64,000 bases of DNA from Thermocrinis jamiesonii (GTDB lineage: Bacteria > Aquificota > Aquificia > Aquificales > Aquificaceae): the NCBI RefSeq assembly GCF_000702425.1, contig NZ_JNIE01000002.1:1-64000 (forward strand), in the 5' to 3' direction. The notes beneath the pieces were generated by a model. It worked only from the letters and a program-made list of their open reading frames with translations, was not told the DNA's origin and did no database searches. A program made the translations under genes and the position numbers. Below, one piece after another: positions 1-64,000 of this stretch. Each line of letters starts with the position of its first letter. Positions within the stretch are counted from its first letter, which is position 1.

Positions 1-876
1 GGACCAATGCCCCAAACAAGGGAACACGTGCTTTTGGCAAGGCAGGTCAATGTTCCTTACATAGTGGTGTTTATGAACAAATGTGACATGGTGGATGATC
101 CGGAGCTTTTGGACCTTGTGGAGCTTGAGGTGAGGGAGCTTCTTAACAAGTATGAATTTCCTGGGGATGAGGTGCCGGTTATAAGGGGATCAGCCTTAGG
201 GACATTGCAGGAGTTAGAAGCGGGCAAGCCGGACAAGTGGTGCAATGCCATAGTGGAACTGCTTAATGCCATGGACGAATACATTCCAACACCTGTGAGG
301 GAAGCAGACAAACCATTTTTGATGCCCATAGAGGACGTATTTAGCATATCTGGACGTGGAACAGTGGTTACAGGTAGGGTAGAGCGTGGTGTGTTAAAGC
401 CTGGTGAGGAAGTGGAGGTAGTTGGGCTGAGGGAAGAGCCGATAAAGACAGTAGCTACATCCATAGAGATGTTTAGGAAGGTTCTTGATGAGGCATTGCC
501 TGGGGACAACATAGGAGTGCTTTTGAGGGGTGTAGGTAAGGATGACGTGGAGAGGGGTCAGGTATTGGCAAAGCCTGGGAGTGTGACACCGCACAGGAGG
601 TTTAGGGCACAGGTGTATGTATTGACGAAGGAGGAAGGGGGAAGGCACAGTCCGTTTTTTGTGAATTACAGACCGCAGTTTTACTTTAGGACGGCGGACG
701 TGACAGGGGTGGTGGTGAAGTTACCGGAGGGTCAGGAGATGGTGATGCCTGGGGACAATGTGGAGCTTGAGGTAGAGCTAATAAAGCCCATAGCGATGGA
801 GGAAGGTTTAAGGTTTGCCATAAGGGAAGGTGGAAAGACAATAGGTGCAGGTGTTGTCACAAAAATACTTGACTGA
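1..876 (+). CDS. tuf: Elongation factor Tu (C-terminal ~290 residues, 5' end outside window)
   Basis: GTPase that delivers aminoacyl-tRNA to the ribosomal A site. The frame is open from base 1 (GPMPQTREH, the end of the G3 region), so the true start lies upstream. The NKCD G4 motif and the beta-barrel domains II and III ([12 protein letters not shown], ending [11 protein letters not shown]) are present. A full EF-Tu has about 405 residues, so roughly 115 N-terminal residues are missing. It sits 10 bp upstream of rpsJ, the usual tuf-S10 arrangement. Its codons end in G noticeably more often than those of the ribosomal genes behind it. Confidence 0.98.
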
Positions 877-886
877 GGGGTAAAGG

Positions 887-1201
887 ATGGAGCAGGACAT
901 AATACGAATAAAGCTAAGATCTTACGATCATAGATTGTTGGATCAATCCGTTAGGCAGATAGTGGATGTGGTAAAGAGAACAGGAGGTATAGTGAGAGGT
1001 CCTATTCCCTTGCCTACAAGAAGAAAAAGATGGGTGGTTTTACGCTCTCCTCACAAGTTTGATCAGTCTAGAGAACACTTTGAAATAAGGGAGCATAAAA
1101 GAATTTTGGATATAGTTCGGATAACCCCTCAAACTGTGGAATCTTTGATGAGCCTAAATCTGCCTGCAGGGGTAGACGTTGAACTTAAAATGGGGAGCTA
1201 A
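887..1201 (+). CDS. rpsJ: 30S ribosomal protein S10
   Basis: S10 of the 30S head, also the transcription antitermination partner NusE. The 104 residues match the family's usual length and contain the typical [16 protein letters not shown] start and GPIPLPTRR loop. It begins 10 bp after tuf behind a GGGG/AAAGG purine stretch and ends 2 bp before rplC. It is the first gene of the S10-type operon. Confidence 0.98.
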
Positions 1202-1203
1202 AC

Positions 1204-1908
1204 ATGAGTATGGGTCTTTTTGGAATAAAGTTGGGTATGACGAGGGTTTTCTTGAAAGACGGCACAGTGGTGCCTGTTACTGCTATAAAGGTTCCAAAGC
1301 ATATTGTAACCGCCATTCGCACGTTGGAGAAGGATGGTTACAATGCGGTTCAGCTGGGTGCCTTTGAAGTAAAAGAGAAAAAGCTCACAAAGCCAGAGAT
1401 AGGGCATCTAAAAAAGGTTGGTGCCATTCTGGTAAAAAGGTTAAAAGAATTTAGAGTAGATAATCCCCAAGATTATCAGGTGGGACAAGAAATAAAGTTG
1501 GAGGATGTTTTTAAACCTGGAGATTTGGTGGATGTGGTTGGGATAAGCAAAGGTAGAGGTTTTGCTGGTGCGATGAAAAGATGGGACTTTGGCGGTTTTC
1601 CAAGATCTCACGGACACAGATATCACAGAGCGGTAGGTTCTATAGGCCAAAGGACTGATCCAGGAAGGGTGTGGAAAGGCAAAAGAATGGCTGGACACTG
1701 GGGTGCGGAGAAGATAAGAGTTCAATCCCTTTTGGTGGTGGATGTGTTGCCCGATAAAGGAGTAATGCTTGTGAAAGGTTCAGTACCTGGTCACCCAAAG
1801 GGAATACTGATTATAGAAAAGAGCAAGATAGCAAACAGAAGATCACAGAGGTTGAAACTAAATAGAATAAAACACATTCCAGAGAACATCCTTAGGAGTG
1901 AAGCATGA
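1204..1908 (+). CDS. rplC: 50S ribosomal protein L3
   Basis: L3 binds near the 3' end of 23S rRNA and is an early assembly protein. The 234 residues start [13 protein letters not shown] and contain the loop around [17 protein letters not shown] that reaches toward the peptidyl transferase centre. It is somewhat longer than the ~210 residues common in mesophiles, with a lysine-rich tail. The stop overlaps the rplD start by 4 bp (ATGA), which implies translational coupling. Start could be the first ATG or the one two codons later. Confidence 0.98.
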
Positions 1909-2492
1909 GTGAGTTGAGGGAAGATATATTTGGGCTTGAGGTTAAGAAGCATATTTTGTGGGAAGTGGTAAAGTGGCAACTTGCCAAAAGAAGGCAAGGA
2001 ACACACAGCACCAAAACTAGAGGCGAAGTAGCTTACAGTGGAAGAAAGCTTTATCCCCAAAAGGGAACAGGAAACGCAAGACATGGAGACAGAGGAGCAA
2101 ACATCTTTGTAGGAGGTGGTGTAGCACACGGTCCTAAACCAAGGGATTACTACTACCCTCTGCCTAAGAAAGTAAGGAAGTTGGCGCTAAAGATGGCTCT
2201 TTCCGCAAAGGCTAAGGAAAATGCAATAGTATTGGTGGATAGCATAAATATTGGAGAGGTTCCAAAAACAAAAAAGGCCGTGGAATTCTTAAAAGCCAAT
2301 GGCTTGGAAGAGAAAAAGGTTTTGGTTGTAATTGCTGAAAGAGATCAAGTAGTGGAAAAATCTTTCAGAAATTTACAGAACGCAAAGGTCCTTCCTGTGG
2401 AAGGACTTAATGTTTATGACACTCTTTGGGCGGACTATTTGATAATAACCAAACCAGCCCTTGACAAAATTTACGAGAGGTTGGGTTCATGA
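1905..2492 (+). CDS. rplD: 50S ribosomal protein L4
   Basis: L4 lines the exit tunnel and in some bacteria autoregulates the S10 operon. The 195-residue product contains the conserved tunnel loop ([20 protein letters not shown], then [15 protein letters not shown]) near residues 38-75. ATGA overlaps link it to rplC upstream and rplW downstream. No S10 leader for L4-mediated control can be examined because the operon front is outside the window. Confidence 0.98.
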
Positions 2493-2788
2493 AAAGGCCA
2501 GAGGACATAATCATAAGACCAATAATTACAGAAAAAAGCAACAGACTTATGGAAGATTACAAAAAATACACCTTTGAAGTGGCAATGGATGCCACAAAAC
2601 ATGAAATTAAGTATGCTGTAGAAAAGCTCTTTGGCGTCAAGGTTCTTAAGGTAAACACCATGATAGTAAAACCAAAGAAGAAGAGGGTTTTTGGTAAATT
2701 CAGAAAGTATGGATATACAAAAGCTTACAAGAAGGCCATAGTTACTATAGACCCATCTCAAGAAATTGATCTTGCTAATGTGAGGTAA
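2489..2788 (+). CDS. rplW: 50S ribosomal protein L23
   Basis: L23 sits at the exit-tunnel rim and docks trigger factor and SRP. The 99 residues show the family pattern: [14 protein letters not shown] at the N terminus, then [15 protein letters not shown] and the basic loop [26 protein letters not shown]. It overlaps rplD by 4 bp and ends 4 bp before rplB. Confidence 0.98.
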
Positions 2789-2792
2789 AAAC

Positions 2793-3665
2793 ATGGGTGT
2801 GAAAAAGTTAAAACCGGTCACCAATGGACAGAGACATGCGGTTCTGTACGACTTTGCAGAAATAACAAAGTCAGAACCTGAAAAGTCTTTGACATACTTT
2901 TACAAGAGAGCCAAAGGGCGCTCTCACGGAAAGATCACTGTAAGGTCCAGAGGCGGAGGCCACAAGAAGAGATACAGGATAATAGACTTTAAGAGAGACA
3001 AGAGTCTTGTGCCCGCAAAGGTTGCAAGCATAGAGTACGATCCTTTCAGGTCTGCACGAATAGCCCTACTGCATTATGCAGATGGAGAAAAAAGGTACAT
3101 AATATGGCCAGAAGGACTGAAGGTAGGCGATACAGTAGTTTCTATATCCTACGAAGATGCAATTGCAGGCAAGGAGCTTCCGGAGATAAAACCCGGAAAC
3201 GCTTTACCTCTAAAGTTTATTCCAGTGGGAACTATCATTCATAACATAGAGCTACATCCAGGTAAGGGTGGGCAGTTGGTAAGGTCCGCTGGAACTTCTG
3301 CCCAGGTAATAGGTAAGGTAGATGATTATGTGCAAGTAAGACTTCCATCGGGTGAAATAAGGCTTATTCATGAAAGATGTATGGCTACGGTTGGAGCTGT
3401 CGGACTAGCTGAACATGAGCTTGTTAAATACGGAAAGGCTGGAAGGTACCGTTGGCTTGGGTGGAGGCCTCACACAAGGGGAACAGCTATGAACCCTGTG
3501 GATCATCCCCACGGTGGTGGTGAAGGTAAAACAAAAGGAAAGCATCCAGAGTCTCCATGGGGATGGAAGACAAAAGGATACAAGACAAGAAGGGGCAAAA
3601 AGTATTCAGACAAGTTTATCTTAGTTAACAGGAAAGGCATACCTCTTAAGGAGGGTATTAAGTAA
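2793..3665 (+). CDS. rplB: 50S ribosomal protein L2
   Basis: L2 is a core 23S rRNA binder needed for subunit joining and peptidyl transfer. The 290 residues include the [17 protein letters not shown] stretch and the functional C-terminal loop [14 protein letters not shown]. It is about 15 residues longer than the usual bacterial L2, with extra residues around [18 protein letters not shown]. Its TAA overlaps the rpsS ATG by one base. Confidence 0.98.
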
Positions 3666-4120
3666 TGGGTTTTAAGGGTGCTTGGAACAAAAGGAATAAG
3701 CTAATAGAAGATCTGGACACTTTTCTGAAACTTTACAAAAAAGTCCAGAAGGCTTACAAAAAAGTTAGAAAGGTTCAGCATACGCCAGAGTTATTCCAAA
3801 AAGCATACGAAAAATACAAAGCGATTTGGGATGAATACAGAAAACTCGTGGATAAGAAGGCTTGGGTAGATCCAAAGCTTTGGTATAGAATAAGAAAAAT
3901 GAACCAAACGGGAGAAAGAAAGGTGATAAAAACCTACAGTAGGGACACTACAATAATACCAGAGTTCGTGGGTCATACGATAGCGGTTCATAACGGTAAA
4001 ACTTTCGTTCCAGTTTATATTACTTCTGATATGGTAGGTCATAAGTTGGGTGAGTTTGCTCCAACGAGGACATTTAAAGGCCACCCGGATAAGTCCTCAA
4101 AGGTGGCCAAGAAAAAGTGA
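3665..4120 (+). CDS. rpsS: 30S ribosomal protein S19 with long basic N-terminal extension
   Basis: S19 lies in the 30S head near the A site. The conserved core runs from about residue 55 ([15 protein letters not shown]) to the end ([33 protein letters not shown]). The family is normally about 90 residues, so the first ~55 ([20 protein letters not shown], then [13 protein letters not shown] repeats) are an additional, probably helical, lysine-rich segment. The ATG overlaps the rplB stop and no internal start has a better position, so the extension looks genuinely translated. Confidence 0.95.
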
Positions 4121-4129
4121 GGTGAAAGC

Positions 4130-4465
4130 ATGCGGGCAGTTTTAAGGTACGCAAGAATTTCTCCTATAAAGGCAAGGCAAGTGCTAAGGATAATACAGGG
4201 AGCAAAAGCGAGTGATGCACTTTATCAACTAAAGTTTATTCCCAAAAAGGCCGCAAGGATAGTGGAAGGGGTCTTAAAAAGCGCATTGGCAAATGCGGAG
4301 CAAAAGGGTATGAACCTTGACAGGTTATACATAAAAAAGGCTGTCGCAGACGAGGGTCCTATGTACAAAAAGTGGATTCCAAGAGCACACGGAAGGGCTA
4401 CGATGGTGAGAAAGAGAACCTCCCACATAACCATAGAGTTAGAGGAGAAGAAGGAGGAAGACTGA
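4130..4465 (+). CDS. rplV: 50S ribosomal protein L22
   Basis: L22 reaches into the exit tunnel with a beta hairpin and binds several 23S rRNA domains. The 111 residues begin [18 protein letters not shown] and carry the hairpin [22 protein letters not shown] near the C terminus. A purine-rich GAGGTGAAAG precedes the ATG. Stop and rpsC start overlap in TGATG. Confidence 0.97.
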
Positions 4466-5163
4466 TGGGGCAAAAAACGCATCCCATAGGTTTTAGGATA
4501 GGAATTATAAAAGACTGGAACTCCAGGTGGTATGCGGATAAAAGAGACTACACTAAGCTTTTGCATCAGGACTTAAAGATTAAGGAGTACATAAAGAAAA
4601 GATATAGCGCAGCGGGTATTTCCAAAATCATAATTGAAAGGGCGGCGGAGAAAGTAAGAATAAGGATAAGTGTAGCAAGGCCCGGGATCATAATCGGTCG
4701 TAAGGGTGCGGAGGTAGAACAGCTTAAGAAGGACCTACTCAGCATTGCTCCAGGCTATAATTACAACATAAACGTAGAAGAGGTTAGGGTTCCTGAGTTG
4801 GACGCTCAGCTGGTAGCAGAAGAAATAGCTCTGCAAATAGAGAGGAGAGTTTCCCACAGAAGAGCTATGAAGAGAGCAATAGACAACGCACTTAAGGCTG
4901 GCGCAAAGGGTGTTAAAATTCAGGTGAAGGGAAGAATAGGTGGTGCAGAGTTGGCAAGGGCTGAATGGTTTTTGGTGGGAAGGATGCCTCTCCAAACTCT
5001 GAGAGCTGATATAGACTACGGTTTTGCAGTAGCTCAGACAAAGTATGGAGTTTTGGGTGTGAAGGTTTGGATATACAAGGGTGACGTGCTAAAAGCAGGT
5101 AAAGAAGAGATCGTCAAGAAGATAGAGGAAGACTTAAAGAAAGCGGAGAAGGAGGTAAGCTAA
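4465..5163 (+). CDS. rpsC: 30S ribosomal protein S3
   Basis: S3 lies at the mRNA entry site and contributes to helicase activity. I place the start at 4465 ([13 protein letters not shown]), not at the longer open frame from 4372, because that is the invariant S3 N terminus and it overlaps the rplV stop in the TGATG pattern used throughout this operon. The 232-residue product has the KH domain ([15 protein letters not shown]) and the C-terminal S3 domain ([13 protein letters not shown]). Confidence 0.97.
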
Positions 5164-5164
5164 C

Positions 5165-5593
5165 ATGTCCTTTCTTGCACCTAAAAAGACAAAGTTTAGG
5201 AAACAGCAAAGAGGAACGCTAAAAGGCAAAGCCTTTAGGGGTAACAAAGTATCTTTTGGTGAATACGGCATACAGGCTTTAGAAGCTTGCTGGCTAACCC
5301 AAAGGCAAATAGAAGCGGGTAGAGTTGCGCTGGTTAGGAGCCTTCGCAAAGGAGCAAAGATATGGATAACCATATTCCCCGATAAGCCCTATACCAGAAA
5401 GCCCAATGAAGTGCGTATGGGTGGTGGAAAGGGTGATCCGGAAGGTTTCGTAGCAGTCGTAAGACCCGGAAGGATACTTTATGAATTCTCCGGTGTGTCG
5501 GAAGAGGTTGCAGAAGAAGCCTGCAGGTTAGTATCTTCCAAACTACCCATAAAGGTCAGACTGGTAAAGAAACATGGAGGTGTTGGAGGATGA
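5165..5593 (+). CDS. rplP: 50S ribosomal protein L16
   Basis: L16 helps position the A-site tRNA on the 50S subunit. The 142 residues are of normal length and show [16 protein letters not shown], the [19 protein letters not shown] helix and the [16 protein letters not shown] loop. It starts one base after the rpsC stop and overlaps rpmC by 4 bp. Confidence 0.97.
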
Positions 5594-5790
5594 AAGCAAA
5601 AGAACTGGCAAAGCTCTCAATTGAAGAGTTGTTAAACAAAGAAAAAGAACTTAGAAAAGAGATCTTGGAACTGCGTTTTAAGAAAAAGATTGAAGGTTTA
5701 AAAGACAAGATGATTATTAGAAAAAAGAGAAAGGACTTAGCAAGGGTTTTAACTATCATTAGACAAAAACAGCTGAGGGGTGAAGCATGA
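5590..5790 (+). CDS. rpmC: 50S ribosomal protein L29
   Basis: Small two-helix protein at the tunnel exit, part of the trigger factor and SRP docking site. The 66 residues follow the family pattern: [23 protein letters not shown], then [14 protein letters not shown]. It is coupled by ATGA overlaps to rplP and rpsQ. Confidence 0.96.
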
Positions 5791-6065
5791 AAGAAAAAAA
5801 ATGGCACGAAAAAAGAAAGGAGTTTGTGGGTGTTGTTGTGAGCGATAAAATGGATAAAACAGTTGTAGTTAGGGTAGATAGAAAAGTGCAACACCCAATT
5901 TACAAAAAACACATAATAAGAAGTAAAAAATATCATGCTCATGACCCAGAAAATCAATGCAAAGTAGGGGATGTAGTTGTCATAAGGGAAACGAGACCTC
6001 TATCAAAGACTAAAAGGTGGGTGGTAGTTAAAATACTGCAGAGAGCCCAAACCCAACTTGAATGA
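5787..6065 (+). CDS. rpsQ: 30S ribosomal protein S17
   Basis: S17 is a primary 16S rRNA binder in the 30S body. The 92 residues carry the OB-fold signature [16 protein letters not shown] and [18 protein letters not shown], ending [15 protein letters not shown]. In most bacteria rplN and rplX follow; here the operon instead continues by a 4-bp overlap into a sulfur-relay-like gene. Confidence 0.97.
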
Positions 6066-6403
6066 AGATTGTGCTCTTGATAAAAGGAGATCCTTTTTCT
6101 TGGAAAGCTCATGAAGCTTTGCGTGTGGGCTTAGCCTTGGGCATAAACCACGAAGTTTTTATAATTTTTTTTAAAGATGGAGTTTATACCTTGACAAGAT
6201 GCAACTGGGAAAATCTTTTAATTTCTGGTTTTGAGAAGCTAATAGAGAATCTTGAGTATGTGAACGTTAAACTTTTCGTAGAGGACCTTTCTGCAGAGGA
6301 AAGGGGGCTAAAAAAAGGGGACTTCGTAAAAGATGTGGAGTTTATAAACATTGAGCAAATTAAAAGGATTTTAGCCTCTTCGGAAGCGGTGCTCGTATGG
6401 TAA
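6062..6403 (+). CDS. DsrE/DsrF (TusC)-like sulfur relay protein
   Basis: 113-residue protein of the DsrEFH/TusBCD fold: a beta-alpha start ([27 protein letters not shown]), an [14 protein letters not shown] strand-turn like TusC/DsrF, and the short hydrophobic end SSEAVLVW. Proteins of this family bind persulfide sulfur or serve as non-catalytic subunits of the relay. One cysteine (TRCNW) is present, but I cannot say it corresponds to the active DsrE cysteine. The start overlaps the rpsQ stop, and it overlaps the next gene by 7 bp. The subfamily (E versus F) is uncertain. Confidence 0.7.
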
Positions 6404-6636
6404 GAACCCTTTGGTTGGTAAGAAAGCTGGGAGATTTTAGTTCGGATCTGTTGGAAGAAGGGGATGTGGTTGTGTTAATTCAGGATGCGGTTCTGAGGTT
6501 TCCATCCAGAAGGGATTGGTTTGCGTGCAAGGAAGACGTCCGAGACAGAGGTCTGAAGATCCCAGAAGAAAAGCTAAAGTCTTACGAAGAGATAGCAGAG
6601 CTTATTTTAAAGGCACAAAGGATAGTAGTTTGGTAA
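6397..6636 (+). CDS. DsrH/TusB-like protein
   Basis: 79-residue protein with the TusB/DsrH layout: RTLWLVRK at the start, then EEGDVVVLIQDAVL, then DVRDRGLKIPEEKL and a final hydrophobic IVVW. DsrH/TusB is the small subunit of the sulfur relay hexamer. A single cysteine lies at WFACKED. It overlaps the upstream DsrF-like gene, so the two are probably made together. No third DsrE/TusD partner is adjacent. Confidence 0.65.
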   Translation: MVRTLWLVRKLGDFSSDLLEEGDVVVLIQDAVLRFPSRRDWFACKEDVRDRGLKIPEEKLKSYEEIAELILKAQRIVVW

Positions 6637-6642
6637 TATAAT
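6637..6642 (+). promoter_or_regulatory. Candidate -10 element (TATAAT), leaderless sdhA/frdA start
   Basis: A perfect TATAAT ends 8 bases before the ATG at 6651, just after the stop of the upstream gene. Transcription 7-8 bases downstream of the hexamer would begin at the start codon. No Shine-Dalgarno sequence lies between. No good -35 hexamer is visible. Confidence 0.5.
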
Positions 6643-6650
6643 CATACTCT

Positions 6651-8357
6651 ATGGCAAGGTACGATGTGGTTATAGTAGGAGCAGGTGGTGCAGGTTTGAG
6701 GGCCGCAATTGAGGCGAGCATGGACCCCAACATTAGAGTGGCGGTCATTTCCAAGGTTTATCCTACTCGTTCCCACACAGGCGCAGCCCAAGGAGGTATA
6801 AATGCGTCCCTTGGTAATGTTATCCCAGAAGATTCGCCCGAATCCCACGCCTTTGATACAATAAAAGGCTCGGACTTTTTAGCGGATCAGGATGCGGTTT
6901 TCTTTATGTGTGAAAATGCGCCTGACATTATATACGAACTTGACAGATGGGGTGTTCCCTTTTCACGTCTTCCGGATGGAAGGATAGCCCAAAGGCCCTT
7001 TGGCGGAGCATCTTTTCCAAGGACAGTTTTCTCCGCAGACAGGACAGGCCATGTTATACTTCACACTCTATTTGAACAGGCGTTAGCCCGCGACAATATA
7101 GACTTTTACAACGAATACTTTCTCTTAGACATAATCCACAATGGTGTTAGAGTAAAGGGAGTTTCGGTTTATGACATAAAGAACGGAGAAGTGTTAAACA
7201 TTGAAGCAAAGGCGGTTATTTTGGCTACGGGCGGTTTTGCTAGAATTTACTGGCAAAGAAGCACAAACGCAGTTGGAAACACCGGAGACGGTGTAGCTGT
7301 TGCTTTTAGGGCTGGCTTGGCACTAAAGGACATGGAGTTTATCCAATTCCACCCCACAGGCTTGGCAAAGACGGGCATACTCCTTTCCGAAGCCTGTAGA
7401 GGTGAAGGAGGATACCTTCTAAACGCGCTGGGTGAGAGGTTTATGAAAAGGTATGCTCCAGAAAAGATGGAACTAGCACCAAGAGATATGGTCTCAAGGG
7501 CAATAGAGTATGAAATCAAAGAGGGAAGGGGTGTAGGCAGTGGCACAAGCGCCTATGTTTATTTAGATCTGAGACATTTGGGAGAGGCTAAGATAAAAGA
7601 AAGACTTCCACAAGTGCGCCAGCTTGCTATAGACTTTGAGGGTGTCGACCCAGTTAAAGAGCTGGTTCCCATTAGGCCAACCGCCCACTACTGTATGGGA
7701 GGCATACATGTAGTTAATTACAGAACCAGTGCTACAGAGCTGGAAGGACTCTACGCCGTAGGAGAATGCGCGTGTGTATCCGTGCATGGGGCCAACAGAT
7801 TGGGAGGAAACTCTCTAACGGAAATCCTTGTTTTTGGTAAATTCTGTGGTATATCCGCAAGGGAGTATGCCAAACAGGTAGATTGGTTACCTTTGACCGA
7901 GGCGGAAAGGAAGAAGAACATAGAGTTCATAGAAAGATTAATGAACAGGGAAGGGTCTGAAAAGTTGGCTGACATAAGGAAAAGGATGGGCGAGATAACC
8001 TGGGAAAAGGTGGGAATATTTAGGGATGAAAGATCTTTGCAAGAAGCGTATAAAGAGCTTAGCGAGCTTTTGGAAAGATGGGAAGCCATACCGGTGGTGG
8101 ACAAGAGCAAAATCTTCAACACAAACTTGGTGGAAGTTTTAGAACTTAGAAACATGCTGGAGTTAGCTAGGGTAGTAGCCTATTCTGCCCTTCACAGAAA
8201 AGAATCAAGGGGAAGTCACACAAGGGAAGATTACCCTAACAGAGACGACAAAAACTTTCTCAAGCATACACTGGTATATCAAAGGGATGACAAACTTGTG
8301 ATTGAATATATACCTGTAAGCATACTTAAATACCAACCTGCCCAAAGGACTTACTGA
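6651..8357 (+). CDS. sdhA: Succinate dehydrogenase / fumarate reductase flavoprotein subunit
   Basis: FAD subunit that interconverts succinate and fumarate. In an organism with the reductive TCA cycle it probably runs as a fumarate reductase. The 568 residues show the N-terminal dinucleotide fold ([14 protein letters not shown]), the covalent-FAD histidine region ([12 protein letters not shown], about residue 42), the active-site HPTG, and GGIHV and [11 protein letters not shown] in the capping/FAD region. No iron-sulfur or membrane subunit lies nearby. It overlaps purK by one base. It could equally be named frdA. Confidence 0.93.
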
Positions 8358-9469
8358 TGAAAATAGGTATATTGGGTGGAGGACAGCTTGGCTGGATGAC
8401 TATACTTGAGGGTAAAAAGCTCGGTTTTGAGTTTTTAGTCTTGGACAAATCAAAAGATTCTCCCGCTTGTAAGGCAGCAGATAGATGCTTTGATTACTCC
8501 GAAGTGGATGAGTTTGCAAAACTTTGCGATGTTGTAACTTATGAATTTGAACACATTCCCGACGAGGTGTTGGAAAGTGTTTCTCATATAACTTTGCCTT
8601 CTGTGGAAGTTCTAAAGCTTAAAAAAAGCAAAGTGGAAGAAAAGCTGTTTCTAAAAAGAGGGGGCTATCCTGTGCCAAACTTTGCGGTAGCCTTTGGGAA
8701 AGACTTAAGCAGGGTTGTTTCTACGTTTAAATTGCCTGTGGTAGTAAAAGCAGAAAGTTTGGGCTATGACGGAAAGGGTCAGTACTTGATAAGGAACGGG
8801 GAAAAACTTAAGACCGTCATGATGAACCACAGAGAGGAAGAGAGATTTTTGGTGGAAGAATTTGTAGATTTTGATTTTGAGTTTTCCATAATAGGTGTCA
8901 GAAACGATAAAGGAGAAATAAAACTATATCCACCAACAATAAACTATCACGAGGAGGGGATCCTTATCTACAACAAAACCGCTGACTTAAATCTTCCGCT
9001 TGCTCAGGAGATAGTCATATCTTTGATGGAAGAGCTAAATATCGTTGGAATTCTGTGCGTTGAGTTTTTTCACACAAAGGATGGACACATACTTATAAAC
9101 GAAATGGCTCCCAGGACGCACAATACGGGTCACTGGACTTTGGACGGCTGTTACACCTCCCAGTTTGAAAACCTACTTAGAGCAATCTCAGGCTTACCCC
9201 TTGGTTCTACAAAGCTGAAAAGCCCTTCTGGTATGATAAACATAATCGGCAAATCTTACGAAGAGATAGACATAAAAAGGATCCTTTCCTTAGAAGGGTC
9301 TAAGCTTTACTGGTACGGAAAGGAAAAAAGATCCAGAAGGAAAATGGGACATATAAACGTTGTGGGAGATAGTCAGGAGGAGGTGGATGTCATTTTAAAA
9401 ACTCTACTTTTTGATATTCTGAAATATAGTATTACACCTAAGCTTGATACATACGAGTATACGGTTTAA
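8357..9469 (+). CDS. purK: 5-(carboxyamino)imidazole ribonucleotide synthase
   Basis: ATP-grasp enzyme that carboxylates AIR to N5-CAIR with ATP and bicarbonate. The 370 residues begin KIGILGGGQLGWM, the PurK signature, followed by VTYEFEHIP, the ATP-grasp lid VVKAESLGYDGKGQ and the metal-binding NEMAPRTHNTGHWT. The start overlaps the sdhA stop (TGATG), although the two are metabolically unrelated. No purE is adjacent. Confidence 0.95.
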   Translation: MKIGILGGGQLGWMTILEGKKLGFEFLVLDKSKDSPACKAADRCFDYSEVDEFAKLCDVVTYEFEHIPDEVLESVSHITLPSVEVLKLKKSKVEEKLFLKRGGYPVPNFAVAFGKDLSRVVSTFKLPVVVKAESLGYDGKGQYLIRNGEKLKTVMMNHREEERFLVEEFVDFDFEFSIIGVRNDKGEIKLYPPTINYHEEGILIYNKTADLNLPLAQEIVISLMEELNIVGILCVEFFHTKDGHILINEMAPRTHNTGHWTLDGCYTSQFENLLRAISGLPLGSTKLKSPSGMINIIGKSYEEIDIKRILSLEGSKLYWYGKEKRSRRKMGHINVVGDSQEEVDVILKTLLFDILKYSITPKLDTYEYTV

Positions 9470-9547
9470 GCCATAGTATTTCCATGCTATAATTTAACAC
9501 AGGATGCTTGCTATATGCTTTAACCTTGCTGAAGAGGTTTTCTATTT

Positions 9548-10771
9548 ATGCATGTATTAAGTAGGCAAGCTATATACGATAAGCACAACAACGTAGTTTT
9601 CTGGGAGGTATTTTTGCAAGATAGAGAAACGGGAAAACATCCTCAAAATCTAGATCCATTAAAGGCTACCAGTATTGCGGTAGATCTATTAGTGGAATTG
9701 GGTATGTACAAAGTTGGTGGAGGAAAGTTGGTTTTTGTGAATGTGCCTGCCGTATTTTTGGAAGCTTCTATGTTTGACCTTGTTTCCCCAGAATACGTTG
9801 GCATAGAGTTAGTGGAAAACAAAAGTATAACAAATCAAACCTACGACGCTATAGACATTTTACTTAAAAGAGGTTTTAAGTTTTGTATAGATGATTTTGG
9901 GTTTGAGAGGATAGATTATCTACCCATTTTAAACAAAGCCCATTTTGTCAAGATAAATATTAAAAACAACCCTTACAATCTGGTGGAGCTAAAGGAAGTA
10001 ATAGCTATACTCAAAAGTTTAAAAAAGGGTGCAATAGCCAAAAATATAGAAACGGAGGAAGATTATAAAATGGCAAAAGAACTCGGTTTTAACTATTTTC
10101 AGGGTAACTACCTTTCCCCTCCCGTACTCTTAAAGGATACAAAAGCTATAGTTTATCTCAAAGGTACTTTATTTAAGCTTTACAAAGCCCTGAAAGAAGG
10201 TGATTTAAAACGAGTCGCTAATATTTTAGAACAGGATGTGGGAGCAACATATAAATTGCTGAAGTTTGCTAACTCCGCTATGTTCCGTAGAATTAAAAAA
10301 ATAGGCACCTTAGAGGAAGCAATAGTTCGTTTGGGTTTTGATAACATAGTTAAATTTGTGATAATCCTTGCCCTTTCCGAAATGTTTGTAGGAGAAAAAG
10401 AAAAAGAATATTGGAAAAAGGCTCTTTATAGGGCTAGCCTGTCGGAAAAATTGGCAGAGATTTATGCTCCAGGTTTGAAAGGGAAAGCTCACTTGGTTGG
10501 TTTGTTTTCCTTATCCTGGCAGATCTTTGGGCAAGAACCCAAGGAGATAGCTTCACAGTTGGGACTGGACAAAGAAATTCAGGATGCTCTTGAGAGAAAG
10601 CCTAATGAGTTGAGTTTTATACTTTCTTTGGTAGAGTTGATAGAAGACTCCACAGATAGTAAGGTTATAGAAAAAGTTGCCAAAACTTTGGGTATTACAA
10701 AGCAGGAACTACATTCAATAGTAGAAGAGGCAATAAAAGAATCAAGAATGGTTGAAGAAGAGTTTTCTTAG
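9548..10771 (+). CDS. EAL-HDOD two-domain signalling protein with degenerate EAL motif
   Basis: 407 residues: an N-terminal EAL-type barrel (about residues 1-200) followed by an HDOD domain (about 200-400; DVGATYKLLKFANSAMF and LEEAIVRLGFDNIVKFV). The eponymous EAL position reads EVF, while IDDFG is kept, so cyclic-di-GMP hydrolysis is doubtful and a binding or scaffold role is more likely (inference). No transmembrane segment is seen. A TATAAT at 9488-9493 lies about 55 bases upstream, with GAGG close to the start. Its stop overlaps the convergent cytochrome synthase gene by 4 bp. Confidence 0.85.
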   Translation: MHVLSRQAIYDKHNNVVFWEVFLQDRETGKHPQNLDPLKATSIAVDLLVELGMYKVGGGKLVFVNVPAVFLEASMFDLVSPEYVGIELVENKSITNQTYDAIDILLKRGFKFCIDDFGFERIDYLPILNKAHFVKINIKNNPYNLVELKEVIAILKSLKKGAIAKNIETEEDYKMAKELGFNYFQGNYLSPPVLLKDTKAIVYLKGTLFKLYKALKEGDLKRVANILEQDVGATYKLLKFANSAMFRRIKKIGTLEEAIVRLGFDNIVKFVIILALSEMFVGEKEKEYWKKALYRASLSEKLAEIYAPGLKGKAHLVGLFSLSWQIFGQEPKEIASQLGLDKEIQDALERKPNELSFILSLVELIEDSTDSKVIEKVAKTLGITKQELHSIVEEAIKESRMVEEEFS

Positions 10772-11691
10772 TCTGTCGCGTAGCTGTGAAGTCCCGGAAA
10801 GAAAAGATTTATTGCAAAAAAGCATATTAGCACGTTTATAAATCCAAAAACTAACAGCCATGCGCTTTTTGTCCCTCTCCAGCCAAGCATTTGCCTTGTA
10901 TGAAGGTAAGCACCAAAGAAGAGCCAAACTATAAGGGACCATACTTCTTTCGGGTCCCAGCTCCAGTAACCTCCCCATGCTTCGTTAGCCCAAGCTGCAC
11001 CTAAGATGATGGAGGCAGTCCATATGGGAAACACTGTAACCACCGATTTATAGGCAATTTCATCCAGAATATCCAAAGATGGTAAGAAGTTTAAGTTTGG
11101 TTTCTTTTCTTTTAGCAGATACAAAACCGCGCCAGCAAAGGCAACCGTAAAACCTGCATAACCAACAAAGGCAGTTACAACATGCAGGTATAACCAATAG
11201 CTTCTCAGCGCCGGCATTAAAGGCACTATTTCTGCATTTGCTTTGTAAACCGCAAAAAGAGACAATCCAAATACAACTGGTAGCACAAACAAACCTAAGA
11301 GCTTTACACCGTATTTTCTTTCTATGATTAAATAAATCGCACCCGTTACAAAGCTCCAAAAGGTTAAAGCCTCAAATAGATTGGACCATGGTGGATGAAA
11401 AGCACCCATTTCATAAGTCTGTATGCTTCTCCTTATCATACCGGTTAAGTTCAAAAGTAAGCCTAAGAAAAGTGTAACACTTGATGCGTGGTACAGTAAA
11501 CCCTCCTTTGTTAGGAACACAGAAAGATATAATAGGATGGAAAGCCCGTAAAGTATTGTAGCGGATTTATACCAAAAAGTATTATCGTAGGGAAGAAAGG
11601 AAAGTAGAACGGAGAGCATAAGCCCAAAGGCTAGGAATAACCAAAAACCTTGCCTACTTAGAAAACTATCCTTTACTAATACATTTCTCAT
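10768..11691 (-). CDS. ccsA: Cytochrome c synthase subunit CcsA/ResC (system II)
   Basis: Membrane protein that presents haem for attachment to c-type apocytochromes. The 307-residue protein has about eight hydrophobic segments and the haem-binding WWD motif (WGGYWSWDPKEVWSLIVW) near residues 233-250, with conserved histidines in flanking loops. It lies 17 bp downstream of rplI. It has its own possible -10 (TATATT) 7 bases before the ATG. The symbol refers to cytochrome synthesis and must not be confused with citryl-CoA synthetase ccsA elsewhere in this window. Confidence 0.9.
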   Translation of the reverse strand: MRNVLVKDSFLSRQGFWLFLAFGLMLSVLLSFLPYDNTFWYKSATILYGLSILLYLSVFLTKEGLLYHASSVTLFLGLLLNLTGMIRRSIQTYEMGAFHPPWSNLFEALTFWSFVTGAIYLIIERKYGVKLLGLFVLPVVFGLSLFAVYKANAEIVPLMPALRSYWLYLHVVTAFVGYAGFTVAFAGAVLYLLKEKKPNLNFLPSLDILDEIAYKSVVTVFPIWTASIILGAAWANEAWGGYWSWDPKEVWSLIVWLFFGAYLHTRQMLGWRGTKSAWLLVFGFINVLICFFAINLFFPGLHSYATD

Positions 11692-11708
11692 ACTTTTAAA
11701 TATAAAAC

Positions 11709-12155
11709 CTACTTCTGAGGTTGCACGTCAACTTTTATCTGAACCTCAACCTCCGGGTGGAGTTTTATTTGCACAGTGTATATTCCCACTTCCCTTATAG
11801 GTTTGCTAAGAATTATCTTTTTTCTATCTATTTCAAACCCTTTTTCACTGAGGGCTTTGGCAATCTCTGCACTTGTTACCGAACCATAGAGTTTTCCCTT
11901 TTCACCCACAGGATGCTTTATTTCCAACATAAAGCCTTCCAATTTTTTCGCCAAAGCCAAAGCCTTTTCTTTTTCTTTTTGAAGCTTCCTAAGTTTTTGG
12001 GAGATTATACTTTTGACGTGTCTTAAGTTTGATTCCGTGGCAGGAAGTGCTATACCTTTGGGTATTAGATAGTTACGCGCAAATCCGTCCTTTACGTTTA
12101 TCACATCTCCCATATTGCCATAACCTTCCAGTTCTCTGAGAAGCACCACTTTCAT
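11709..12155 (-). CDS. rplI: 50S ribosomal protein L9
   Basis: L9 extends from the L1 stalk region. The 148 residues begin KVVLLRELEGYGNMGDVINV and continue with the GFARNYLIPKGIA motif, the long connecting helix and the C-terminal rRNA-binding domain. It is the last gene of the rpsF-ssb-rpsR-rplI group, 13 bp after rpsR, with an AGGAGG just before its start. Confidence 0.97.
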   Translation of the reverse strand: MKVVLLRELEGYGNMGDVINVKDGFARNYLIPKGIALPATESNLRHVKSIISQKLRKLQKEKEKALALAKKLEGFMLEIKHPVGEKGKLYGSVTSAEIAKALSEKGFEIDRKKIILSKPIREVGIYTVQIKLHPEVEVQIKVDVQPQK

Positions 12156-12168
12156 CTTACTTACCTCC

Positions 12169-12387
12169 TCAGATGATAACGTAAGGCATTAGAGCCAACT
12201 GTCTTGCCCTTTTTATTTCTCTGGCTAATATACGCTGATGCTTGGCACATACACCAGTGTGCCTTCTACCTATTATTTTGCCTCTTTCGGATATAAACTT
12301 GGTAAGTTCTTCATAGTTTTTGTAGGACGGGTTCTTGCCTTTCTCGCAAAAGTAACAGGTTTTTTTTGCGCTCCTTTTTATCTCCAT
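12169..12387 (-). CDS. rpsR: 30S ribosomal protein S18 (cysteine-containing form)
   Basis: S18 forms a heterodimer with S6 on the 30S platform. The 72 residues include [32 protein letters not shown]-type core elements ([14 protein letters not shown] near residue 32). It carries CYFC near the N terminus and a CAKH further on, a possible zinc site (C-x2-C plus C-x2-H), seen in some S18 proteins. It lies 12 bp after ssb. Confidence 0.96.
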
Positions 12388-12399
12388 GCTAAAACCTCC

Positions 12400-12807
12400 T
12401 TAAAATGATAGTTCGTCTTCTTCGGAAGGAAAAGGATTCTCCATTTCCTTAGGCAATACCTCCTCTTCTATAGGTTCTTCCATTTTTGGTTTTCTTACAA
12501 TCCTAACAGATTCTGCCACTATTCTAACCCTACTTTGGTTTTTTCCCTCTTTATCTATCCATCTATCCTGAGAAAGTCTTCCTTCTATTACCACTGTATA
12601 GCCTTTAAAAAGCCTTGTGCTAAGACTTTCTGCCAACCTACCGTAGGCTCTTACATCAAAAAAGTGTGTTTCTTCTCTCCATTCGTCCCTAACCTTGAAT
12701 CTTCTGTTGTAAGCTATGGAAAACTCAGCAACTTGTGTGCCGGAAGGTAGGTAAATTATTGAAGGGTCCCTTACCAAGTTACCTATTATGATCACTTTGT
12801 TAAGCAT
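12400..12807 (-). CDS. ssb: Single-stranded DNA-binding protein
   Basis: Binds single-stranded DNA during replication and repair. The 135 residues have the OB-fold signature (LNKVIIIGNLVRDPSI, AEFSIAYNRR, FKGYTVVIEGRLSQDRW). They end in an acidic tail EEDELSF resembling the canonical partner-binding DDDIPF tip. It overlaps rpsF by 8 bp and sits between S6 and S18, a common bacterial order. Confidence 0.95.
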   Translation of the reverse strand: MLNKVIIIGNLVRDPSIIYLPSGTQVAEFSIAYNRRFKVRDEWREETHFFDVRAYGRLAESLSTRLFKGYTVVIEGRLSQDRWIDKEGKNQSRVRIVAESVRIVRKPKMEEPIEEEVLPKEMENPFPSEEDELSF

Positions 12808-13135
12808 TGGTTGTGATCTCCTTTTCGCTCACCCGAAAGTTTAACCACCTTATTACATCTTCGTTTATCCTGTAATAAAAATCCAAATCATTGGGCAATT
12901 CTGGATTGCTTGATTTGATCTGAATGATAAAATACCTTCCACTGCTGAAGTGATTTATTCTGTAGGCTAACTGCTTTAGCCCCCAATCTGTTACGCCGAG
13001 CACCTCACCACCCTTCTTGGCTATATAGTCCTTTATCTCCTGCACCCTTCTGCTTACTTCCTCTTCCGAAAGAGTAGGCTTTAGAACTATCACACTTTCG
13101 TAGTATCTTGTAGTCTCGTAATACCTCTTTGCCAT
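12800..13135 (-). CDS. rpsF: 30S ribosomal protein S6
   Basis: S6 pairs with S18 on the 30S platform. The 111 residues begin with a short basic lead then YYESVIVLKPTLSEEE and contain WGLKQLAYRINHFSSGRYFI, the family signature. It is the first gene of its operon, with GGAGG 6 bases before the ATG and a structured leader further upstream. Confidence 0.96.
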   Translation of the reverse strand: MAKRYYETTRYYESVIVLKPTLSEEEVSRRVQEIKDYIAKKGGEVLGVTDWGLKQLAYRINHFSSGRYFIIQIKSSNPELPNDLDFYYRINEDVIRWLNFRVSEKEITTNA

Positions 13136-13158
13136 AGCAACCTCCTGGCCTTTTTAGG

Positions 13159-13180
13159 TCCCCACTAATGCCAGTGGGAA
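13159..13180 (-). promoter_or_regulatory. Leader hairpin upstream of rpsF, candidate S6:S18 autoregulatory site
   Basis: On the transcribed strand an 8-bp stem (UUCCCACU with AGUGGGGA, one G-U pair) closes a GGCAUU loop, 23 bases upstream of the rpsF start. No U-run follows, so it is not a typical terminator. rpsF operons of many bacteria carry a leader that binds the S6:S18 dimer; whether this hairpin has the needed bulge is not clear by eye. Confidence 0.45.
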
Positions 13181-13203
13181 CAAGGTTTAGTCTTTTTATT
13201 TTA

Positions 13204-13869
13204 TCACTTTTTGAACCTGCTGGCAAGCTCTTCCATAATTTGATGCCACTCCAGTCCTTTGGTCACCAAAGCCAAGGTTAAATGATACAAAAGGTCTGAA
13301 ACCTCCATGGCTATTTGCTTTTGCTCTCCGTTTTTTATCGCTATCAGGGCTTCTATTGCCTCTTCTCCGAATTTTTGAAGAATTCTGTCTTCACCTTCCA
13401 TAAAGAGTTTTACTGTGTATGAACCTTCCTGTCTTTCTGAAAGGCGCTGTTTTATGACCTCCTCAAGCCTGGTAAGTGTTTCAAAGGGCAAAGGTTTTTC
13501 TACCTTTTCCCCTTTTATGTTTCTAAAAAAGCAATTTCTTTCTCCTGTATGGCAAGCTTTGTTCAGCTCTTGCTTGATGATATATAAAAGAACATCTTCG
13601 TCGCAGTCTATCCTTATTTCAACTATCCTTTGGAGTTCTCCGGAGCTTTCCCCCTTTTTCCACACGCTTTTCCTTGACCTTGAATAGTAGTGGGCATAGC
13701 CTGTTTGTAAGGTTAGCATTAAAGCAAGTTGATTTGCCCATGCAAACATTCTTATTTCCCCAGTCCTGTAGTCTTGTGCTATCACAGGCACAAGCCCATC
13801 AGCGTTCCACTTTATGCTCTTTAAAAGCTCATCCGAATATGTCAATGGGTTCTTCTCTAAATCTTCCAT
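13204..13869 (-). CDS. hisIE: Bifunctional phosphoribosyl-AMP cyclohydrolase / phosphoribosyl-ATP pyrophosphatase
   Basis: Performs the second and third steps of histidine synthesis. The N-terminal HisI domain (about residues 1-120) has FAWANQLAL, SRSRKSVWKKGESSG and the zinc/metal residues IDCDED and ACHTGERNCFF. The C-terminal HisE domain (about 125-221) has KFGEEAIEALIA and EVSDLLYHL. The ATG overlaps the upstream M67 gene by 41 bp; a TTG eight codons in would reduce this to 17 bp, so the exact start is uncertain. No other his genes are in the window. Confidence 0.95.
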   Translation of the reverse strand: MEDLEKNPLTYSDELLKSIKWNADGLVPVIAQDYRTGEIRMFAWANQLALMLTLQTGYAHYYSRSRKSVWKKGESSGELQRIVEIRIDCDEDVLLYIIKQELNKACHTGERNCFFRNIKGEKVEKPLPFETLTRLEEVIKQRLSERQEGSYTVKLFMEGEDRILQKFGEEAIEALIAIKNGEQKQIAMEVSDLLYHLTLALVTKGLEWHQIMEELASRFKK

Positions 13870-14245
13870 CTATCAGCTCCCAACTTCTGTATGATACCAC
13901 TTTTCCTTTGCTAACGGAAAGGATTATGTAAGAAAAACCTTCAAAGGCTCTTTCTTGGTCAAACTGGGAGGGCCTGTCGGGATGGTCTGGATGAGAATGA
14001 TACACACCTACAATTTCAAGCCCAAACTCCCTTGCTTTTTTTTCCGCTTTCAGGTAATCCTTTGGATCTATTTCGTATCTGTCGTTTTTTCTATCTGGGT
14101 TTGCATTCGGTGTTTCATAGGCTCCAAAAACAATTCTTAAGTCCTTTTCGTATTTACCAAGCAAAAGGCCACAGGTTTCACAAGGGTAATCCCTTTCCGC
14201 TTGGAGAATCATCTTCTGAAGGGCAGAGTTTTTAAGCTTTAGCAT
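13829..14245 (-). CDS. M67-family (JAMM/MPN+) metallopeptidase
   Basis: 138-residue protein with the complete JAMM zinc motif: Glu in CETCGLL near residue 23 and HSHPDHPDRPSQFD near residue 83. Bacterial relatives (Mec+ type) release cysteine or other adducts from ThiS-like carrier proteins, which is a plausible but unproven role here since no carrier gene is adjacent. It lies between asd (14-bp overlap) and hisIE (41-bp overlap), in an amino-acid biosynthesis run. Confidence 0.85.
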   Translation of the reverse strand: MLKLKNSALQKMILQAERDYPCETCGLLLGKYEKDLRIVFGAYETPNANPDRKNDRYEIDPKDYLKAEKKAREFGLEIVGVYHSHPDHPDRPSQFDQERAFEGFSYIILSVSKGKVVSYRSWELIDGRFREEPIDIFG

Positions 14246-15224
14246 GGATCAAAAGCTCCGCTATTTGCACCGCGTTAGTTGCCGCACCCTTTCTTATGTT
14301 GTCTGCAACAATCCACATAGAAAGTCCCGGCTCAAAAACCAAATCCTTCCTAATCCTACCCACAAACACCTCATCCTTGCCTGCTACATCTATCGGTGTA
14401 GGATAGCCATCTTCTACGAGAATCACACCCTTTGCCTTTCTTAAAAGCTCCATGGCTTCTGCTGGCTCTAAGGGTTTCTTTAGCTTTACAGAAACCGCCT
14501 CCGAGTGTCCGTAAAAGACAGGAACCCTTACCGTGGTAGCGCTAACCTTTATGTTTTGGTCATGCAGTATTTTCCTTGTTTCGTTTAGCATCTTCATTTC
14601 TTCCTTGGTGTATCCGTTTTCTGTAAATACGTCTATTTGTGGGACCACATTGAAGGCTATTCTTCTTGGAAGATGTTTAACTTCCATTTCTTTTCCTTCA
14701 CACCAAGCTTTGGTTTGTTCTTCCAACTCCTTTATAGCCTTTGCACCAGCACCGGAGACCGATTGATAAGTGGATACCACTATAGCTTCTATTCCCACCG
14801 CATCGTATATTGGCTTTAGAGCTACTACCATTTGTATGGTAGAGCAATTTGGATTGGCTATAATTCCTTTGTGATTTTCCACATCCTCCGGGTTAACCTC
14901 TGGCACCACCAATGGCACCTCTGGATCTAACCTCCACGCTGATGAGTTATCCACAACCACCGCTCCGTCCTTTACAAACCTTGGAGCATATTCTTTGCTT
15001 ATACCAGAACCTGCAGAGAAAAGCGCTATGTCTATGCCTTTGAAGGAGGTTTCTTTGTTGAGTGCCCTTACCTTGAACTTTTCGCCTCTGAAGGTTAGCT
15101 CTACCCCCTCAGACTTTTCGGAAGCAAAAAGATAAAGTTCATCTACCGGAAAATTTCTTTCTTCTAAGACTTTTAAAAAGGCTCGCCCAACTTCTCCCGT
15201 AGCTCCTACTATGGCAACTTTCAT
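14232..15224 (-). CDS. asd: Aspartate-semialdehyde dehydrogenase
   Basis: NADPH-dependent reduction of aspartyl phosphate, the branch point to lysine, threonine, methionine and diaminopimelate. The 330 residues start VAIVGATGEVGRAFLKVL (Rossmann), hold the catalytic cysteine in NPNCSTIQ near residue 127, and keep VSTYQSVSGAG and the conserved RVPVFYGHSEAV. A TAAAAT lies 8 bases upstream of the ATG with no Shine-Dalgarno. Divergent from pyrD with 20 bp between start codons. Confidence 0.96.
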   Translation of the reverse strand: MKVAIVGATGEVGRAFLKVLEERNFPVDELYLFASEKSEGVELTFRGEKFKVRALNKETSFKGIDIALFSAGSGISKEYAPRFVKDGAVVVDNSSAWRLDPEVPLVVPEVNPEDVENHKGIIANPNCSTIQMVVALKPIYDAVGIEAIVVSTYQSVSGAGAKAIKELEEQTKAWCEGKEMEVKHLPRRIAFNVVPQIDVFTENGYTKEEMKMLNETRKILHDQNIKVSATTVRVPVFYGHSEAVSVKLKKPLEPAEAMELLRKAKGVILVEDGYPTPIDVAGKDEVFVGRIRKDLVFEPGLSMWIVADNIRKGAATNAVQIAELLIHAKA

Positions 15225-15228
15225 AATT

Positions 15229-15238
15229 TATAATTTTA
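15229..15238. promoter_or_regulatory. Overlapping divergent -10 elements for asd and pyrD
   Basis: The plus strand has TATAAT at 15229-15234, 10 bases before the pyrD ATG. The minus strand has TAAAAT (15238 to 15233), 8 bases before the asd ATG. The two hexamers overlap by 2 bp within a 20-bp gap. Both transcripts would be leaderless or nearly so, and one polymerase would block the other. Confidence 0.5.
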
Positions 15239-15244
15239 AGCCCT

Positions 15245-16186
15245 ATGAATCTTTCCATTAAACTTTTTGGTATTGAGTTTAAAAACCCTGTATGGGTTGC
15301 CTCCGGGACCTTTGGGTATGGATTGGAGGCTTTGGAGCTTTACGATGTGTCTAAGCTTGGTGCGATAGTTACAAAGGGCTTGTCCTTAAGGCCACGTCAG
15401 GGCAATGAACCAAACCGAATAGCGGAAACTCCTTGTGGTATGCTAAACTCCATAGGCCTTCAAAATCCCGGCGTGGAAGAGTTTTTGAAAAAGATCTATC
15501 CAAAAATAGAAAAGCTAAACACCCACTTTATAGCTAACGTTTTTGGGGAAACAGAAGAGGAATACTTAGAAGTTTGCATGGCTTTGGAGGGTGCAAATAA
15601 GATTGTCGCTTACGAGCTGAACGTCTCTTGTCCGAACGTAAAGAAAGGTGGGCTTGCCTTTGGACACGACCTGAAGGTTTTGGGTAATTTGGTGAGCAGA
15701 ATCAAAGGAAAAGTTAAAAAGCCAGTGCTTGTAAAGCTATCTCCAAACACTGGGGAGGTGGTCCCTTTTGGTAGGGTTTGTGTAGAAAACGGTGCGGACG
15801 GGCTGGTAGCCATAAACACCATAGTTGGGATGAAGATAGACATAAGAACAAAAAAACCTGTGCTATCTACGGTAAAGGGTGGGCTTTCCGGACCTGCCAT
15901 TTTACCCATCGCAGTCAGGATGGTTTGGGAGCTGTATCAAGCTTTAGGAGAAGAGATTCCAATAATAGGGGTAGGTGGAATATTTGACACAAACTCAGCC
16001 CTTGAGCATATTTTAGCTGGAGCAAGTGCGATACAAGTAGGAACCGCTAACTTTTTTGATCCACTTAGTCCTTTGGGTATAATTGAAGGTATATCCCAAT
16101 ACATGAAAGAGCAGGGTATAGAAAGATTTGAACAACTTGTAGGTTTAGCTCATCATGGACAACAAGCTGATAGATGCCCTTGTTAG
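15245..16186 (+). CDS. pyrD: Dihydroorotate dehydrogenase (class 1B catalytic subunit)
   Basis: Oxidises dihydroorotate to orotate in pyrimidine synthesis. The 313 residues form an FMN barrel: [25 protein letters not shown], the class 1 catalytic cysteine in [13 protein letters not shown] near residue 131, and GVGGIFD with [11 protein letters not shown] for phosphate binding. Class 1B enzymes normally pair with an iron-sulfur flavoprotein (PyrK), which is not adjacent. The C terminus extends about 15 residues past the usual end and overlaps the next gene by 32 bp. Confidence 0.93.
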
Positions 16187-17138
16187 CTTGCTAAAAGGTG
16201 ATTTAGTGCAGACCCACGCCAGTTGGGTTATATTAACCGAGGACTTTGCCTACAAGATAAAAAAGCCTGTAAATTTTGGTTTTTTGGATTATTCTACTTT
16301 GGAAAAGAGAAAGGAAAACTGCCAAAGGGAGTTGGATTTAAACAAAAGGCTCTGCCCGTGGGTTTATTTAGAGGTTGTGCCTATAGTAAAAACTGCTGAA
16401 GGCTACAGCTTGGGAGGAGAAGGACAGGTGGTGGAGTATGCGGTAAAGATGAGAAGGATACCGGAAAATAGGATTATGAAAAACCTGCTAAGTAGTCTAA
16501 CAGCTGAGCAGATAAAGGCTTTATCCAAACACCTATGGAATTTCCATCAAAGGGCAGAAAGAAGGGATGAGTTTGGTAGGCTGGAAGTGATGAGGTTTAA
16601 CACCGATGAAAACTTCCTTCAGACAGAAAAATACGTGGGTATAACCATAGAAAGGGACGATTTTACTTTCATAAGGGAAAGGACAGAGGAATTTTACAAG
16701 CGTTATGCTTGGTTGTTTGAAAAGAGGATAGAGGATGGAAGGATTAGGGACGGACATGGAGACATAAGGCTTGAGCATGTTGCCTTTTTGGATGAAGGAG
16801 TGTGTATATTTGACTGCATAGAGTTTAACGAAAGGTTCCGGTGTGGGGATGTTCTAAATGATATGTGTTTTCTTTCTATGGAGCTTGATTTCTACGGAAG
16901 GAGCGATTTGACGGAGATTTACGAAGAGGAATACAAGCGCCTGAGTAAGGACCCAGAGTTTGATATCTTTTTACCCTTCTTTAAATGCTACAGGGCATAC
17001 GTGCGTGGCAAAGTGGAATCTTTTATGCTGGATGATCCTAATCTTCCGGAAGATCTAAAGAGAGAGCACAAGGAAAGGGCAAGAAGGTTTTTTAAACTGA
17101 GTAGATACTACGCAGAGCAAATCAATCAAGCCACTTAA
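16155..17138 (+). CDS. APH-like phosphotransferase fold protein
   Basis: 327-residue protein of the aminoglycoside-phosphotransferase-like group often annotated from COG2187. Visible features are a lysine in [13 protein letters not shown] near residue 34, the Brenner-type catalytic stretch [10 protein letters not shown] near residue 198, and [15 protein letters not shown] with the second metal Asp. Many relatives carry an additional C-terminal P-loop kinase domain; it is absent here. The substrate is unknown and antibiotic resistance should not be inferred. It overlaps pyrD by 32 bp and the convergent lipoprotein gene by 17 bp. Confidence 0.75.
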
Positions 17139-17661
17139 GAATTAGGCCAAAGCCTTCTTCTTTTTTAATTTTTCCCCTTCCTTTCTTCCCTTTTCCTCTT
17201 GTTTCAATTTCAGAGTATTTTATTACCAACTCATTTCTTGGATCTATACGTTTGGCTCTATCAAAATAAATTTTTGCTTCTTCATCTTTTTCCATAAATA
17301 TCAAAATAAGGCCTATGCTTGCATTTACTCTAGCTTCCCAAGTTCCGTCTGGAGCGTATCTTAACGCAATAGTAAGTCTGTTATATGCGTCAGAGTAATA
17401 ACCACACATACCTTCTGCTACGCCTAGCCAATATAGGGCTTCAAAGTTGTTAGGATTTTTAGCAAGGGCTTTGTTAAACTCTTGAATAGCTTTTCCACAA
17501 TTACCCTTTCTGAGGTGTTTCTTTCCATTTTCTACCGCTTTTTCTGAAGCTATTATCAGACCAGGTGGCCTATAGGTTTGGGGTTTGGTATTTACTTCTA
17601 TCCTTCCTGCACACGATAGTATGAAAAGAAGTGATGTTATTATCAATAACTTGATAGCCAT
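17122..17661 (-). CDS. TPR-containing lipoprotein
   Basis: 179-residue secreted lipoprotein candidate: a short hydrophobic signal ending ILSCAG puts the lipid cysteine at residue 17. Two to three TPR-like repeats follow (NCGKAIQEFNKALAKNPNN and EARVNASIGLILI through DRAKRIDPRNE), then a lysine-rich linker (GKGKKGRGKIKKEEG). Function is unknown; TPR lipoproteins commonly act in envelope assembly or type IV pilus biogenesis. TATACT lies 9 bases before the ATG and no Shine-Dalgarno is seen. Confidence 0.75.
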   Translation of the reverse strand: MAIKLLIITSLLFILSCAGRIEVNTKPQTYRPPGLIIASEKAVENGKKHLRKGNCGKAIQEFNKALAKNPNNFEALYWLGVAEGMCGYYSDAYNRLTIALRYAPDGTWEARVNASIGLILIFMEKDEEAKIYFDRAKRIDPRNELVIKYSEIETRGKGKKGRGKIKKEEGFGLILKWLD

Positions 17662-17708
17662 TAATTAAGAAGTATAAACCAACCAATAGATTTTTCAAGT
17701 ATATCCGA

Positions 17709-18003
17709 CTTTCAACTCCACACGGTAGATTAGGAACTAGTTTTGGCATATCCCCGTTATTCCTTGGAATATTTCTTTCAACTCCACACGGTAGATTAGG
17801 AACTCTTTACACGGAGATTCTGAGGATGGGAATAAACATCTTTCAACTCCACACGGTAGATTAGGAACCTGTAATTACAAGAGGGGCTATAATTATGTGG
17901 TTGGAAGCTTTCAACTCCACACGGTAGATTAGGAACATGTTGTTTTCAAAAACTTCAAACAAATCATTAAAACACTTTCAACTCCACACGGTAGATTAGG
18001 AAC
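17709..18003 (-). CRISPR. CRISPR array, five identical 29-bp repeats and four spacers
   Basis: Repeats lie at 17709-17737, 17775-17803, 17840-17868, 17908-17936 and 17975-18003. On the plus strand they start CTTTCAACTCC and end GATTAGGAAC, and all five are identical. Spacers are 37, 36, 39 and 38 bp and share no sequence. On the minus strand the repeat ends GTTGAAAG, resembling the usual crRNA 5' handle ATTGAAA(C/G), and a good promoter points leftward from the right flank, so I orient it minus. No cas genes are within the window, so processing must depend on genes elsewhere. Confidence 0.97.
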
Positions 18004-18023
18004 CCCAACTGACCACTTTAATC

Positions 18024-18052
18024 AAAATAAGACAAATCAATAATTTTGTCAA
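18024..18052 (-). promoter_or_regulatory. Candidate CRISPR leader promoter (TTGACA-N17-TATTTT)
   Basis: On the minus strand a perfect TTGACA (18052-18047) is followed after 17 bases by TATTTT (18029-18024). The predicted start, near 18017, is about 14 bases ahead of the first repeat. This fixes the likely direction of transcription of the array and places the leader on its right side. Confidence 0.6.
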
Positions 18053-18212
18053 GGGGGTACCCCTCGCAAATGAAGGTTATTTTCCGAAAATCCGAGGTCG
18101 TGCAAAGTTGAGTGTGTTATTGTCAAATTTAAGTCCTTGTCTCCCAATGCTTTAAGCAATCGTGCATAATTATGACTTTATGTTTTTGCATAAAGGCATC
18201 AATTTTAAAGCT

Positions 18213-18360
18213 ATGAAACGCAAAAAGAAGAAAGTGGTAAAAGCCACAATTTTATTGCCCTCCGAAGTCCATCACTAAAAGAATTAGAGAAATACCCCCT
18301 TAAGGAAACCACACCATATTCAGTTGCCAATTTAACATGGGTCCCCTTTTGGACCCACAG
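18213..18360 (+). pseudogene. Possible decayed small coding sequence
   Basis: From ATG 18213 a 21-codon frame reads MKRKKKKVVKATILLPSEVHH and stops. One base earlier in register the frame continues LKELEKYPLKETTPYSVANL. Joined by a frameshift this would be a small, lysine-rich, protein-like sequence. The family is not recognised; resemblance to short winged-helix proteins is only an impression. Chance cannot be excluded. Confidence 0.25.
18338..18357 (-). terminator. Terminator-like hairpin downstream of mqnA
   Basis: A 7-bp perfect stem TGGGTCC/GGACCCA with a 6-base loop lies 15 bp beyond the mqnA stop. In the mqnA direction it is followed by TGTTAAATT, a poor U-tract, so termination strength is doubtful. 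Confidence 0.4.
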
Positions 18361-18372
18361 ACCTATTAAAAA

Positions 18373-19110
18373 TTATACCAAAAGCGCCTTTATTTCCAAA
18401 AATCTTTTGAAAATATCCAAAGAAAGAAGTTCCCTTTCCCCTAAGGAGTTACTCAGGCACTCCGTAAGGTATTCCTTAAGCTCTTCCTTAGAGTATCCCT
18501 CTATCTCTACTTTGCCCTCTTCTAAATCCTTGTAAAATGCCTCTAAGGAGAGAGAAACCAAGTTTTCTATCAATTCGTCTAAGTATTGGGGAGCGTCTGA
18601 CCTTACTAAGAACAAAGCGAACACAAAGGGTAACTTATGCACTTTGAACCACTCTTGGGCTAAGTCGTAGATGTATGGATATAACTTTTGTGCTTTTGTA
18701 GAAAGGGCTTCATCTCCTATAAGCAAAAAGGCATCCGCCTCTTCTTTGTTTTCGGTGTATATTGGATTTAGCTTGTATATCTCTTCTAAGACATAAAAAC
18801 ACAGGTATTTAGAAGTTAAAGATGCGGGAGTTAAATATACTTTTTTCAGTTCTACCAACGGTTTGGTTGAAAATATGGCTACAGAGCATGCCCTTTCCCT
18901 TGAGGAGATAGAAATATTAGGTATTATCCTGTATTGGTCAGGGCGAAGGAGGTATTCTACGGACGAGACTATGCCTGCTTGGATTTTGCCTTCTCTGAGT
19001 AGGCTAACAAGTTGAGAAGGGTGTCCTTCTACAAGCTCAATTCTTGGATCTCTAAATTTATAAAAGAGCGGTAGGGTGTTAAGATAGGACACCTTTCCGA
19101 TTTTGAACAT
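18373..19110 (-). CDS. mqnA: Chorismate dehydratase MqnA (futalosine menaquinone pathway)
   Basis: Converts chorismate to 3-[(1-carboxyvinyl)oxy]benzoate, the first step of the futalosine route to naphthoquinones. The 245 residues have a periplasmic-binding-protein-like fold with KVSYLNTLPLFY at the start, QAGIVSSVEYLL, and GDEAL near residue 131. The start overlaps the trpD stop by one base, coupling two chorismate-consuming enzymes. In the Aquificaceae the product quinone is a sulfur-containing menaquinone. Confidence 0.92.
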   Translation of the reverse strand: MFKIGKVSYLNTLPLFYKFRDPRIELVEGHPSQLVSLLREGKIQAGIVSSVEYLLRPDQYRIIPNISISSRERACSVAIFSTKPLVELKKVYLTPASLTSKYLCFYVLEEIYKLNPIYTENKEEADAFLLIGDEALSTKAQKLYPYIYDLAQEWFKVHKLPFVFALFLVRSDAPQYLDELIENLVSLSLEAFYKDLEEGKVEIEGYSKEELKEYLTECLSNSLGERELLSLDIFKRFLEIKALLV

Positions 19111-20123
19111 TAAACCTGCTTTGAAAGTTCAATGAATTTGAAAAGTTTCTCTTTGGCTTTACCACTCTTTATTGACTCCTTTGCCATCTCTAATGCGGTG
19201 CGCTTGTCATCTGTCTTTCCTGATATCAAAATCCCAAAGGTAGCATTTAAAAGGACCATATCAAGAGCTGGGGAGGGTTCTCCACTCAGCACAGATAAAG
19301 CTATCTTTGCGCTCTCTTCCACAGATTTGACTTTTATGTAATCTTGTGGATAACGCCTAAAGCCTAAATCTTCTGGGGTAAATTCATACAGGCTCACCTC
19401 ACCTCCTTTAACCTCTGCTATGGTGGTTGGTGCGGATATGGAAACTTCGTCAAGCCCATCTTTGCCATGAACCACCACCGCGCTGATCACACCCAATTTT
19501 AAAAGTGTCCGAGCTATCTTTTCTACAAACTGGTCCGAAAACACACCCAAGAGCTGTCTCTTTGCGCCTGCCGGATTGGACAATGGACCTATAAGATTGA
19601 AAACAGACCTTATACCTACTTCCCTTCTTGGACCCACTACCCTTTTCATGGCAGGATGGAATATGGGAGCAAACATAAAGCCTATGCCAATCTCTTCTAT
19701 CATCCTTTTCACCTGCTGGGGACCCAAATCTATCTTTGCTCCTAAGTGTTCCAAAAGGTCCGCACTTCCGCTTTTGGAGGAAACAGACCTATTGCCGTGC
19801 TTTGCTACCTTTATGCCTGCCCCAGCCAAAACAAAGGCAGTCACCGTGGATACGTTAAAGGTTTCTGCCAGGTCTCCACCAGTCCCGCAGGTATCCACCA
19901 AGTTTTCTGGATCTTCCACTTCTACCTTTGTCGCTTTAGCTCTGAAAAAACTTGCTGCACCCTCAAGCTCTTCTACGGTTTCTCCCTTCATCTTCAGTCC
20001 CATCAAAAAAGCACCTATCTGAGCATCTGTCGCCCTACCCTCCGTGATATCCTCAAGAACCCGAACCATTTCCTCTTTACTTAAGTTATCAAACTCAGAT
20101 AAGCGCCTTAAAATTTCCCGCAT
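19110..20123 (-). CDS. trpD: Anthranilate phosphoribosyltransferase
   Basis: Transfers phosphoribose from PRPP to anthranilate in tryptophan synthesis. The 337 residues show the family landmarks DTCGTGGDLAETFNVST (PRPP loop, near residue 76), KHGNRSVSSKSGSAD, and RREVGIRSVFNLIGPLSNP. TATAAT lies 7 bases before the ATG, without a Shine-Dalgarno, so the transcript may be leaderless. A Fur-type box lies about 39-53 bp upstream, between it and divergent leuA. Confidence 0.96.
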   Translation of the reverse strand: MREILRRLSEFDNLSKEEMVRVLEDITEGRATDAQIGAFLMGLKMKGETVEELEGAASFFRAKATKVEVEDPENLVDTCGTGGDLAETFNVSTVTAFVLAGAGIKVAKHGNRSVSSKSGSADLLEHLGAKIDLGPQQVKRMIEEIGIGFMFAPIFHPAMKRVVGPRREVGIRSVFNLIGPLSNPAGAKRQLLGVFSDQFVEKIARTLLKLGVISAVVVHGKDGLDEVSISAPTTIAEVKGGEVSLYEFTPEDLGFRRYPQDYIKVKSVEESAKIALSVLSGEPSPALDMVLLNATFGILISGKTDDKRTALEMAKESIKSGKAKEKLFKFIELSKQV

Positions 20124-20161
20124 GTGTTAGATTATACACTTTTCCCTTGACTTTTCACAAA

Positions 20162-20176
20162 TGAGAATTATTATCA
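20162..20176. promoter_or_regulatory. Fur-type box between trpD and leuA
   Basis: TGAGAATTATTATCA matches the 7-1-7 Fur consensus TGATAATNATTATCA at 14 of 15 positions, and the flanks extend the symmetry (AAA...TTT). It overlaps the expected -10 region of a leuA promoter whose -35 could be TTGACT at 20147-20152, so binding would block leuA transcription. A fur-family gene is present at 60515. Confidence 0.6.
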
Positions 20177-20199
20177 TTTAGAGTATAAGGAGGTTTCGG

Positions 20200-21762
20200 A
20201 TGAATAACAGAGTTTATATCTTTGATACCACGCTTAGGGACGGCGAACAGGCACCCGGTTTTTCTATGACCGCTGAAGAAAAACTACAGATGGCACTACA
20301 GCTTGCCAAGTTAGGTGTGGATGTTATAGAAGCTGGTTTTGCCGCAGCATCCAAAGGAGACTTTGAAGCGGTAAGACTCATAGCAGAGGAAGTAAAAGGC
20401 CCAGTTATATGCTCTTTGGCAAGGGCATTGGAGAAGGATATAGAGTTAGCTGCGCAAGCTTTGGAACCAGCAGAAAGAAAAAGGATCCACACATTCATAG
20501 CAACCTCTGAGATCCATATGAAGTATAAACTGAAAATGCAACCAGAAGATGTTTTAGAAAGAGCCAGCAGGGCAGTTGCTTTTGCAAGAAACTTTACAGA
20601 TGACGTGGAGTTTTCTTGTGAGGACGCTACCAGAAGCCAAAGGGAGTTTCTCTACAGAATAATTGAAAGGGCTATAAAGGCTGGCGCAACGGTGATAAAC
20701 ATACCAGATACGGTGGGATATGCAGTTCCCGAAGAGTTTGCAAAGCTTATTGAAGACATAATGAACAATGTCCCTAACATAGATAAGGCTATTGTAAGCG
20801 TGCATTGTCATGATGACCTCGGGATGGCTGTGGCAAACTCGCTTATGGCTGTGAAACACGGTGCAAGGCAGGTAGAATGCACAATAAACGGTATAGGAGA
20901 AAGGGCTGGCAACGCTGCAATGGAAGAGATCGTTATGGCTTTGAAGGTAAGAAAAGATTTCTTTGGTGAGCTATACACAAACATAAACACCAAAGAGCTT
21001 TATAAAACCAGCAGGTTGCTGTGTAGGATCACGGGAAGCTTTGTGCCACCTAACAAAGCGGTGGTAGGGGACAATGCCTTTGCCCACGAATCTGGCATAC
21101 ATCAACATGGTGTGCTTTCACACCCACTTACTTATGAGATCATGAGCCCAGAGGATGTAGGATTTCCAGCTACACGTATAGTTCTGGGCAAGCACTCCGG
21201 AAGGCATGCACTAAAGAGCAAACTAAAAGACATGGGTTATGAACTTTCGGAAGTAGAAATAGATAGAATCTTTGAAAAATTCAAAGCGTTGGCAGACAAA
21301 AAGAAAGAAGTTTATGAGGAAGACCTTGAAGCTCTGATATACGAGGAGGTAATGAAGGTGGAAGAAGAAGAACCGGTAAAAGTGCTTCACTATCAGGTGC
21401 AAACAGGAGATAAAATCTTACCCACAGCCACCGTAGTTCTGTCTTACATGGGAGAGGAAAGGACTGCAACATCTACCGGAAACGGTCCCGTGGATGCTAT
21501 AATAAAGGCTATACAAAAGGCTCTTGGCATTGAGCCAAAGCTGATAGATTTTTCCATAAAAGCGCTCACTCCCAACACAGACGCTCAAGCGGAGTCAAGG
21601 CTTGTTATAGAATTGGACGGAGTAAAATCCTCCGGAAGGGGTGTGGATGTGGATGTTATAAAGGCAAGCGTGAATGGTTTTGTGGATGCGGTCAATAGGG
21701 CAATCTTGAGGAAAAACTACATACTCTCAAGGCAAAAGGTAAGAGAAGAGGGCACGGTTTAA
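20200..21762 (+). CDS. leuA: 2-isopropylmalate synthase
   Basis: Condenses 2-oxoisovalerate with acetyl-CoA, committing flux to leucine. The 520 residues give the catalytic barrel (DTTLRDGEQAPGFSM at residue 10, VHCHDDLGMAVANS, INGIGERAGN) and the C-terminal allosteric domain (ATVVLSYMGEERTATSTGNGPVDA). The start is decided by a strong AAGGAGGT 6 bases upstream. It is convergent with the ABC ATPase gene, with stops overlapping by 4 bp. Confidence 0.96.
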   Translation: MNNRVYIFDTTLRDGEQAPGFSMTAEEKLQMALQLAKLGVDVIEAGFAAASKGDFEAVRLIAEEVKGPVICSLARALEKDIELAAQALEPAERKRIHTFIATSEIHMKYKLKMQPEDVLERASRAVAFARNFTDDVEFSCEDATRSQREFLYRIIERAIKAGATVINIPDTVGYAVPEEFAKLIEDIMNNVPNIDKAIVSVHCHDDLGMAVANSLMAVKHGARQVECTINGIGERAGNAAMEEIVMALKVRKDFFGELYTNINTKELYKTSRLLCRITGSFVPPNKAVVGDNAFAHESGIHQHGVLSHPLTYEIMSPEDVGFPATRIVLGKHSGRHALKSKLKDMGYELSEVEIDRIFEKFKALADKKKEVYEEDLEALIYEEVMKVEEEEPVKVLHYQVQTGDKILPTATVVLSYMGEERTATSTGNGPVDAIIKAIQKALGIEPKLIDFSIKALTPNTDAQAESRLVIELDGVKSSGRGVDVDVIKASVNGFVDAVNRAILRKNYILSRQKVREEGTV

Positions 21763-22517
21763 GCCTTTAGATAGGTAGCAGACAGTAGGCTTTTAGTGTA
21801 TTCGTGTTTTGGATTGTCAAATATTTCCCACACTGAGCCGGACTCTACCACCTCTCCTTCCTTTAAGACCAGCACCCTGTCTGCCACTTCTGCCACCACT
21901 CCAAAATCGTGAGTGACTAAGATTATGCCCTTTCCCTCGTCTTTCAGCTTTGTGAAAAGTCCCAGTATCTTTCTTTGCACCGTCAGATCCAGAGCTGTTG
22001 TTGGTTCATCTGCTAAGATGAGACTTGGATCGCAAACGGTGGCTATAGCTATACAAACCCTTTGCCTTAGGCCCCCTGAAAGCTGATGAGGATAAGAGTT
22101 CATAACCCTTTCCACATCCTGCACGCCTACCTTTTTTAGAGTTTCCACCACTCTTTCCTCCGCTCCAGCCTTCCCAAAATGTGTAGTGTATGCCTCTATT
22201 ATCTGATCCTTTACTTTAAAGAGAGGGTCCAAATACAAAGAAGGCTCCTGAAAAACTATACCTATATCTTTCCCTCTCAGTTTTGCATACTCTGTTTCCG
22301 GCAAACCTATTAGTTCCTTGCCTTCAAGTTTTATGCTTCCGCTTATTGAGCTGTGCTTTGGTAAAAGGCCGATGATGGAAAGCAGGATGGAACTTTTTCC
22401 AGAACCTGACTCTCCCACTATGCAGAGAACCTCTCCCCTCTCCAAGGAAAAGCTAACATTCTTCAAAACTTTTTTTGAACCATAACTAAGAGATAGATCT
22501 TTTACTTCAAGGAGCAT
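21759..22517 (-). CDS. ABC transporter ATPase, oligopeptide/dipeptide (OppD/DppD) type
   Basis: 252-residue nucleotide-binding subunit with Walker A GESGSGKSS (residue 35), Q-loop VFQEPSLYLDP, signature LSGGLRQRV, Walker B LILADEPTTALD and the H-loop THDFG. The wording is typical of OppD/DppD proteins, but it is shorter than the usual ~320 residues because the C-terminal oligopeptide-transporter extension is missing. No permease or binding-protein gene is adjacent. It overlaps the HIT gene by 11 bp. Confidence 0.85.
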   Translation of the reverse strand: MLLEVKDLSLSYGSKKVLKNVSFSLERGEVLCIVGESGSGKSSILLSIIGLLPKHSSISGSIKLEGKELIGLPETEYAKLRGKDIGIVFQEPSLYLDPLFKVKDQIIEAYTTHFGKAGAEERVVETLKKVGVQDVERVMNSYPHQLSGGLRQRVCIAIATVCDPSLILADEPTTALDLTVQRKILGLFTKLKDEGKGIILVTHDFGVVAEVADRVLVLKEGEVVESGSVWEIFDNPKHEYTKSLLSATYLKA

Positions 22518-23010
22518 TCAGCAGTCTTTCAAGATGGGGCTTTATCCTATCGTAAAGCTCCCAAAGATCCTGAGATATTACCTTTGTTTGGGCTACGGTA
22601 GGCATAAAGTTAGTGTCTCCGTTCCACCTTGGGACTATGTGAAGGTGTATGTGGCTTTCCAGCCCAGCACCCGCAGATCTTCCCAAGTTGTAACCAAGAT
22701 TAAAGCCGTGTGGCTTGATCGTTTGCTCCAAAGCCTTTATGCAAGCTACAGTTAGCTTGTGGATCTCAAGCACTGTTTCCTCATCCAAAAGGCTAAAGTC
22801 TCCTATGTGATCCTTTGGAGCTATCATAAGATGTCCCGCATTGTAGGGATACTTGTTGAATATAACAAAGGCTTTTTTCCCTCTGTATAACACCAAATAA
22901 TCCCTTAACTTTTCTTCCGGCTGTCTGACCGCTTCACAAAGAAAGCACTCAGAGAATTGATCCACCTTTTCTACGTATCCGCTTCTCCAAGGAGCCCAAA
23001 GAAGCTTCAT
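22507..23010 (-). CDS. HIT-family hydrolase/phosphorylase (Ap4A-type)
   Basis: 167 residues with the histidine triad HIHLHIVPRWNGDTNF near residue 119, an N-terminal WAPWR element and a CFLC pair near residue 22 that may bind zinc. The WAPWR-containing branch has diadenosine polyphosphate phosphorylase-like members. The substrate here is not known. It overlaps the ABC gene downstream and the thioredoxin-like gene upstream (4 bp), suggesting one minus-strand operon. Confidence 0.85.
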   Translation of the reverse strand: MKLLWAPWRSGYVEKVDQFSECFLCEAVRQPEEKLRDYLVLYRGKKAFVIFNKYPYNAGHLMIAPKDHIGDFSLLDEETVLEIHKLTVACIKALEQTIKPHGFNLGYNLGRSAGAGLESHIHLHIVPRWNGDTNFMPTVAQTKVISQDLWELYDRIKPHLERLLNAP

Positions 23011-23327
23011 AACCTCAAAAGCCTCCTTATTGCTTTATCTACTTCCTCCTCTGTAGGCGTGTAATCGTGCCGTTCCAACTCCATCGTGTCCCTAAAGTAT
23101 AGAACTGTGGGGAAGTAAAATATGCCAAGGTCCTCGGGAGTTGTGTTTTCCTCTGCATTCATGCTAAAGAAATTTACCTTATCTCCGTATATCGCCTGAA
23201 ACTTTGACAGCAGTTGGAAAACTTCCTGATTTTTTTCATTTCCTGGCTTGTAGAACACTACCACCGCAGGTTTCTCTGCAGATATAGCCTTGTCGTATAT
23301 ATCTTTGTCTGTTAGTTCTTCAAACAT
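23007..23327 (-). CDS. Thioredoxin-fold protein lacking the CxxC active site
   Basis: 106 residues with a thioredoxin-like order: KPAVVVFYKPG at about residue 19 where WCGPC is expected, AIYGDKVNFFSMNAEE, and the cis-proline element IFYFPTVLYF near residue 73. There is no cysteine in the whole protein, so disulfide exchange is impossible. A chaperone or binding role is an inference. A GGAGGTG lies close before the ATG, and it overlaps the HIT gene by 4 bp. Confidence 0.8.
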   Translation of the reverse strand: MFEELTDKDIYDKAISAEKPAVVVFYKPGNEKNQEVFQLLSKFQAIYGDKVNFFSMNAEENTTPEDLGIFYFPTVLYFRDTMELERHDYTPTEEEVDKAIRRLLRL

Positions 23328-23363
23328 TTCACACCTCCGAATTTATTATAAAATATCAAGCTT

Positions 23364-24665
23364 GTGAAAGTTAGTGTTGGTATAGTTGGATGCGGTGTAG
23401 TGGGCACAGGCACGGTCGCTTTATTGTTGGAAAACGCTAAGGTAATAAAAGAGAAGACGGGGCTTGAGATCGTAATAAGCAAAGTAGCAGACAAAGATTG
23501 GAGCAGACCAAGAGAGTATAACGTGCCAGAACACCTAAGAACTACAGACTACAGGGAAGTCTTAGAAAACTCCCAAATCGTGGTAGAGCTGGTAGGCGGT
23601 AAAGACTTTGCAAAGAAGCTAATACTGGAGGCTATAGAAAGGGGTAAGCACGTAGTGACTGCAAATAAACACCTGCTTGCAGAAGAAGGATATGAGATAT
23701 TCCATAAGGCAAAGGAGAAGGGAGTCCTCTTAGGCTTTGAAGCTTCTGTGGGTGGAGGAATACCGATCATAAAAGCCCTAAGGGAGGGCTTGGTTGGGAA
23801 CAGAGTGCAAAATATTTACGGAATACTGAATGGCACCACAAACTATATACTTACCAAAATGTTAGAAGAAGACATTAGCTTTGAAAAGGCCCTTGATATG
23901 GCAAAAAGGCTCGGATACGCAGAAGCAGACCCTTCTTTGGACATAGACGGTTGGGACTCTGCGCACAAGCTAAGCCTTTTAGCTTATGTAGGCTTTGGAA
24001 AGCACTTTCCCTTTAATGAAATATACGTAGAAGGTATAAGAAAGGTTGACCTTTTGGATGTGGAACTTGGAAAGGAATTGGGATACACGCTAAAGCTTTT
24101 GGCCATAGCAAAGAGGATGGATTCGGAAGTAGAACTTAGAGTTCATCCTACCTTTATACCTACTGACAACCCGTTAGCTAAGGTCTCAGATGTCTATAAC
24201 GCAGTTTTGGTAGAGGGGGATTTTGTAGGTAAGACCATGTTCTACGGAAGGGGAGCTGGCTCAAAACCTACCGCATCGGCAGTGGTTTCCGACATAGTGG
24301 ATATTGCAAAGAGCATAAACTACTGTATCCCTCCCAAGCATACGTGGGAAAGTGAGGAACCGCTAAGGATCAATAAAAACTTCTATAGTAGATATTATCT
24401 TAGGTTTGACGTTCCTGACAAACCTGGGGTGTTAGCAAAAATCGCCCACGTTTTGGCAGAGTATAACATCAGCATAGCCTCTGTCCTTCAAAAGGAAAAG
24501 GTCTGTAAGGCAGCAGGCAGAGAAGGTCAGCCCATTGTGCCTTTGGTTATACTTACCCACAAAGCTTATGAAATGGACATGCAAAGGGCAGTTGGCGATA
24601 TCCAAAAGCTTCCAGTTGTGGAAGGAAGCCCCACTATTATAAGAGTGGAGGAGGAAGCCTATTGA
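23364..24665 (+). CDS. hom: Homoserine dehydrogenase with C-terminal ACT domain
   Basis: Reduces aspartate semialdehyde to homoserine. The 433 residues comprise a Rossmann domain (VGIVGCGVVGTGTVALL), a catalytic domain (NGTTNYILTKM, AEADPSLDIDGWDSAHKL) and a regulatory ACT domain from about residue 345 (LRFDVPDKPGVLAKIA), so threonine feedback is expected. The start is GTG, with TAAAAT 9 bases upstream and no Shine-Dalgarno. It overlaps rpe by 4 bp. Confidence 0.95.
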   Translation: MKVSVGIVGCGVVGTGTVALLLENAKVIKEKTGLEIVISKVADKDWSRPREYNVPEHLRTTDYREVLENSQIVVELVGGKDFAKKLILEAIERGKHVVTANKHLLAEEGYEIFHKAKEKGVLLGFEASVGGGIPIIKALREGLVGNRVQNIYGILNGTTNYILTKMLEEDISFEKALDMAKRLGYAEADPSLDIDGWDSAHKLSLLAYVGFGKHFPFNEIYVEGIRKVDLLDVELGKELGYTLKLLAIAKRMDSEVELRVHPTFIPTDNPLAKVSDVYNAVLVEGDFVGKTMFYGRGAGSKPTASAVVSDIVDIAKSINYCIPPKHTWESEEPLRINKNFYSRYYLRFDVPDKPGVLAKIAHVLAEYNISIASVLQKEKVCKAAGREGQPIVPLVILTHKAYEMDMQRAVGDIQKLPVVEGSPTIIRVEEEAY

Positions 24666-25330
24666 AGCTGTTGGCTCCCTCTATTCTTTCGGCCGATTTT
24701 TACAGACTTGGAGAGCAGATATCCGCTTGTATAAGAGGTGGTGCGGACATACTGCACTTTGACGTGATGGACGGACACTTTGTGCCAAACATAACCTTTG
24801 GACCTGTGGTGCTTGAGAGCATAAAAAAGCACTGCTCCATACCCTTGGATGCCCACCTAATGATAGAGAACGTGGATAAGTATATTCCGGACTTTGTAAA
24901 GGCAGGCGCAGATATGATAAGCATACACATAGAGAACAACTATCACATTCACAGAAGCCTTGAGCTAATAAAGAGCTTGGGTGCAAAGGCAGGGGTGGTT
25001 ATAAACCCAGCCACATCCCTTAAACTCTTAGAAGAAGTTCTGCACTATGTGGATTTCGTGCTTTTGATGTCAGTAAATCCGGGCTTTGGAGGACAGAAAT
25101 TTATACCAAGGTCCATAGAAAGGTTAAGAATGCTAAAGGCTATGGTCTTGGAGATAAATCCAAAGGTGCTTGTAGAAATAGACGGTGGGATAAAGGAAGA
25201 CAACATAAGGCAGGTGGCAGAGGCTGGAGCGGACATAATAGTGGTAGGTTCTGCCATCTTTTCTTCAGAAGACGTGGAAGCTCAAACAAGAAAGCTAAAA
25301 AACATTCTTATCTCCTTAGAGGCACTGTAA
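24662..25330 (+). CDS. rpe: Ribulose-phosphate 3-epimerase
   Basis: Interconverts ribulose 5-phosphate and xylulose 5-phosphate. The 222-residue barrel has LAPSILSADFYRLGEQI, the metal/catalytic HFDVMDGHFVPN, DAHLMIE, VNPGFGGQKFI and IDGGIKEDN. The start appears to be TTG within the TTGA overlap with the hom stop; no ATG fits the conserved N terminus. The last 23 bp overlap the end of convergent lptD. Confidence 0.95.
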   Translation: MKLLAPSILSADFYRLGEQISACIRGGADILHFDVMDGHFVPNITFGPVVLESIKKHCSIPLDAHLMIENVDKYIPDFVKAGADMISIHIENNYHIHRSLELIKSLGAKAGVVINPATSLKLLEEVLHYVDFVLLMSVNPGFGGQKFIPRSIERLRMLKAMVLEINPKVLVEIDGGIKEDNIRQVAEAGADIIVVGSAIFSSEDVEAQTRKLKNILISLEAL

Positions 25331-27290
25331 GTCTTCGCAAATCAAAGACATTAAAGGTAAGGTATAACTCTTTTATATACTTCCCCTTTGTTCCATCGTA
25401 ATTATCCCTTGCAAGCAGTCCAAAGCTCCAGCATGCACCTCTGTAGTCAATGCTCGCTTGTCTGGTTAAATCCTTCTTTATTCTGTTGTCCCTCGTTAGA
25501 GAAAAGCTAAAAACTGCTGACCTGTAGGCTGTGTTTAGGCTCAGAGTAGTTTGGTCCAAAAGCCTCTGCCCAGAAAAGTTTCTTGACAGTATTTGTCCCA
25601 AAGTAAGAGTTGTTCGTTTGTATCCAAGGCTTACACTGCCAAAAGTTTGTAAAAGGGAACCGCCTTCCACATCGTAGAGGTTGTCTGTGCTAAAGCTTAA
25701 ACCTTCAAAAGGCTTTAAAGACAGAACCGCCCTAAGAGGTATTACTCTTCTCTTTACGGTGGATCCCGCATAGGTGTAGCTGTTAAGGTAGTTATAGCCA
25801 GTGCTAAGGTAAAGTCCTAAAAACTCTCTACCCGCATAGCTCAAGGAGGTGGTCGCTGTTGCATCAATTTGGTTTTTTCTGTTTAGTTTGTCTAAGTTAT
25901 CAAAGTTTGGATTGTTAAAATCTTTTGGCCTAAAGCTATAACTTAGGTTGAAGGAGTTCCTTAGGTTAAGCTCTCCCTTTTGAAGGTCCGAGGAAAAGGA
26001 CAGGTTTTCGGAAAAATGAATACTGTTTATACTATTTTTGTATCCCCTTTGGTTTAAGCCAAAGTAATATAGGTTTTCAAATACAATCTTAGAATAAAAC
26101 ACTTTGCCGAATATTTCTTTTGGTATGGAAATTTCTGGGAAAAATAAAACCCTTTGTCCTCTCAGACCAACTTCTCTATAAAAGTTTGTGTATGAAAGAA
26201 GACCACCTAAGAATACGCTTCCCACTATCTGTTGGGATTTCCAATAGATACTTACCTCTGGTAGTCTATGTAAGGTGCGTTTGTTGTTTGAAGAGGTGGT
26301 GTCATAAAAGTGCTTTGCACTAAAGCTCAAGAAAAATCTGTCAAACTCTTTGCTGTAATTGATGTAGGATGTAAGGTATGGTATTGTTCTTTCGGTTTTT
26401 TGCAAATATGTGTCTTCCAAAAAGTATGGGTCTGAGATCGTGTCCAAACCCGCTTTAAAGTCCTGGAGGTCTAAATCAAACTTAAAGCGATACCTGTTTT
26501 TTCTGAAAGTGCTTGGATCCCTCCCTTCCCACCATTTACCCGGTGGTTCAGGTTCTATGTAATAGGATATGTTTAGCCTAAGGTCATTTTCCTTAAAAAA
26601 GGCTTGTCTGTATTCTAAAGAAAAACCCTTAGCCTGTTTGTCTCGCAGGTCAATCGTCAAAGTAGCGTCCTTGTCCCTTGATATAGCCCAATAGATGGGC
26701 TGTTGGTATATTAGGTTGTTGTAAGAATTGAAACCTATCGTTGGCGCTAAAAGACCAGACCTACGTTCTCCTACGGGATAGAAAAAAAGGGGCAGATAGG
26801 CAAAGGGAACTCTAAAAAGTCTCAAAGAGTTGTTGGTTGAAAACACATACTTTTGGTCTATTTTTGCCTTTGAAAAGCAAAGGACCATCTCCTTTCTATC
26901 GGGGGGACATGTGGTGATCTGTCCCTCCTCAACGGTGTATAACTCCCCACTTTTTTCCAATCTAATTGCTTGAAAGTAAAACTTTTCAAACTTTCCCTGT
27001 GCATTTAAGTAGTATCCTTCCTCCTTTTCTAAGCTTAGGTATGCATAAGAGCCTACTACTTCAAGCCTACCGTCCAAAGACCTTACATAAACATTACCTT
27101 CCGCTATAACTTCCTTTGTTTCGGGGTTGTATCTTATAGTGTCTGCCTTTATGTAGTACCTTTCGTGATATACTTCTACCTCTTCCTTTGCCTGTATCCA
27201 TCCATCGGGCTGGCGTTCAAGGTGGTTGGAAAATATTTCCAAGCTATAAACTATCTTTATTAAGAAGAGAATAAGATAGACTATCAGCAT
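25308..27290 (-). CDS. lptD: LPS-assembly outer membrane protein LptD
   Basis: Outer membrane beta barrel that inserts LPS into the outer leaflet. The 660 residues give an N-terminal hydrophobic signal (about 1-18), an OstA-like jellyroll (YIKADTIRYNPETKEVIAEGNVYV near residue 47) and a long barrel of alternating strands ending VFDLRRLTVPLRR. Cysteines occur in the N domain (TTCPPD, VLCFSK) and in a late GACWSFG, matching the interdomain disulfide pattern. With lptA and lptC at the other end of the window it shows a diderm envelope. Confidence 0.9.
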   Translation of the reverse strand: MLIVYLILFLIKIVYSLEIFSNHLERQPDGWIQAKEEVEVYHERYYIKADTIRYNPETKEVIAEGNVYVRSLDGRLEVVGSYAYLSLEKEEGYYLNAQGKFEKFYFQAIRLEKSGELYTVEEGQITTCPPDRKEMVLCFSKAKIDQKYVFSTNNSLRLFRVPFAYLPLFFYPVGERRSGLLAPTIGFNSYNNLIYQQPIYWAISRDKDATLTIDLRDKQAKGFSLEYRQAFFKENDLRLNISYYIEPEPPGKWWEGRDPSTFRKNRYRFKFDLDLQDFKAGLDTISDPYFLEDTYLQKTERTIPYLTSYINYSKEFDRFFLSFSAKHFYDTTSSNNKRTLHRLPEVSIYWKSQQIVGSVFLGGLLSYTNFYREVGLRGQRVLFFPEISIPKEIFGKVFYSKIVFENLYYFGLNQRGYKNSINSIHFSENLSFSSDLQKGELNLRNSFNLSYSFRPKDFNNPNFDNLDKLNRKNQIDATATTSLSYAGREFLGLYLSTGYNYLNSYTYAGSTVKRRVIPLRAVLSLKPFEGLSFSTDNLYDVEGGSLLQTFGSVSLGYKRTTLTLGQILSRNFSGQRLLDQTTLSLNTAYRSAVFSFSLTRDNRIKKDLTRQASIDYRGACWSFGLLARDNYDGTKGKYIKELYLTFNVFDLRRLTVPLRR

Positions 27291-27321
27291 AGCGTTTTTG
27301 TTTTATTATACGTGAAAATAG

Positions 27322-28611
27322 TTATCTTAAGAATTCCAAAACTTTCTGAGAGACTACCTCAGAGTTTCTTATACAATCTGCCACCGATACACCGCTTAGA
27401 TAATTTCCAGTTAAAAACAGTCCCGGATTTTCTTTTTCCATTGTCTGAGCAAGCTCGTAATATTTACCATAACCTAAGTTGTATTGGGGAATTCCTCTTT
27501 TCCATTTGGTAATGTTAAGGATGTTTGCATCAATACTTAGGATTTCCTTTAACTCCCTTTCTACTGTCTTAGATATTGTCTCTTCCTCCTCTTCTATGAT
27601 CTGTGGATCTGTGGCACCTCCAAGATAAACGGTTAAGAGGTTTCCTTTTCTTCCTGAAAATATGTTGGATGAAAAAAGAACGCCAAGCATTCTTTTTTTC
27701 TCTTTGCGTGGGATCAAAAAGCCAAAACCGGGTGGTATGGAGTCTTTTGTGGATATATGAACTACAACCACTGGGGCGTAGTATATTTTGTCAAACTCCT
27801 GAGCAGCACTCCAAGAAAGGTCTCTCAAAAGATAGCTTGCAGATGTAGCTGGCGCAGAGACTACCACAGCTTTTGCCTCAAACTTTCCGTTTTTTGTATC
27901 CAAAATGAACCTATCGTCCTTTTTTCTTATTCTCAGCACTACGTTTTCTAAATCCACATCCAAAGCTTCAGAAAGTCTTTTGGGAAAGCTCCAGTTTCCT
28001 CCCTCAAAAGAGATCAACCTACCCACAGGTCCAAGGGCTTTTAGCTTTATAGCTCCCTTTATAAGGCTTCCAAATTGCTGTTCCAGTTCATAGACCCTTC
28101 TTACCGCATACTTTACCGAAAGCTGTCTTACATCTCCCGCATAAACACCGCTTACAAAGGGCTCCACTATGTAGTCAAGGAACTCCTGACCTAACCGCCT
28201 TTTTACAAACTCCGCTATAGTTTCTTCGCTCTTTATTGATTTAGACACAAAAGGTTCTCTCAAGACTTTTAATTTACCAGACAAAGAAAGGAGAGGCGAG
28301 GTTAAAAAGCTTATTGGTGAAAGGGGCAGTGGTATGAGCTTTCCCTTTTTGTATATATACCTTATCTTTGCTTCATCTTTGGCATAAAGGGGTTTTACGT
28401 CTGCTAAAGCTAAAAACTCTTCAACTTTTTTGTCTGCTAAGATGGTTTGAGGTCCGAGTTCACAAAGATATCCGTCAATGTTTTTTGTTTGTATATTGCC
28501 ACCTACTCTGTCTTCCTTTTCAAAAACTTTTACCTTTACACCTGCCTTTTGCAGGCGGAATGCTACCGAAAGCCCGGATATACCCGAACCAACTACCGCA
28601 ACATCTATCAT
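27322..28611 (-). CDS. hemY: Protoporphyrinogen/coproporphyrinogen oxidase
   Basis: FAD-dependent oxidase of late haem synthesis. The 429 residues open with the dinucleotide motif [21 protein letters not shown] and [12 protein letters not shown]. They continue with [23 protein letters not shown] and end with the FAD-binding [17 protein letters not shown]. These are hallmarks of the HemY/PPOX family. Oxygen-dependent versus other acceptor use cannot be told from sequence. It overlaps thiG by 4 bp. Confidence 0.88.
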
Positions 28612-29411
28612 GATTTGTAAGGAACACCTTTCAGTGGAGAAGAGGGAACCGCATAAGTCCTCTTTGGCATCCTCCCAGCAAGGTAAGAGAGTCTGCCTGC
28701 AATGGTAGCGTATTTCATAGCGACTGCCATCTTTATAGGGTCCTTGGCTTCCGCCAAAGCTGTGTTGGTAAGTATGCCATCTACCCCAAGCTCCATTACA
28801 GGCACTATATCCGCCGCACTACCTATGCCAGCATCCACTATAACAGGAACAGATACCGCTTCCTTTATAAAGATCAAATTGTATGGATTTTGCAGTCCAA
28901 GTCCTGAACCTATAGGTGCAGCCAAGGGCATAACTGCAGCACATCCAATATCTTCAAACTTTTTAGCATAGACAGGGTCATCAAAGATGTAAGGAAGGAC
29001 CACAAAGCCCTCCTTTACAAGGAACTTTGCCGCCTTATAGGTTTCTTCCATATCTGGCAATAAAGTTTTCTGATCTCCTATTACCTCAAGCTTTATCCAG
29101 TTTATGCCCGTAGCTTCCCGGGCAAGCATGGCAGTTTTTATGGCTTCTTCTGCGGTATAGCATCCTGCGGTGTTGGGAAGGATGAGGTATTTTTTGGGAT
29201 CTATGTAGTCTAAGAGGTTTTCTTTATTGGGATCAGTTATATTTACCCTTCTGACCGCAACGGTAATCATCTCCGCACCACTTGCCTCCAAAACCTCCTT
29301 ATTTTCCTGAAAGCTCTTGAACTTTCCAGACCCAATGATTAATCTGGACCTAAAGCGCCTACCTGCTATCTCAAGGTAATCATCCTCTAAAAGTTTTTCC
29401 CAGTCAAGCAT
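28608..29411 (-). CDS. thiG: Thiazole synthase ThiG
   Basis: Forms the thiazole phosphate of thiamine from deoxyxylulose phosphate, ThiS-thiocarboxylate and dehydroglycine. The 267 residues include [32 protein letters not shown], the Schiff-base lysine in WIKLEVIGD near residue 111, and [12 protein letters not shown] clear AGGAGG precedes the ATG. No thiS or thiH is adjacent. Confidence 0.95.
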
Positions 29412-29480
29412 AAAAAACCTCCTGTAGGATAATAAAATTATGCCAATAAGTTTAAAAGGTCTTTTGCTTTTAGTGGTCAG

Positions 29481-29663
29481 TTATTCCTGTTCTTCTTTTT
29501 CTTGCTTTGTCGTATGCTCCTTTCCTTTATAGTCAGAAAGCCGGACCAGTTTCCCTTGATCAGAGTAAAGCTTGAAGTTGTATGCCTGCTGTCCCTCTTT
29601 TATGGGAGCGCCACTTAAGGAAATGCCTAAGATCCCAAAGATACTAAGCAATAACTTCTTCAT
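29481..29663 (-). pseudogene. Truncated secreted redoxin (AhpC/TSA-like) fragment
   Basis: 60-residue frame with a signal-like N terminus (KKLLLSIFGILGISLSGAP) and the opening of a thiol-redoxin domain (GQQAYNFKLYSDQGKLVRLSDYKGK). Where such proteins continue with a catalytic WATWC-type strand, this one ends in EHTTKQEKEEQE and a stop, and neither other frame resumes the domain. It looks like a decayed gene, though a short secreted protein is possible. Confidence 0.5.
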
Positions 29664-29721
29664 AAGGATAAAAATATTACAAACTACACTCTGAAAGCCC
29701 CCGCTTAGGGGGCAAAGTATG

Positions 29722-30153
29722 TTAGGTTATTTCTATCTTTTTCTCTCTGGATGACTTTTCTTTAGGAAGTCTTATTTCCAAGACACCATCCTTGAACTCT
29801 CCCTTTACCTCATCCAGCTTTATATCTGTTGGCAACCCTATAACCCTTTCAAACTTTCCATACACCCTTTCAACCCTGTGGATAGTCTCAGTCTTTTCTT
29901 CCCTCTCTTCCTTCTTTTCTCCTCTGATGATCAGATTGTTGTCTCTTACGAGTACTTCCACATCCTCCTTCTTCACACCTGGCAATTCTGCTTTAACGAC
30001 TATTTCCGTATCTGTCTCATAAACATCCAAGGCAGGTGCAAAGACCCTTTCAACAGACTCTTCCTTGAAGAACTCCTCCATAAACCTATCAAACTCCCTT
30101 CTTATTCTTTCAAGTTCTTCAAAAGGACGCCAAACTAAAAGTCCTCTCCTCAT
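29722..30153 (-). CDS. Small heat-shock protein, Hsp20/alpha-crystallin family
   Basis: ATP-independent holdase. I choose ATG 30153 (MRRGLLVWRPFEELERI), not the 21-codon longer frame, because TAAGGAGGTGA sits 7-8 bases before it. The 143 residues have an N-terminal helix, the crystallin domain (DVYETDTEIVVKAELPGVKKEDVEV, FERVIGLP, FKDGVLEIRLPK) and a short C-terminal KIEIT containing an IxI-like end. It is monocistronic behind a good promoter. No CIRCE element is seen. Confidence 0.93.
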   Translation of the reverse strand: MRRGLLVWRPFEELERIRREFDRFMEEFFKEESVERVFAPALDVYETDTEIVVKAELPGVKKEDVEVLVRDNNLIIRGEKKEEREEKTETIHRVERVYGKFERVIGLPTDIKLDEVKGEFKDGVLEIRLPKEKSSREKKIEIT

Positions 30154-30188
30154 AGCCTTCACCTCCTTAATAGGTTTTATATAAATTA

Positions 30189-30216
30189 AATTTAGCGTAT
30201 TTTTATAAAAAGTCAA
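30189..30216 (-). promoter_or_regulatory. hsp20 promoter (TTGACT-N16-TAAATT)
   Basis: On the minus strand TTGACT (30216-30211) and TAAATT (30194-30189) are separated by 16 bases, giving a sigma-70-like promoter. The leader of about 30 bases leads to the AAGGAGG and ATG of the Hsp20 gene. Confidence 0.5.
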
Positions 30217-30221
30217 GGGGA

Positions 30222-30806
30222 TTATTCAAGTTCCTGATAAGTCAAACAAACCGCACCTGCATTTAACATTTCTTCTATTGCTTTTTCCGAGTCTCCTGGC
30301 TTTACATCTACTCCTTTTATAGCGTCTAAGAGTAGGAATGCAAAGTATCCTAAGTTTATACCACCAAGAACAGTATTTTTAACGCAATAATCTGTAGCTA
30401 CTCCACCTACGAATATTCTCCTTATCCCTCTTTCTTTCAGCAGGCTGTCAAGGGTTGTTCCCTGAAAGCCTGAGTAAGCGTCAAAGTCCCTACTCGTTCC
30501 TTTTGATATTATGAACTTGTTATCCGATGGTATGATGAGGTCTGGATGAAACTGAGCTCCTTCTGTATCTTGCACACAGTGAGGAGGCCATACACCACCG
30601 TGTCCTTTAAAGGATATATGATCTTTTGGATGCCAATCTCTGGTGAAAAACACAGGCAGTCCTTTTTCTGAAAAAAGTTCTATGTATTGATTTAAAGGTT
30701 TTACCACTTTGTCTCCTTCTGGCACGGGCAATGCGCCACCAGGCATAAAATCCTTTTGCACATCCACTACTATGAGAGCATCAAATTTTGTCAATTTTAC
30801 TTTCAT
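30222..30806 (-). CDS. pncA: Nicotinamidase (isochorismatase-like hydrolase)
   Basis: Deamidates nicotinamide for NAD salvage. The 194 residues show VVDVQKDFMPGGALPVP with the catalytic Asp, the metal site TRDWHPKDHISF, PHCVQDTEGAQFHP, and the nucleophile cysteine in VATDYCVKNT. The ATG at 30806 is preferred over the one two codons earlier because AAGGAGG is 8 bases away, whereas the earlier ATG abuts the ribosome binding site. It follows the broken glycosyltransferase by 24 bp. Confidence 0.93.
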   Translation of the reverse strand: MKVKLTKFDALIVVDVQKDFMPGGALPVPEGDKVVKPLNQYIELFSEKGLPVFFTRDWHPKDHISFKGHGGVWPPHCVQDTEGAQFHPDLIIPSDNKFIISKGTSRDFDAYSGFQGTTLDSLLKERGIRRIFVGGVATDYCVKNTVLGGINLGYFAFLLLDAIKGVDVKPGDSEKAIEEMLNAGAVCLTYQELE

Positions 30807-30830
30807 GATCATACCTCCTTACCTTTAAAT

Positions 30831-31676
30831 TTATCTCTTCCAAAATCTGAAACCCCTTTTTAGGATGCTGAGGATTTTTCTTGAGTCTAACAACATAGAC
30901 GGTTTTTTGTAAATGGAATTTAACACCAAAAGCCAGCCTTCCTTTAGTTCTCCAAACCTCAGGGCAGTTTCCCCTATGTGAAAGAGAAAGTAAGGAAGAT
31001 ACTTTTCTGGCACTTTATCTTTGTAATCTATATAGACCTTGTAGGTTGCGTTTAGAAAGGTTTTACTTCTACTCGTTCTTTTTGGATGTTCTCTAATTAA
31101 AACTCTCTTGTTGTCCAAAAAGTGAATGCTCAGACCATTTATGTAAGCCCTCAGTAGTATTTCCCAGTCTTCCCTCATTAGGTATTCGTGCTTGTATCCT
31201 AAAAAGGCAGACCGCCTGAAGGCAGTGGCGGAAGGATAGCCCATCATTCCAGAAAAAAGTAAAATCAAGCTATCTCCTGGAATTTTTTTCTTTGAGACTC
31301 TTTTAACATTACCCGAGCTATCAACGAATGTTCTGGGAAAACTATAGACTACATCGTGTTTTTTTTAGAACTCTACAGATGACTCTACATAGTCCTTCTC
31401 CCAAAGGTCGTCGTAGTCTAAAAAGAACAAATACTCACCTTTAGAAAGCTCCACTCCTTTGTTTCTTGAGTATGCCCTTTCCATATTCTTTTCGTTTCTG
31501 TAATAAATAACTGGATAGCTTTTTACTACCTGAGGCGTGCGGTCTGTGCTTGCATCATCTACTACGATTATTTCCTTGTAGGGATAGGTCTGAGATAAAG
31601 CGCTTTCTATGGCTTGGCTTATATATCTCTCTCCGTTATAGACGGGGATTATGATAGAAGCAAGATCATTTTTCAA
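30831..31676 (-). pseudogene. Family 2 glycosyltransferase interrupted by an in-frame TAA
   Basis: The N-terminal 103 codons give a GT2 domain ([29 protein letters not shown], the DXD-like FLDYDD). TAA at 31365-31367 then stops it, and the same frame continues immediately with KKHDVVYSFPRTFVDSSG and REDWEILLRAYINGL to 30831. One base (TTA to TAA) restores an open frame of about 281 residues. The reading frame is preserved on both sides, so this is a nonsense change, not a frameshift. It overlaps aroB' by 11 bp. Confidence 0.8.
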
Positions 31677-32643
31677 TTATTGTTTCCTCAACCTTTATAC
31701 CAAAGTGTCTTCCTGCCTCCTCCACATATCCCAAAACTTCATCCCCTTCCTTAAGCTCCGCCACAGATATAGGATTTCCGTCTGGCTTGGTAAGTCTTAT
31801 AGTTTCTGCATTCTGAAGCACTGCACTCACTTTTTTATTTTCCCATCTGCCCTCAACCAAAAGCATAGGTCTTCTTTCCACCTTAGCCCTTCCTACATAA
31901 ACTACCCTTCCCCTTCCTTTGTGATCATATACCATAACTTCGTCCCCTGCCTTTAGCTCGCACAGATACTTGGTTTTGTTGTTGGGGGTCCTTATATACA
32001 TATGTACCGCTCCCGCATTTACTCTAAATGGTCTTGAAGCTACGTAAGGGTTCTCTTCTGTTTCTGCATGCACCAAAAACATGCCACCGGAGGAGTTTCC
32101 TACCAACATACCTTCCCCTCTACTTAGTATAGAGGTTGTATCCACGCAGACTCTGTCGCCCAAGCCTAAGGGAAGGATCTTTGATATTCTAACCACCACA
32201 AACGGAAGGTTTTCTTCCTCTTCCTCCAAAACCTTTCCAACCTTCTTTATGGTGTTTATGTCCTTACTCTTTAGAACTATACCTTTTACCCCCTTTTCTA
32301 ATATTTTTATGGCTGTTTTTGCCTCTTCCTCGTTTTTTACTACTGCGTATAGCTCTTCCCTTTGGGCTATGAGATTTTCTAAGGGTATGATAGTCCAGTC
32401 GGTGGTCTCTACAACTACCTTAACGTTTGGTGGATATTTTGCTGCCATTTCTTCATCCTCTTTGCCCTTTATAAGCACATATTCAAAATCTATCCCCTGT
32501 CTTAAAATAGAAACCTTACCGAGCTTTTTTACTTCTTCTTCTTTACCTTGATCGTTTAGCACTATAGCCCTTGCTCCTGCTTCTATGGCGCTCGCTATTA
32601 GTCCTCTGTCGTATTCCTCTACCCAATACCAAAATTCTTTCAT
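31666..32643 (-). CDS. aroB': 3-dehydroquinate synthase II (AroB', archaeal type)
   Basis: Oxidative deamination and cyclisation of the transaldolase-derived precursor to 3-dehydroquinate, the alternative entry to the shikimate pathway. I start at ATG 32643 ([15 protein letters not shown]), 7 codons inside the longer frame, because TATAAT lies 9 bases upstream of it. The 325 residues include [33 protein letters not shown] and [12 protein letters not shown], characteristic of the family. Its product pathway feeds the chorismate used by TrpD and MqnA in this window. Confidence 0.88.
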
Positions 32644-32677
32644 AACAAGGAAATTATAAAACACAAAGATTTTTTTG

Positions 32678-32859
32678 AAGCTGTTTGAAAAATCCCTTGT
32701 TCTTGGGAAGGTTATGCTAATAGACTAAACTTTGAAGTCTCAGCCCTTGAGAGGAAGATAAAGCAGTTAAGGAAAGAAATACTTGAAACTCTTACAAATT
32801 TTGTCATAGCACATGCAAAGGCTTATGACTGTCAGGCTATAACCTTCACCAATGTGTAA
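32678..32859 (+). mobile_element. Insertion-sequence remnant: terminal-repeat-like end plus transposase-like fragment
   Basis: GAAGCTGTTTGAAAAATCC at 32678-32696 nearly matches the terminal repeat of the MITE-like element at 57409. Behind it a 56-codon frame (32689-32859) without a start reads, in part, NRLNFEVSALERKIKQLRKE and AHAKAYDCQAITFTNV, then stops. This resembles the helical and YD-hydrophobic core of TnpB-like transposases, but weakly. No right end is found. The two parts may derive from different elements. Confidence 0.4.
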
Positions 32860-32919
32860 GTGTATAATATTTATTAAGCTCAATCTCTGAAATGCATCCT
32901 ATATCCAGCAAAAATACTA

Positions 32920-34095
32920 ATGATAGAGGTAAAGGTAAAAGATAGTGCTAAAGAAAAGATAAGGGCGTTTTTCCCGTGGGTTTACAACGCAGAGATATTA
33001 GAGATTAAAGGGAAGCCAAAACCTGGGGACTTTGTAAAGGTTTTGGATGTTAAGAAGAGATTTTTAGGATACGGTTACATTAACCCTAACACGAAAATAG
33101 CTGTTAGACTGCTCTCTTTCGACGAAAAGGAAGAGATAAACAAAGATCTGATAAAACAAAGGATCCTGTCTGCCCTTGAGTACAGAAAGAGCTTGAACAT
33201 AAACAGTAACGCATATAGGTTGGTTCATTCTGAAGCGGACATGCTACCGGGGCTTATTGTGGATGTGTTTGACCAGTATGTGGTTGTGGAAATAACCACT
33301 TATGGCATGACTAAGCTAAAAAACTGGGTGGTGGAGTCTTTGGTTGAACTTTTAAAACCAAAGGGCATATATCAGAAGGTAAGCAATTACGCTATGAATA
33401 TAGAAGGTTTTGAAGAGGAGGAAAAAACTTTATATGGAGCGGTCCCAGAACTTATAAAGATCTGGGAAGAGGACTTAGAGTTTTACGTGGATGTATTAAA
33501 AGGTCAGAAAACTGGTTTTTACTTGGACCAAAGAAAGGCAAGGAAGATGATAAGAGATTTGGTAAAGCCGGGGGATGTGTGCTTAGATGCTTTTTGCCAT
33601 ACGGGAGGGTTTGCCCTTAGTATGATCAAAAAAGGAGCAAAAAAGGTTGTAGCAGTAGATATGTCAGAAAGAGCTTTAAACATTGGAAAGAAGAATGCGG
33701 AGCTTAATGGTTTGGAAGGTATTGAGTGGGTTGAAAGCAATGCCTTCCATTTCCTGAGAAAATTAGCTAAGGAAGGAAGCAAGTTTGATGTGATAGTCAT
33801 AGATCCACCGTCCTTTGCAAGAACTAAAGCCCATGTAGAAAATGCCCTAAGAGGTTACAAAGAGCTCTGCGTTAGAGGTTTAAAGCTCGTAAAACCAGGT
33901 GGATATCTTGCTATATATTCTTGCTCTTTTCATGTTACCAGAGAACATCTTCTTGAGGTTATCTTAGATGCTGCAATGGACGTTAAAAGGCTTGTAAGGG
34001 TTGTAGGAGAAAGCTTTCAGGATTTGGATCATCCTTGGATACTCCAAATGCCCAATACACTTTACCTAAAAGGCTTATACTTGCAGGTGTTCTGA
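32920..34095 (+). CDS. rlmI: Class I rRNA methyltransferase, RlmI family (23S rRNA m5C)
   Basis: 391 residues: N-terminal PUA domain (about 1-75; PKPGDFVKVLDVKKRFLGYG), a linker domain (SEADMLPGLIVDVFDQYVVV), then a SAM-binding methyltransferase domain (GQKTGFYLDQRKAR, CLDAFCHTGGFALSM, VIDPPSFART) with the YSCSFH cysteine. This order is that of RlmI, which methylates C1962 of E. coli 23S rRNA. The exact target here is inferred. The end overlaps the convergent ABC gene by 21 bp. Confidence 0.88.
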   Translation: MIEVKVKDSAKEKIRAFFPWVYNAEILEIKGKPKPGDFVKVLDVKKRFLGYGYINPNTKIAVRLLSFDEKEEINKDLIKQRILSALEYRKSLNINSNAYRLVHSEADMLPGLIVDVFDQYVVVEITTYGMTKLKNWVVESLVELLKPKGIYQKVSNYAMNIEGFEEEEKTLYGAVPELIKIWEEDLEFYVDVLKGQKTGFYLDQRKARKMIRDLVKPGDVCLDAFCHTGGFALSMIKKGAKKVVAVDMSERALNIGKKNAELNGLEGIEWVESNAFHFLRKLAKEGSKFDVIVIDPPSFARTKAHVENALRGYKELCVRGLKLVKPGGYLAIYSCSFHVTREHLLEVILDAAMDVKRLVRVVGESFQDLDHPWILQMPNTLYLKGLYLQVF

Positions 34096-35748
34096 TAAGA
34101 AGATTTCTATCGCTTCCTTTGGATCTCCATCAAAGACTACCCGGCCATCCTTGAGAAGAATAGCCCTATCACACGCCAGAATATTGGAAAAGCGATGGGC
34201 CACTACTATGAAAACGCTTTCTGGAAAGCTTTCAAAGAGGTTTTTTAGCACTGTATTTTCTGTGTTTGCATCTAAGGCAGAAGTCGCTTCATCCAAAAGC
34301 AATATCTCGGGTTCTTTAAGGAAAATCCTCGCTAACGCAAGCCTTTGAGCTTCTCCACCTGACAAAAGTCTGTTTTCTTCATCTACTTCCTCTTCAAGGC
34401 TTTTGACAAAATCACATACAGACAACTGAAGCGCCTTCCAAAGCTCCTCATCCTTAGCGCCCGGCTTGGCTATAAGCAAGTTTTCTCTGATCGTTCCAGA
34501 CAGTATAAAGCTTTCTTGAGTTAGATAGCCTATTTTGGACCGCAAAGAGGACAGATCAAGCTCTTTGAGGTCCAAGTTATCGTAAAGTATTTTCCCCTTG
34601 TATGGCATAAAGCCACACAAAGCTCTGAGAAGTGTGCTCTTTCCACTTCCTGTGCTACCCATGATTGCTACTTTTTCTCCTTTTTTTATAGAAAAGCTAA
34701 CTCCCTCTAACAAAGTTTTACCATTGACTACCACACTTAGCCCTTCTACTCTTATGCCTTCTTTTAAGCCTACGAATTCTATACCTCCTTCCTTTTCCTC
34801 TTCAAGGTTAAGAAGTTCCCTTATTCTACCCACCACCGGCAAACTTGCCCTAATTTCCACCACGCCCTTTTGACTTTCAATTATTGGCTTTTGTATAAAC
34901 ACCAACGCTGTAACGTAAGACATAAACTCGCCTAAGGAAAGAACTCCCTCAAGCACCCTAAGACCACCGTAAAAGAGTAAAAAGGTTATTACCAAATATC
35001 CAGTACTGTAGTTAAACACAGAGTTTAGAGAAGTGTAAAGCGTAGTCTTCATACTTGCACTGTAAATCTTTTGGTTTATTGCTTTGAACCATCCAAAAAG
35101 TAGATCCTTTGCAGGAAAGGTTCTTATACTCTCATAACCTCTGAATACATCTCCTATCTTGGTTATCAACTGCTCTTGTGATTCTTGAACTCTCCTTAGA
35201 TGTTTTCCTTTTTTCTTTCCAAAGTATCTTACGGAAAGAGCCAAGAAAGGAAAAAGCAGTAAAAGTGCTGTAGTCAGTTGCCAGTCTCTGTAAAGGAGCA
35301 CACCAAAGAGTAAAACAGCGGTGATGGGGTCTCTTGCTAACTTCACCAAAGAAGAGACTAAGAGGTCTCTGTATATCTTCAGGTCTGATAAAACCCTGGT
35401 TGTGTATTCTCCCATGGAGTATGCTTTTGCGGAAAGAAAGGAGGATTTCAAAAACTTTGAGAATATTTTCTCCCTTAAATCCTTTATTTCTCTCTCTGCG
35501 TAGGCGTTTGTATAATAGGAAACTAAAAAGTTTCCAAGCTGTTGAATTACAGCAAGAGCAAACAGTAGGGATGTGGTGAGCAAAAGACTGTGCCAGTCTT
35601 TAAGGAGCATCCCGTTATCTACCAAACCTTTCACCAACAAGCTTATTCCAGAAGTGCTTAAGGATTCTAATAACATTCCCAGCAGAGAAAGAAACACAAA
35701 GAAATAGTGGGCTTTTAAACGTTTTAAAATCCAAAGAAAACTTTCCAT
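34075..35748 (-). CDS. ABC exporter half-transporter (MsbA-like)
   Basis: 557 residues: six hydrophobic segments in about the first 310 residues, then an ATPase domain with Walker A MGSTGSGKST, Q-loop LTQESFILSGTIREN, signature LLSGGEAQRLALARI, Walker B ILLLDEATSALD and the H-loop AHR. MsbA-like exporters flip lipid A or other lipids; with KdsC and Lpt genes nearby a lipid substrate is plausible. I take ATG 35748 over the preceding TTG. TATAAT lies 11 bases upstream and the neighbouring divergent start is only 23 bp away. Confidence 0.88.
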   Translation of the reverse strand: MESFLWILKRLKAHYFFVFLSLLGMLLESLSTSGISLLVKGLVDNGMLLKDWHSLLLTTSLLFALAVIQQLGNFLVSYYTNAYAEREIKDLREKIFSKFLKSSFLSAKAYSMGEYTTRVLSDLKIYRDLLVSSLVKLARDPITAVLLFGVLLYRDWQLTTALLLLFPFLALSVRYFGKKKGKHLRRVQESQEQLITKIGDVFRGYESIRTFPAKDLLFGWFKAINQKIYSASMKTTLYTSLNSVFNYSTGYLVITFLLFYGGLRVLEGVLSLGEFMSYVTALVFIQKPIIESQKGVVEIRASLPVVGRIRELLNLEEEKEGGIEFVGLKEGIRVEGLSVVVNGKTLLEGVSFSIKKGEKVAIMGSTGSGKSTLLRALCGFMPYKGKILYDNLDLKELDLSSLRSKIGYLTQESFILSGTIRENLLIAKPGAKDEELWKALQLSVCDFVKSLEEEVDEENRLLSGGEAQRLALARIFLKEPEILLLDEATSALDANTENTVLKNLFESFPESVFIVVAHRFSNILACDRAILLKDGRVVFDGDPKEAIEIFLSEHLQV

Positions 35749-35771
35749 CAAAAAAGTTTATTATATTTCTG

Positions 35772-36083
35772 ATGGGCGATATTCAGAAAGCTGGTTCAGA
35801 TAGAGGCAATTTAGAAAAGGAACTTGAACACACGCTAATATCCATAAAGATGATATACCGTGGCTACATGCTAACCATAGAAGAATACACAAAAGAAGAG
35901 CTTATGGGAGACTTGGAAGAGTATCGCCTTCAGTTTAAAAGAGTTACAGAAACTCTTTTAAGCAGAGCAAAGAATACTGAAATTCCAAAATTAATAGAGA
36001 TAGCTGAACAGATAGAGTGGTATTACACTCAGTTGATAGAGGCTATAAAGCAAAGGCTTACAGAGTATGATAATCTACGGTAA
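35772..36083 (+). CDS. Conserved-looking hypothetical helical protein
   Basis: 103 residues, charged (many Glu/Lys/Arg) and predicted almost wholly helical, e.g. KELEHTLISIKMIYRGYML and IPKLIEIAEQIEWYYTQLIE. I do not recognise the family; there are no cysteines, signal or membrane segment. It overlaps rlmB by 17 bp and so is probably co-translated with it. Its ATG is 23 bp from the divergent ABC exporter start, with TATTAT 7 bases upstream. Confidence 0.65.
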   Translation: MGDIQKAGSDRGNLEKELEHTLISIKMIYRGYMLTIEEYTKEELMGDLEEYRLQFKRVTETLLSRAKNTEIPKLIEIAEQIEWYYTQLIEAIKQRLTEYDNLR

Positions 36084-36786
36084 AAACCCAGTGATAGAAG
36101 CCTTGAAGGCGAACAAACCTGTGGAAAAGGTCCTTGTAGCACACGATAGCCATCCTCCCTATCAGGTAGTTAAGCTCTGCAAAGAAAGGGGAATAAAAAT
36201 CCAGAGAGTGCCAAGACAAAAAATAGAAGAGCTTGCAGGAACCAAAAAAACACAAGGTATATTAGCTCTAATCAGCCCAGTGCCTCTTATACCTTACCAA
36301 CAGCTCTTCAAAATGGCTTTTGAAAGAAAAACTTTCTTCTTAGTCTTGGATCACATAACAGACCCGCAGAATGCGGGAAATCTTATAAGGACGTGTGAAG
36401 TGTTTGGGGGTGTAGGTGTGCTAATGCCAAAGGACAGAAGTTTTCCTCTTAACCAGACGGTGGTTAAGGCTTCCTCAGGTGCATTGTTCTATCTCTCTTT
36501 CAGCAGAACTCCCAGTCTCAGAAAGGCCTTAGAAGACTTTAAGAACATGGGAGGCAGTGTGATTGTGGTAGAAAGGGGTGGGGAGGACATAAGAAGGTCT
36601 AACTTTGAGCTTCCCTGTGCTTTGGTCTTAGGTTCGGAGGGAGAGGGTGTGTCAAAGAGTGTGCTTGAGCTGGCGGATAAGGTCCTATCCATCCCAATGG
36701 TTGGAAAGGTAAATTCCTTAAACGTGTCTTCCGCAGGTGCCATAGCCATGTGGGAAGTGTTTAGAAGATTCTTAACAAAATCTTAA
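36067..36786 (+). CDS. rlmB: 23S rRNA 2'-O-methyltransferase, TrmH/RlmB (SPOUT) family
   Basis: 239 residues: an L30e-like N-terminal substrate domain (MIIYGKNPVIEALKANKPVEKVLV) and a SPOUT methyltransferase domain with the three motifs LDHITDPQNAGNLIRTCEVFG, LVLGSEGEGVS and SIPMVGKVNSLNVSSAGAI. This is the RlmB/TrmH pattern (knot-forming SAM site). RlmB makes Gm2251 in E. coli 23S rRNA. The stop lies inside the Pho-box-like repeat that precedes pstS. Confidence 0.92.
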   Translation: MIIYGKNPVIEALKANKPVEKVLVAHDSHPPYQVVKLCKERGIKIQRVPRQKIEELAGTKKTQGILALISPVPLIPYQQLFKMAFERKTFFLVLDHITDPQNAGNLIRTCEVFGGVGVLMPKDRSFPLNQTVVKASSGALFYLSFSRTPSLRKALEDFKNMGGSVIVVERGGEDIRRSNFELPCALVLGSEGEGVSKSVLELADKVLSIPMVGKVNSLNVSSAGAIAMWEVFRRFLTKS

Positions 36787-36803
36787 CAATCTGTCGGTAA
36801 AAT
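36771..36803 (+). promoter_or_regulatory. Pho-box-like tandem repeats upstream of pstS
   Basis: Two near-identical 11-mers, CTTAACAAAAT (36771-36781) and CTTAACAATCT (36782-36792), are followed by a degenerate third (GTCGGTAAAAT). TTAACA recurs with an 11-bp period, as in PhoP/PhoB binding sites. The first repeat overlaps the end of rlmB. No phoB/phoR genes are in the window. Confidence 0.55.
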
Positions 36804-36805
36804 TC

Positions 36806-36828
36806 CCTCCCAGAAAACCTTAGGGAGG
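36806..36828 (+). promoter_or_regulatory. Hairpin sequestering the pstS ribosome binding site
   Basis: CCTCCC (36806-36811) can pair perfectly with GGGAGG (36823-36828), across an 11-base loop. GGGAGG is the Shine-Dalgarno of pstS, 7 bases before its ATG. In the closed form the site would be hidden. No U-run follows, so it is not a terminator. Confidence 0.45.
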
Positions 36829-36835
36829 CATAAGT

Positions 36836-37831
36836 ATGAGAAAGGCTCTTCTTTTGAGTGCGGTCTTTTCAGTCAGTGCTATACTTGCTGATGCAAAGGC
36901 CCAAGAGCTCATCATAAAAATTGATGGCTCTTCTACTGTTTATCCTATAACGGAAGCGGTAGCTGAAGAATTTCAAAAGGTTAAAAAGGGTGCAGTGAAG
37001 GTAACGGTGGGTATATCTGGAACTGGTGGTGGTTTTAAGAAATTCTGCAGAGGAGAAACAGACATAAGCAACGCATCCAGACCCATACTCAAGAAGGAGA
37101 TGCAAGAGTGTGCAAAGAACGGAGTAAGGTATATAGAGCTTCCTATCGCTTACGATGGTTTGGCGGTAGTTGTCAATCCAAGAAACAATTGGGCAAAGTG
37201 TATGACCGTGGAACAGCTTAAGGAAATCTGGAAGCCCGAATCCCAAGGAAAAACTTTCAAGTGGAAAGACCTTGACCCCAAATGGCCAGATATTCCCATA
37301 AAGCTCTGCGGACCAGGCTCGGACTCTGGAACCTTTGACTACTTTACTGAAGCCATAGTAGGTAAGGCAAAGGCCAGCAGGGGAGATTATTTGGCTTCCG
37401 AAGATGACAACGTCTTAGTTCAGTTTGCTTCCAGAGAAAGGGGCGCACTTTGCTACTTTGGTTTAGCTTATGTTGAAGAAAACAAAGGAAAAATAAAGGC
37501 TGTTCAAATTAAGAATCCCAAAACTGGTGAGTGTGTGGCACCCAGCCTTGAAACAGTAAGGAGTGGTAAGTATCAACCACTTTCCAGACCATTGTTTATA
37601 TACGTTAATGTGAAAGCTTTGGAAAGACCAGAAGTTAAAGAATTCGTAGATTTCTACATAAAGAACGCAGAAAAACTCTCCAGGCAAGTAGGATACATAC
37701 CTTTGCCATCAAAATTCTATCCAGAAATTGCAAAAAGAGTTGAACAAAGAAAAGTGGGAACTGTGTTTGGCGGTGAGCCAGAAGTGGGACTAACCATAGA
37801 CGAACTTGTAAAAAGAGAGCTAAAGGAATGA
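36836..37831 (+). CDS. pstS: Periplasmic phosphate-binding protein PstS
   Basis: Captures phosphate for the PstCAB importer. The 331 residues begin with a signal peptide (about 1-22, cleavage near ADAKA-QE) and show the phosphate-contacting segments [40 protein letters not shown] and [14 protein letters not shown]. Several cysteines (KFCRG, QECAK, KLCGP, ECVAP) may form disulfides. The RBS GGGAGG is embedded in a hairpin, and a terminator follows before pstC. Confidence 0.95.
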
Positions 37832-37838
37832 TCTTTAT

Positions 37839-37864
37839 AGGGGTCTAGCAGGCCCCTTTGTTTT
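37839..37864 (+). terminator. Intrinsic terminator between pstS and pstC
   Basis: An 8-bp stem AGGGGTCT/AGGCCCCT (one G-U pair) with an AGC loop is followed by TTGTTTT. It lies 8 bp after the pstS stop and would favour pstS mRNA over the permease genes. Confidence 0.7.
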
Positions 37865-37879
37865 AAAATAATTTAAAAG

Positions 37880-38809
37880 ATGCTATCACAATTGCCCCTT
37901 AATGTAAAGAAAAAACTTGATACCGTTTTTCACATTTTCTTTTTCTCAATGGGATTGGTAACCATACTGGTTACCTTTCTGATAGTGCTTGCACTCGTTT
38001 TAGACGCTGTTAAGTTTTTCTTACACGAAGAGGCGGGCGGTTTTCCTAAGTCCCTTATAAGATTCTTTACAGAAACCCAATGGACCCCTACTTTTTACGA
38101 CAAACAAATAGGCATTCTTCCCCTTCTTAATGGAACCTTTATGATAGCCTTTATAGCTGGTTTGATAAGCATACCTATGGGTTTATTAGTAGCAGCCTAT
38201 TTGAGCGAATTTGCCAGCTTTAAAACCAGAGAGTTTATAAAACCTTTGCTTGACTTTATGGAAGCGGTGCCTACCGTAGTCTATGGTTACTTTGCCCTTT
38301 TGGTGGTAACTCCAGCCCTTCAAAGGCTTTTTTCCTACTTTGGCATAGAGATGGAAGGGATGAATGCTTTGTCTCCTGGCATAGTTCTTGGTTTTATGAT
38401 CCTACCTTTTACTGCCTCTATGGTGGAGGATGCCTTTAAGGGAGTTCCAGCCTATTTGAGAGAGGCAAGCTATGCCCTTGGTGCAGACAAGGTGACAACT
38501 TTTCTTAAAGTAGTTCTCCCTGCTGCCAAATCTGGAGTTTTATCCGCTTATTTGCTTGGTATATCCAGAGCGTTGGGCGAAACTATGGTGGTTGCGGTTG
38601 CTGCGGGTATGTATCCCAATTTAACTTTAAACCCCCTTGAGCCCATCCAAACCATAACCGGATACATAGTTCAAGTAGCCCTCGGAGACCTTCCCTTTAA
38701 CTCCTTTGAATACTTGTCTATATTTGCCGCAGGCATATCCCTCTTTGTAATAACCCTTATTTTCAACCTTTTGGCGGTCCACTTCAAAAGCAAGGTGAAG
38801 GGGTATTAA
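37880..38809 (+). CDS. pstC: Phosphate ABC transporter permease PstC
   Basis: 309-residue inner-membrane permease with about six membrane segments. It carries the transport-permease EAA-type loop (EASYALGADKVTTFLKVVLPAAKSG, near residue 192) and the family phrase AVPTVVYGYFALLVV. It probably has a secondary promoter: TAAAAT (37864-37869) is 10 bases before the ATG, just past the terminator. It ends one base before pstA. Confidence 0.94.
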   Translation: MLSQLPLNVKKKLDTVFHIFFFSMGLVTILVTFLIVLALVLDAVKFFLHEEAGGFPKSLIRFFTETQWTPTFYDKQIGILPLLNGTFMIAFIAGLISIPMGLLVAAYLSEFASFKTREFIKPLLDFMEAVPTVVYGYFALLVVTPALQRLFSYFGIEMEGMNALSPGIVLGFMILPFTASMVEDAFKGVPAYLREASYALGADKVTTFLKVVLPAAKSGVLSAYLLGISRALGETMVVAVAAGMYPNLTLNPLEPIQTITGYIVQVALGDLPFNSFEYLSIFAAGISLFVITLIFNLLAVHFKSKVKGY

Positions 38810-38810
38810 A

Positions 38811-39674
38811 ATGAAAGAGAAAGTTTTTTCTGCCATTGGTCTGATCCTGTCCTTAATTTCTATACTGTTTTTGTTTAGCATTACCCTTGCCCTTCTTATT
38901 CATGGATGGTCTCGTATAATAGATCCTTCCTTTTACACCTCTTTTCCATCCCGGTTTCCCGAACAGGCAGGCATACTCTCCGCTTGGGTAGGCACAGTTT
39001 ACGTTATGCTTGGTGCCATCTTCTGGAGCGTGCTTATAGGAGTCCCTGCAGGCATATACCTTGAGGAATATGCAGACAGAGAAAGTAAGATAGCTAGAAT
39101 AATAGAGGCAAACATATCAAACCTTGCGGCGGTGCCTTCTATAGTTTATGGGCTTTTGGCTTTAAGCATTTTTGTCTATAGGTTTAACTTAGGAGAAAGC
39201 ATACTTACCGCTGGTTTAACCTTGGGGCTTTTGATGGTGCCGGTTATAGTGGTAGCTACAAGAGAATCCATTAGGAGGATCCCCAGGTCCATAAGGGAAG
39301 CGGCCTATGCGCTTGGTGCAACCAAATGGGAAACACTTTTTCACCACATAATACCCTACTCCCTCGGCGGAATTCTCACAGGTGTGATCATATCCATAAG
39401 CAGAGCTATAGGAGAAACTGCACCCCTCATTACCATAGGAGCGTTGACCTTTATAGCCTTTTTACCCCCAGAACCTTGGGAAGACTTTATAGGTATGTTA
39501 AAATCTCCCTTTACAGTTCTTCCCATCCAGATGTTTAACTGGGTTTCAAGACCGCAGGCTGGTTTTCATACAAACGCCGCTGCTGCAGGTTTTGTGCTTT
39601 TGGTCTTAGCCTTTCTCTTCAACGCTTTGGCTTTCTATCTTAGGTTTAAGTTCAGAAAAAGATATGCGTGGTGA
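38811..39674 (+). CDS. pstA: Phosphate ABC transporter permease PstA
   Basis: Partner permease of PstC. The 287 residues have about six membrane segments, [15 protein letters not shown], and the EAA loop [25 protein letters not shown] near residue 163, followed by [14 protein letters not shown]. It starts one base after the pstC stop and ends 11 bp before the preferred pstB ATG. Confidence 0.94.
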
Positions 39675-39685
39675 GGAGGCTCTAC

Positions 39686-40450
39686 ATGAACAACGTAAAG
39701 CTGGACCTTAGAAAGGTATCCGTCTTTTATGGGAAAAACCAGGCGGTGAAAGAGGTTAGCTTTCCAGTTTATGAAAACAAGGTAATTGCCATAATAGGAC
39801 CCTCTGGCTGTGGAAAAACTACCCTTTTGAGAGTGCTAAACAGAATGCACGACCTTTATCCTGACATAACCTACACCGGAGAAGCTATACTCTATCCCGA
39901 AGGCATTAACCTAATAGACAAAAAGGTTGATCCCTTAAAAGTTAGAATGCGCATAGGTATGGTTTTCCAGAAGCCAAACCCTTTCCCAAAATCTATCTTT
40001 GAAAACGTAGCCTATGGACTTCGTATAAGGGGTATAAAAAACAAAACTGAGCTTAGCGAACGGGTAGAAGAGGCGTTAAAGGCTGCGTGGCTTTGGGATG
40101 AGGTAAAAGACCGCCTTCATGACAACGCCTATTCTTTGTCTGGTGGCCAACAGCAAAGACTGTGTATAGCAAGAGCAATAGCGGTTCAACCAGAAGTGCT
40201 TCTTTTTGACGAGCCTACCTCTGCCCTTGACCCTATATCCACCGCAAAGATAGAGGAGCTTATAGTGGAACTAAAGAAAAGAACTACCATACTTATCGTC
40301 ACTCACAATATGCAACAGGCAGCAAGGATTTCTGACTTTACCGCTTTTATGTATTTGGGCGAACTGATAGAATTTGGACCTACAGAAAAGATATTTACAA
40401 AACCAGATAAAAAACTTACGGAAGACTACATTACCGGAAGGTTTGGCTAA
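39686..40450 (+). CDS. pstB: Phosphate ABC transporter ATPase PstB
   Basis: Energises PstCA. I prefer ATG 39686 ([10 protein letters not shown]) to the upstream GTG at 39668 because GAGGAGG sits 6 bases before it. The 254 residues show Walker [10 protein letters not shown] (residue 38), [18 protein letters not shown] typical of PstB, signature [15 protein letters not shown] and Walker [13 protein letters not shown]. No phoU follows; instead the gene ends in a 20-bp overlap with a convergent ATPase. Confidence 0.95.
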
Positions 40451-41174
40451 GTTTTAATAACCCTTCTAAGTCTTTTATAAACTGATAGGCTGTTCTGCCA
40501 GAAAAACTACCCCTTTCTGTAGCCCACAGAAGGGCTTTCTCTTCAAGATCTGATATATCTATTCCACGCTTTTTAGCGTAAAACTTCACTATTTCTAAGT
40601 ATTGGCTCTTGTCAAAGGCATAAAAGCCCAATCTTATTCCAAACCTTTCGACAAGGGATGTTACCTCTCTGTAATCCTCTTCTGGAAACCTTCCTTGTTT
40701 TTCTCTGTCTGCGACTATGTGTTTTCTATTGGATGTTGCATACACAAGCACATTTTGTGGCCTTTCCTCTAAGTCTCCATCCAAAAGGGACTTTAGCAGT
40801 CTATACTCATCTTCTTCTGGCTCAAAAGAAAGGTCATCAAAAAAGAGTATGAACCACTTTTTGCTATCCCTTAGAACTTCATAAAGGTCTGATATATGTT
40901 CCAGCTGGGCTTTATAAACTTGAATTAGCCTTAAACCTTTGTTTCCAAACAGTCCAAGCATGGATTTTACGAGAGAGGACTTCCCAGTTCCTCTATCACC
41001 CCATAACAAGACGTCGTTTGCGGGATAGCTCATCACAAACTGCATTGTATTTCTTCTTAATTGTTCCTTTTGTCTTTCTATACACAGCAGACTTTCAAAG
41101 TCCGGTATGTGAGGGTGGGCAATAGGTTGAAGCTTACCATCTTTGAACCTAAAGGCTAAAAACTCTTCAAACAT
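40431..41174 (-). CDS. DUF815-family AAA-type ATPase
   Basis: 247 residues from ATG 41174 ([10 protein letters not shown]), chosen over the TTG at 41201 that would overlap the divergent gene's start. Walker [14 protein letters not shown] is near residue 59 and Walker [12 protein letters not shown] near 110, followed by a sensor-like [13 protein letters not shown]. This pattern and the preceding [16 protein letters not shown] are those of the widespread DUF815 family, whose role is not established. Possible -10 TAAACT lies 8 bases upstream. Confidence 0.85.
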
Positions 41175-41200
41175 GCCAGAATAGTTTAAAATAAAAACCA

Positions 41201-41881
41201 ATGGTAAGGAAGCTGTTCCTTTTAGCTTTTCTTATATCCTCCTGTGGTGGAGTGACGCAAGAAGAGTTAAACTTCAAGCTTTCTCAGATAAACAAACGCA
41301 TAACCCAACTGGAAGAACAACAAAGAAAGATTGAAGCTCAACAGATAAAGATAGAGGAAAGAGTAGATGCGCTGTCTCAGAATTTGGCAAGTTTGAGGTT
41401 AGAGCTTGAAGAAACAAAGACCGGAGGAGAAATCCATCACCGCAGAGCCACTGAAGAACTAAAAACTGGCGAGCAGTTAGCAAAGGACAGCGCTCCAAAG
41501 GACTACGAAAAAGAATATCAAGAGGCGCTTAACCTTTACAACCTCAGACAGTTAAATCAGGCAAAGGATAAGTTCATAGAGTTTATTAAAAATAATCCCC
41601 AAACACCCCTAACAGACAATGCCTACCTTTGGCTGGGTGTGGTCTACAGGGATCTTGGAGACATAAAGAGGGCGGAGGCTGTTTGGAGAACGTTGGAGGA
41701 AAAATGTAAAAGAGGTGAGCTGGTAGATTGCAACAAATTACCCTCTGCTTACCTACAGCTTGCCAGGATCTACGAAAACTCCGGAGACACAGCTAAAGCT
41801 AAGGAATACTACGAAAAAATCCTAAGAGAATTCCCTCTGTCGGACGAGGCCAACATAGCAAAGACCAAAGTTGATAGGTAA
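41201..41881 (+). CDS. Coiled-coil and TPR lipoprotein (CpoB/YbgF-like)
   Basis: 226 residues: short signal ending FLISSCGG (lipid Cys at about residue 15), a coiled coil from about 22 to 72 (QINKRITQLEEQQRKIEAQQ), a linker, and a C-terminal TPR domain (YQEALNLYNLRQLNQAKDKFIEF, AYLWLGVVYRDLGDIKRAE, AYLQLARIYENSGDTAKAKEYYEKIL). This order resembles CpoB/YbgF, which links cell-wall synthesis to outer-membrane constriction, but it is anchored by lipid and no tol/pal genes are adjacent. TAAAAT is 8 bases before the ATG. Confidence 0.8.
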   Translation: MVRKLFLLAFLISSCGGVTQEELNFKLSQINKRITQLEEQQRKIEAQQIKIEERVDALSQNLASLRLELEETKTGGEIHHRRATEELKTGEQLAKDSAPKDYEKEYQEALNLYNLRQLNQAKDKFIEFIKNNPQTPLTDNAYLWLGVVYRDLGDIKRAEAVWRTLEEKCKRGELVDCNKLPSAYLQLARIYENSGDTAKAKEYYEKILREFPLSDEANIAKTKVDR

Positions 41882-41885
41882 TATT

Positions 41886-43160
41886 CTATTCCATTAACTT
41901 TCTGAACAATTCCATAAGGCTTGAAACGCTACTTTCAAAATCTACGGAGGTTTTGTAATCTTGCCTGAAAAAGTCCTTTATTGCCCTTTCGTGTTTTATA
42001 ACTTTATCCACCAACGGGTTAGTGCCCTGAGTGTATAAACCTAAATTCACCAGTTCTTCAACAGATTCGTAAGCACTTAGGATTTCCTTAATCTGAAGAG
42101 CAACTCGCATGTGGTCCTGCTGGACTATTTGTGGCATTAACCTGCTTAAGCTTTTTACTGGGTCTATGGCGGGGAATAAACCTGCGTTGGCAAGTTTTCT
42201 TGAGAGGATAATATGACCGTCAAGCATGCCCATAAGGGCATCCGCCACAGGATCAAGGCTTATATCATCCCCTTCAACCAAAACGCTGAATATTCCCGTT
42301 ATGCTACCGTTTTGAAAGGCTCCACAACTTTCTACTATCCTGGATAGAAGGTAGAAGACAGAAGGTGTATAGCCCTTTAAAGTGGGGGGTTCTCCAGCGG
42401 AAAGCCCAACCTCTCTCTGAGCCATGGCAAAACGAGTTAGAGAGTCCAACACCAAGAGCACGTCATAGCCCTTTTCGGCAAAATACCTTGCATGGACCAA
42501 TGCACTGATAGCACCTTTTACTTTCATTATAGGCGCCTGATCTGCTGTTGTAACTATAACTACACTTCTTGCTATTGCCTCCCCTAAAATGTCCTCTACG
42601 AATTCTCTAACTTCTCTACCTCTTTCGCCTATCAAACCAAGCACTACCACATCCGCTTTACTGAACTTTGTGATCATCCCCAACAAAGTGGTTTTTCCCA
42701 CACCAGCTCCTGCAAATACGCCTACCTTTTGTCCCTTACCTAAGGTGAAGAGTGCGTTTATAGTTCTTACGCCTGTATCAAACACCTCTTTTATCCTACG
42801 TCTGTGCAAAGGATTTATATCTTTAAGCTCTATCGGTCTTCTCTCTCCGGATATAGGTTTTCCATCCGCAATTCTTCTACCCAAAGGGTTCAACAGCTGT
42901 CCAAGGGCTTGCTCTCCAACCACAGTAGATACCCCTTCTCCCTTTATCCATACTCTATCCCCCACCTTTACTCCTGACAAACTTCCAAAAGGCATAATAA
43001 GATACCTGTTTTCATGAAAACCTATCACCTCTCCATCCACGTCACCGTTGTCTGTTTTTATAATGACATGATTGCCCACAGCTCCTTCTGGCGCAGTAGC
43101 TTCTAAATGAATACCGCTAACCTTTAGAACCTTCCCGTATATCCTATATATACCTTTCAT
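41886..43160 (-). CDS. fliI: Flagellar export ATPase FliI
   Basis: Hexameric ATPase of the flagellar type III export gate. The 424 residues resemble F1-beta: Walker A AGAGVGKTTLL (150-160), GLIGERGREVREF, Walker B VLLVLDSLTRFAMAQREV, and DPVADALMGMLDGHI. The start overlaps the fliH stop by 4 bp in the fliG-fliH-fliI order. The stop is 4 bp from the convergent lipoprotein gene. Confidence 0.94.
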   Translation of the reverse strand: MKGIYRIYGKVLKVSGIHLEATAPEGAVGNHVIIKTDNGDVDGEVIGFHENRYLIMPFGSLSGVKVGDRVWIKGEGVSTVVGEQALGQLLNPLGRRIADGKPISGERRPIELKDINPLHRRRIKEVFDTGVRTINALFTLGKGQKVGVFAGAGVGKTTLLGMITKFSKADVVVLGLIGERGREVREFVEDILGEAIARSVVIVTTADQAPIMKVKGAISALVHARYFAEKGYDVLLVLDSLTRFAMAQREVGLSAGEPPTLKGYTPSVFYLLSRIVESCGAFQNGSITGIFSVLVEGDDISLDPVADALMGMLDGHIILSRKLANAGLFPAIDPVKSLSRLMPQIVQQDHMRVALQIKEILSAYESVEELVNLGLYTQGTNPLVDKVIKHERAIKDFFRQDYKTSVDFESSVSSLMELFRKLME

Positions 43161-43813
43161 AGCTCCTCTTCTATTTCCTTCAAAATACTATCCAGCTCCC
43201 TCTCTATCCAAAAGTTGGGAGTTTCCATTAGAAAATCTCCTCTGTTGATATCGCTTTTCTTAATTAGTTCAATTTTCACATTGCCCATTTCAAGCTTGTT
43301 AATCAACTGCTCCACAAAAGGGTAATCTTTTGGATTTAAAAATATCCGTACCATACCTCCAATTAGATTACTATTGTCAAGAGCTTTTTCTAAGGCCTTT
43401 AAGATTACCTCTTCCTTTGGAAGTTTGTCAGTCAAATAAAGCTTTCTGGCTATTCGTATTGCTAATTCTTTTAGCTCTTCCTTTATGCGCTCTTCAATTT
43501 TTGAAAGATGGTGTGAAAATTCTTGAATGAGCTTTTCAAAAGTTTCTTTAGAGAGACTTAAATCATTTACTAAGTCTTCCAACTCCTTGTTTTTAACCAG
43601 TAAAGAATTTTTTTCTTCTTCCAATTTAGAGTTAAGGGATCTTAACTCTTCCTTTGTTTTTAAGCACTCCTGCAGTTTTTTCTCCATAGAGATCAAAGCG
43701 TCCTTCAAAGCTTCAACTTCTCTAAGCAGATCTGTGCTTTCTTCACGCTGTTTTTCCTCTTGGACAGGTTCCGAAAGCGCAGGAGAGTGTATAGGTTTAA
43801 AGAAATCAGGCAT
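43157..43813 (-). CDS. fliH: Flagellar export stator FliH
   Basis: Regulates FliI and docks it to the C-ring. The 218 residues have a long central coiled coil (EALKDALISMEKKLQECLKT and following) and a C-terminal domain (EELKELAIRIARKLYLTDKL, MVRIFLNPKDYPFVEQLI, RGDFLMETPNFWIERELD). ATG 43813 with GGAG 7-8 bases upstream is preferred to GTG 43825. The assignment relies on position as well as sequence, as FliH is poorly conserved. Confidence 0.85.
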   Translation of the reverse strand: MPDFFKPIHSPALSEPVQEEKQREESTDLLREVEALKDALISMEKKLQECLKTKEELRSLNSKLEEEKNSLLVKNKELEDLVNDLSLSKETFEKLIQEFSHHLSKIEERIKEELKELAIRIARKLYLTDKLPKEEVILKALEKALDNSNLIGGMVRIFLNPKDYPFVEQLINKLEMGNVKIELIKKSDINRGDFLMETPNFWIERELDSILKEIEEEL

Positions 43814-44810
43814 AGTATTCTCCACTGGTCAAATCTATTATGCCTTGGTCTGCCAAGTTTTTGATTACTCTTATGACCTCTTTTTGAGCCTTCTCTACCT
43901 CACTAACCCTAACAGGTCCCATAGCTTCCATATCTTCTTTCATTATCTCAGCAGCTTTCTTAGACATGTTTGACAGGAATTTTTCCTTTATATCCTCTGG
44001 AGCACCCTTAAGGGCTATCATAAGCACGTTCTTATCAACAGCTTTTAAGATTTCCACTATGGCTTTGTTGTCTAACTTCCTTATGTCTTCAAAGGTAAAC
44101 ATTTTTTCCCTTATCTTTTCTGCTAAATATGGATCTTCTTGTTCCAACTTTAGTAGAATACTGTTTGCTGTGTTTCTATCAAGCGCGTTGAGGATGTTAG
44201 CTACAAGGGGAACACCTTCCATCTTTTGCATAATACCGCTTATTCCCATACTTTTAATCTCTTCTGCTAAAACTTCTATCAATTCACCCATTAATTCGGG
44301 GGATATGTTTTCAAGGGTTGCCATTCTCTTTGTTACTTCCACTTTCAAGCTGTCTGGTAAAAGCTTTAGTACCTCCGCTGATTTTCCAGCGGAAAGCTGA
44401 GAAAGAACCACAGCTATGGTTTGTGGATGTTCATTTCTCAAAAGATTGGCAAGAAAGCGTTCATCCACCCTTTCCAATTCCTGAAAACTTTTTATAAGCG
44501 TTGAACTGCTTAAAAACTCGTATATTTTCGCAAATTTTTCTGGAGGTAATACTTTTCTTGCAAATTCCAATAGAGCTTCCATATCTGGGGTTATGAAGGA
44601 TGTTGCTTTGTATTCTTCTATAAATTCCTTGCCTATCTCCTCTATGTCCTTTAAAGTAATCCCTTCTAAGTTTGAAGCGTAAACGAGGATCTCTTGTATT
44701 TCCTCATCCTTTAGTTCTTTCATAACTTCAACTGCTACCTGAGGCGGGAGTGCCATTAACAGTATGGCAGCCTTTTGTGGTTTGCTCAATTTACTTTTTG
44801 CTTCAGGCAT
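43806..44810 (-). CDS. fliG: Flagellar motor switch protein FliG
   Basis: Rotor protein that interacts with the stator and sets rotation direction. The 334 residues carry the middle-domain motif NEHPQTIAVVLSQL near residue 129, LPDSLKVEVTKRMATLENISPEL, and the C-terminal torque helix region (TFEDIRKLDNKAIVEILKAVDKNVLMIALKG). A clear GGAGGTG precedes the ATG. It heads a fliG-fliH-fliI operon; no other flagellar genes lie in the window. Confidence 0.95.
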   Translation of the reverse strand: MPEAKSKLSKPQKAAILLMALPPQVAVEVMKELKDEEIQEILVYASNLEGITLKDIEEIGKEFIEEYKATSFITPDMEALLEFARKVLPPEKFAKIYEFLSSSTLIKSFQELERVDERFLANLLRNEHPQTIAVVLSQLSAGKSAEVLKLLPDSLKVEVTKRMATLENISPELMGELIEVLAEEIKSMGISGIMQKMEGVPLVANILNALDRNTANSILLKLEQEDPYLAEKIREKMFTFEDIRKLDNKAIVEILKAVDKNVLMIALKGAPEDIKEKFLSNMSKKAAEIMKEDMEAMGPVRVSEVEKAQKEVIRVIKNLADQGIIDLTSGEYYA

Positions 44811-44884
44811 ATTCTATGCACCTCCGATAATTATTATGATAAATCCGAATATACTGGATAGAAATTTCTTTATACTTTTATCTT

Positions 44885-47683
44885 ATGATAGAATGGCTTT
44901 TGAAAAAAATCATAGGGACAAAGAACGAGCGTGAAATAAAGCGCCTTAGAAAGGTTGTTGAGAAAATAAATCAAAAAGAGAAGGAATTGGATGAACTTAC
45001 AAACAAAGAAGTTATTGCTATTTCAAAAGAATTATTCCAAAAAATTTCCCAAGAGGAAAGCTTAAAGGATGAGATCAGCAAGGGTAGGATTACGGAAGAG
45101 GTTATCCTTGCCTTTGCTTTGGTTAAGGAGGCGGGGAAAAGGACCATAGGGCTTAGGTTCTTTGACGTTCAGCTCATTGGTGGTCTTGTTTTACATGAGG
45201 GTAAAATTGCAGAGATGAAGACAGGGGAAGGGAAAACCTTGGTAGCTACTTCAGCTGCTTACGTAAATGCCCTAACGGACAGAGGAGTGCATGTGGTGAC
45301 TGTCAACGATTACTTGGCAAGAAGAGACGCACAGTGGATGGGTCCCATATACAGGTTCTTGGGCTTGGAGGTGGGTGTAATAAACTCAGATTATAGTTCC
45401 TACAGGGTGGAGTGGGTGGATGAAGATTTGTTCAAAAAAGCGGTAGAAGAAGACCTTAGAGTATGGCCTAAGGGATACTTTGAAGAAATACTTCCTTCAG
45501 AAAAAATAAACGTGGAAGCAAAAAAGGCGTTTTTTACCAAGTTGGTTTCTTGCGATAGAAGAAGCGCATACCAAGCCCACATAACTTACGGCACAAACAA
45601 CGAGTTTGGCTTTGACTATCTAAGAGACAACATGAGCTTTTCTTTGGATGATATAGTTCAAGTAAAGGGACATCACTATGCCATAATAGACGAGGTGGAT
45701 TCTATACTCATAGACGAGGCAAGGGTCCCGCTGATAATATCGGGGCCATCCCAGATGGATACTTCCATTTACTACAAGGCAGACCAAGCGGTGAGAAGGT
45801 TAAAAGCTGGAGAAGACTACACGGTAGATGAAAAAAATAGGACTGTTCAGCTAAAGGAAGAAGGTATAAAAAAGCTTGAGGAGTTTTTGGGAATTGAAAA
45901 CCTTTATGACATTAAATACATAGACCTACTGCACGCTATTTATCAATCCTTAAAAGCTCACGAGCTGTTTAAAAGGGATGTGCATTACATAGTAAAGGAT
46001 GGAGAGGTGCTAATAGTGGACGAATTTACGGGTAGGGTTTTACCTGGTAGAAGATGGTCCGACGGATTGCATCAGGCTATAGAGGTCAAGGAGGGTGTGC
46101 CCATACAGCAAGAGAATCAAACTTTGGCAAGCATAACTTTTCAGAACTACTTTAGGCTTTACCAAAAGTTGGCTGGTATGACTGGAACAGCAGAAACTGA
46201 AGCTTTAGAGTTTAAAGAAATATATGGGCTTGATGTGGTTGTGGTTCCAACTCACAAGCCCATGCGCAGGAAAGACTTGCCAGATATGGTCTTTAAGACC
46301 AAAAAGGAAAAGTGGGAGGAGGTGGTAAAACAGATAGAAAAAGAGCACAGCAGAGGAAGACCCATCTTAGTAGGCACAATATCCATAGAAGACTCAGAGC
46401 ATCTTTCTAAACTTTTGAAAGAAAGAGGCATACCTCATAACGTGCTTAACGCAAAACATCACGAAAAGGAGGCAGAGATAATTGCTCAGGCGGGAAGGCT
46501 TGGAGCTGTTACCATATCCACCAACATGGCAGGTAGAGGTACGGACATACTGCTTGGTGGAAATCCGGAGTATTTAGCTAAGGAAATTCTGAGAAAAAAG
46601 GGTAAAATTCCGGAGGAGGCTACTCAGGAAGAGTGGAAGTCCGCTCTGCAAGAAGCATACAGAATAACTGAAGAGGAAAAGAAAAAGGTAATTGAACTTG
46701 GTGGTCTATTAGTTATAGGAACGGAAAGGCACGAATCAAGGAGGATAGACAACCAGCTGAGGGGTAGAGCTGGTAGGCAAGGCGACCCAGGTGAATCCAG
46801 ATTTATTCTTTCCCTTGAGGATGACCTTCTGAGGCTATTTGGTGGAGACAAGGTAAAGAAGATGATGGAGCTTTTGAAGATCCCCGAAGGGGAACCCATA
46901 GAAAGCAGAATGGTAACGAAGGCTATCGAAAATGCACAGAAAAGGATAGAAGCCCAGAATTTCCAAATAAGGAAGAGACTTTTAGAATACGACAACGTAG
47001 TAAATGTGCAAAGGCAAACTGTTTATGGATTAAGAAGGGATATTTTGGAAGGCAAGGACTTAGAAGAATACTTGGAGGAGTTTGTAAAGGATGTGCTTAA
47101 TCAAAAGGTTACACAGCTATTGCCTGAAGAGGATCCTGAACTTTGGGAGTTAAAGCCCTTGGAAGATTATTTAAATGAACTAACTGGAAGAAAAATAGAC
47201 ATTCCAAAGGTTAGAGACAAAGAAGAGCTTGTGGAAAAGCTAAGCGCTGAAATACTCAGCATACTGGAAGAAAAGAAAAAGGTGTGGGGAGATACTCTTT
47301 TTAGAGAGATCTTTAAGGTGATTGCACTGTCCAACCTTGACCAGCTATGGAGGGAACACCTTCATATACTTGACAGACTAAGGGAGGGTATATACCTGAG
47401 GGGATATGCTGCAAAGGATCCGTTGGTGGAATACAAAAAGGAAGCTTTCTTGCTCTTTGAAAACATGCTGTATAACCTAAAGGAAAAGGTACTTGAAGAT
47501 TTGATTAAGGTTCAGGTTGCTTCTCAAGAAGAGGTGGAAGAGGAGGTAAAAAGGGAAGAGGAGGAAAGGGAAAAACTGCTTAAATCTGCCATTTTCAGTG
47601 GGGTAGAAGGCAAAAAGGACGAAAAAGGGCCAAGAAGGAAGACTTTAAAGGAAAGGTTAAAAGCCAAAAGGAAGAAGGTCTAA
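44885..47683 (+). CDS. secA: Preprotein translocase ATPase SecA
   Basis: Motor of Sec protein export. The 932 residues have Walker A EMKTGEGKT (110-117), HVVTVNDYLARRDA, Walker B VDSILIDEAR, and the second ATPase half (NMAGRGTDILLGG, RQLRGRAGRQGD-type region). After residue 170 about 50 extra residues interrupt the region that in E. coli runs directly to ITYGTNN. The C terminus ends in a basic tail without the zinc-binding cysteines. TATACT lies 8 bases before the ATG and there is no Shine-Dalgarno. Confidence 0.96.
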   Translation: MIEWLLKKIIGTKNEREIKRLRKVVEKINQKEKELDELTNKEVIAISKELFQKISQEESLKDEISKGRITEEVILAFALVKEAGKRTIGLRFFDVQLIGGLVLHEGKIAEMKTGEGKTLVATSAAYVNALTDRGVHVVTVNDYLARRDAQWMGPIYRFLGLEVGVINSDYSSYRVEWVDEDLFKKAVEEDLRVWPKGYFEEILPSEKINVEAKKAFFTKLVSCDRRSAYQAHITYGTNNEFGFDYLRDNMSFSLDDIVQVKGHHYAIIDEVDSILIDEARVPLIISGPSQMDTSIYYKADQAVRRLKAGEDYTVDEKNRTVQLKEEGIKKLEEFLGIENLYDIKYIDLLHAIYQSLKAHELFKRDVHYIVKDGEVLIVDEFTGRVLPGRRWSDGLHQAIEVKEGVPIQQENQTLASITFQNYFRLYQKLAGMTGTAETEALEFKEIYGLDVVVVPTHKPMRRKDLPDMVFKTKKEKWEEVVKQIEKEHSRGRPILVGTISIEDSEHLSKLLKERGIPHNVLNAKHHEKEAEIIAQAGRLGAVTISTNMAGRGTDILLGGNPEYLAKEILRKKGKIPEEATQEEWKSALQEAYRITEEEKKKVIELGGLLVIGTERHESRRIDNQLRGRAGRQGDPGESRFILSLEDDLLRLFGGDKVKKMMELLKIPEGEPIESRMVTKAIENAQKRIEAQNFQIRKRLLEYDNVVNVQRQTVYGLRRDILEGKDLEEYLEEFVKDVLNQKVTQLLPEEDPELWELKPLEDYLNELTGRKIDIPKVRDKEELVEKLSAEILSILEEKKKVWGDTLFREIFKVIALSNLDQLWREHLHILDRLREGIYLRGYAAKDPLVEYKKEAFLLFENMLYNLKEKVLEDLIKVQVASQEEVEEEVKREEEEREKLLKSAIFSGVEGKKDEKGPRRKTLKERLKAKRKKV

Positions 47684-47728
47684 GCAAAAGTCAGAAACTT
47701 CAATAGATTGGGGTATAATACTTTACCT

Positions 47729-48646
47729 ATGGAATACGCCTTCTTTGAAGACAAAATAGTGCCAGTAGAAGAGGCAAAGATAAGTATAAAGACCAACTCT
47801 TTTCATTATGGCACCGCAGTTTTTGAGGGTATAAGGGCTTATTGGAATGAAGAGGAAGAACAACTATACATCCTATTTGCCAAAGAGCACTACCAGAGGC
47901 TTTTAAACAACTGTAGAGCTATGTTCATGGAACTTAAGTATTCCGCCGAAGATTTAGTGGATATTACAAAGGAAATTCTAAGAAAAAGCGAAGTAAGGGA
48001 GGATGTTTATATAAGACCTATAGCTTACTTCAAAGACCTTGCTCTAACTCCAAAGCTTGTCGGCTTTACCCCCACTGTTGCCATATACATTTACAAGTTT
48101 GGTAGATATTTGGACACTTCCAAGGGAATTAGGGTAAAGGTTTCTTCTTGGCGTAGGAACGACGACAACTCTATCCCTTCAAGGTGGAAGGTAGCAGGTG
48201 CTTATGTAAACAGTGCGTTGGCTAAAACTGAAGCTCTCCTATCTGGATATGACGAGGCGATAATGTTAAATCAGAACGGTTTTGTAGCAGAAGGTTCGGG
48301 AGAAAACATATTTATACTGAGAGGTAGAAAACTTATAACCCCTTCTTACTCAGAGCACATATTGGAGGGCATAACAAGATCTGCGGTCATAAAGCTTGCA
48401 AAGAATGAGCTGATGTTAGAAGTTGAAGAAAGACCCGTAGCAAGGAGTGAGCTTTATATAGCAGATGAAATTTTTCTAACAGGAACCGCCGCTGAGATAA
48501 CACCGGTGATTGAGGTAGACAACAGAAAAATAAATGGAGGGGAAGTGGGACCCATCACAAAAGAACTGCAGGAACTTTATTTTAAGGCTGTGAGTGGTAG
48601 GATGGAAAGATACAAAGTTTGGCTTACGCCAGTTTATGAAAAGTGA
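47729..48646 (+). CDS. ilvE: Branched-chain amino acid aminotransferase
   Basis: PLP enzyme for the last step of leucine, isoleucine and valine synthesis. I start at ATG 47729 (MEYAFFEDKIVPVEEA): the longer frame from 47708 uses a TTG and contains a perfect TATAAT, 9 bases before this ATG. The 305 residues include HYGTAVFEGIRAYW, the PLP lysine in SRWKVAGAYVNS near residue 153, and EGSGENIFI and GITRSAVIKLA. It functionally complements leuA elsewhere in the window. Confidence 0.95.
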   Translation: MEYAFFEDKIVPVEEAKISIKTNSFHYGTAVFEGIRAYWNEEEEQLYILFAKEHYQRLLNNCRAMFMELKYSAEDLVDITKEILRKSEVREDVYIRPIAYFKDLALTPKLVGFTPTVAIYIYKFGRYLDTSKGIRVKVSSWRRNDDNSIPSRWKVAGAYVNSALAKTEALLSGYDEAIMLNQNGFVAEGSGENIFILRGRKLITPSYSEHILEGITRSAVIKLAKNELMLEVEERPVARSELYIADEIFLTGTAAEITPVIEVDNRKINGGEVGPITKELQELYFKAVSGRMERYKVWLTPVYEK

Positions 48647-49709
48647 AATATACGAAGAATTAAGATTAAGAGCTTACGAGTATCTAACCCTAAGCAGGTT
48701 TCCTGGCACAAAGGAACACAAAAAAGCAAAGGAAATTATAAAGACCATTCTTAGAGAAAAGGCTATTCCTTTTGTGGAAGAACGTTTTTCAGTAAAAAAG
48801 CGTGTGCCGGTTAGAGCTTATTTAGAAACAAATGGAAATTTTGTTAAAGCTTTTCCCTTTGTTGGAAGTTTGAGCGGAACCTTTGAAGGATACGTAAAGG
48901 AAGATTTTATAGAAGGGGACATAGCCCTTCAGGAAGCAAAGAGCGTAAACTTTGAGCTTTTAAAGAACAAAAATGTAAAAGCTTTGGTTTGTTATCTTGG
49001 CAGTTTAGACCAAATATTCTACGGTGCGGTGCATGAAGATTTAGCGGTAGTTTCTATTAAAAGGAGCGAGCTTCCAAAAGTAAAGGACTTTTACGTCAGG
49101 CTTTATGTGGAAAGCAAAGAAGAAGAGCTTAGGTGTAGCAACATAGTGTTTGAGTTGGGAAAAGGTCCTGTGGTTTATGTGATAGCTCATATGGATACAA
49201 AGCCAGAAACTTGCGGAGCGGTAGACAACGGATTGGCATCTTTCATCCTACCTTATCTCTACCAAGAGTTGAAGAAGGACTTTAGACTTCCTTTCAAACT
49301 TAGGTTTCTGATTACCGATTGTGAGGAAATAGGTTTAGAAGGTGCAAAGCACCATGTAAGCAAGGGACTAAAACATGCATATTATTGCATTAACTTAGAT
49401 GGCATAGGATGGAACAGTCCGGTGGTTATATACAGAGATAGTGGTGGATACAACGATCATGAGTTGTCTGAGCGTTTCTACCGCATAGCAAGGCAGGTAG
49501 GTTTAGAAGTTGAACTCAAAGCGGTCCCATCCGCAAAAAGCGACCACATACCCTTCAAAATGGCTGGACTAAAAACGCTTTTCTTAAGCTCCCATCCACT
49601 ACCTATTAGGCACACTATCTGCGACAATTACTACGCAATAGATTGGCAAATAGCCAAGCTTTGGTTTTTTGCTGTTTTGCATTTCCTAAAAGACCTTGGA
49701 AAAATTTAA
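48636..49709 (+). CDS. M28-family zinc aminopeptidase
   Basis: 357 residues from ATG 48636, overlapping the ilvE stop by 11 bp (a GTG at 48594 would extend it 14 residues). The two-zinc site is recognisable: AHMDTKPETCGAVDNGLA (His, Asp), DCEEIGLEGAKHH (the Glu-Glu pair), INLDGIGWN (Asp) and a late HTICDNYYAID (His). No signal peptide is seen, so a cytoplasmic peptidase is likely. Substrate unknown. Confidence 0.85.
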   Translation: MKSEIYEELRLRAYEYLTLSRFPGTKEHKKAKEIIKTILREKAIPFVEERFSVKKRVPVRAYLETNGNFVKAFPFVGSLSGTFEGYVKEDFIEGDIALQEAKSVNFELLKNKNVKALVCYLGSLDQIFYGAVHEDLAVVSIKRSELPKVKDFYVRLYVESKEEELRCSNIVFELGKGPVVYVIAHMDTKPETCGAVDNGLASFILPYLYQELKKDFRLPFKLRFLITDCEEIGLEGAKHHVSKGLKHAYYCINLDGIGWNSPVVIYRDSGGYNDHELSERFYRIARQVGLEVELKAVPSAKSDHIPFKMAGLKTLFLSSHPLPIRHTICDNYYAIDWQIAKLWFFAVLHFLKDLGKI

Positions 49710-49782
49710 AACACGAAAGCTAACAGCACTCCTATAAAGGCAAGAAGTTGTGCAAAAAAGTTTTTCTCTGTTTTCCGAACTT

Positions 49783-49833
49783 CTTATAAGTTTTGCTTAT
49801 CTTCTCCATAAGATAAGCTTATGATTGTATAAG
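49783..49833 (+). promoter_or_regulatory. Cluster of CTTAT/ATAAG half-sites with a perfect hairpin upstream of the Soe-type operon
   Basis: Contains the palindrome CTTATAAG (49783-49790), a 9-bp perfect stem GCTTATCTT/AAGATAAGC with loop CTCCAT (49795-49818), an overlapping palindrome ATAAGCTTAT (49813-49822) and TATAAG (49828-49833). It lies 60-110 bases before the soeA ATG. It may be an operator or an RNA structure. There is no U-run for termination. Confidence 0.45.
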
Positions 49834-49893
49834 AAAGTTGAAATTGAAAACGATAGAAAATTTTTAAACTTTTTAATAGCAGGAGGTTTTCCC

Positions 49894-52737
49894 ATGGATG
49901 TAGGTGGAAGCTTTTATGACAGAAAAGCGTACAGCACTTGTTATATGTGTGCCTGCAGGTGTGGGATAGAGGTATATATCAGAAACAACAAAGTTACTTA
50001 CATAAAGGGGAACGATGCGCATCCTACTAACAAAGGTGTTTTGTGTGCAAAAGGTTCTTCTGGTATTATGAAAGAATACAGTCCTGCAAGGCTCAGAAAG
50101 CCTCTGCTTAGGGTAGGTCCAAGAGGTTCTGGTAAGTTCAAGGAAATAGAGTGGGAAGAGGCGCTGCAAATAGCAGTGCAGTGGTTAGAGGAAGCTCGTA
50201 AAAAAGGACCATACAAGATAGCCTTCTTTACCGGAAGGGATCAAATGCAACAGATAAACAGCTGGTTTGCAAGCCAGTTGGGAACTGTAAATTGGGCAGC
50301 TCACGGTGGATTTTGCTCTGTAAATATCGCCGCCGCAGGTCTTTACTCCATAGGTGGTTCCTTTTGGGAATTTGGAGAAGCAGATTTTGAAAACACTAAA
50401 TACTTTATGCTCGTGGGTGTGGCAGAAGACCACTCTTCCAATCCGTTTAAGCTTGGCATTCAGGAGATGAAGCGCAAGGGTGGGAAATTTGTAGTCGTCA
50501 ATCCTGTAAGATGGGGCTATGGTGCGATAGCAGACGAGTGGATCCCAATAAAACCTGGCACAGATGGAGCATTTTTCCTTGGTTTAATGCACGTGCTGTT
50601 TAAGTATAACTTGGTGAATTGGGAGTTTCTTAAAGAATACACCAACGCAAGCTGGCTTGTAATTCAAGCACCAGGAACCTCAAAGGATGGACTCTTTTAC
50701 AGAAACCAAGAAGGAAAACCTATGGTTTTTGACAAGAAAAGTCAGAGCTTTAAGCCTGCGGATAGGATAGTGCCAGACGATTTGGATCCAGCTTTCATCG
50801 GAGAGTTCAAAACACCAGAGGGATATACTGTAAGACCAGCCTTTGACATATTCGCAGAAAGACTTGTAAAAGATTATTCGCCAGAAAAGGTGGAAAAGAT
50901 AACAGGCATTCCTGCAAAGGACATAGAGCGTATAGCCAAAGAGATGGGCACAATAGCGTTGTATCATCCTATAGAACTTCCCATTGAATGGACCGACGTT
51001 TGGGGAAGAAAGCACAAAAAGGTTGTTGGAAGGCCAGTATCCTTCCACATTATGAGGGGTATAGCTTCCCACAGCAATGGCTTTCAGACCGCAAGGGCTG
51101 TTTTCTTGCTTATGATGATGTTGGGCGTGGTGGATGTGCCCGGAGGATTTCTCAATAAGCCCCCCTATCCAAAACACATAGAAGATCTTCCCAAACCTTA
51201 CAAGATTACAAGGCCAGACGAGATAAAGTACGGAGAAATCTATCCTGGACCTCACCTTGGTTATGTTCAAAACCCGGACGATCTCTTGGTGGATGAAAAA
51301 GGAAACCCAGTAAGAATAGACTGGGCTTACAGCTGGTGGTTCCCAATGACAGCTCACGGACTAATTCAAAACGTGATCCCTGCAGCCTATCAGCAAAACC
51401 CTTACGGAATAGAAGTTTTGATGATCTACATGGCAAACATGGCTTGGAACTCGTCCCAGAACATTCCTTACATCATAGAAGCCCTGACTGCCACAGACCC
51501 TGCGGGCAACTACATAATACCAAAGATCATTACCATAGATGCTTTCTACAGCGAACAGGTTGCTTATTCGGATTTAGTCTTGCCAGATGCTACATACCTT
51601 GAGCAGTGGTTTGCGTTGTCTTTGCTTGACAGACCACCTTCTGCAGTAGATGGTCCAGTAGATGCGCTGAGACACCCCATCGTAGATCCCAAACAAAACG
51701 GCTACGATGTGATGGGTTGGGGGGATATAATGGTAGAACTTGGCTCAAGGCTGAAACTTCCCGGCTTTGTAAATCCAGACGGTTCAAGAAAATACAAGGA
51801 CTTTAAGGATTTTCTTATAAATTGGCAGATAAGACCGGGTGTGGGTGCCCTTGCGGGATGGAGGGGTAAAAACGGAGACAAACACTTTGTAGGAGAGCCC
51901 AACCCTAAGCAATTGGAAATGTACATCAAAAACAAGGGATTTTTCTACTACAAACTTCCGGACAACATGAGATATTACAGACACGTAAATAAGGACTACC
52001 AGGAATGGGCGGTTGGTGTTGGTTTCCTAAAGAAGGTAGCCCCAATAGTGTTTAACTTTTACCTTGAATCCCTTCAAACCTTTAGACTTGCAGGTCAGGG
52101 ACTTTGGGAAGGTAAAAATCAACCACCGAACGACCCAATCCTCAGAGAAAGACTTATTAAATACTTTGATCCCCTTCCTTTCTGGTATCCGCCCTTTGAA
52201 GAAGAAGTTTCCGGAAAAGACTATCCACTTTATGCCTTTACCCAAAGGCCCCAGTGGATGTATCACTCTTGGGACTCTCAAAATGCATGGTTAAGACAGA
52301 TATCCACAAGAAATTACCTTTACATGAATCCAAAGACCGCAGAAAAACTCGGTATAAAACACTTAGATTGGGTATGGGTTGAGTCAAGAATAGGAAAGGT
52401 TAAGTGTCAAGTATTCCTAACAAACACCACAGAACCCAATTCAGTTTGGACCTGGAACGCCATAGGTAAAATGAAAGGTGCTTGGGGTTTAAAGCCAGAG
52501 GCAGAAGAAGGTCATCAAGGCTTTCTGCTGAACCATGTGATACCTCACAGCATCAACATTGGAGGAAGGGAGATCTATTATGGAGACCCAATAACTGGAC
52601 ACTTGGCGTGGTTTGACACAAAGGTAAAGGTCTATAAAGCAGAGGATCAAACGCCAGAAACTTATCCACAGTTTGAAATAGAACCATTAGATTATATAAA
52701 GGAAAGATGGGTAGAGGTTTTAAGGTATAAACCATGA
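49894..52737 (+). CDS. soeA: Molybdopterin oxidoreductase catalytic subunit, SoeA-like (sulfite dehydrogenase)
   Basis: 947 residues of the DMSO-reductase family. The N-terminal 4Fe-4S ligands are Cys 16, 19, 23 and 51 (CYMCACRC and VLCAKG). HGGFCSVN near residue 141 offers a cysteine as likely molybdenum ligand. MGD-binding segments follow to the C terminus (NPKTAEKLGIKHLDWVWVES). Length, lack of a clear Tat signal and the SoeB/DmsC-like partners fit cytoplasmic sulfite:quinone oxidoreductase SoeABC; polysulfide or sulfur reductase is the alternative. AGGAGG 8 bases upstream decides ATG 49894. It overlaps the Uma2 gene by 4 bp. Confidence 0.72.
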   Translation: MDVGGSFYDRKAYSTCYMCACRCGIEVYIRNNKVTYIKGNDAHPTNKGVLCAKGSSGIMKEYSPARLRKPLLRVGPRGSGKFKEIEWEEALQIAVQWLEEARKKGPYKIAFFTGRDQMQQINSWFASQLGTVNWAAHGGFCSVNIAAAGLYSIGGSFWEFGEADFENTKYFMLVGVAEDHSSNPFKLGIQEMKRKGGKFVVVNPVRWGYGAIADEWIPIKPGTDGAFFLGLMHVLFKYNLVNWEFLKEYTNASWLVIQAPGTSKDGLFYRNQEGKPMVFDKKSQSFKPADRIVPDDLDPAFIGEFKTPEGYTVRPAFDIFAERLVKDYSPEKVEKITGIPAKDIERIAKEMGTIALYHPIELPIEWTDVWGRKHKKVVGRPVSFHIMRGIASHSNGFQTARAVFLLMMMLGVVDVPGGFLNKPPYPKHIEDLPKPYKITRPDEIKYGEIYPGPHLGYVQNPDDLLVDEKGNPVRIDWAYSWWFPMTAHGLIQNVIPAAYQQNPYGIEVLMIYMANMAWNSSQNIPYIIEALTATDPAGNYIIPKIITIDAFYSEQVAYSDLVLPDATYLEQWFALSLLDRPPSAVDGPVDALRHPIVDPKQNGYDVMGWGDIMVELGSRLKLPGFVNPDGSRKYKDFKDFLINWQIRPGVGALAGWRGKNGDKHFVGEPNPKQLEMYIKNKGFFYYKLPDNMRYYRHVNKDYQEWAVGVGFLKKVAPIVFNFYLESLQTFRLAGQGLWEGKNQPPNDPILRERLIKYFDPLPFWYPPFEEEVSGKDYPLYAFTQRPQWMYHSWDSQNAWLRQISTRNYLYMNPKTAEKLGIKHLDWVWVESRIGKVKCQVFLTNTTEPNSVWTWNAIGKMKGAWGLKPEAEEGHQGFLLNHVIPHSINIGGREIYYGDPITGHLAWFDTKVKVYKAEDQTPETYPQFEIEPLDYIKERWVEVLRYKP

Positions 52738-53267
52738 TAGGAACAAAGAAAACAGTAAAAGACTACATGGAACTCCCAGAAGGGGCACCTTATCAACTAA
52801 TTGAGGGAGAACTTGTTATGAGCCCTGCACCAGGATATAGTCATCAAAATACCTTAGGAAACCTTTTTATCATCCTTAGGACAAGACTAAAAGACGCCCA
52901 AGTTATTCTGTCTCCCATAGATGTTTATCTTGACGAAGAGAATGCTTATCAGCCAGATTTAGTGGTAGTTTTAAAAGACAGCAAAGCAAAGGTAGAAGAA
53001 AGGGGCATATTTGGAGCGCCCGATGTGGTGGTGGAGATTCTTTCTCCTTCCACTGCCTATTATGACCTTACGGAGAAAAAAGATGTTTATGAAAGGGTAG
53101 GTGTAAAGGAATACTGGATAGTGGATCCAAAAAGAAAAACCTTTGAAATATACTCAAACTCAGAGGAAGGGTTTAAACTCACTTCTCAGGCTAAAAAAGA
53201 TGGAAAAGTCAGGTCCGAGCTTCTTGGCTTAGAAATAGACCTTAAGGAACTCTTTGAGGAGGTTTGA
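52734..53267 (+). CDS. Uma2-family PD-(D/E)XK nuclease-like protein
   Basis: 177 residues with the Uma2 (DUF820) pattern: YQLIEGELVMSPAPGYSHQ, the core YQPDLVVV (Asp), VVVEILSPSTAYYD (Glu) and KKDVYERVGVKEYWIVDP (Lys). The fold is restriction-endonuclease-like, and the putative catalytic residues appear intact. Its cellular role is unknown; the family is abundant in cyanobacteria. It is coupled to soeA by an ATGA overlap and supplies the Shine-Dalgarno (GAGGAGG) of soeB within its own end, so it is fully embedded in the operon. Confidence 0.85.
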   Translation: MIGTKKTVKDYMELPEGAPYQLIEGELVMSPAPGYSHQNTLGNLFIILRTRLKDAQVILSPIDVYLDEENAYQPDLVVVLKDSKAKVEERGIFGAPDVVVEILSPSTAYYDLTEKKDVYERVGVKEYWIVDPKRKTFEIYSNSEEGFKLTSQAKKDGKVRSELLGLEIDLKELFEEV

Positions 53268-53269
53268 TC

Positions 53270-53968
53270 ATGCCACAGTATGCTTTGGTGATAGACCTAA
53301 ACACCTGTGTGGGCTGTCATGCTTGTGCTACAAACTGCAAAGAATGGAACACACAGGCGTCTTTTGGACCCCTTTCGGACTTTGATCCGTATGGAAGAAA
53401 TCCCGAAGGGGTATGGTATAACAGGATAATGACTTATGAAGTGGGAGAGTTTCCAGACACTCAGGTTTTCCATCTTCCCAAATCCTGTCTTCACTGTCAG
53501 AATGCGCCCTGTGTGCCTGTATGCCCCACCGGTGCAAGTTATAAGAGGGAACAGGATGGTATAGTGCTGGTAAATTACGATGACTGCATAGGATGTAAGC
53601 TCTGCTCTTGGGCTTGTCCCTACGGCTGTAGAGAGTTTGACGAAGCGGATAAAGTGATGAAAAAATGCACCCTTTGTATAGACAGAATATACGATGAATC
53701 ACTACCACCAGAGCACAGAAAACCCGCATGCGTTTTGACTTGTCCCGCAAAGGCAAGGTTCTTTGGTGATATAGAAGACCCCAACAGCGAAGCTTACAAA
53801 ATGATCAAAGAAAGGAATGGCTTTGTATTGTTTCCAGACATGGGAACCAATCCAGCTAATCATTACCTGCCAAGAACGGAAACTAAAATTCACATAGATG
53901 AACACCTGTTAAAGCCCGAAAATCCTATGTTCCTTGAAGTGCTAAGAAGACACTACAAAGGAGGTTAA
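53270..53968 (+). CDS. soeB: Four-cluster ferredoxin-type electron transfer subunit, SoeB-like
   Basis: 232 residues from ATG 53270, preferred because GGAGG lies 7-8 bases before it. Four Cys-rich motifs for 4Fe-4S clusters are visible: CVGCHACATNC, CLHCQNAPCVPVCPTGA, CIGCKLCSWACPYGC and CTLCID with ACVLTCPAKA. This is the DmsB/PsrB/SoeB layout, relaying electrons between the molybdenum subunit and the membrane anchor. No signal peptide. Ends 3 bp before soeC. Confidence 0.8.
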   Translation: MPQYALVIDLNTCVGCHACATNCKEWNTQASFGPLSDFDPYGRNPEGVWYNRIMTYEVGEFPDTQVFHLPKSCLHCQNAPCVPVCPTGASYKREQDGIVLVNYDDCIGCKLCSWACPYGCREFDEADKVMKKCTLCIDRIYDESLPPEHRKPACVLTCPAKARFFGDIEDPNSEAYKMIKERNGFVLFPDMGTNPANHYLPRTETKIHIDEHLLKPENPMFLEVLRRHYKGG

Positions 53969-53971
53969 AAG

Positions 53972-54985
53972 ATGCATCCAGCCCTATCTCTGATCTTTTT
54001 CTTCCTTACCGCAGGAACGTCCATAGGTCTTTTTACCTTTACTTACTTTATGGAGTTTCTCACGCTTTTTGGAAAGCAGACTGGCCTTCCAAAACACATG
54101 GTCCTTATCTCAAACATAATATCTCTGATTCTTATTGGACTTGGAGCCATAGGAGCAAGCTTTCACCTTGGACACAAACTAAGGGCATGGAAAGCAATAA
54201 AGAGGTTCAGAACCTCTTGGCTTTCTCGGGAAGCAGTCTTTAGCGGAACCTACGGATTCACACTCTTTATATTTACTGTGCTTAGATTCTTTGATCAAAC
54301 AGGCTTTTGGTATCACCTATTTGGTGTGATAACCTTCATTCTTGGATGGTTAAGTGCTTATTCCACCGCAATGATATACGCATCCAACAGGTTTGTTCCA
54401 GAGTGGAATACCTCTTTAACAGTGCTTTACTATCTGAACATGTATTTAATGCTTGGTTCTTCTGCCTTCCTGTCCTTGACCTATTTTTACAGAAAAGAAT
54501 TTGTGGGCACCTTTTTGTTCCTTGCGGTGCTGTTTCTTTCTTTGGGACTTGCATTTAGGCTTGCGTTCAACATCAGACAATTTTACTTAGACAGACCAAC
54601 CATAAACGAAGCACTGAACCTTCCCCACAACAGACCAATAAGAGTTTTGGATACAGGCACCACCACCGAAAACTACTGCACAAAGGAATTTTACTACAAA
54701 AAAGGAAAGGAGCTTCTCCCCAGCGTCTTACCCATAGCTTACATCCTCACCTTTGTGGTGCCCCTTTTCCTTTTACTCTATGCGTGGATATCTGGGAATA
54801 TAAACTACAACTTTGTAAAGTTTGCCTTCCTGTCTTTGGTAGTGGGAAGTTTTCTAGAAAGGTGGTCCTTTTTTGTGGAAGGAAATCATGTGCAAAACCT
54901 TTTCTACGGTCTTTATCCTAAGGAAGGCTATACCCTCAGAAAAGGCTTTATGGAAAGAAAAAGAACAAAGATCTCTTACAGATAA
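53972..54985 (+). CDS. soeC: Membrane anchor subunit, SoeC/DmsC-like
   Basis: 337 residues with about eight membrane segments. The stretch FHLGHKLRAWKAIKRFRTSW followed by LSREAV is typical of DmsC/SoeC-type anchors, as is the HPALSLIFFFLTAGTS start; these exchange electrons with quinone. AGGAGG overlaps the soeB end. An intrinsic terminator follows. Distinction from a PsrC/NrfD anchor rests on these motifs only. Confidence 0.75.
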   Translation: MHPALSLIFFFLTAGTSIGLFTFTYFMEFLTLFGKQTGLPKHMVLISNIISLILIGLGAIGASFHLGHKLRAWKAIKRFRTSWLSREAVFSGTYGFTLFIFTVLRFFDQTGFWYHLFGVITFILGWLSAYSTAMIYASNRFVPEWNTSLTVLYYLNMYLMLGSSAFLSLTYFYRKEFVGTFLFLAVLFLSLGLAFRLAFNIRQFYLDRPTINEALNLPHNRPIRVLDTGTTTENYCTKEFYYKKGKELLPSVLPIAYILTFVVPLFLLLYAWISGNINYNFVKFAFLSLVVGSFLERWSFFVEGNHVQNLFYGLYPKEGYTLRKGFMERKRTKISYR

Positions 54986-54990
54986 AAATT

Positions 54991-55007
54991 GGGGGCCGTT
55001 GGCCCCC
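54991..55007. terminator. Strong GC hairpin between soeC and citryl-CoA synthetase small subunit gene
   Basis: A 7-bp perfect stem GGGGGCC/GGCCCCC with a 3-base loop lies in the 24-bp gap between convergent genes. On the minus strand it is followed by AATTTTTAT, a good U-tract for the ccsB transcript. On the plus strand the tail is TCTTAAC, so it serves mainly the minus strand. Confidence 0.8.
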
Positions 55008-55009
55008 TC

Positions 55010-56038
55010 TTAACCTATAAACTTACAAGTCTCTTCGTCTATGGTGGTATAGAGTGGTTTTACTTTACCGCCGGGAGTGGTATCTTCAAAGTCCCTTGGA
55101 ACACCAAGCTCTTCTATACAATGGACCAAATCGTGGTAAAATTCCGCAACTTTTACTAATCCCGTTTCCTTTCCAACCTCGTTAAACATTCTTATCTTGT
55201 CCGTAGCCTTACCCTTCCCTCTTTCTACTATGGCACCCGCATGTCCAAAAGACACACCTTCCAAGTTTTCTTGAAATCTACCTGCGACAAAAGCAGCGAC
55301 AGGCTTATTCCATCTTCCTTCCTTGTATAACCTCAGTATAGTTTCTGCAGCCTTTTCTTCGTAAGAGCCTCCTACCTCTCCTTGGATGATTACTCCCTTT
55401 ACGTTTTGGTCGTCCGCTATCCTTTCCAAAACATCTGCAAAGGTAGTGCAGGAGATAACATCTCCACCAAGAGCCAAAGCCATATAAACACCCCAGCCTC
55501 TCCTCTTAAACATCTCTGCGGTTGTGGTGGTAAGCCCACCAGACTTTGACAGTATTACCAATCCACCGGGTGCGTAAGCTATGGATGGGTTCTTTCCACC
55601 TATGGCACCTATTCTTGCGGGAATGCTTGGAACAATGCAACCCAAGGATGTGGGACCAACTATGATCACACCTCTTTCTTTGGCATAATGATAAAAATAA
55701 ACCGTATCCCTTATGGGCACGTGCTCTGTGACTATGTATATAAGCTTTATTCCAGCATCTACCAATTCTATTACCGCATCTTTGACGGAAGTTGGAGGGA
55801 CATAAACAAGGCCTGTGTTTATCTCCGGATGGTTTTCCAAAGCTTCCTTCACCGTGTTATAAACTGGCTTGCCTGCTACCTGAGAACCTCCCTTTCCGGG
55901 AGTTACACCTGCAACAACAAAGCCGGGATAAAGAGCTTCCGATTCGGTAACTACCTGCGAAGCTTCCCTACCGGTTATACCCATCACCAGTATTCTGCTT
56001 TTGTCGTTCAGATAAACTGTTCCTTTGGTCCAACTCAT
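55010..56038 (-). CDS. ccsB: Citryl-CoA synthetase small subunit (SucD homologue)
   Basis: With the large subunit it makes citryl-CoA from citrate, CoA and ATP, the first half of citrate cleavage in the reductive TCA cycle. The 342 residues resemble succinyl-CoA synthetase alpha: CoA-binding ILVMGITGREASQV and GVTPGKGGSQVAGKPVYN, and the phosphohistidine loop VSFGHAGAIVERGKG near residue 262. SucD has about 290-300 residues, so the extra length supports CcsB. Terminator downstream; GGAGGT upstream. Succinyl-CoA synthetase is the alternative. Confidence 0.8.
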   Translation of the reverse strand: MSWTKGTVYLNDKSRILVMGITGREASQVVTESEALYPGFVVAGVTPGKGGSQVAGKPVYNTVKEALENHPEINTGLVYVPPTSVKDAVIELVDAGIKLIYIVTEHVPIRDTVYFYHYAKERGVIIVGPTSLGCIVPSIPARIGAIGGKNPSIAYAPGGLVILSKSGGLTTTTAEMFKRRGWGVYMALALGGDVISCTTFADVLERIADDQNVKGVIIQGEVGGSYEEKAAETILRLYKEGRWNKPVAAFVAGRFQENLEGVSFGHAGAIVERGKGKATDKIRMFNEVGKETGLVKVAEFYHDLVHCIEELGVPRDFEDTTPGGKVKPLYTTIDEETCKFIG

Positions 56039-56050
56039 ACTATTACCTCC

Positions 56051-57340
56051 TTAAATACCTAAATCGCTTGCTTGCTCTTCGGTTAAAGCCCTCTCTTCCT
56101 TAGAGGAAGCTTGGCACTTTTCCAAAAGCTCCTTTAGTCTTATGGGTGCTTCTGTCAAGGGCAAGGTAGAATCGTAGATCTCTCCCTTTACACCGCATTC
56201 TTTAAAAGCTTCGTATAACATTCTCAGTCCTTTCTCCGCCTCCGGACCGTTCCTTCTAACAACCCAGATCCAATCTGGATTGAGCTTTCCTTCTTTGTAA
56301 AGGTCCCTTATAGCATTTGCTACACCTTCACCCAAAGTAACGTCTATCCTCGTGTTATTTGCAGTTCCACCGCAAACCAATACTCCCCTAATGCCGGGTT
56401 TAGAGAGGATTATCCTGGTGATTTTATACATTTTTTCTGCGGGAGGATTCCCTCCAATGTCTGTAAAGTTAGCGGGTCTTAGACCTACCGCATAGGTTGT
56501 TTCTATGGTAACAGTAGAGCCTCCACCCCCAAAGGTCATCATAGCAATGTCTCCATCCATTTCTACATAAGAGCCCGCCTTTCCTCTGTGGTCATCTCTG
56601 TCTATGAGAGACGCCTCTATTTCCCTTTCGGTTGGAGGTCTTTTTAGTGCGGTTCTTAAGCCGTATATTTTTGCAGGTGGCACAGACGCATCGTCATCTA
56701 TTATAACCACTGCATCCAAAGCCAAGACTTTTTGCTTTCCTCCCACATCACATATAGCCAATGGATTTATTTCCAACAGCCTTGCTTCTACTTCCCAAAA
56801 AGCTCTCCACATATTTGTTATTACCTCAGAAAGCTCTCTTAAAACACCCATAAACTCTTGTGGAAAACCAAGCTCTAAAAGATAGTTCCTTACCATGTGT
56901 GGATATAGGCCCTTTATTGGGTCTATGACCCAGCTTTTAACCTTTTCCTGCGGAACTTCTTCTATGTCCATTCCCCCTTCCAAGCTCAAAGTTAAGACTG
57001 GCGCTCTAACTTCGGTAGAGTAGGTTATTGATGCATACAGCTCTTTTAGTATGTTTGCCTTTTCTGCAACTATTACCCCCACGGGCATTTCCCCGTAGAC
57101 TGGATACTTCAAAAGGGCTTCCACTGTCTCTATTCCATCCTGCGGTGTTTTGCAGAGCTTTACCGCACCAGCTTTTCCCCTTTTACCCACCAGAACTTGG
57201 GACTTTACCACACATTCCCCCAATTGGTTTATAAACTCTACCACTTGGTCGTTTATGTGGTCTGTGAATACGTAGCGTGGGGTGGGAATTCCATACTTTT
57301 TAAATATCTTTTCGTAGGCTTCGTATTCGTAAAGGTTCAT
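56051..57340 (-). CDS. ccsA: Citryl-CoA synthetase large subunit (SucC homologue)
   Basis: ATP-grasp subunit partnering CcsB. The 429 residues run LYEYEAYEKIFKKYGIPTPR, SQVLVGKRGKAGAVKL, LLEINPLAICD, then FGGGGSTVTIETTYAVGL and GGNPPAEKMYKI-type CoA-ligase sequence. SucC is about 385-390 residues; 429 matches the known large subunit of Hydrogenobacter citryl-CoA synthetase. It is transcribed first from a promoter at 57372-57400 and lies 12 bp upstream of ccsB. Not to be confused with the cytochrome synthase gene at 10768. Confidence 0.8.
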   Translation of the reverse strand: MNLYEYEAYEKIFKKYGIPTPRYVFTDHINDQVVEFINQLGECVVKSQVLVGKRGKAGAVKLCKTPQDGIETVEALLKYPVYGEMPVGVIVAEKANILKELYASITYSTEVRAPVLTLSLEGGMDIEEVPQEKVKSWVIDPIKGLYPHMVRNYLLELGFPQEFMGVLRELSEVITNMWRAFWEVEARLLEINPLAICDVGGKQKVLALDAVVIIDDDASVPPAKIYGLRTALKRPPTEREIEASLIDRDDHRGKAGSYVEMDGDIAMMTFGGGGSTVTIETTYAVGLRPANFTDIGGNPPAEKMYKITRIILSKPGIRGVLVCGGTANNTRIDVTLGEGVANAIRDLYKEGKLNPDWIWVVRRNGPEAEKGLRMLYEAFKECGVKGEIYDSTLPLTEAPIRLKELLEKCQASSKEERALTEEQASDLGI

Positions 57341-57371
57341 GCCTTACCTCCGAGAAAAAGGTATGATAAAA

Positions 57372-57400
57372 ATTATACAATTATTTGCCCGCTCTGTCTA
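57372..57400 (-). promoter_or_regulatory. Promoter for citryl-CoA synthetase operon (TAGACA-N17-TATAAT)
   Basis: On the minus strand TAGACA (57400-57395) and a perfect TATAAT (57377-57372) are separated by 17 bases. A leader of about 25 bases leads to GGAGGT and the ATG at 57340. The left end of the MITE-like element starts 9 bp upstream of the -35. Confidence 0.65.
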
Positions 57401-57408
57401 TGTTAGCC

Positions 57409-57548
57409 GAGGCTGTTCGAAAAATCCACCGAATACCTTACGTGAGCTTGAACAGTTCTTATTTGTGTTTGGTAAAGGTAACTTGCTTCTTCTCATAAGG
57501 ATTTTTTATACCATAACTTTCCTAAAGTGGCATTTTTCGAACAGCCTC
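57409..57548. mobile_element. MITE-like element with 22-bp imperfect terminal inverted repeats and 4-bp target duplication
   Basis: The left end (57409-57430) begins GAGGCTGTTCGAAAAATCC. The right end (57527-57548) read on the minus strand begins GAGGCTGTTCGAAAAATGCC. They are identical over 17 bases and differ by one indel afterwards. AGCC flanks both sides (57405-57408 and 57549-57552), consistent with a target site duplication. The 140-bp element has no coding capacity. A related end occurs at 32678. Confidence 0.75.
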
Positions 57549-57552
57549 AGCC

Positions 57553-57725
57553 TTACACGTCTGCCCTCCAAGAAAAAATCTTTTCTTGCTTAAGGGATGG
57601 ATAATTAAAAAGATTTCTAATAAGGCAACTTAACGCTTTACTAATTTCTTACCAAACGTATAAAAAAATAATAACAGGAGTAACTTTATAGCTTCACTTC
57701 CATATGAATTTAAAATATACCTCAG
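57553..57725. other. Intergenic region between the MITE-like element and kdsC
   Basis: AT-rich, no gene visible. A perfect 8-bp stem CAAGAAAA/TTTTCTTG with loop AATC lies at 57569-57588; in the plus direction it is not followed by a U-run. TAAAAT at 57711-57716, 9 bases before the kdsC ATG, is a likely -10. Nothing else can be assigned. Confidence 0.5.
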
Positions 57726-58253
57726 ATGAAAATTAAAAAACTTTCAGGTATTTTGAAAGACTTAAAACTGCTGTTTCTTGACGTGGATGGAGTGCTAACG
57801 GATGGAAAGCTTTACTATACAGAAAATGGGGAAGAGATCAAAGTGTTTGATGTGAGAGATGGGGTTGGGATAAAACTGCTTCAGAAGGCAGGTATTGAAG
57901 TTGGAGTTATATCCGGAAGGTCATCCAAAGCTCTTGTAAGAAGGTTGGAAGAATTGGGTATAAGCGAGGTGCATGTGGGAAGAAACGATAAGCTTAAGGT
58001 GTTGGAAGAAGTGTTGCAAAGAAAGGGCTTAAAGCCAAAAGAGGTAGGGTTTGTAGGCGACGATTATTTGGATATTCCCGTTTTAAAAGCAGTTGGTTTT
58101 CCAGCTACTGTAAAGGATGCGCCAGAGTTGGTAAAAAGGTATGCGCTTTACGTATCAAAAAAGAAAGGTGGAGAGGGGGCAGTTAGAGAAATAGCAGAGT
58201 TAATATTAAGTGTGAGAGGAGAGCTTAAAAAACTACTGGAGGATTTCGCTTGA
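57726..58253 (+). CDS. kdsC: 3-deoxy-D-manno-octulosonate 8-phosphate phosphatase
   Basis: HAD phosphatase releasing Kdo from Kdo-8-phosphate for LPS core synthesis. The 175 residues contain the HAD motifs [15 protein letters not shown] (residue 15), [19 protein letters not shown] and [15 protein letters not shown], and no cap domain, as in KdsC tetramers. It starts a run with lptC and lptA linked by 4-bp overlaps. The ATG has no Shine-Dalgarno. Confidence 0.93.
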
Positions 58254-58741
58254 TAAAAATTGTTTTGCTCTCCCTTACTTTAATTTTTTTGTCCTATCTG
58301 GCAAATCTTTGGATAAAAGACTATCAGCACATACCTTCCAAAAGTGGAGAAATAGGTATTTTGGAAGGAATAAGCGTTAAGGTCTTTGGTAAAAATGGGG
58401 TAGAGTGGTATGTGGAAGGTCGCAGGGCAAAGATTGAGAACACCTTGCTATCCATAGAGCAAGTTAAGTTCCAGTCCGATGACGCTACATTAACTGCGGA
58501 AAAGGCTGTAATAGACAGGATCTCAGGTGAAGGATTTGTTGAAGGGAATGTATTACTACATACAAAAGAAGGAACAATGAGCACCCAAAGGGCAGAGGTA
58601 AAGCTAAGGGAAGGAATAGCATACGGAGACGGGGAGATTGTTTTGAAGGATAGAGCTTATACGATAGAAGGTAATGGATGGCACATTCAAGTTAAACCTT
58701 TAAGGGTTATAATTAAGAATGCTAAAGTGACAGCGCAATGA
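58250..58741 (+). CDS. lptC: LPS export protein LptC
   Basis: Bitopic inner-membrane protein passing LPS from LptB2FG to LptA. The 163 residues have one N-terminal membrane helix ([19 protein letters not shown]) and a periplasmic beta-jellyroll ([42 protein letters not shown]). The TTG start at 58250 overlaps the kdsC stop. Identification relies on the OstA-like pattern and on its place between kdsC and lptA. Confidence 0.87.
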
Positions 58742-59166
58742 AAGCTCCTATTGTCTTATTACTAACGTTTATTTTGGCTTATTCTCAACCCATCCTTGGC
58801 GAGGCAGACACCATAACCTACGAAAAAAACGTGATAATATACACTGGTAATGTCAGGATAACGAAGGCTAAAGAAACGCTTACCGCAGACAAAGTAATAA
58901 TACACCTGGACGAAAACAAAAAAGCCCATTTTGCAGAAGCTGAAGGTAAGGTCTTTTATCAAGATGGAAAAAGAACTGCAAGGGCTGATAGAGCTTATTA
59001 CGACTTTAAAAAGGAAATAATTAGGTTGGTAGGAAATGCAAAGGTTGAGGAGGGACCTAATTTTGTAGAAGCTGATGAGATCATCTACTACAGAGCGGAG
59101 GACAGAGCAGTAGCTATAGGTAAAGGCAAAAAAGTAAGAACATTCTACGTAGAGGAAAAGAAATGA
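58738..59166 (+). CDS. lptA: LPS transport periplasmic protein LptA
   Basis: Forms the periplasmic bridge for LPS to LptD. The 142 residues have a signal peptide (APIVLLLTFILAYSQPILG) and an OstA jellyroll: ITYEKNVIIYTGNVRITKAK, LTADKVIIHL, ARADRAYYDFKKEIIRLVGNAK, VEADEIIYY. Overlaps lptC and the HU-like gene by 4 bp each. With lptD at 25308 it completes most of the bridge; LptB, F and G are not in the window. Confidence 0.9.
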   Translation: MKAPIVLLLTFILAYSQPILGEADTITYEKNVIIYTGNVRITKAKETLTADKVIIHLDENKKAHFAEAEGKVFYQDGKRTARADRAYYDFKKEIIRLVGNAKVEEGPNFVEADEIIYYRAEDRAVAIGKGKKVRTFYVEEKK

Positions 59167-59450
59167 ATAAAAGTCAATTGATCAAAAAGATTTCCAAGGA
59201 GCTAAACTTGGATACAACCAAAGTAAAAGAACTATTGGAATGTATTCTTGATAGTATTATAGAAGTGCTTATAGAAGAAAAGAGGATAGAGCTGAGGAAT
59301 TTTGGTGTTCTAAAGCTAAAAAAACTAAAAGGAACTTTTGTTAAAAATCCTAAGAACGGTGTTGAGATGTTTGTTGGTGAAAGATATACGGTTAGATTTA
59401 AACCTTCTAAAAAGTTGATAGAGATGATCAATGAAAAGGATCAAGTGTGA
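59163..59450 (+). CDS. HU/IHF-family DNA-binding protein
   Basis: 95 residues with the HU/IHF plan: helical N terminus (MNKSQLIKKISKELNLDTTK), then IELRNFGVLKLKKLKGTFVKNPKNG, where HU proteins have the GRNPxTG turn, and the C-terminal RYTVRFKPSKKLIEMIN. It probably acts as a nucleoid protein binding bent DNA. Whether it is HU or an IHF-type subunit is not decidable. It is coupled to lptA by an ATGA overlap and overlaps the next gene by 20 bp. Confidence 0.88.
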   Translation: MNKSQLIKKISKELNLDTTKVKELLECILDSIIEVLIEEKRIELRNFGVLKLKKLKGTFVKNPKNGVEMFVGERYTVRFKPSKKLIEMINEKDQV

Positions 59451-60474
59451 GGTGCTTATAGTAGGGGGTGGCCCTGCTGGTTCCACTACCGCATACAGAC
59501 TGGCAAGAAGTGGTGCAAAGGTCCTGGTGGTGGATTTCAAAAGGGTTATAGGCTCTCCCGTGCAGTGTGCAGAGTTTGTTCCCATACAGCTTTATCACAG
59601 ATTTGGTGAGTTCTTTGATGAAATGGTTATAGCTCAAAAGGTTAATAAAATGATTCACTTCACGCCTTGGGGAGAAGTTATATCTATGGACTCTCCGGGC
59701 TTTGTTCTAAACAGGGAAAACTTTGACTACAAAATACACCTGCTGGCTTTAGAAAGTGGTGCTAATTATATGCTAAGGACTAAGTTGGTTGATTTTGAAG
59801 GCAGGGTGGCGGTTTTAGAAAATATAGACAGTAGAGAAAAGATTTTGGTTGAGTTTGACCTTTTGGTTGGAGCGGACGGGCCTCGTTCAAAGACTGCAAA
59901 GCTTTCGGGAAACCACACCAAACACTTTTTAACCACAGCACAAATAACTGCACCGCTGAAACATCCTACCGAGGACCTGCTTATCTTTTTTAGGGATTAT
60001 ATACCCGCTGGCTATGGTTGGATCTTTCCAAAGGGCGCACTTGCAAATGTAGGAGTAGGCATAGATCCTTCCTTTGGTGTTAATGTTATGGAGGTTCTAA
60101 AGGTGTTCGTCGATGAGCTTGTTCAGAGCGGTTTTATTGAAAATAGGGTTTTAAGAAGGACTGGGGGATGGATACCTGCAGAGGGTCTTTTGGACGTGGT
60201 TAGAGGGAGGGTCATGCTGGTTGGTGATGCGGGAGGTTTTTGTCATCCTATAACAGGTGGAGGCATAGCTAATGCGGTTCTGTCTGGAAATATGTGTGCA
60301 GAAGCTATTTTGGGCAATAGATTGGAAGATTTTGCAGAGTATGCAGAGGACATATTCGGAGAAACTTTAAGAAGGGCAAGTTTAAAAAGAAAAAAGTATA
60401 TGAAAGAGTGGAACAATTTGGAAGAGAGGATCCGAAAAACATGGATAGCTTTCAAAGAATACTGGGAAGACTAA
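59431..60474 (+). CDS. Geranylgeranyl-reductase-family flavoprotein
   Basis: 347 residues with an N-terminal FAD fold (CEVLIVGGGPAGSTTAYRLARSGAKVLVVD), the family's VQCAEFVP, GADGPRSKTAKLSG, GYGWIFPKGALANVGVG and GDAGGFCHPITGGGI. Relatives reduce isoprenoid double bonds in lipids or quinones. Substrate here unknown; a respiratory quinone or membrane-lipid side chain is possible. It overlaps the HU-like gene by 20 bp and lies at the end of the lpt run. Confidence 0.85.
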   Translation: MKRIKCEVLIVGGGPAGSTTAYRLARSGAKVLVVDFKRVIGSPVQCAEFVPIQLYHRFGEFFDEMVIAQKVNKMIHFTPWGEVISMDSPGFVLNRENFDYKIHLLALESGANYMLRTKLVDFEGRVAVLENIDSREKILVEFDLLVGADGPRSKTAKLSGNHTKHFLTTAQITAPLKHPTEDLLIFFRDYIPAGYGWIFPKGALANVGVGIDPSFGVNVMEVLKVFVDELVQSGFIENRVLRRTGGWIPAEGLLDVVRGRVMLVGDAGGFCHPITGGGIANAVLSGNMCAEAILGNRLEDFAEYAEDIFGETLRRASLKRKKYMKEWNNLEERIRKTWIAFKEYWED

Positions 60475-60480
60475 TTTATT

Positions 60481-60507
60481 GAAAATGAGATTCATTTGAT
60501 ATATATT
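60481..60507 (+). promoter_or_regulatory. fur promoter with Fur-box-like inverted repeat
   Basis: GAAAATGAGATTCATTTGA (60481-60499) matches the 19-bp classical Fur box at 13 positions and contains the symmetric AAATGA-N3-TCATTT. It directly precedes TATATT (60502-60507), 7 bases before the fur ATG. Repressor binding would occlude this promoter, suggesting autoregulation. Confidence 0.5.
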
Positions 60508-60514
60508 TTAGGGA

Positions 60515-60982
60515 ATGGAGGTAAGCTTAGACGAACTTAAGAAGAATTTTGAGAGGTTTTTAAAGAGCAAGGGGAATAAGATAACGAAACCAAGGTTTGA
60601 CATAATTGATATGATAGCAAGCTATGGGGCACATTTTGAGATAGAGGATTTGGTTAAGTGGATTTCTTCCCAAAATAAAAATATAGCTTCTCGATCCACT
60701 ATATACAGAACGGTAAAGCTTTTACAAGAATTTGGTGCCATAAGGGAAGTCATCAAACTGAACAACAGAACGATTTATGAGTTTGTTGTAGGAAAACAGC
60801 ATCACGAGCACTTAATATGCATAAACTGTGGAAAGATTATAGAATTTTACAAAGAGGATATTGAAGTTCTGCAGGATGAGGTTTGTAAGGAATATGATTT
60901 TACTCCCATAAACCATAGGCTTGAGATATTTGGTATATGTAACGAGTGCAGAGGTAATTCCCGTGAAAATAGAGTGGGATAG
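60515..60982 (+). CDS. fur: Ferric uptake regulator family repressor (Fur/PerR type)
   Basis: 155 residues: N-terminal winged helix (ITKPRFDIIDMIASYGAHFEIEDL, SRSTIYRTVKLLQEFGAI) and a C-terminal metal/dimer domain with HHEH (96-99), CINC (102-105) and CNEC (142-145), the paired structural-zinc cysteines. Fur versus PerR or Zur cannot be settled by eye. Fur-like boxes lie before it and between trpD and leuA. The 3' end overlaps the transglycosylase gene by 20 bp. Confidence 0.88.
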   Translation: MEVSLDELKKNFERFLKSKGNKITKPRFDIIDMIASYGAHFEIEDLVKWISSQNKNIASRSTIYRTVKLLQEFGAIREVIKLNNRTIYEFVVGKQHHEHLICINCGKIIEFYKEDIEVLQDEVCKEYDFTPINHRLEIFGICNECRGNSRENRVG

Positions 60983-61472
60983 CCTTTGGCTAAAAACCAC
61001 AAGACCTGAGCACATCCAAAGAGAAAACAACACAGAAAATCACAGCTTCGAGGTAATCCTAAACAATTTCCTTAATAAGAAAAACAGCACCACGGACATA
61101 GACGCTTTAATAGAAAGGGCTTCCTTGAGGTATGGCGTACCAAAGGAAATTATAAGAGCGATCATCCAAGCAGAGAGCGGTTTTAACCCAAGGGCATACA
61201 ACAAAAACAAAGACGGGACAGAAGATCGGGGACTTATGCAGGTAAATTATCAACACAACTTAGCTTTAATGAAAGAATACGGTATTACAGATCCAGACCA
61301 ACTGTATGATCCGGCCATAAATATAGAAATCGGGACGAGAATTCTGTATGAGAATTACAAAAGGTTTGGTAATTGGGTTATGGCTATAAAGGCATACAAC
61401 GGTTTGAACGCAGACAATTGGGATTACGTAAAACGTGTTTTGATGAATGTAAAACAAACCAGTAGGTTTTAG
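60963..61472 (+). CDS. Lytic transglycosylase (SLT domain)
   Basis: 169 residues from GTG 60963, chosen because GAGGT sits 7 bases upstream; a longer frame from 60921 would sit deep in fur. About 65 N-terminal residues precede an SLT domain (YGVPKEIIRAIIQAESGFNPRAY with the catalytic Glu, RGLMQVN, NIEIGTRILYENYKRFGNW, AYNGL). These enzymes cleave peptidoglycan to anhydromuramyl products. No signal peptide or lipobox is visible with either start, which is odd for this family. Confidence 0.82.
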   Translation: MKIEWDSLWLKTTRPEHIQRENNTENHSFEVILNNFLNKKNSTTDIDALIERASLRYGVPKEIIRAIIQAESGFNPRAYNKNKDGTEDRGLMQVNYQHNLALMKEYGITDPDQLYDPAINIEIGTRILYENYKRFGNWVMAIKAYNGLNADNWDYVKRVLMNVKQTSRF

Positions 61473-61510
61473 AAAGATAACTTATAATAAAGATTGTTAA
61501 AAAACTGCAT

Positions 61511-62266
61511 TTATATGCTATGCCTAACAAAGAGGAGATTAATAATAGATAAAAGAGTTCCTATCATAACCCCCTCTGAAAACCTTTTGGGCTTGAGCTT
61601 TTTGAGTAAGTTCAAGTGAGAAAGTATAGCATAGTAAATCCAAAGAAGAAGGGTTATCAAAAGTTTTGGGTCATCTATCCAATGCTTTCCAAATTGGGAG
61701 CGTGTCCAAAAACTGCCAAATACTAAGGTTATAGTAAAACCTAAAAAGGTTAAATTTGTAAATAATCTCTCTGCTGTTATCAAGCTGTTTAAAGGAACAT
61801 AAGCTTGAAAAAGGGTATGGGTCTTTAATCTTCTTTCTATTAGCAGCTTAAGAGAAGAGGACATACCACCCAGAAAAGCAAAGAGATAACTCAAAGATGC
61901 GGATAAAAGGTGTAAACCATAAAGAGTGCTTTTGTATGGAGAAGGAGAAGAGGGCAAAGCAAAGAGTGTGGAAAGAAACCCTATAAAAGCTACCATATAG
62001 CTAAAGTAAAGTAGCTTGCTGTATTTGTATGATAGGAGAATAAAGGCTAAGACTAAAAGGTTGCCAAGCAGGGAAAAAAAGCCATAGATATCACCAAAGG
62101 GAAAGGTATTTTGATCTAAGTATCTAAGGGCAAAGTATATGAAATAACAAATTAGGGCTAAGCCCATAAAGCCATTGGCTAAAAATCTATGAAACTTTGA
62201 GGTTATAAGATTGTAAATACCAAAAAAAGAGGAAACAAGGTAAAGGAATAAAGCTAAAAAGAGCAT
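61511..62266 (-). CDS. CcsA/HemX-like membrane protein
   Basis: 251 residues with about eight hydrophobic segments, resembling the CcsA/YpjD (HemX) family of cytochrome assembly and haem-related proteins. The WWD-equivalent region reads FWTRSQFGKHWIDDPKLLITLLLWIYY, keeping W and DPK but not the full motif of the CcsA at 10768. Role unknown. It follows dxs by 10 bp on the minus strand and is probably co-transcribed with it. Confidence 0.7.
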   Translation of the reverse strand: MLFLALFLYLVSSFFGIYNLITSKFHRFLANGFMGLALICYFIYFALRYLDQNTFPFGDIYGFFSLLGNLLVLAFILLSYKYSKLLYFSYMVAFIGFLSTLFALPSSPSPYKSTLYGLHLLSASLSYLFAFLGGMSSSLKLLIERRLKTHTLFQAYVPLNSLITAERLFTNLTFLGFTITLVFGSFWTRSQFGKHWIDDPKLLITLLLWIYYAILSHLNLLKKLKPKRFSEGVMIGTLLSIINLLFVRHSI

Positions 62267-62276
62267 AATTAAAAGT

Positions 62277-64000
62277 TTAAGACACCTTCTTCAAAGCTTG
62301 CCTTATACTTCTTGCTATACCTTCCGCATCTATTCCTACTAAATTCCGCAGAAGATTCTGATTTCCGTGCTCTACAAACCTATCTGGAACTCCGAGCATG
62401 ATTACCCTTTTAAGTATTCTCTTTTGTGAAAGAAATTCCAGAACGCCAGAACCAAACCCCCCGACTATGGTGTTGTCCTCTACGGTTATAAACAAATCAT
62501 ACCTTAAGCAAAGGTCCAAAAGCATAGACTCATCCATGGGCTTTACAAACCTTGCATTCACCACTCCCATTTTTATGCCTTCCTTTCTGAGTTCTTCTGC
62601 CGCTCTTAGTGCCTGATACACTGGATAGCCCACCGCAAGGATAACACCATCTTCTCCGTCTAAGAGCTCCTCCCAAGAGCCTATGGGTATGTTTTTCGGT
62701 TCTTCCACCTGCACGCCGTAAGCTGGACCTCTCGGATATCTAAGGGCAAAGGGAAGGGTTTGGTTTAGTCCAGTGTATAGCAAATCAACCAGCTCTTGCT
62801 CATCCTTTGGTGCGCAGACTATCATGTTTGGCACAATTCTCAAGTAAGAGAGGTCAAAAACTCCGTGATGGGTTGGCCCATCCTCTCCCACAAGTCCTCC
62901 TCTATCTATGGCAAAAACCACATGAAGCTTTTGAAGGGCTATATCATGTATGACTTGGTCGTATGCTCTCTGCAAAAAGGTAGAGTAGTAGCAAGCTACG
63001 GGTTTTAGTCCCTCTGCTGCCAAACCACCTGCAAAGGTGCATGCATGCTGTTCTGCAATGCCCACGTCAAAGAACCTTTCTGGAAACCTCTTGGCAAACT
63101 CCACAAGGCCTGAGCCTTCCTTCATGGCAGGCGTTATTACCACTATCTTCTCATCCCTTTCTGCAAGTTCTACTATAGCTTTACCAAAAACCGAAGTCCA
63201 AGTGGGAGGAGAAGGCTTTTTTATAAACTCTCCAGATTCTCTTTTGTAAGGTGCTACACCGTGCCAAGTAACTGGGTCGTTTTCCGCTGGTTTATACCCT
63301 TTACCCTTCTTTGTGTATACATGAAGAAGAACTGGACCCTCTATATCTTTTACGTTCTTCAGGGTTGTTTCCAATGCTGGCAGGTCGTGTCCGTTTACAG
63401 GACCTATGTAGTTAAAGCCTAGTTCTTCAAATATTATCCCAGGGGAGATTATACCCTTTAAGAACTCTTCTGTGAGCTTTACCAATCTTTTTGCGGGACT
63501 GCCAAGATGCTCGGCTATTTTTTTCACTTTCTGACGGGTTTCTTGCACAAAGTGTCCACTTATGATCTTGCTAAGATAGGTTGATATAGCTCCCACATTG
63601 GGAGAAATGGACATTTCGTTATCGTTGAGTATAACTATAAACTTGTTTGGTCTTATGTGTCCTGCGTTGTTTAGAGCCTCAAAAGCCATACCGGCGGTCA
63701 TAGCGCCGTCACCTATAACTACCACCACATACCCATCCCTTTTGAGCAGATCCTTACCTACCCTAAAGCCCAAACCTGCAGATATGGATGTAGAGCTATG
63801 ACCTGCACCAAAGGCATCGTATGGGCTTTCCTCCCTTCTTAGAAAGCCGGAGATTCCACCATATTGTCTTAAAGTGGGAAATTGGTCCTTTCTGTCTGTG
63901 AGGATCTTCCAGGGATAGGCCTGATGCCCGATATCCCAAACTATAACATCCTTTGGAGGGTCAAAAACCCTAAGTAAGGCTATGGTTAGCTCCACTACTC
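62277..64000 (-). CDS. dxs: 1-deoxy-D-xylulose-5-phosphate synthase (5' end outside window)
   Basis: Thiamine-diphosphate enzyme starting the MEP isoprenoid pathway and supplying thiazole precursor for ThiG. The frame is open to the window edge: the GTG at 63995 encodes the internal Val of the conserved VVELTIAL, so about 50 N-terminal residues are missing. Visible are WDIGHQAYPWKILT, the ThDP motif GDGAMTAGMAFEALN, the catalytic Glu region DVGIAEQHACTFAGGLA and DRGGLVGEDGPTHHG. Confidence 0.96.
   Translation of the reverse strand, partial: VVELTIALLRVFDPPKDVIVWDIGHQAYPWKILTDRKDQFPTLRQYGGISGFLRREESPYDAFGAGHSSTSISAGLGFRVGKDLLKRDGYVVVVIGDGAMTAGMAFEALNNAGHIRPNKFIVILNDNEMSISPNVGAISTYLSKIISGHFVQETRQKVKKIAEHLGSPAKRLVKLTEEFLKGIISPGIIFEELGFNYIGPVNGHDLPALETTLKNVKDIEGPVLLHVYTKKGKGYKPAENDPVTWHGVAPYKRESGEFIKKPSPPTWTSVFGKAIVELAERDEKIVVITPAMKEGSGLVEFAKRFPERFFDVGIAEQHACTFAGGLAAEGLKPVACYYSTFLQRAYDQVIHDIALQKLHVVFAIDRGGLVGEDGPTHHGVFDLSYLRIVPNMIVCAPKDEQELVDLLYTGLNQTLPFALRYPRGPAYGVQVEEPKNIPIGSWEELLDGEDGVILAVGYPVYQALRAAEELRKEGIKMGVVNARFVKPMDESMLLDLCLRYDLFITVEDNTIVGGFGSGVLEFLSQKRILKRVIMLGVPDRFVEHGNQNLLRNLVGIDAEGIARSIRQALKKVS

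Follow-up and report, generated by a model that had tools for sequence, protein, structure and literature searches.

The locus analysed here is a run of genes on the forward strand of the window, by which we mean the whole stretch of 64,000 nucleotides of Thermocrinis jamiesonii DNA that was studied. The first gene, at 49894..52737, encodes a soeA-like molybdopterin oxidoreductase with the Pfam domains Molybdopterin, Molybdop_Fe4S4 and Molydop_binding. Its open reading frame opens with a TTG at 49825; the most likely start is the ATG at 49894, which gives a protein of 947 aa, and relatives of the same length begin at the same methionine. It is followed by a gene of the Uma2/DUF820 PD-(D/E)XK nuclease family at 52734..53267 (177 aa; PF05685, 1.5e-32), by a gene for a soeB-like 4Fe-4S protein at 53270..53968 (Pfam Fer4_11 and others), and by a gene for a soeC-like membrane anchor of the DmsC type at 53972..54985 (PF04976, 222.7 bits). 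With a molybdopterin subunit, a 4Fe-4S subunit and a membrane anchor encoded together, the host operon is of the SoeABC/Psr type by Pfam, and sulfite is its putative substrate. The initial annotation had described an intact Uma2-type gene inside a molybdoenzyme operon, and the open reading frame, the PF05685 match and the Pfam-typed flanking genes all agree with this description.

The uma2 gene is connected with both of its neighbours. Its ATG at 52734 and the soeA stop codon (TGA, 52735-52737) form an ATGA overlap at 52734..52737, as expected from the coupling to soeA that had been claimed, and an (A/G)TGA overlap is also present at the filled junctions of relatives. The uma2 stop codon occupies 53265-53267 and the soeB ATG lies at 53270. 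The motif GAGGAGGT at 53256..53263, which is situated in the last uma2 codons and six bases ahead of the soeB ATG, is the likely Shine-Dalgarno sequence of soeB, in line with the earlier statement that uma2 supplies the soeB ribosome binding site. Nothing except Uma2 was found in the soeA-soeB gap of the window, with no adjacent antitoxin gene and no gene of the CZB type, and no other Uma2 gene was found in the 1.3-Mb genome.

Fold and candidate active site of the Uma2 protein

The PF05685 profile matched the Uma2 protein of the window with 112.9 bits against a cut-off of 27, over positions 2-168 of 172. The structure predicted by AlphaFold has a pLDDT of 94.8, and Foldseek matched this predicted structure to the solved Uma2 structure 6okh with a TM of 0.90 and an E of 4e-22, which indicates the same fold. 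The protein was also matched by the PADLOC model PDC-S03 (9.4e-43), which denotes a candidate defence class and is not proof of a defence role.

Seven active-site candidates, H37, D63, D75, E101, D111, K115 and K116, are unchanged in 33 of the 33 intact copies from soeA-soeB junctions, and H37, D63, D75, E101, D111 and K115 are all invariant in a cross-phylum alignment; the PD-(D/E)XK residues had been described as intact, and they are. H37 is encoded at 52842..52844, D75 of a QPD motif (the PD of PD-(D/E)XK) at 52956..52958, E101 of a VVEILS motif at 53034..53036, and the pair K115-K116, which lies in the next helix and probably holds a displaced catalytic lysine, at 53076..53081. Judged from these residues, the protein is a member of the PD-(D/E)XK superfamily, with D75, E101 and K115 as the conserved D, E and K, and we infer K115 to be the catalytic lysine. 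One copy at a soeA-soeB junction (genome G056) carries an in-frame TGA. In the frame of Uma2, pN is well below pS between genomes, and by this measure the part of the frame flanking the variable helix described below is under purifying selection.

Uma2 slots at operon junctions

To survey the soe operons of Aquificota for the insertion, as had been suggested, SoeA matches across 136 genomes of the phylum were compared with Uma2 matches. The soeA-soeB junction was readable in 38 operons, of which 22 are filled and 16 empty, and some close relatives are among the empty ones. The filled junctions hold 1, 2, 3 or 5 tandem Uma2 genes. A single Uma2 gene is present in the window and in L080-L083, L090, L091, L101 and L069, two are present in L065 and L072, three in L064 and five in L071. 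Eight further slots (L062, L063, L066-L068, L070, L075 and L097) combine one or two Uma2 genes with one or two CZB-type genes of about 130 aa. The initial annotation had named, as the finding that would speak against it, a gene absent from all sister operons and bearing inactivating changes, hence a recent neutral insertion; 22 of the 38 junctions are filled and the residues are kept, and the gene is not such an insertion.

Genes of the CZB zinc-binding type are the commonest companion of Uma2 and accompany it in nine soe slots, L076 among them. One of these proteins passes the Pfam CZB threshold (35.8 versus 29.4 bits) and another falls just below it (26.2). A stand-alone protein of this chemoreceptor zinc-binding type is an odd presence in a sulfite dehydrogenase operon. 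In L076 (genome G029) a TnpB-like ORF of 547 aa, named by eye, lies between the CZB gene and soeB, so the soe slot accepts insertion-sequence genes too. L064 also contains a divergent Uma2 gene (L064:2949-3464, + strand), which immediately precedes a moeA-like gene and is oriented opposite to the soe operon.

At an empty junction the soeB start follows the soeA stop codon at a distance of roughly 14-19 bases, which include the ribosome binding site, and at most empty sites AAGGAGGT, which is similar to GAGGAGGT, stands right after the soeA stop. The filled junctions of L080-L083 end in AAGGAGGTGCTGTG-ATG, which is identical to the empty junction of their close relative L086 and differs by one base from the equivalent in L087. 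In L080-L083 the AAGGAGGTGCTGTG bases double as codons for the last Uma2 residues. Since AAGGAGGTGCTGTG-ATG is retained in these filled junctions, the insert has left the downstream start intact.

When the filled and empty states were placed on a tree of SoeA+SoeB, 8 changes were counted against a shuffled mean of about 11.7. Slots of the same state thus group together on this tree, and occupancy has been gained or lost repeatedly. In a Uma2 C-terminal tree, which is weakly resolved, with a short alignment and many weak forks, a single clade unites the copies that belong to the second SoeA lineage (L080-L083, L090, L091 and L101). From these trees, the copies in soe slots seem, for the most part, to have been inherited where they stand. 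The SoeA of the window shares up to 95-96% identity with its relatives and the Uma2 73% at most, which points to a faster turnover of the passenger than of its host genes.

Uma2 genes were also found at other operon junctions of the lineage, where the neighbours, named from their protein sequences, are taken to be korD, korE and korA (2-oxoglutarate:ferredoxin oxidoreductase), nuo, thi, suc, serA, tpx, feoB, gcvPB and aspS. Some follow korD, korE or korA tightly or stand between these genes, and others lie at the junction of nuoCD and nuoH, between nuoH and the next gene, between thiS and thiG, between sucC and sucD, and tightly behind serA, tpx, feoB, gcvPB and aspS. Each of the main slots has its own Uma2 sequence signature, except that tpx and serA share one. 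Among the 134 Uma2 genes whose upstream neighbour could be read, 115 have a same-strand gene at most 30 bases upstream, a figure that counts orthologous slots repeatedly, versus 424 of 799 other genes at the same loci (p=8e-14). Collapsed to slot types, 17 of 35 are tight; those that recur in at least two loci are tight (for tpx, at one of its two loci), unlike most of the types seen once. Outside Aquificota no excess of this operon position was detected (28/76 versus 125/354). Operon junctions are thus recurrent Uma2 slots in the Aquificaceae lineage as far as these genomes go, and not a family-wide rule. On the same two counts, the absence of an excess outside Aquificota and the 17 tight types among 35, a general targeting of operons by the Uma2 family is not claimed. 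There was no sign of a phage-borne origin either, Uma2 matches being few and distant in viral contigs (7), phage (1) and plasmids (42).

The variable helix alpha-A

Comparison of paralogues within the arrays revealed a hypervariable cassette, which in the window gene covers aa 34-57 (52833..52904), or about aa 35-55, and corresponds to helix alpha-A; the helix predicted by AlphaFold over the cassette spans aa 35-51. Within arrays the cassette has diverged at the DNA level and the flanks are near-identical. For copies 1-4 of L071, nucleotide identity is 89-93% before the segment aa 34-64, 45-62% inside it and 88-94% after it, and synonymous change is strongly raised in the segment. The L071 cassettes are 86-98% identical to their counterparts in a second genome (L064). 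Where paralogues have the same amino acid, the codons differ at 52% of positions in the helix segment and at 20% of those in the frame (p=2e-7, with pairs that are not independent), and for cassettes of the same type between genomes the codons differ at 9% in the segment versus 17% in the frame. Conservation of types between genomes together with synonymous divergence between paralogues indicates that discrete types are set into a shared frame, a mosaic that is best accounted for by recombination between paralogues. Relaxed constraint was considered as the source of the helix variation and is disfavoured because synonymous sites have diverged too and cassettes of the same type are conserved.

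The same divergent-helix pattern was observed in the kor, tpx/serA and nuo arrays, and the best pair of a Leptospiraceae trio (L209) gave 0.99/0.61/0.97. In a WOR-3 genome with about 30 Uma2 copies the helices are divergent in 40 of 42 frame-matched pairs, and the correlation between helix identity and frame identity is not significant (Mantel r=0.11; 562 of 5000 permutations as high). An exception is L115, which holds adjacent pairs with identical helices. Positions 40, 44, 48 and 52 of the protein remain hydrophobic and positions 39, 42, 45-47, 49 and 50 are the most variable, as would be expected of an amphipathic helix with one buried and one exposed face.

A role of the helix in targeting the slot is disfavoured, because one slot holds different helices and slot identity tracks the frame. 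Cassettes common to very different frames amount to only two pairs, so long-range swapping is not shown by them. The helix cassettes of L143 (Aquificaceae, behind feoB) and L192 (WOR-3) are 77% alike in frames that are only 60% identical, and this likeness across phyla possibly reflects long-range cassette exchange or convergence.

Interpretation and relation to known systems

On balance, we consider that the embedded gene probably encodes a passenger nuclease which rides the operon, with a specificity set by its helix and a probable role in genetic conflict. The sequences show that the soeA-soeB junction is a variable slot, either empty or occupied by 1-5 Uma2 genes in tandem, of which the first begins inside the soeA stop. 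The 3' end of the last copy, where nothing follows it, carries the soeB ribosome binding site, an arrangement that leaves the reading of the operon undisturbed. The catalytic residues are conserved, the paralogues are mosaics of a common framework and an exchangeable alpha-A helix, and other Uma2 subfamilies occupy other core-operon junctions. Uma2 would not be part of the sulfite dehydrogenase; the indispensable operon would supply expression and guard the passenger against loss. The helix alpha-A would set recognition of a partner, an inhibitor or a nucleic acid, and the role would be in genetic conflict (defence against phages or mobile elements, or a solo toxin) rather than in sulfur metabolism. 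This reading is favoured by the variable slot, the slots in other core operons, the invariant residues, the low pN relative to pS between genomes, the mosaic helix, the PDC-S03 match and the position of the Aquifex aeolicus protein aq_1194 outside the PFOR enzyme. Counting against it are the standing of PDC-S03 as a candidate class only, the apparent, largely in-place inheritance of the soe-slot copies, the 17 tight slots of 35 and the lack of enrichment outside Aquificota. More tentatively, we suggest that Uma2 arrays could be modular repertoires of a constant frame and recombined alpha-A specificity helices, which Aquificaceae would keep and express at the junctions of respiratory and carbon-fixation operons. 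No activity, target or phage phenotype was found for any Uma2 protein in the open-access literature.

An unlikely alternative is that Uma2 is a selfish free-standing homing endonuclease, which cuts empty junctions and spreads via gene conversion as the seg/mob genes of T4 do (PMC2988022). It would account for exact insertion at conserved gene junctions present or absent among relatives (22 filled, 16 empty), for the patchy occupancy with its 8 changes on the SoeA+SoeB tree, and for the slot-specific subfamilies. However, copies at the same junction carry very different helices, in tandems of up to five, the second SoeA lineage has its copies in one clade as in-place inheritance predicts, and the changes in occupancy are clustered and not scattered on the tree. 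Quite improbable, in our opinion, is an addiction function, by which a Uma2 toxin prevents loss of the operon. Uma2 has been called a likely solo toxin that forms cassettes of paralogues (PMC2701414), and a stabilising role has been proposed for the toxin-antitoxin genes of the Synechocystis hox operon hoxEFUYH, which contains the DUF820 protein Sll1222 (PMC4963859), but the slot of the window has no antitoxin gene and lacks the CZB companion, and the frequent empty slots imply that loss is tolerated. A neutral hitch-hiker without function, which the patchy occupancy and the G056 copy with its in-frame TGA might suggest, is very improbable given that the catalytic residues are invariant in the 33 intact copies, pN is far below pS and cassette types are conserved across genomes. 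That Uma2 assists the assembly of the sulfite dehydrogenase, as had also been proposed, or its maturation, or that it is one of the subunits, is very improbable in spite of the coupling of uma2 between soeA and soeB and an occupancy that persists across genera, as 16 of the 38 readable operons, those of close relatives included, do without Uma2, the same family occurs in many unrelated operons (kor, nuo, thi, feoB and serA slots), the predicted fold is that of a nuclease, and Uma2 is absent from the PFOR complex of A. aeolicus (PMC10052474).

If Uma2 is a passenger with a swappable helix, the helix offers a concrete handle on Uma2 recognition, since it indicates the residues that should be exchanged and the change that should follow. 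The nuclease genes in soe, PFOR and hox oxidoreductase operons may then be one phenomenon rather than separate puzzles, and such slots caution against equating operon membership with function.

Uma2 has been described as a family without an assigned function that is strongly expanded in Thermus and in cyanobacteria (PMC1274311). In Thermoanaerobacterium saccharolyticum LL1686 the Uma2 gene Tsac_2318 shows 20 clustered variants at 36-45% after laboratory strain construction (PMC6997586); in our interpretation, which the authors do not offer, these resemble gene conversion between paralogues, although they may instead result from mis-mapped reads, and we take them only as a lead. Uma2 genes within oxidoreductase operons have been reported before in two isolated cases. 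The gene aq_1194 is like that of the window in lying between ferredoxin oxidoreductase subunit genes of a related bacterium, and unlike it in being a single case in a different operon, whose product was reported to be probably outside the complex (PMC10052474). This product was hardly or not detected by proteomics, and the band of active enzyme lacked it, so that in the nearest tested case the initial assumption of a protein made stoichiometrically with the enzyme is contradicted. Sll1222 similarly has its gene within the operon of an oxidoreductase, where it stands between hoxEF and hoxUY, whereas it is cyanobacterial, has a toxin-antitoxin pair alongside and has no array described (PMC4963859). 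The free-standing homing endonucleases of T4 resemble the slots in that a nuclease gene (mobE) lies between nrdA and nrdB and is patchy among relatives; they differ in belonging to the HNH and GIY-YIG families, in that cleavage has been shown for several of them, and in having no tandem helix-swapped arrays (PMC2988022). The known family that the window protein matches, in near-full-length profile, fold and active-site residues, is Uma2/DUF820 (PF05685, COG4636; PDB 6okh, 9y1l, 3ot2 and 1wdj). No description of helix cassettes or of a slot survey was found in the open-access literature, and relative to the described family the additions made here are the swappable helix alpha-A and the recurrent junction slots, which have Uma2 subfamilies of their own.
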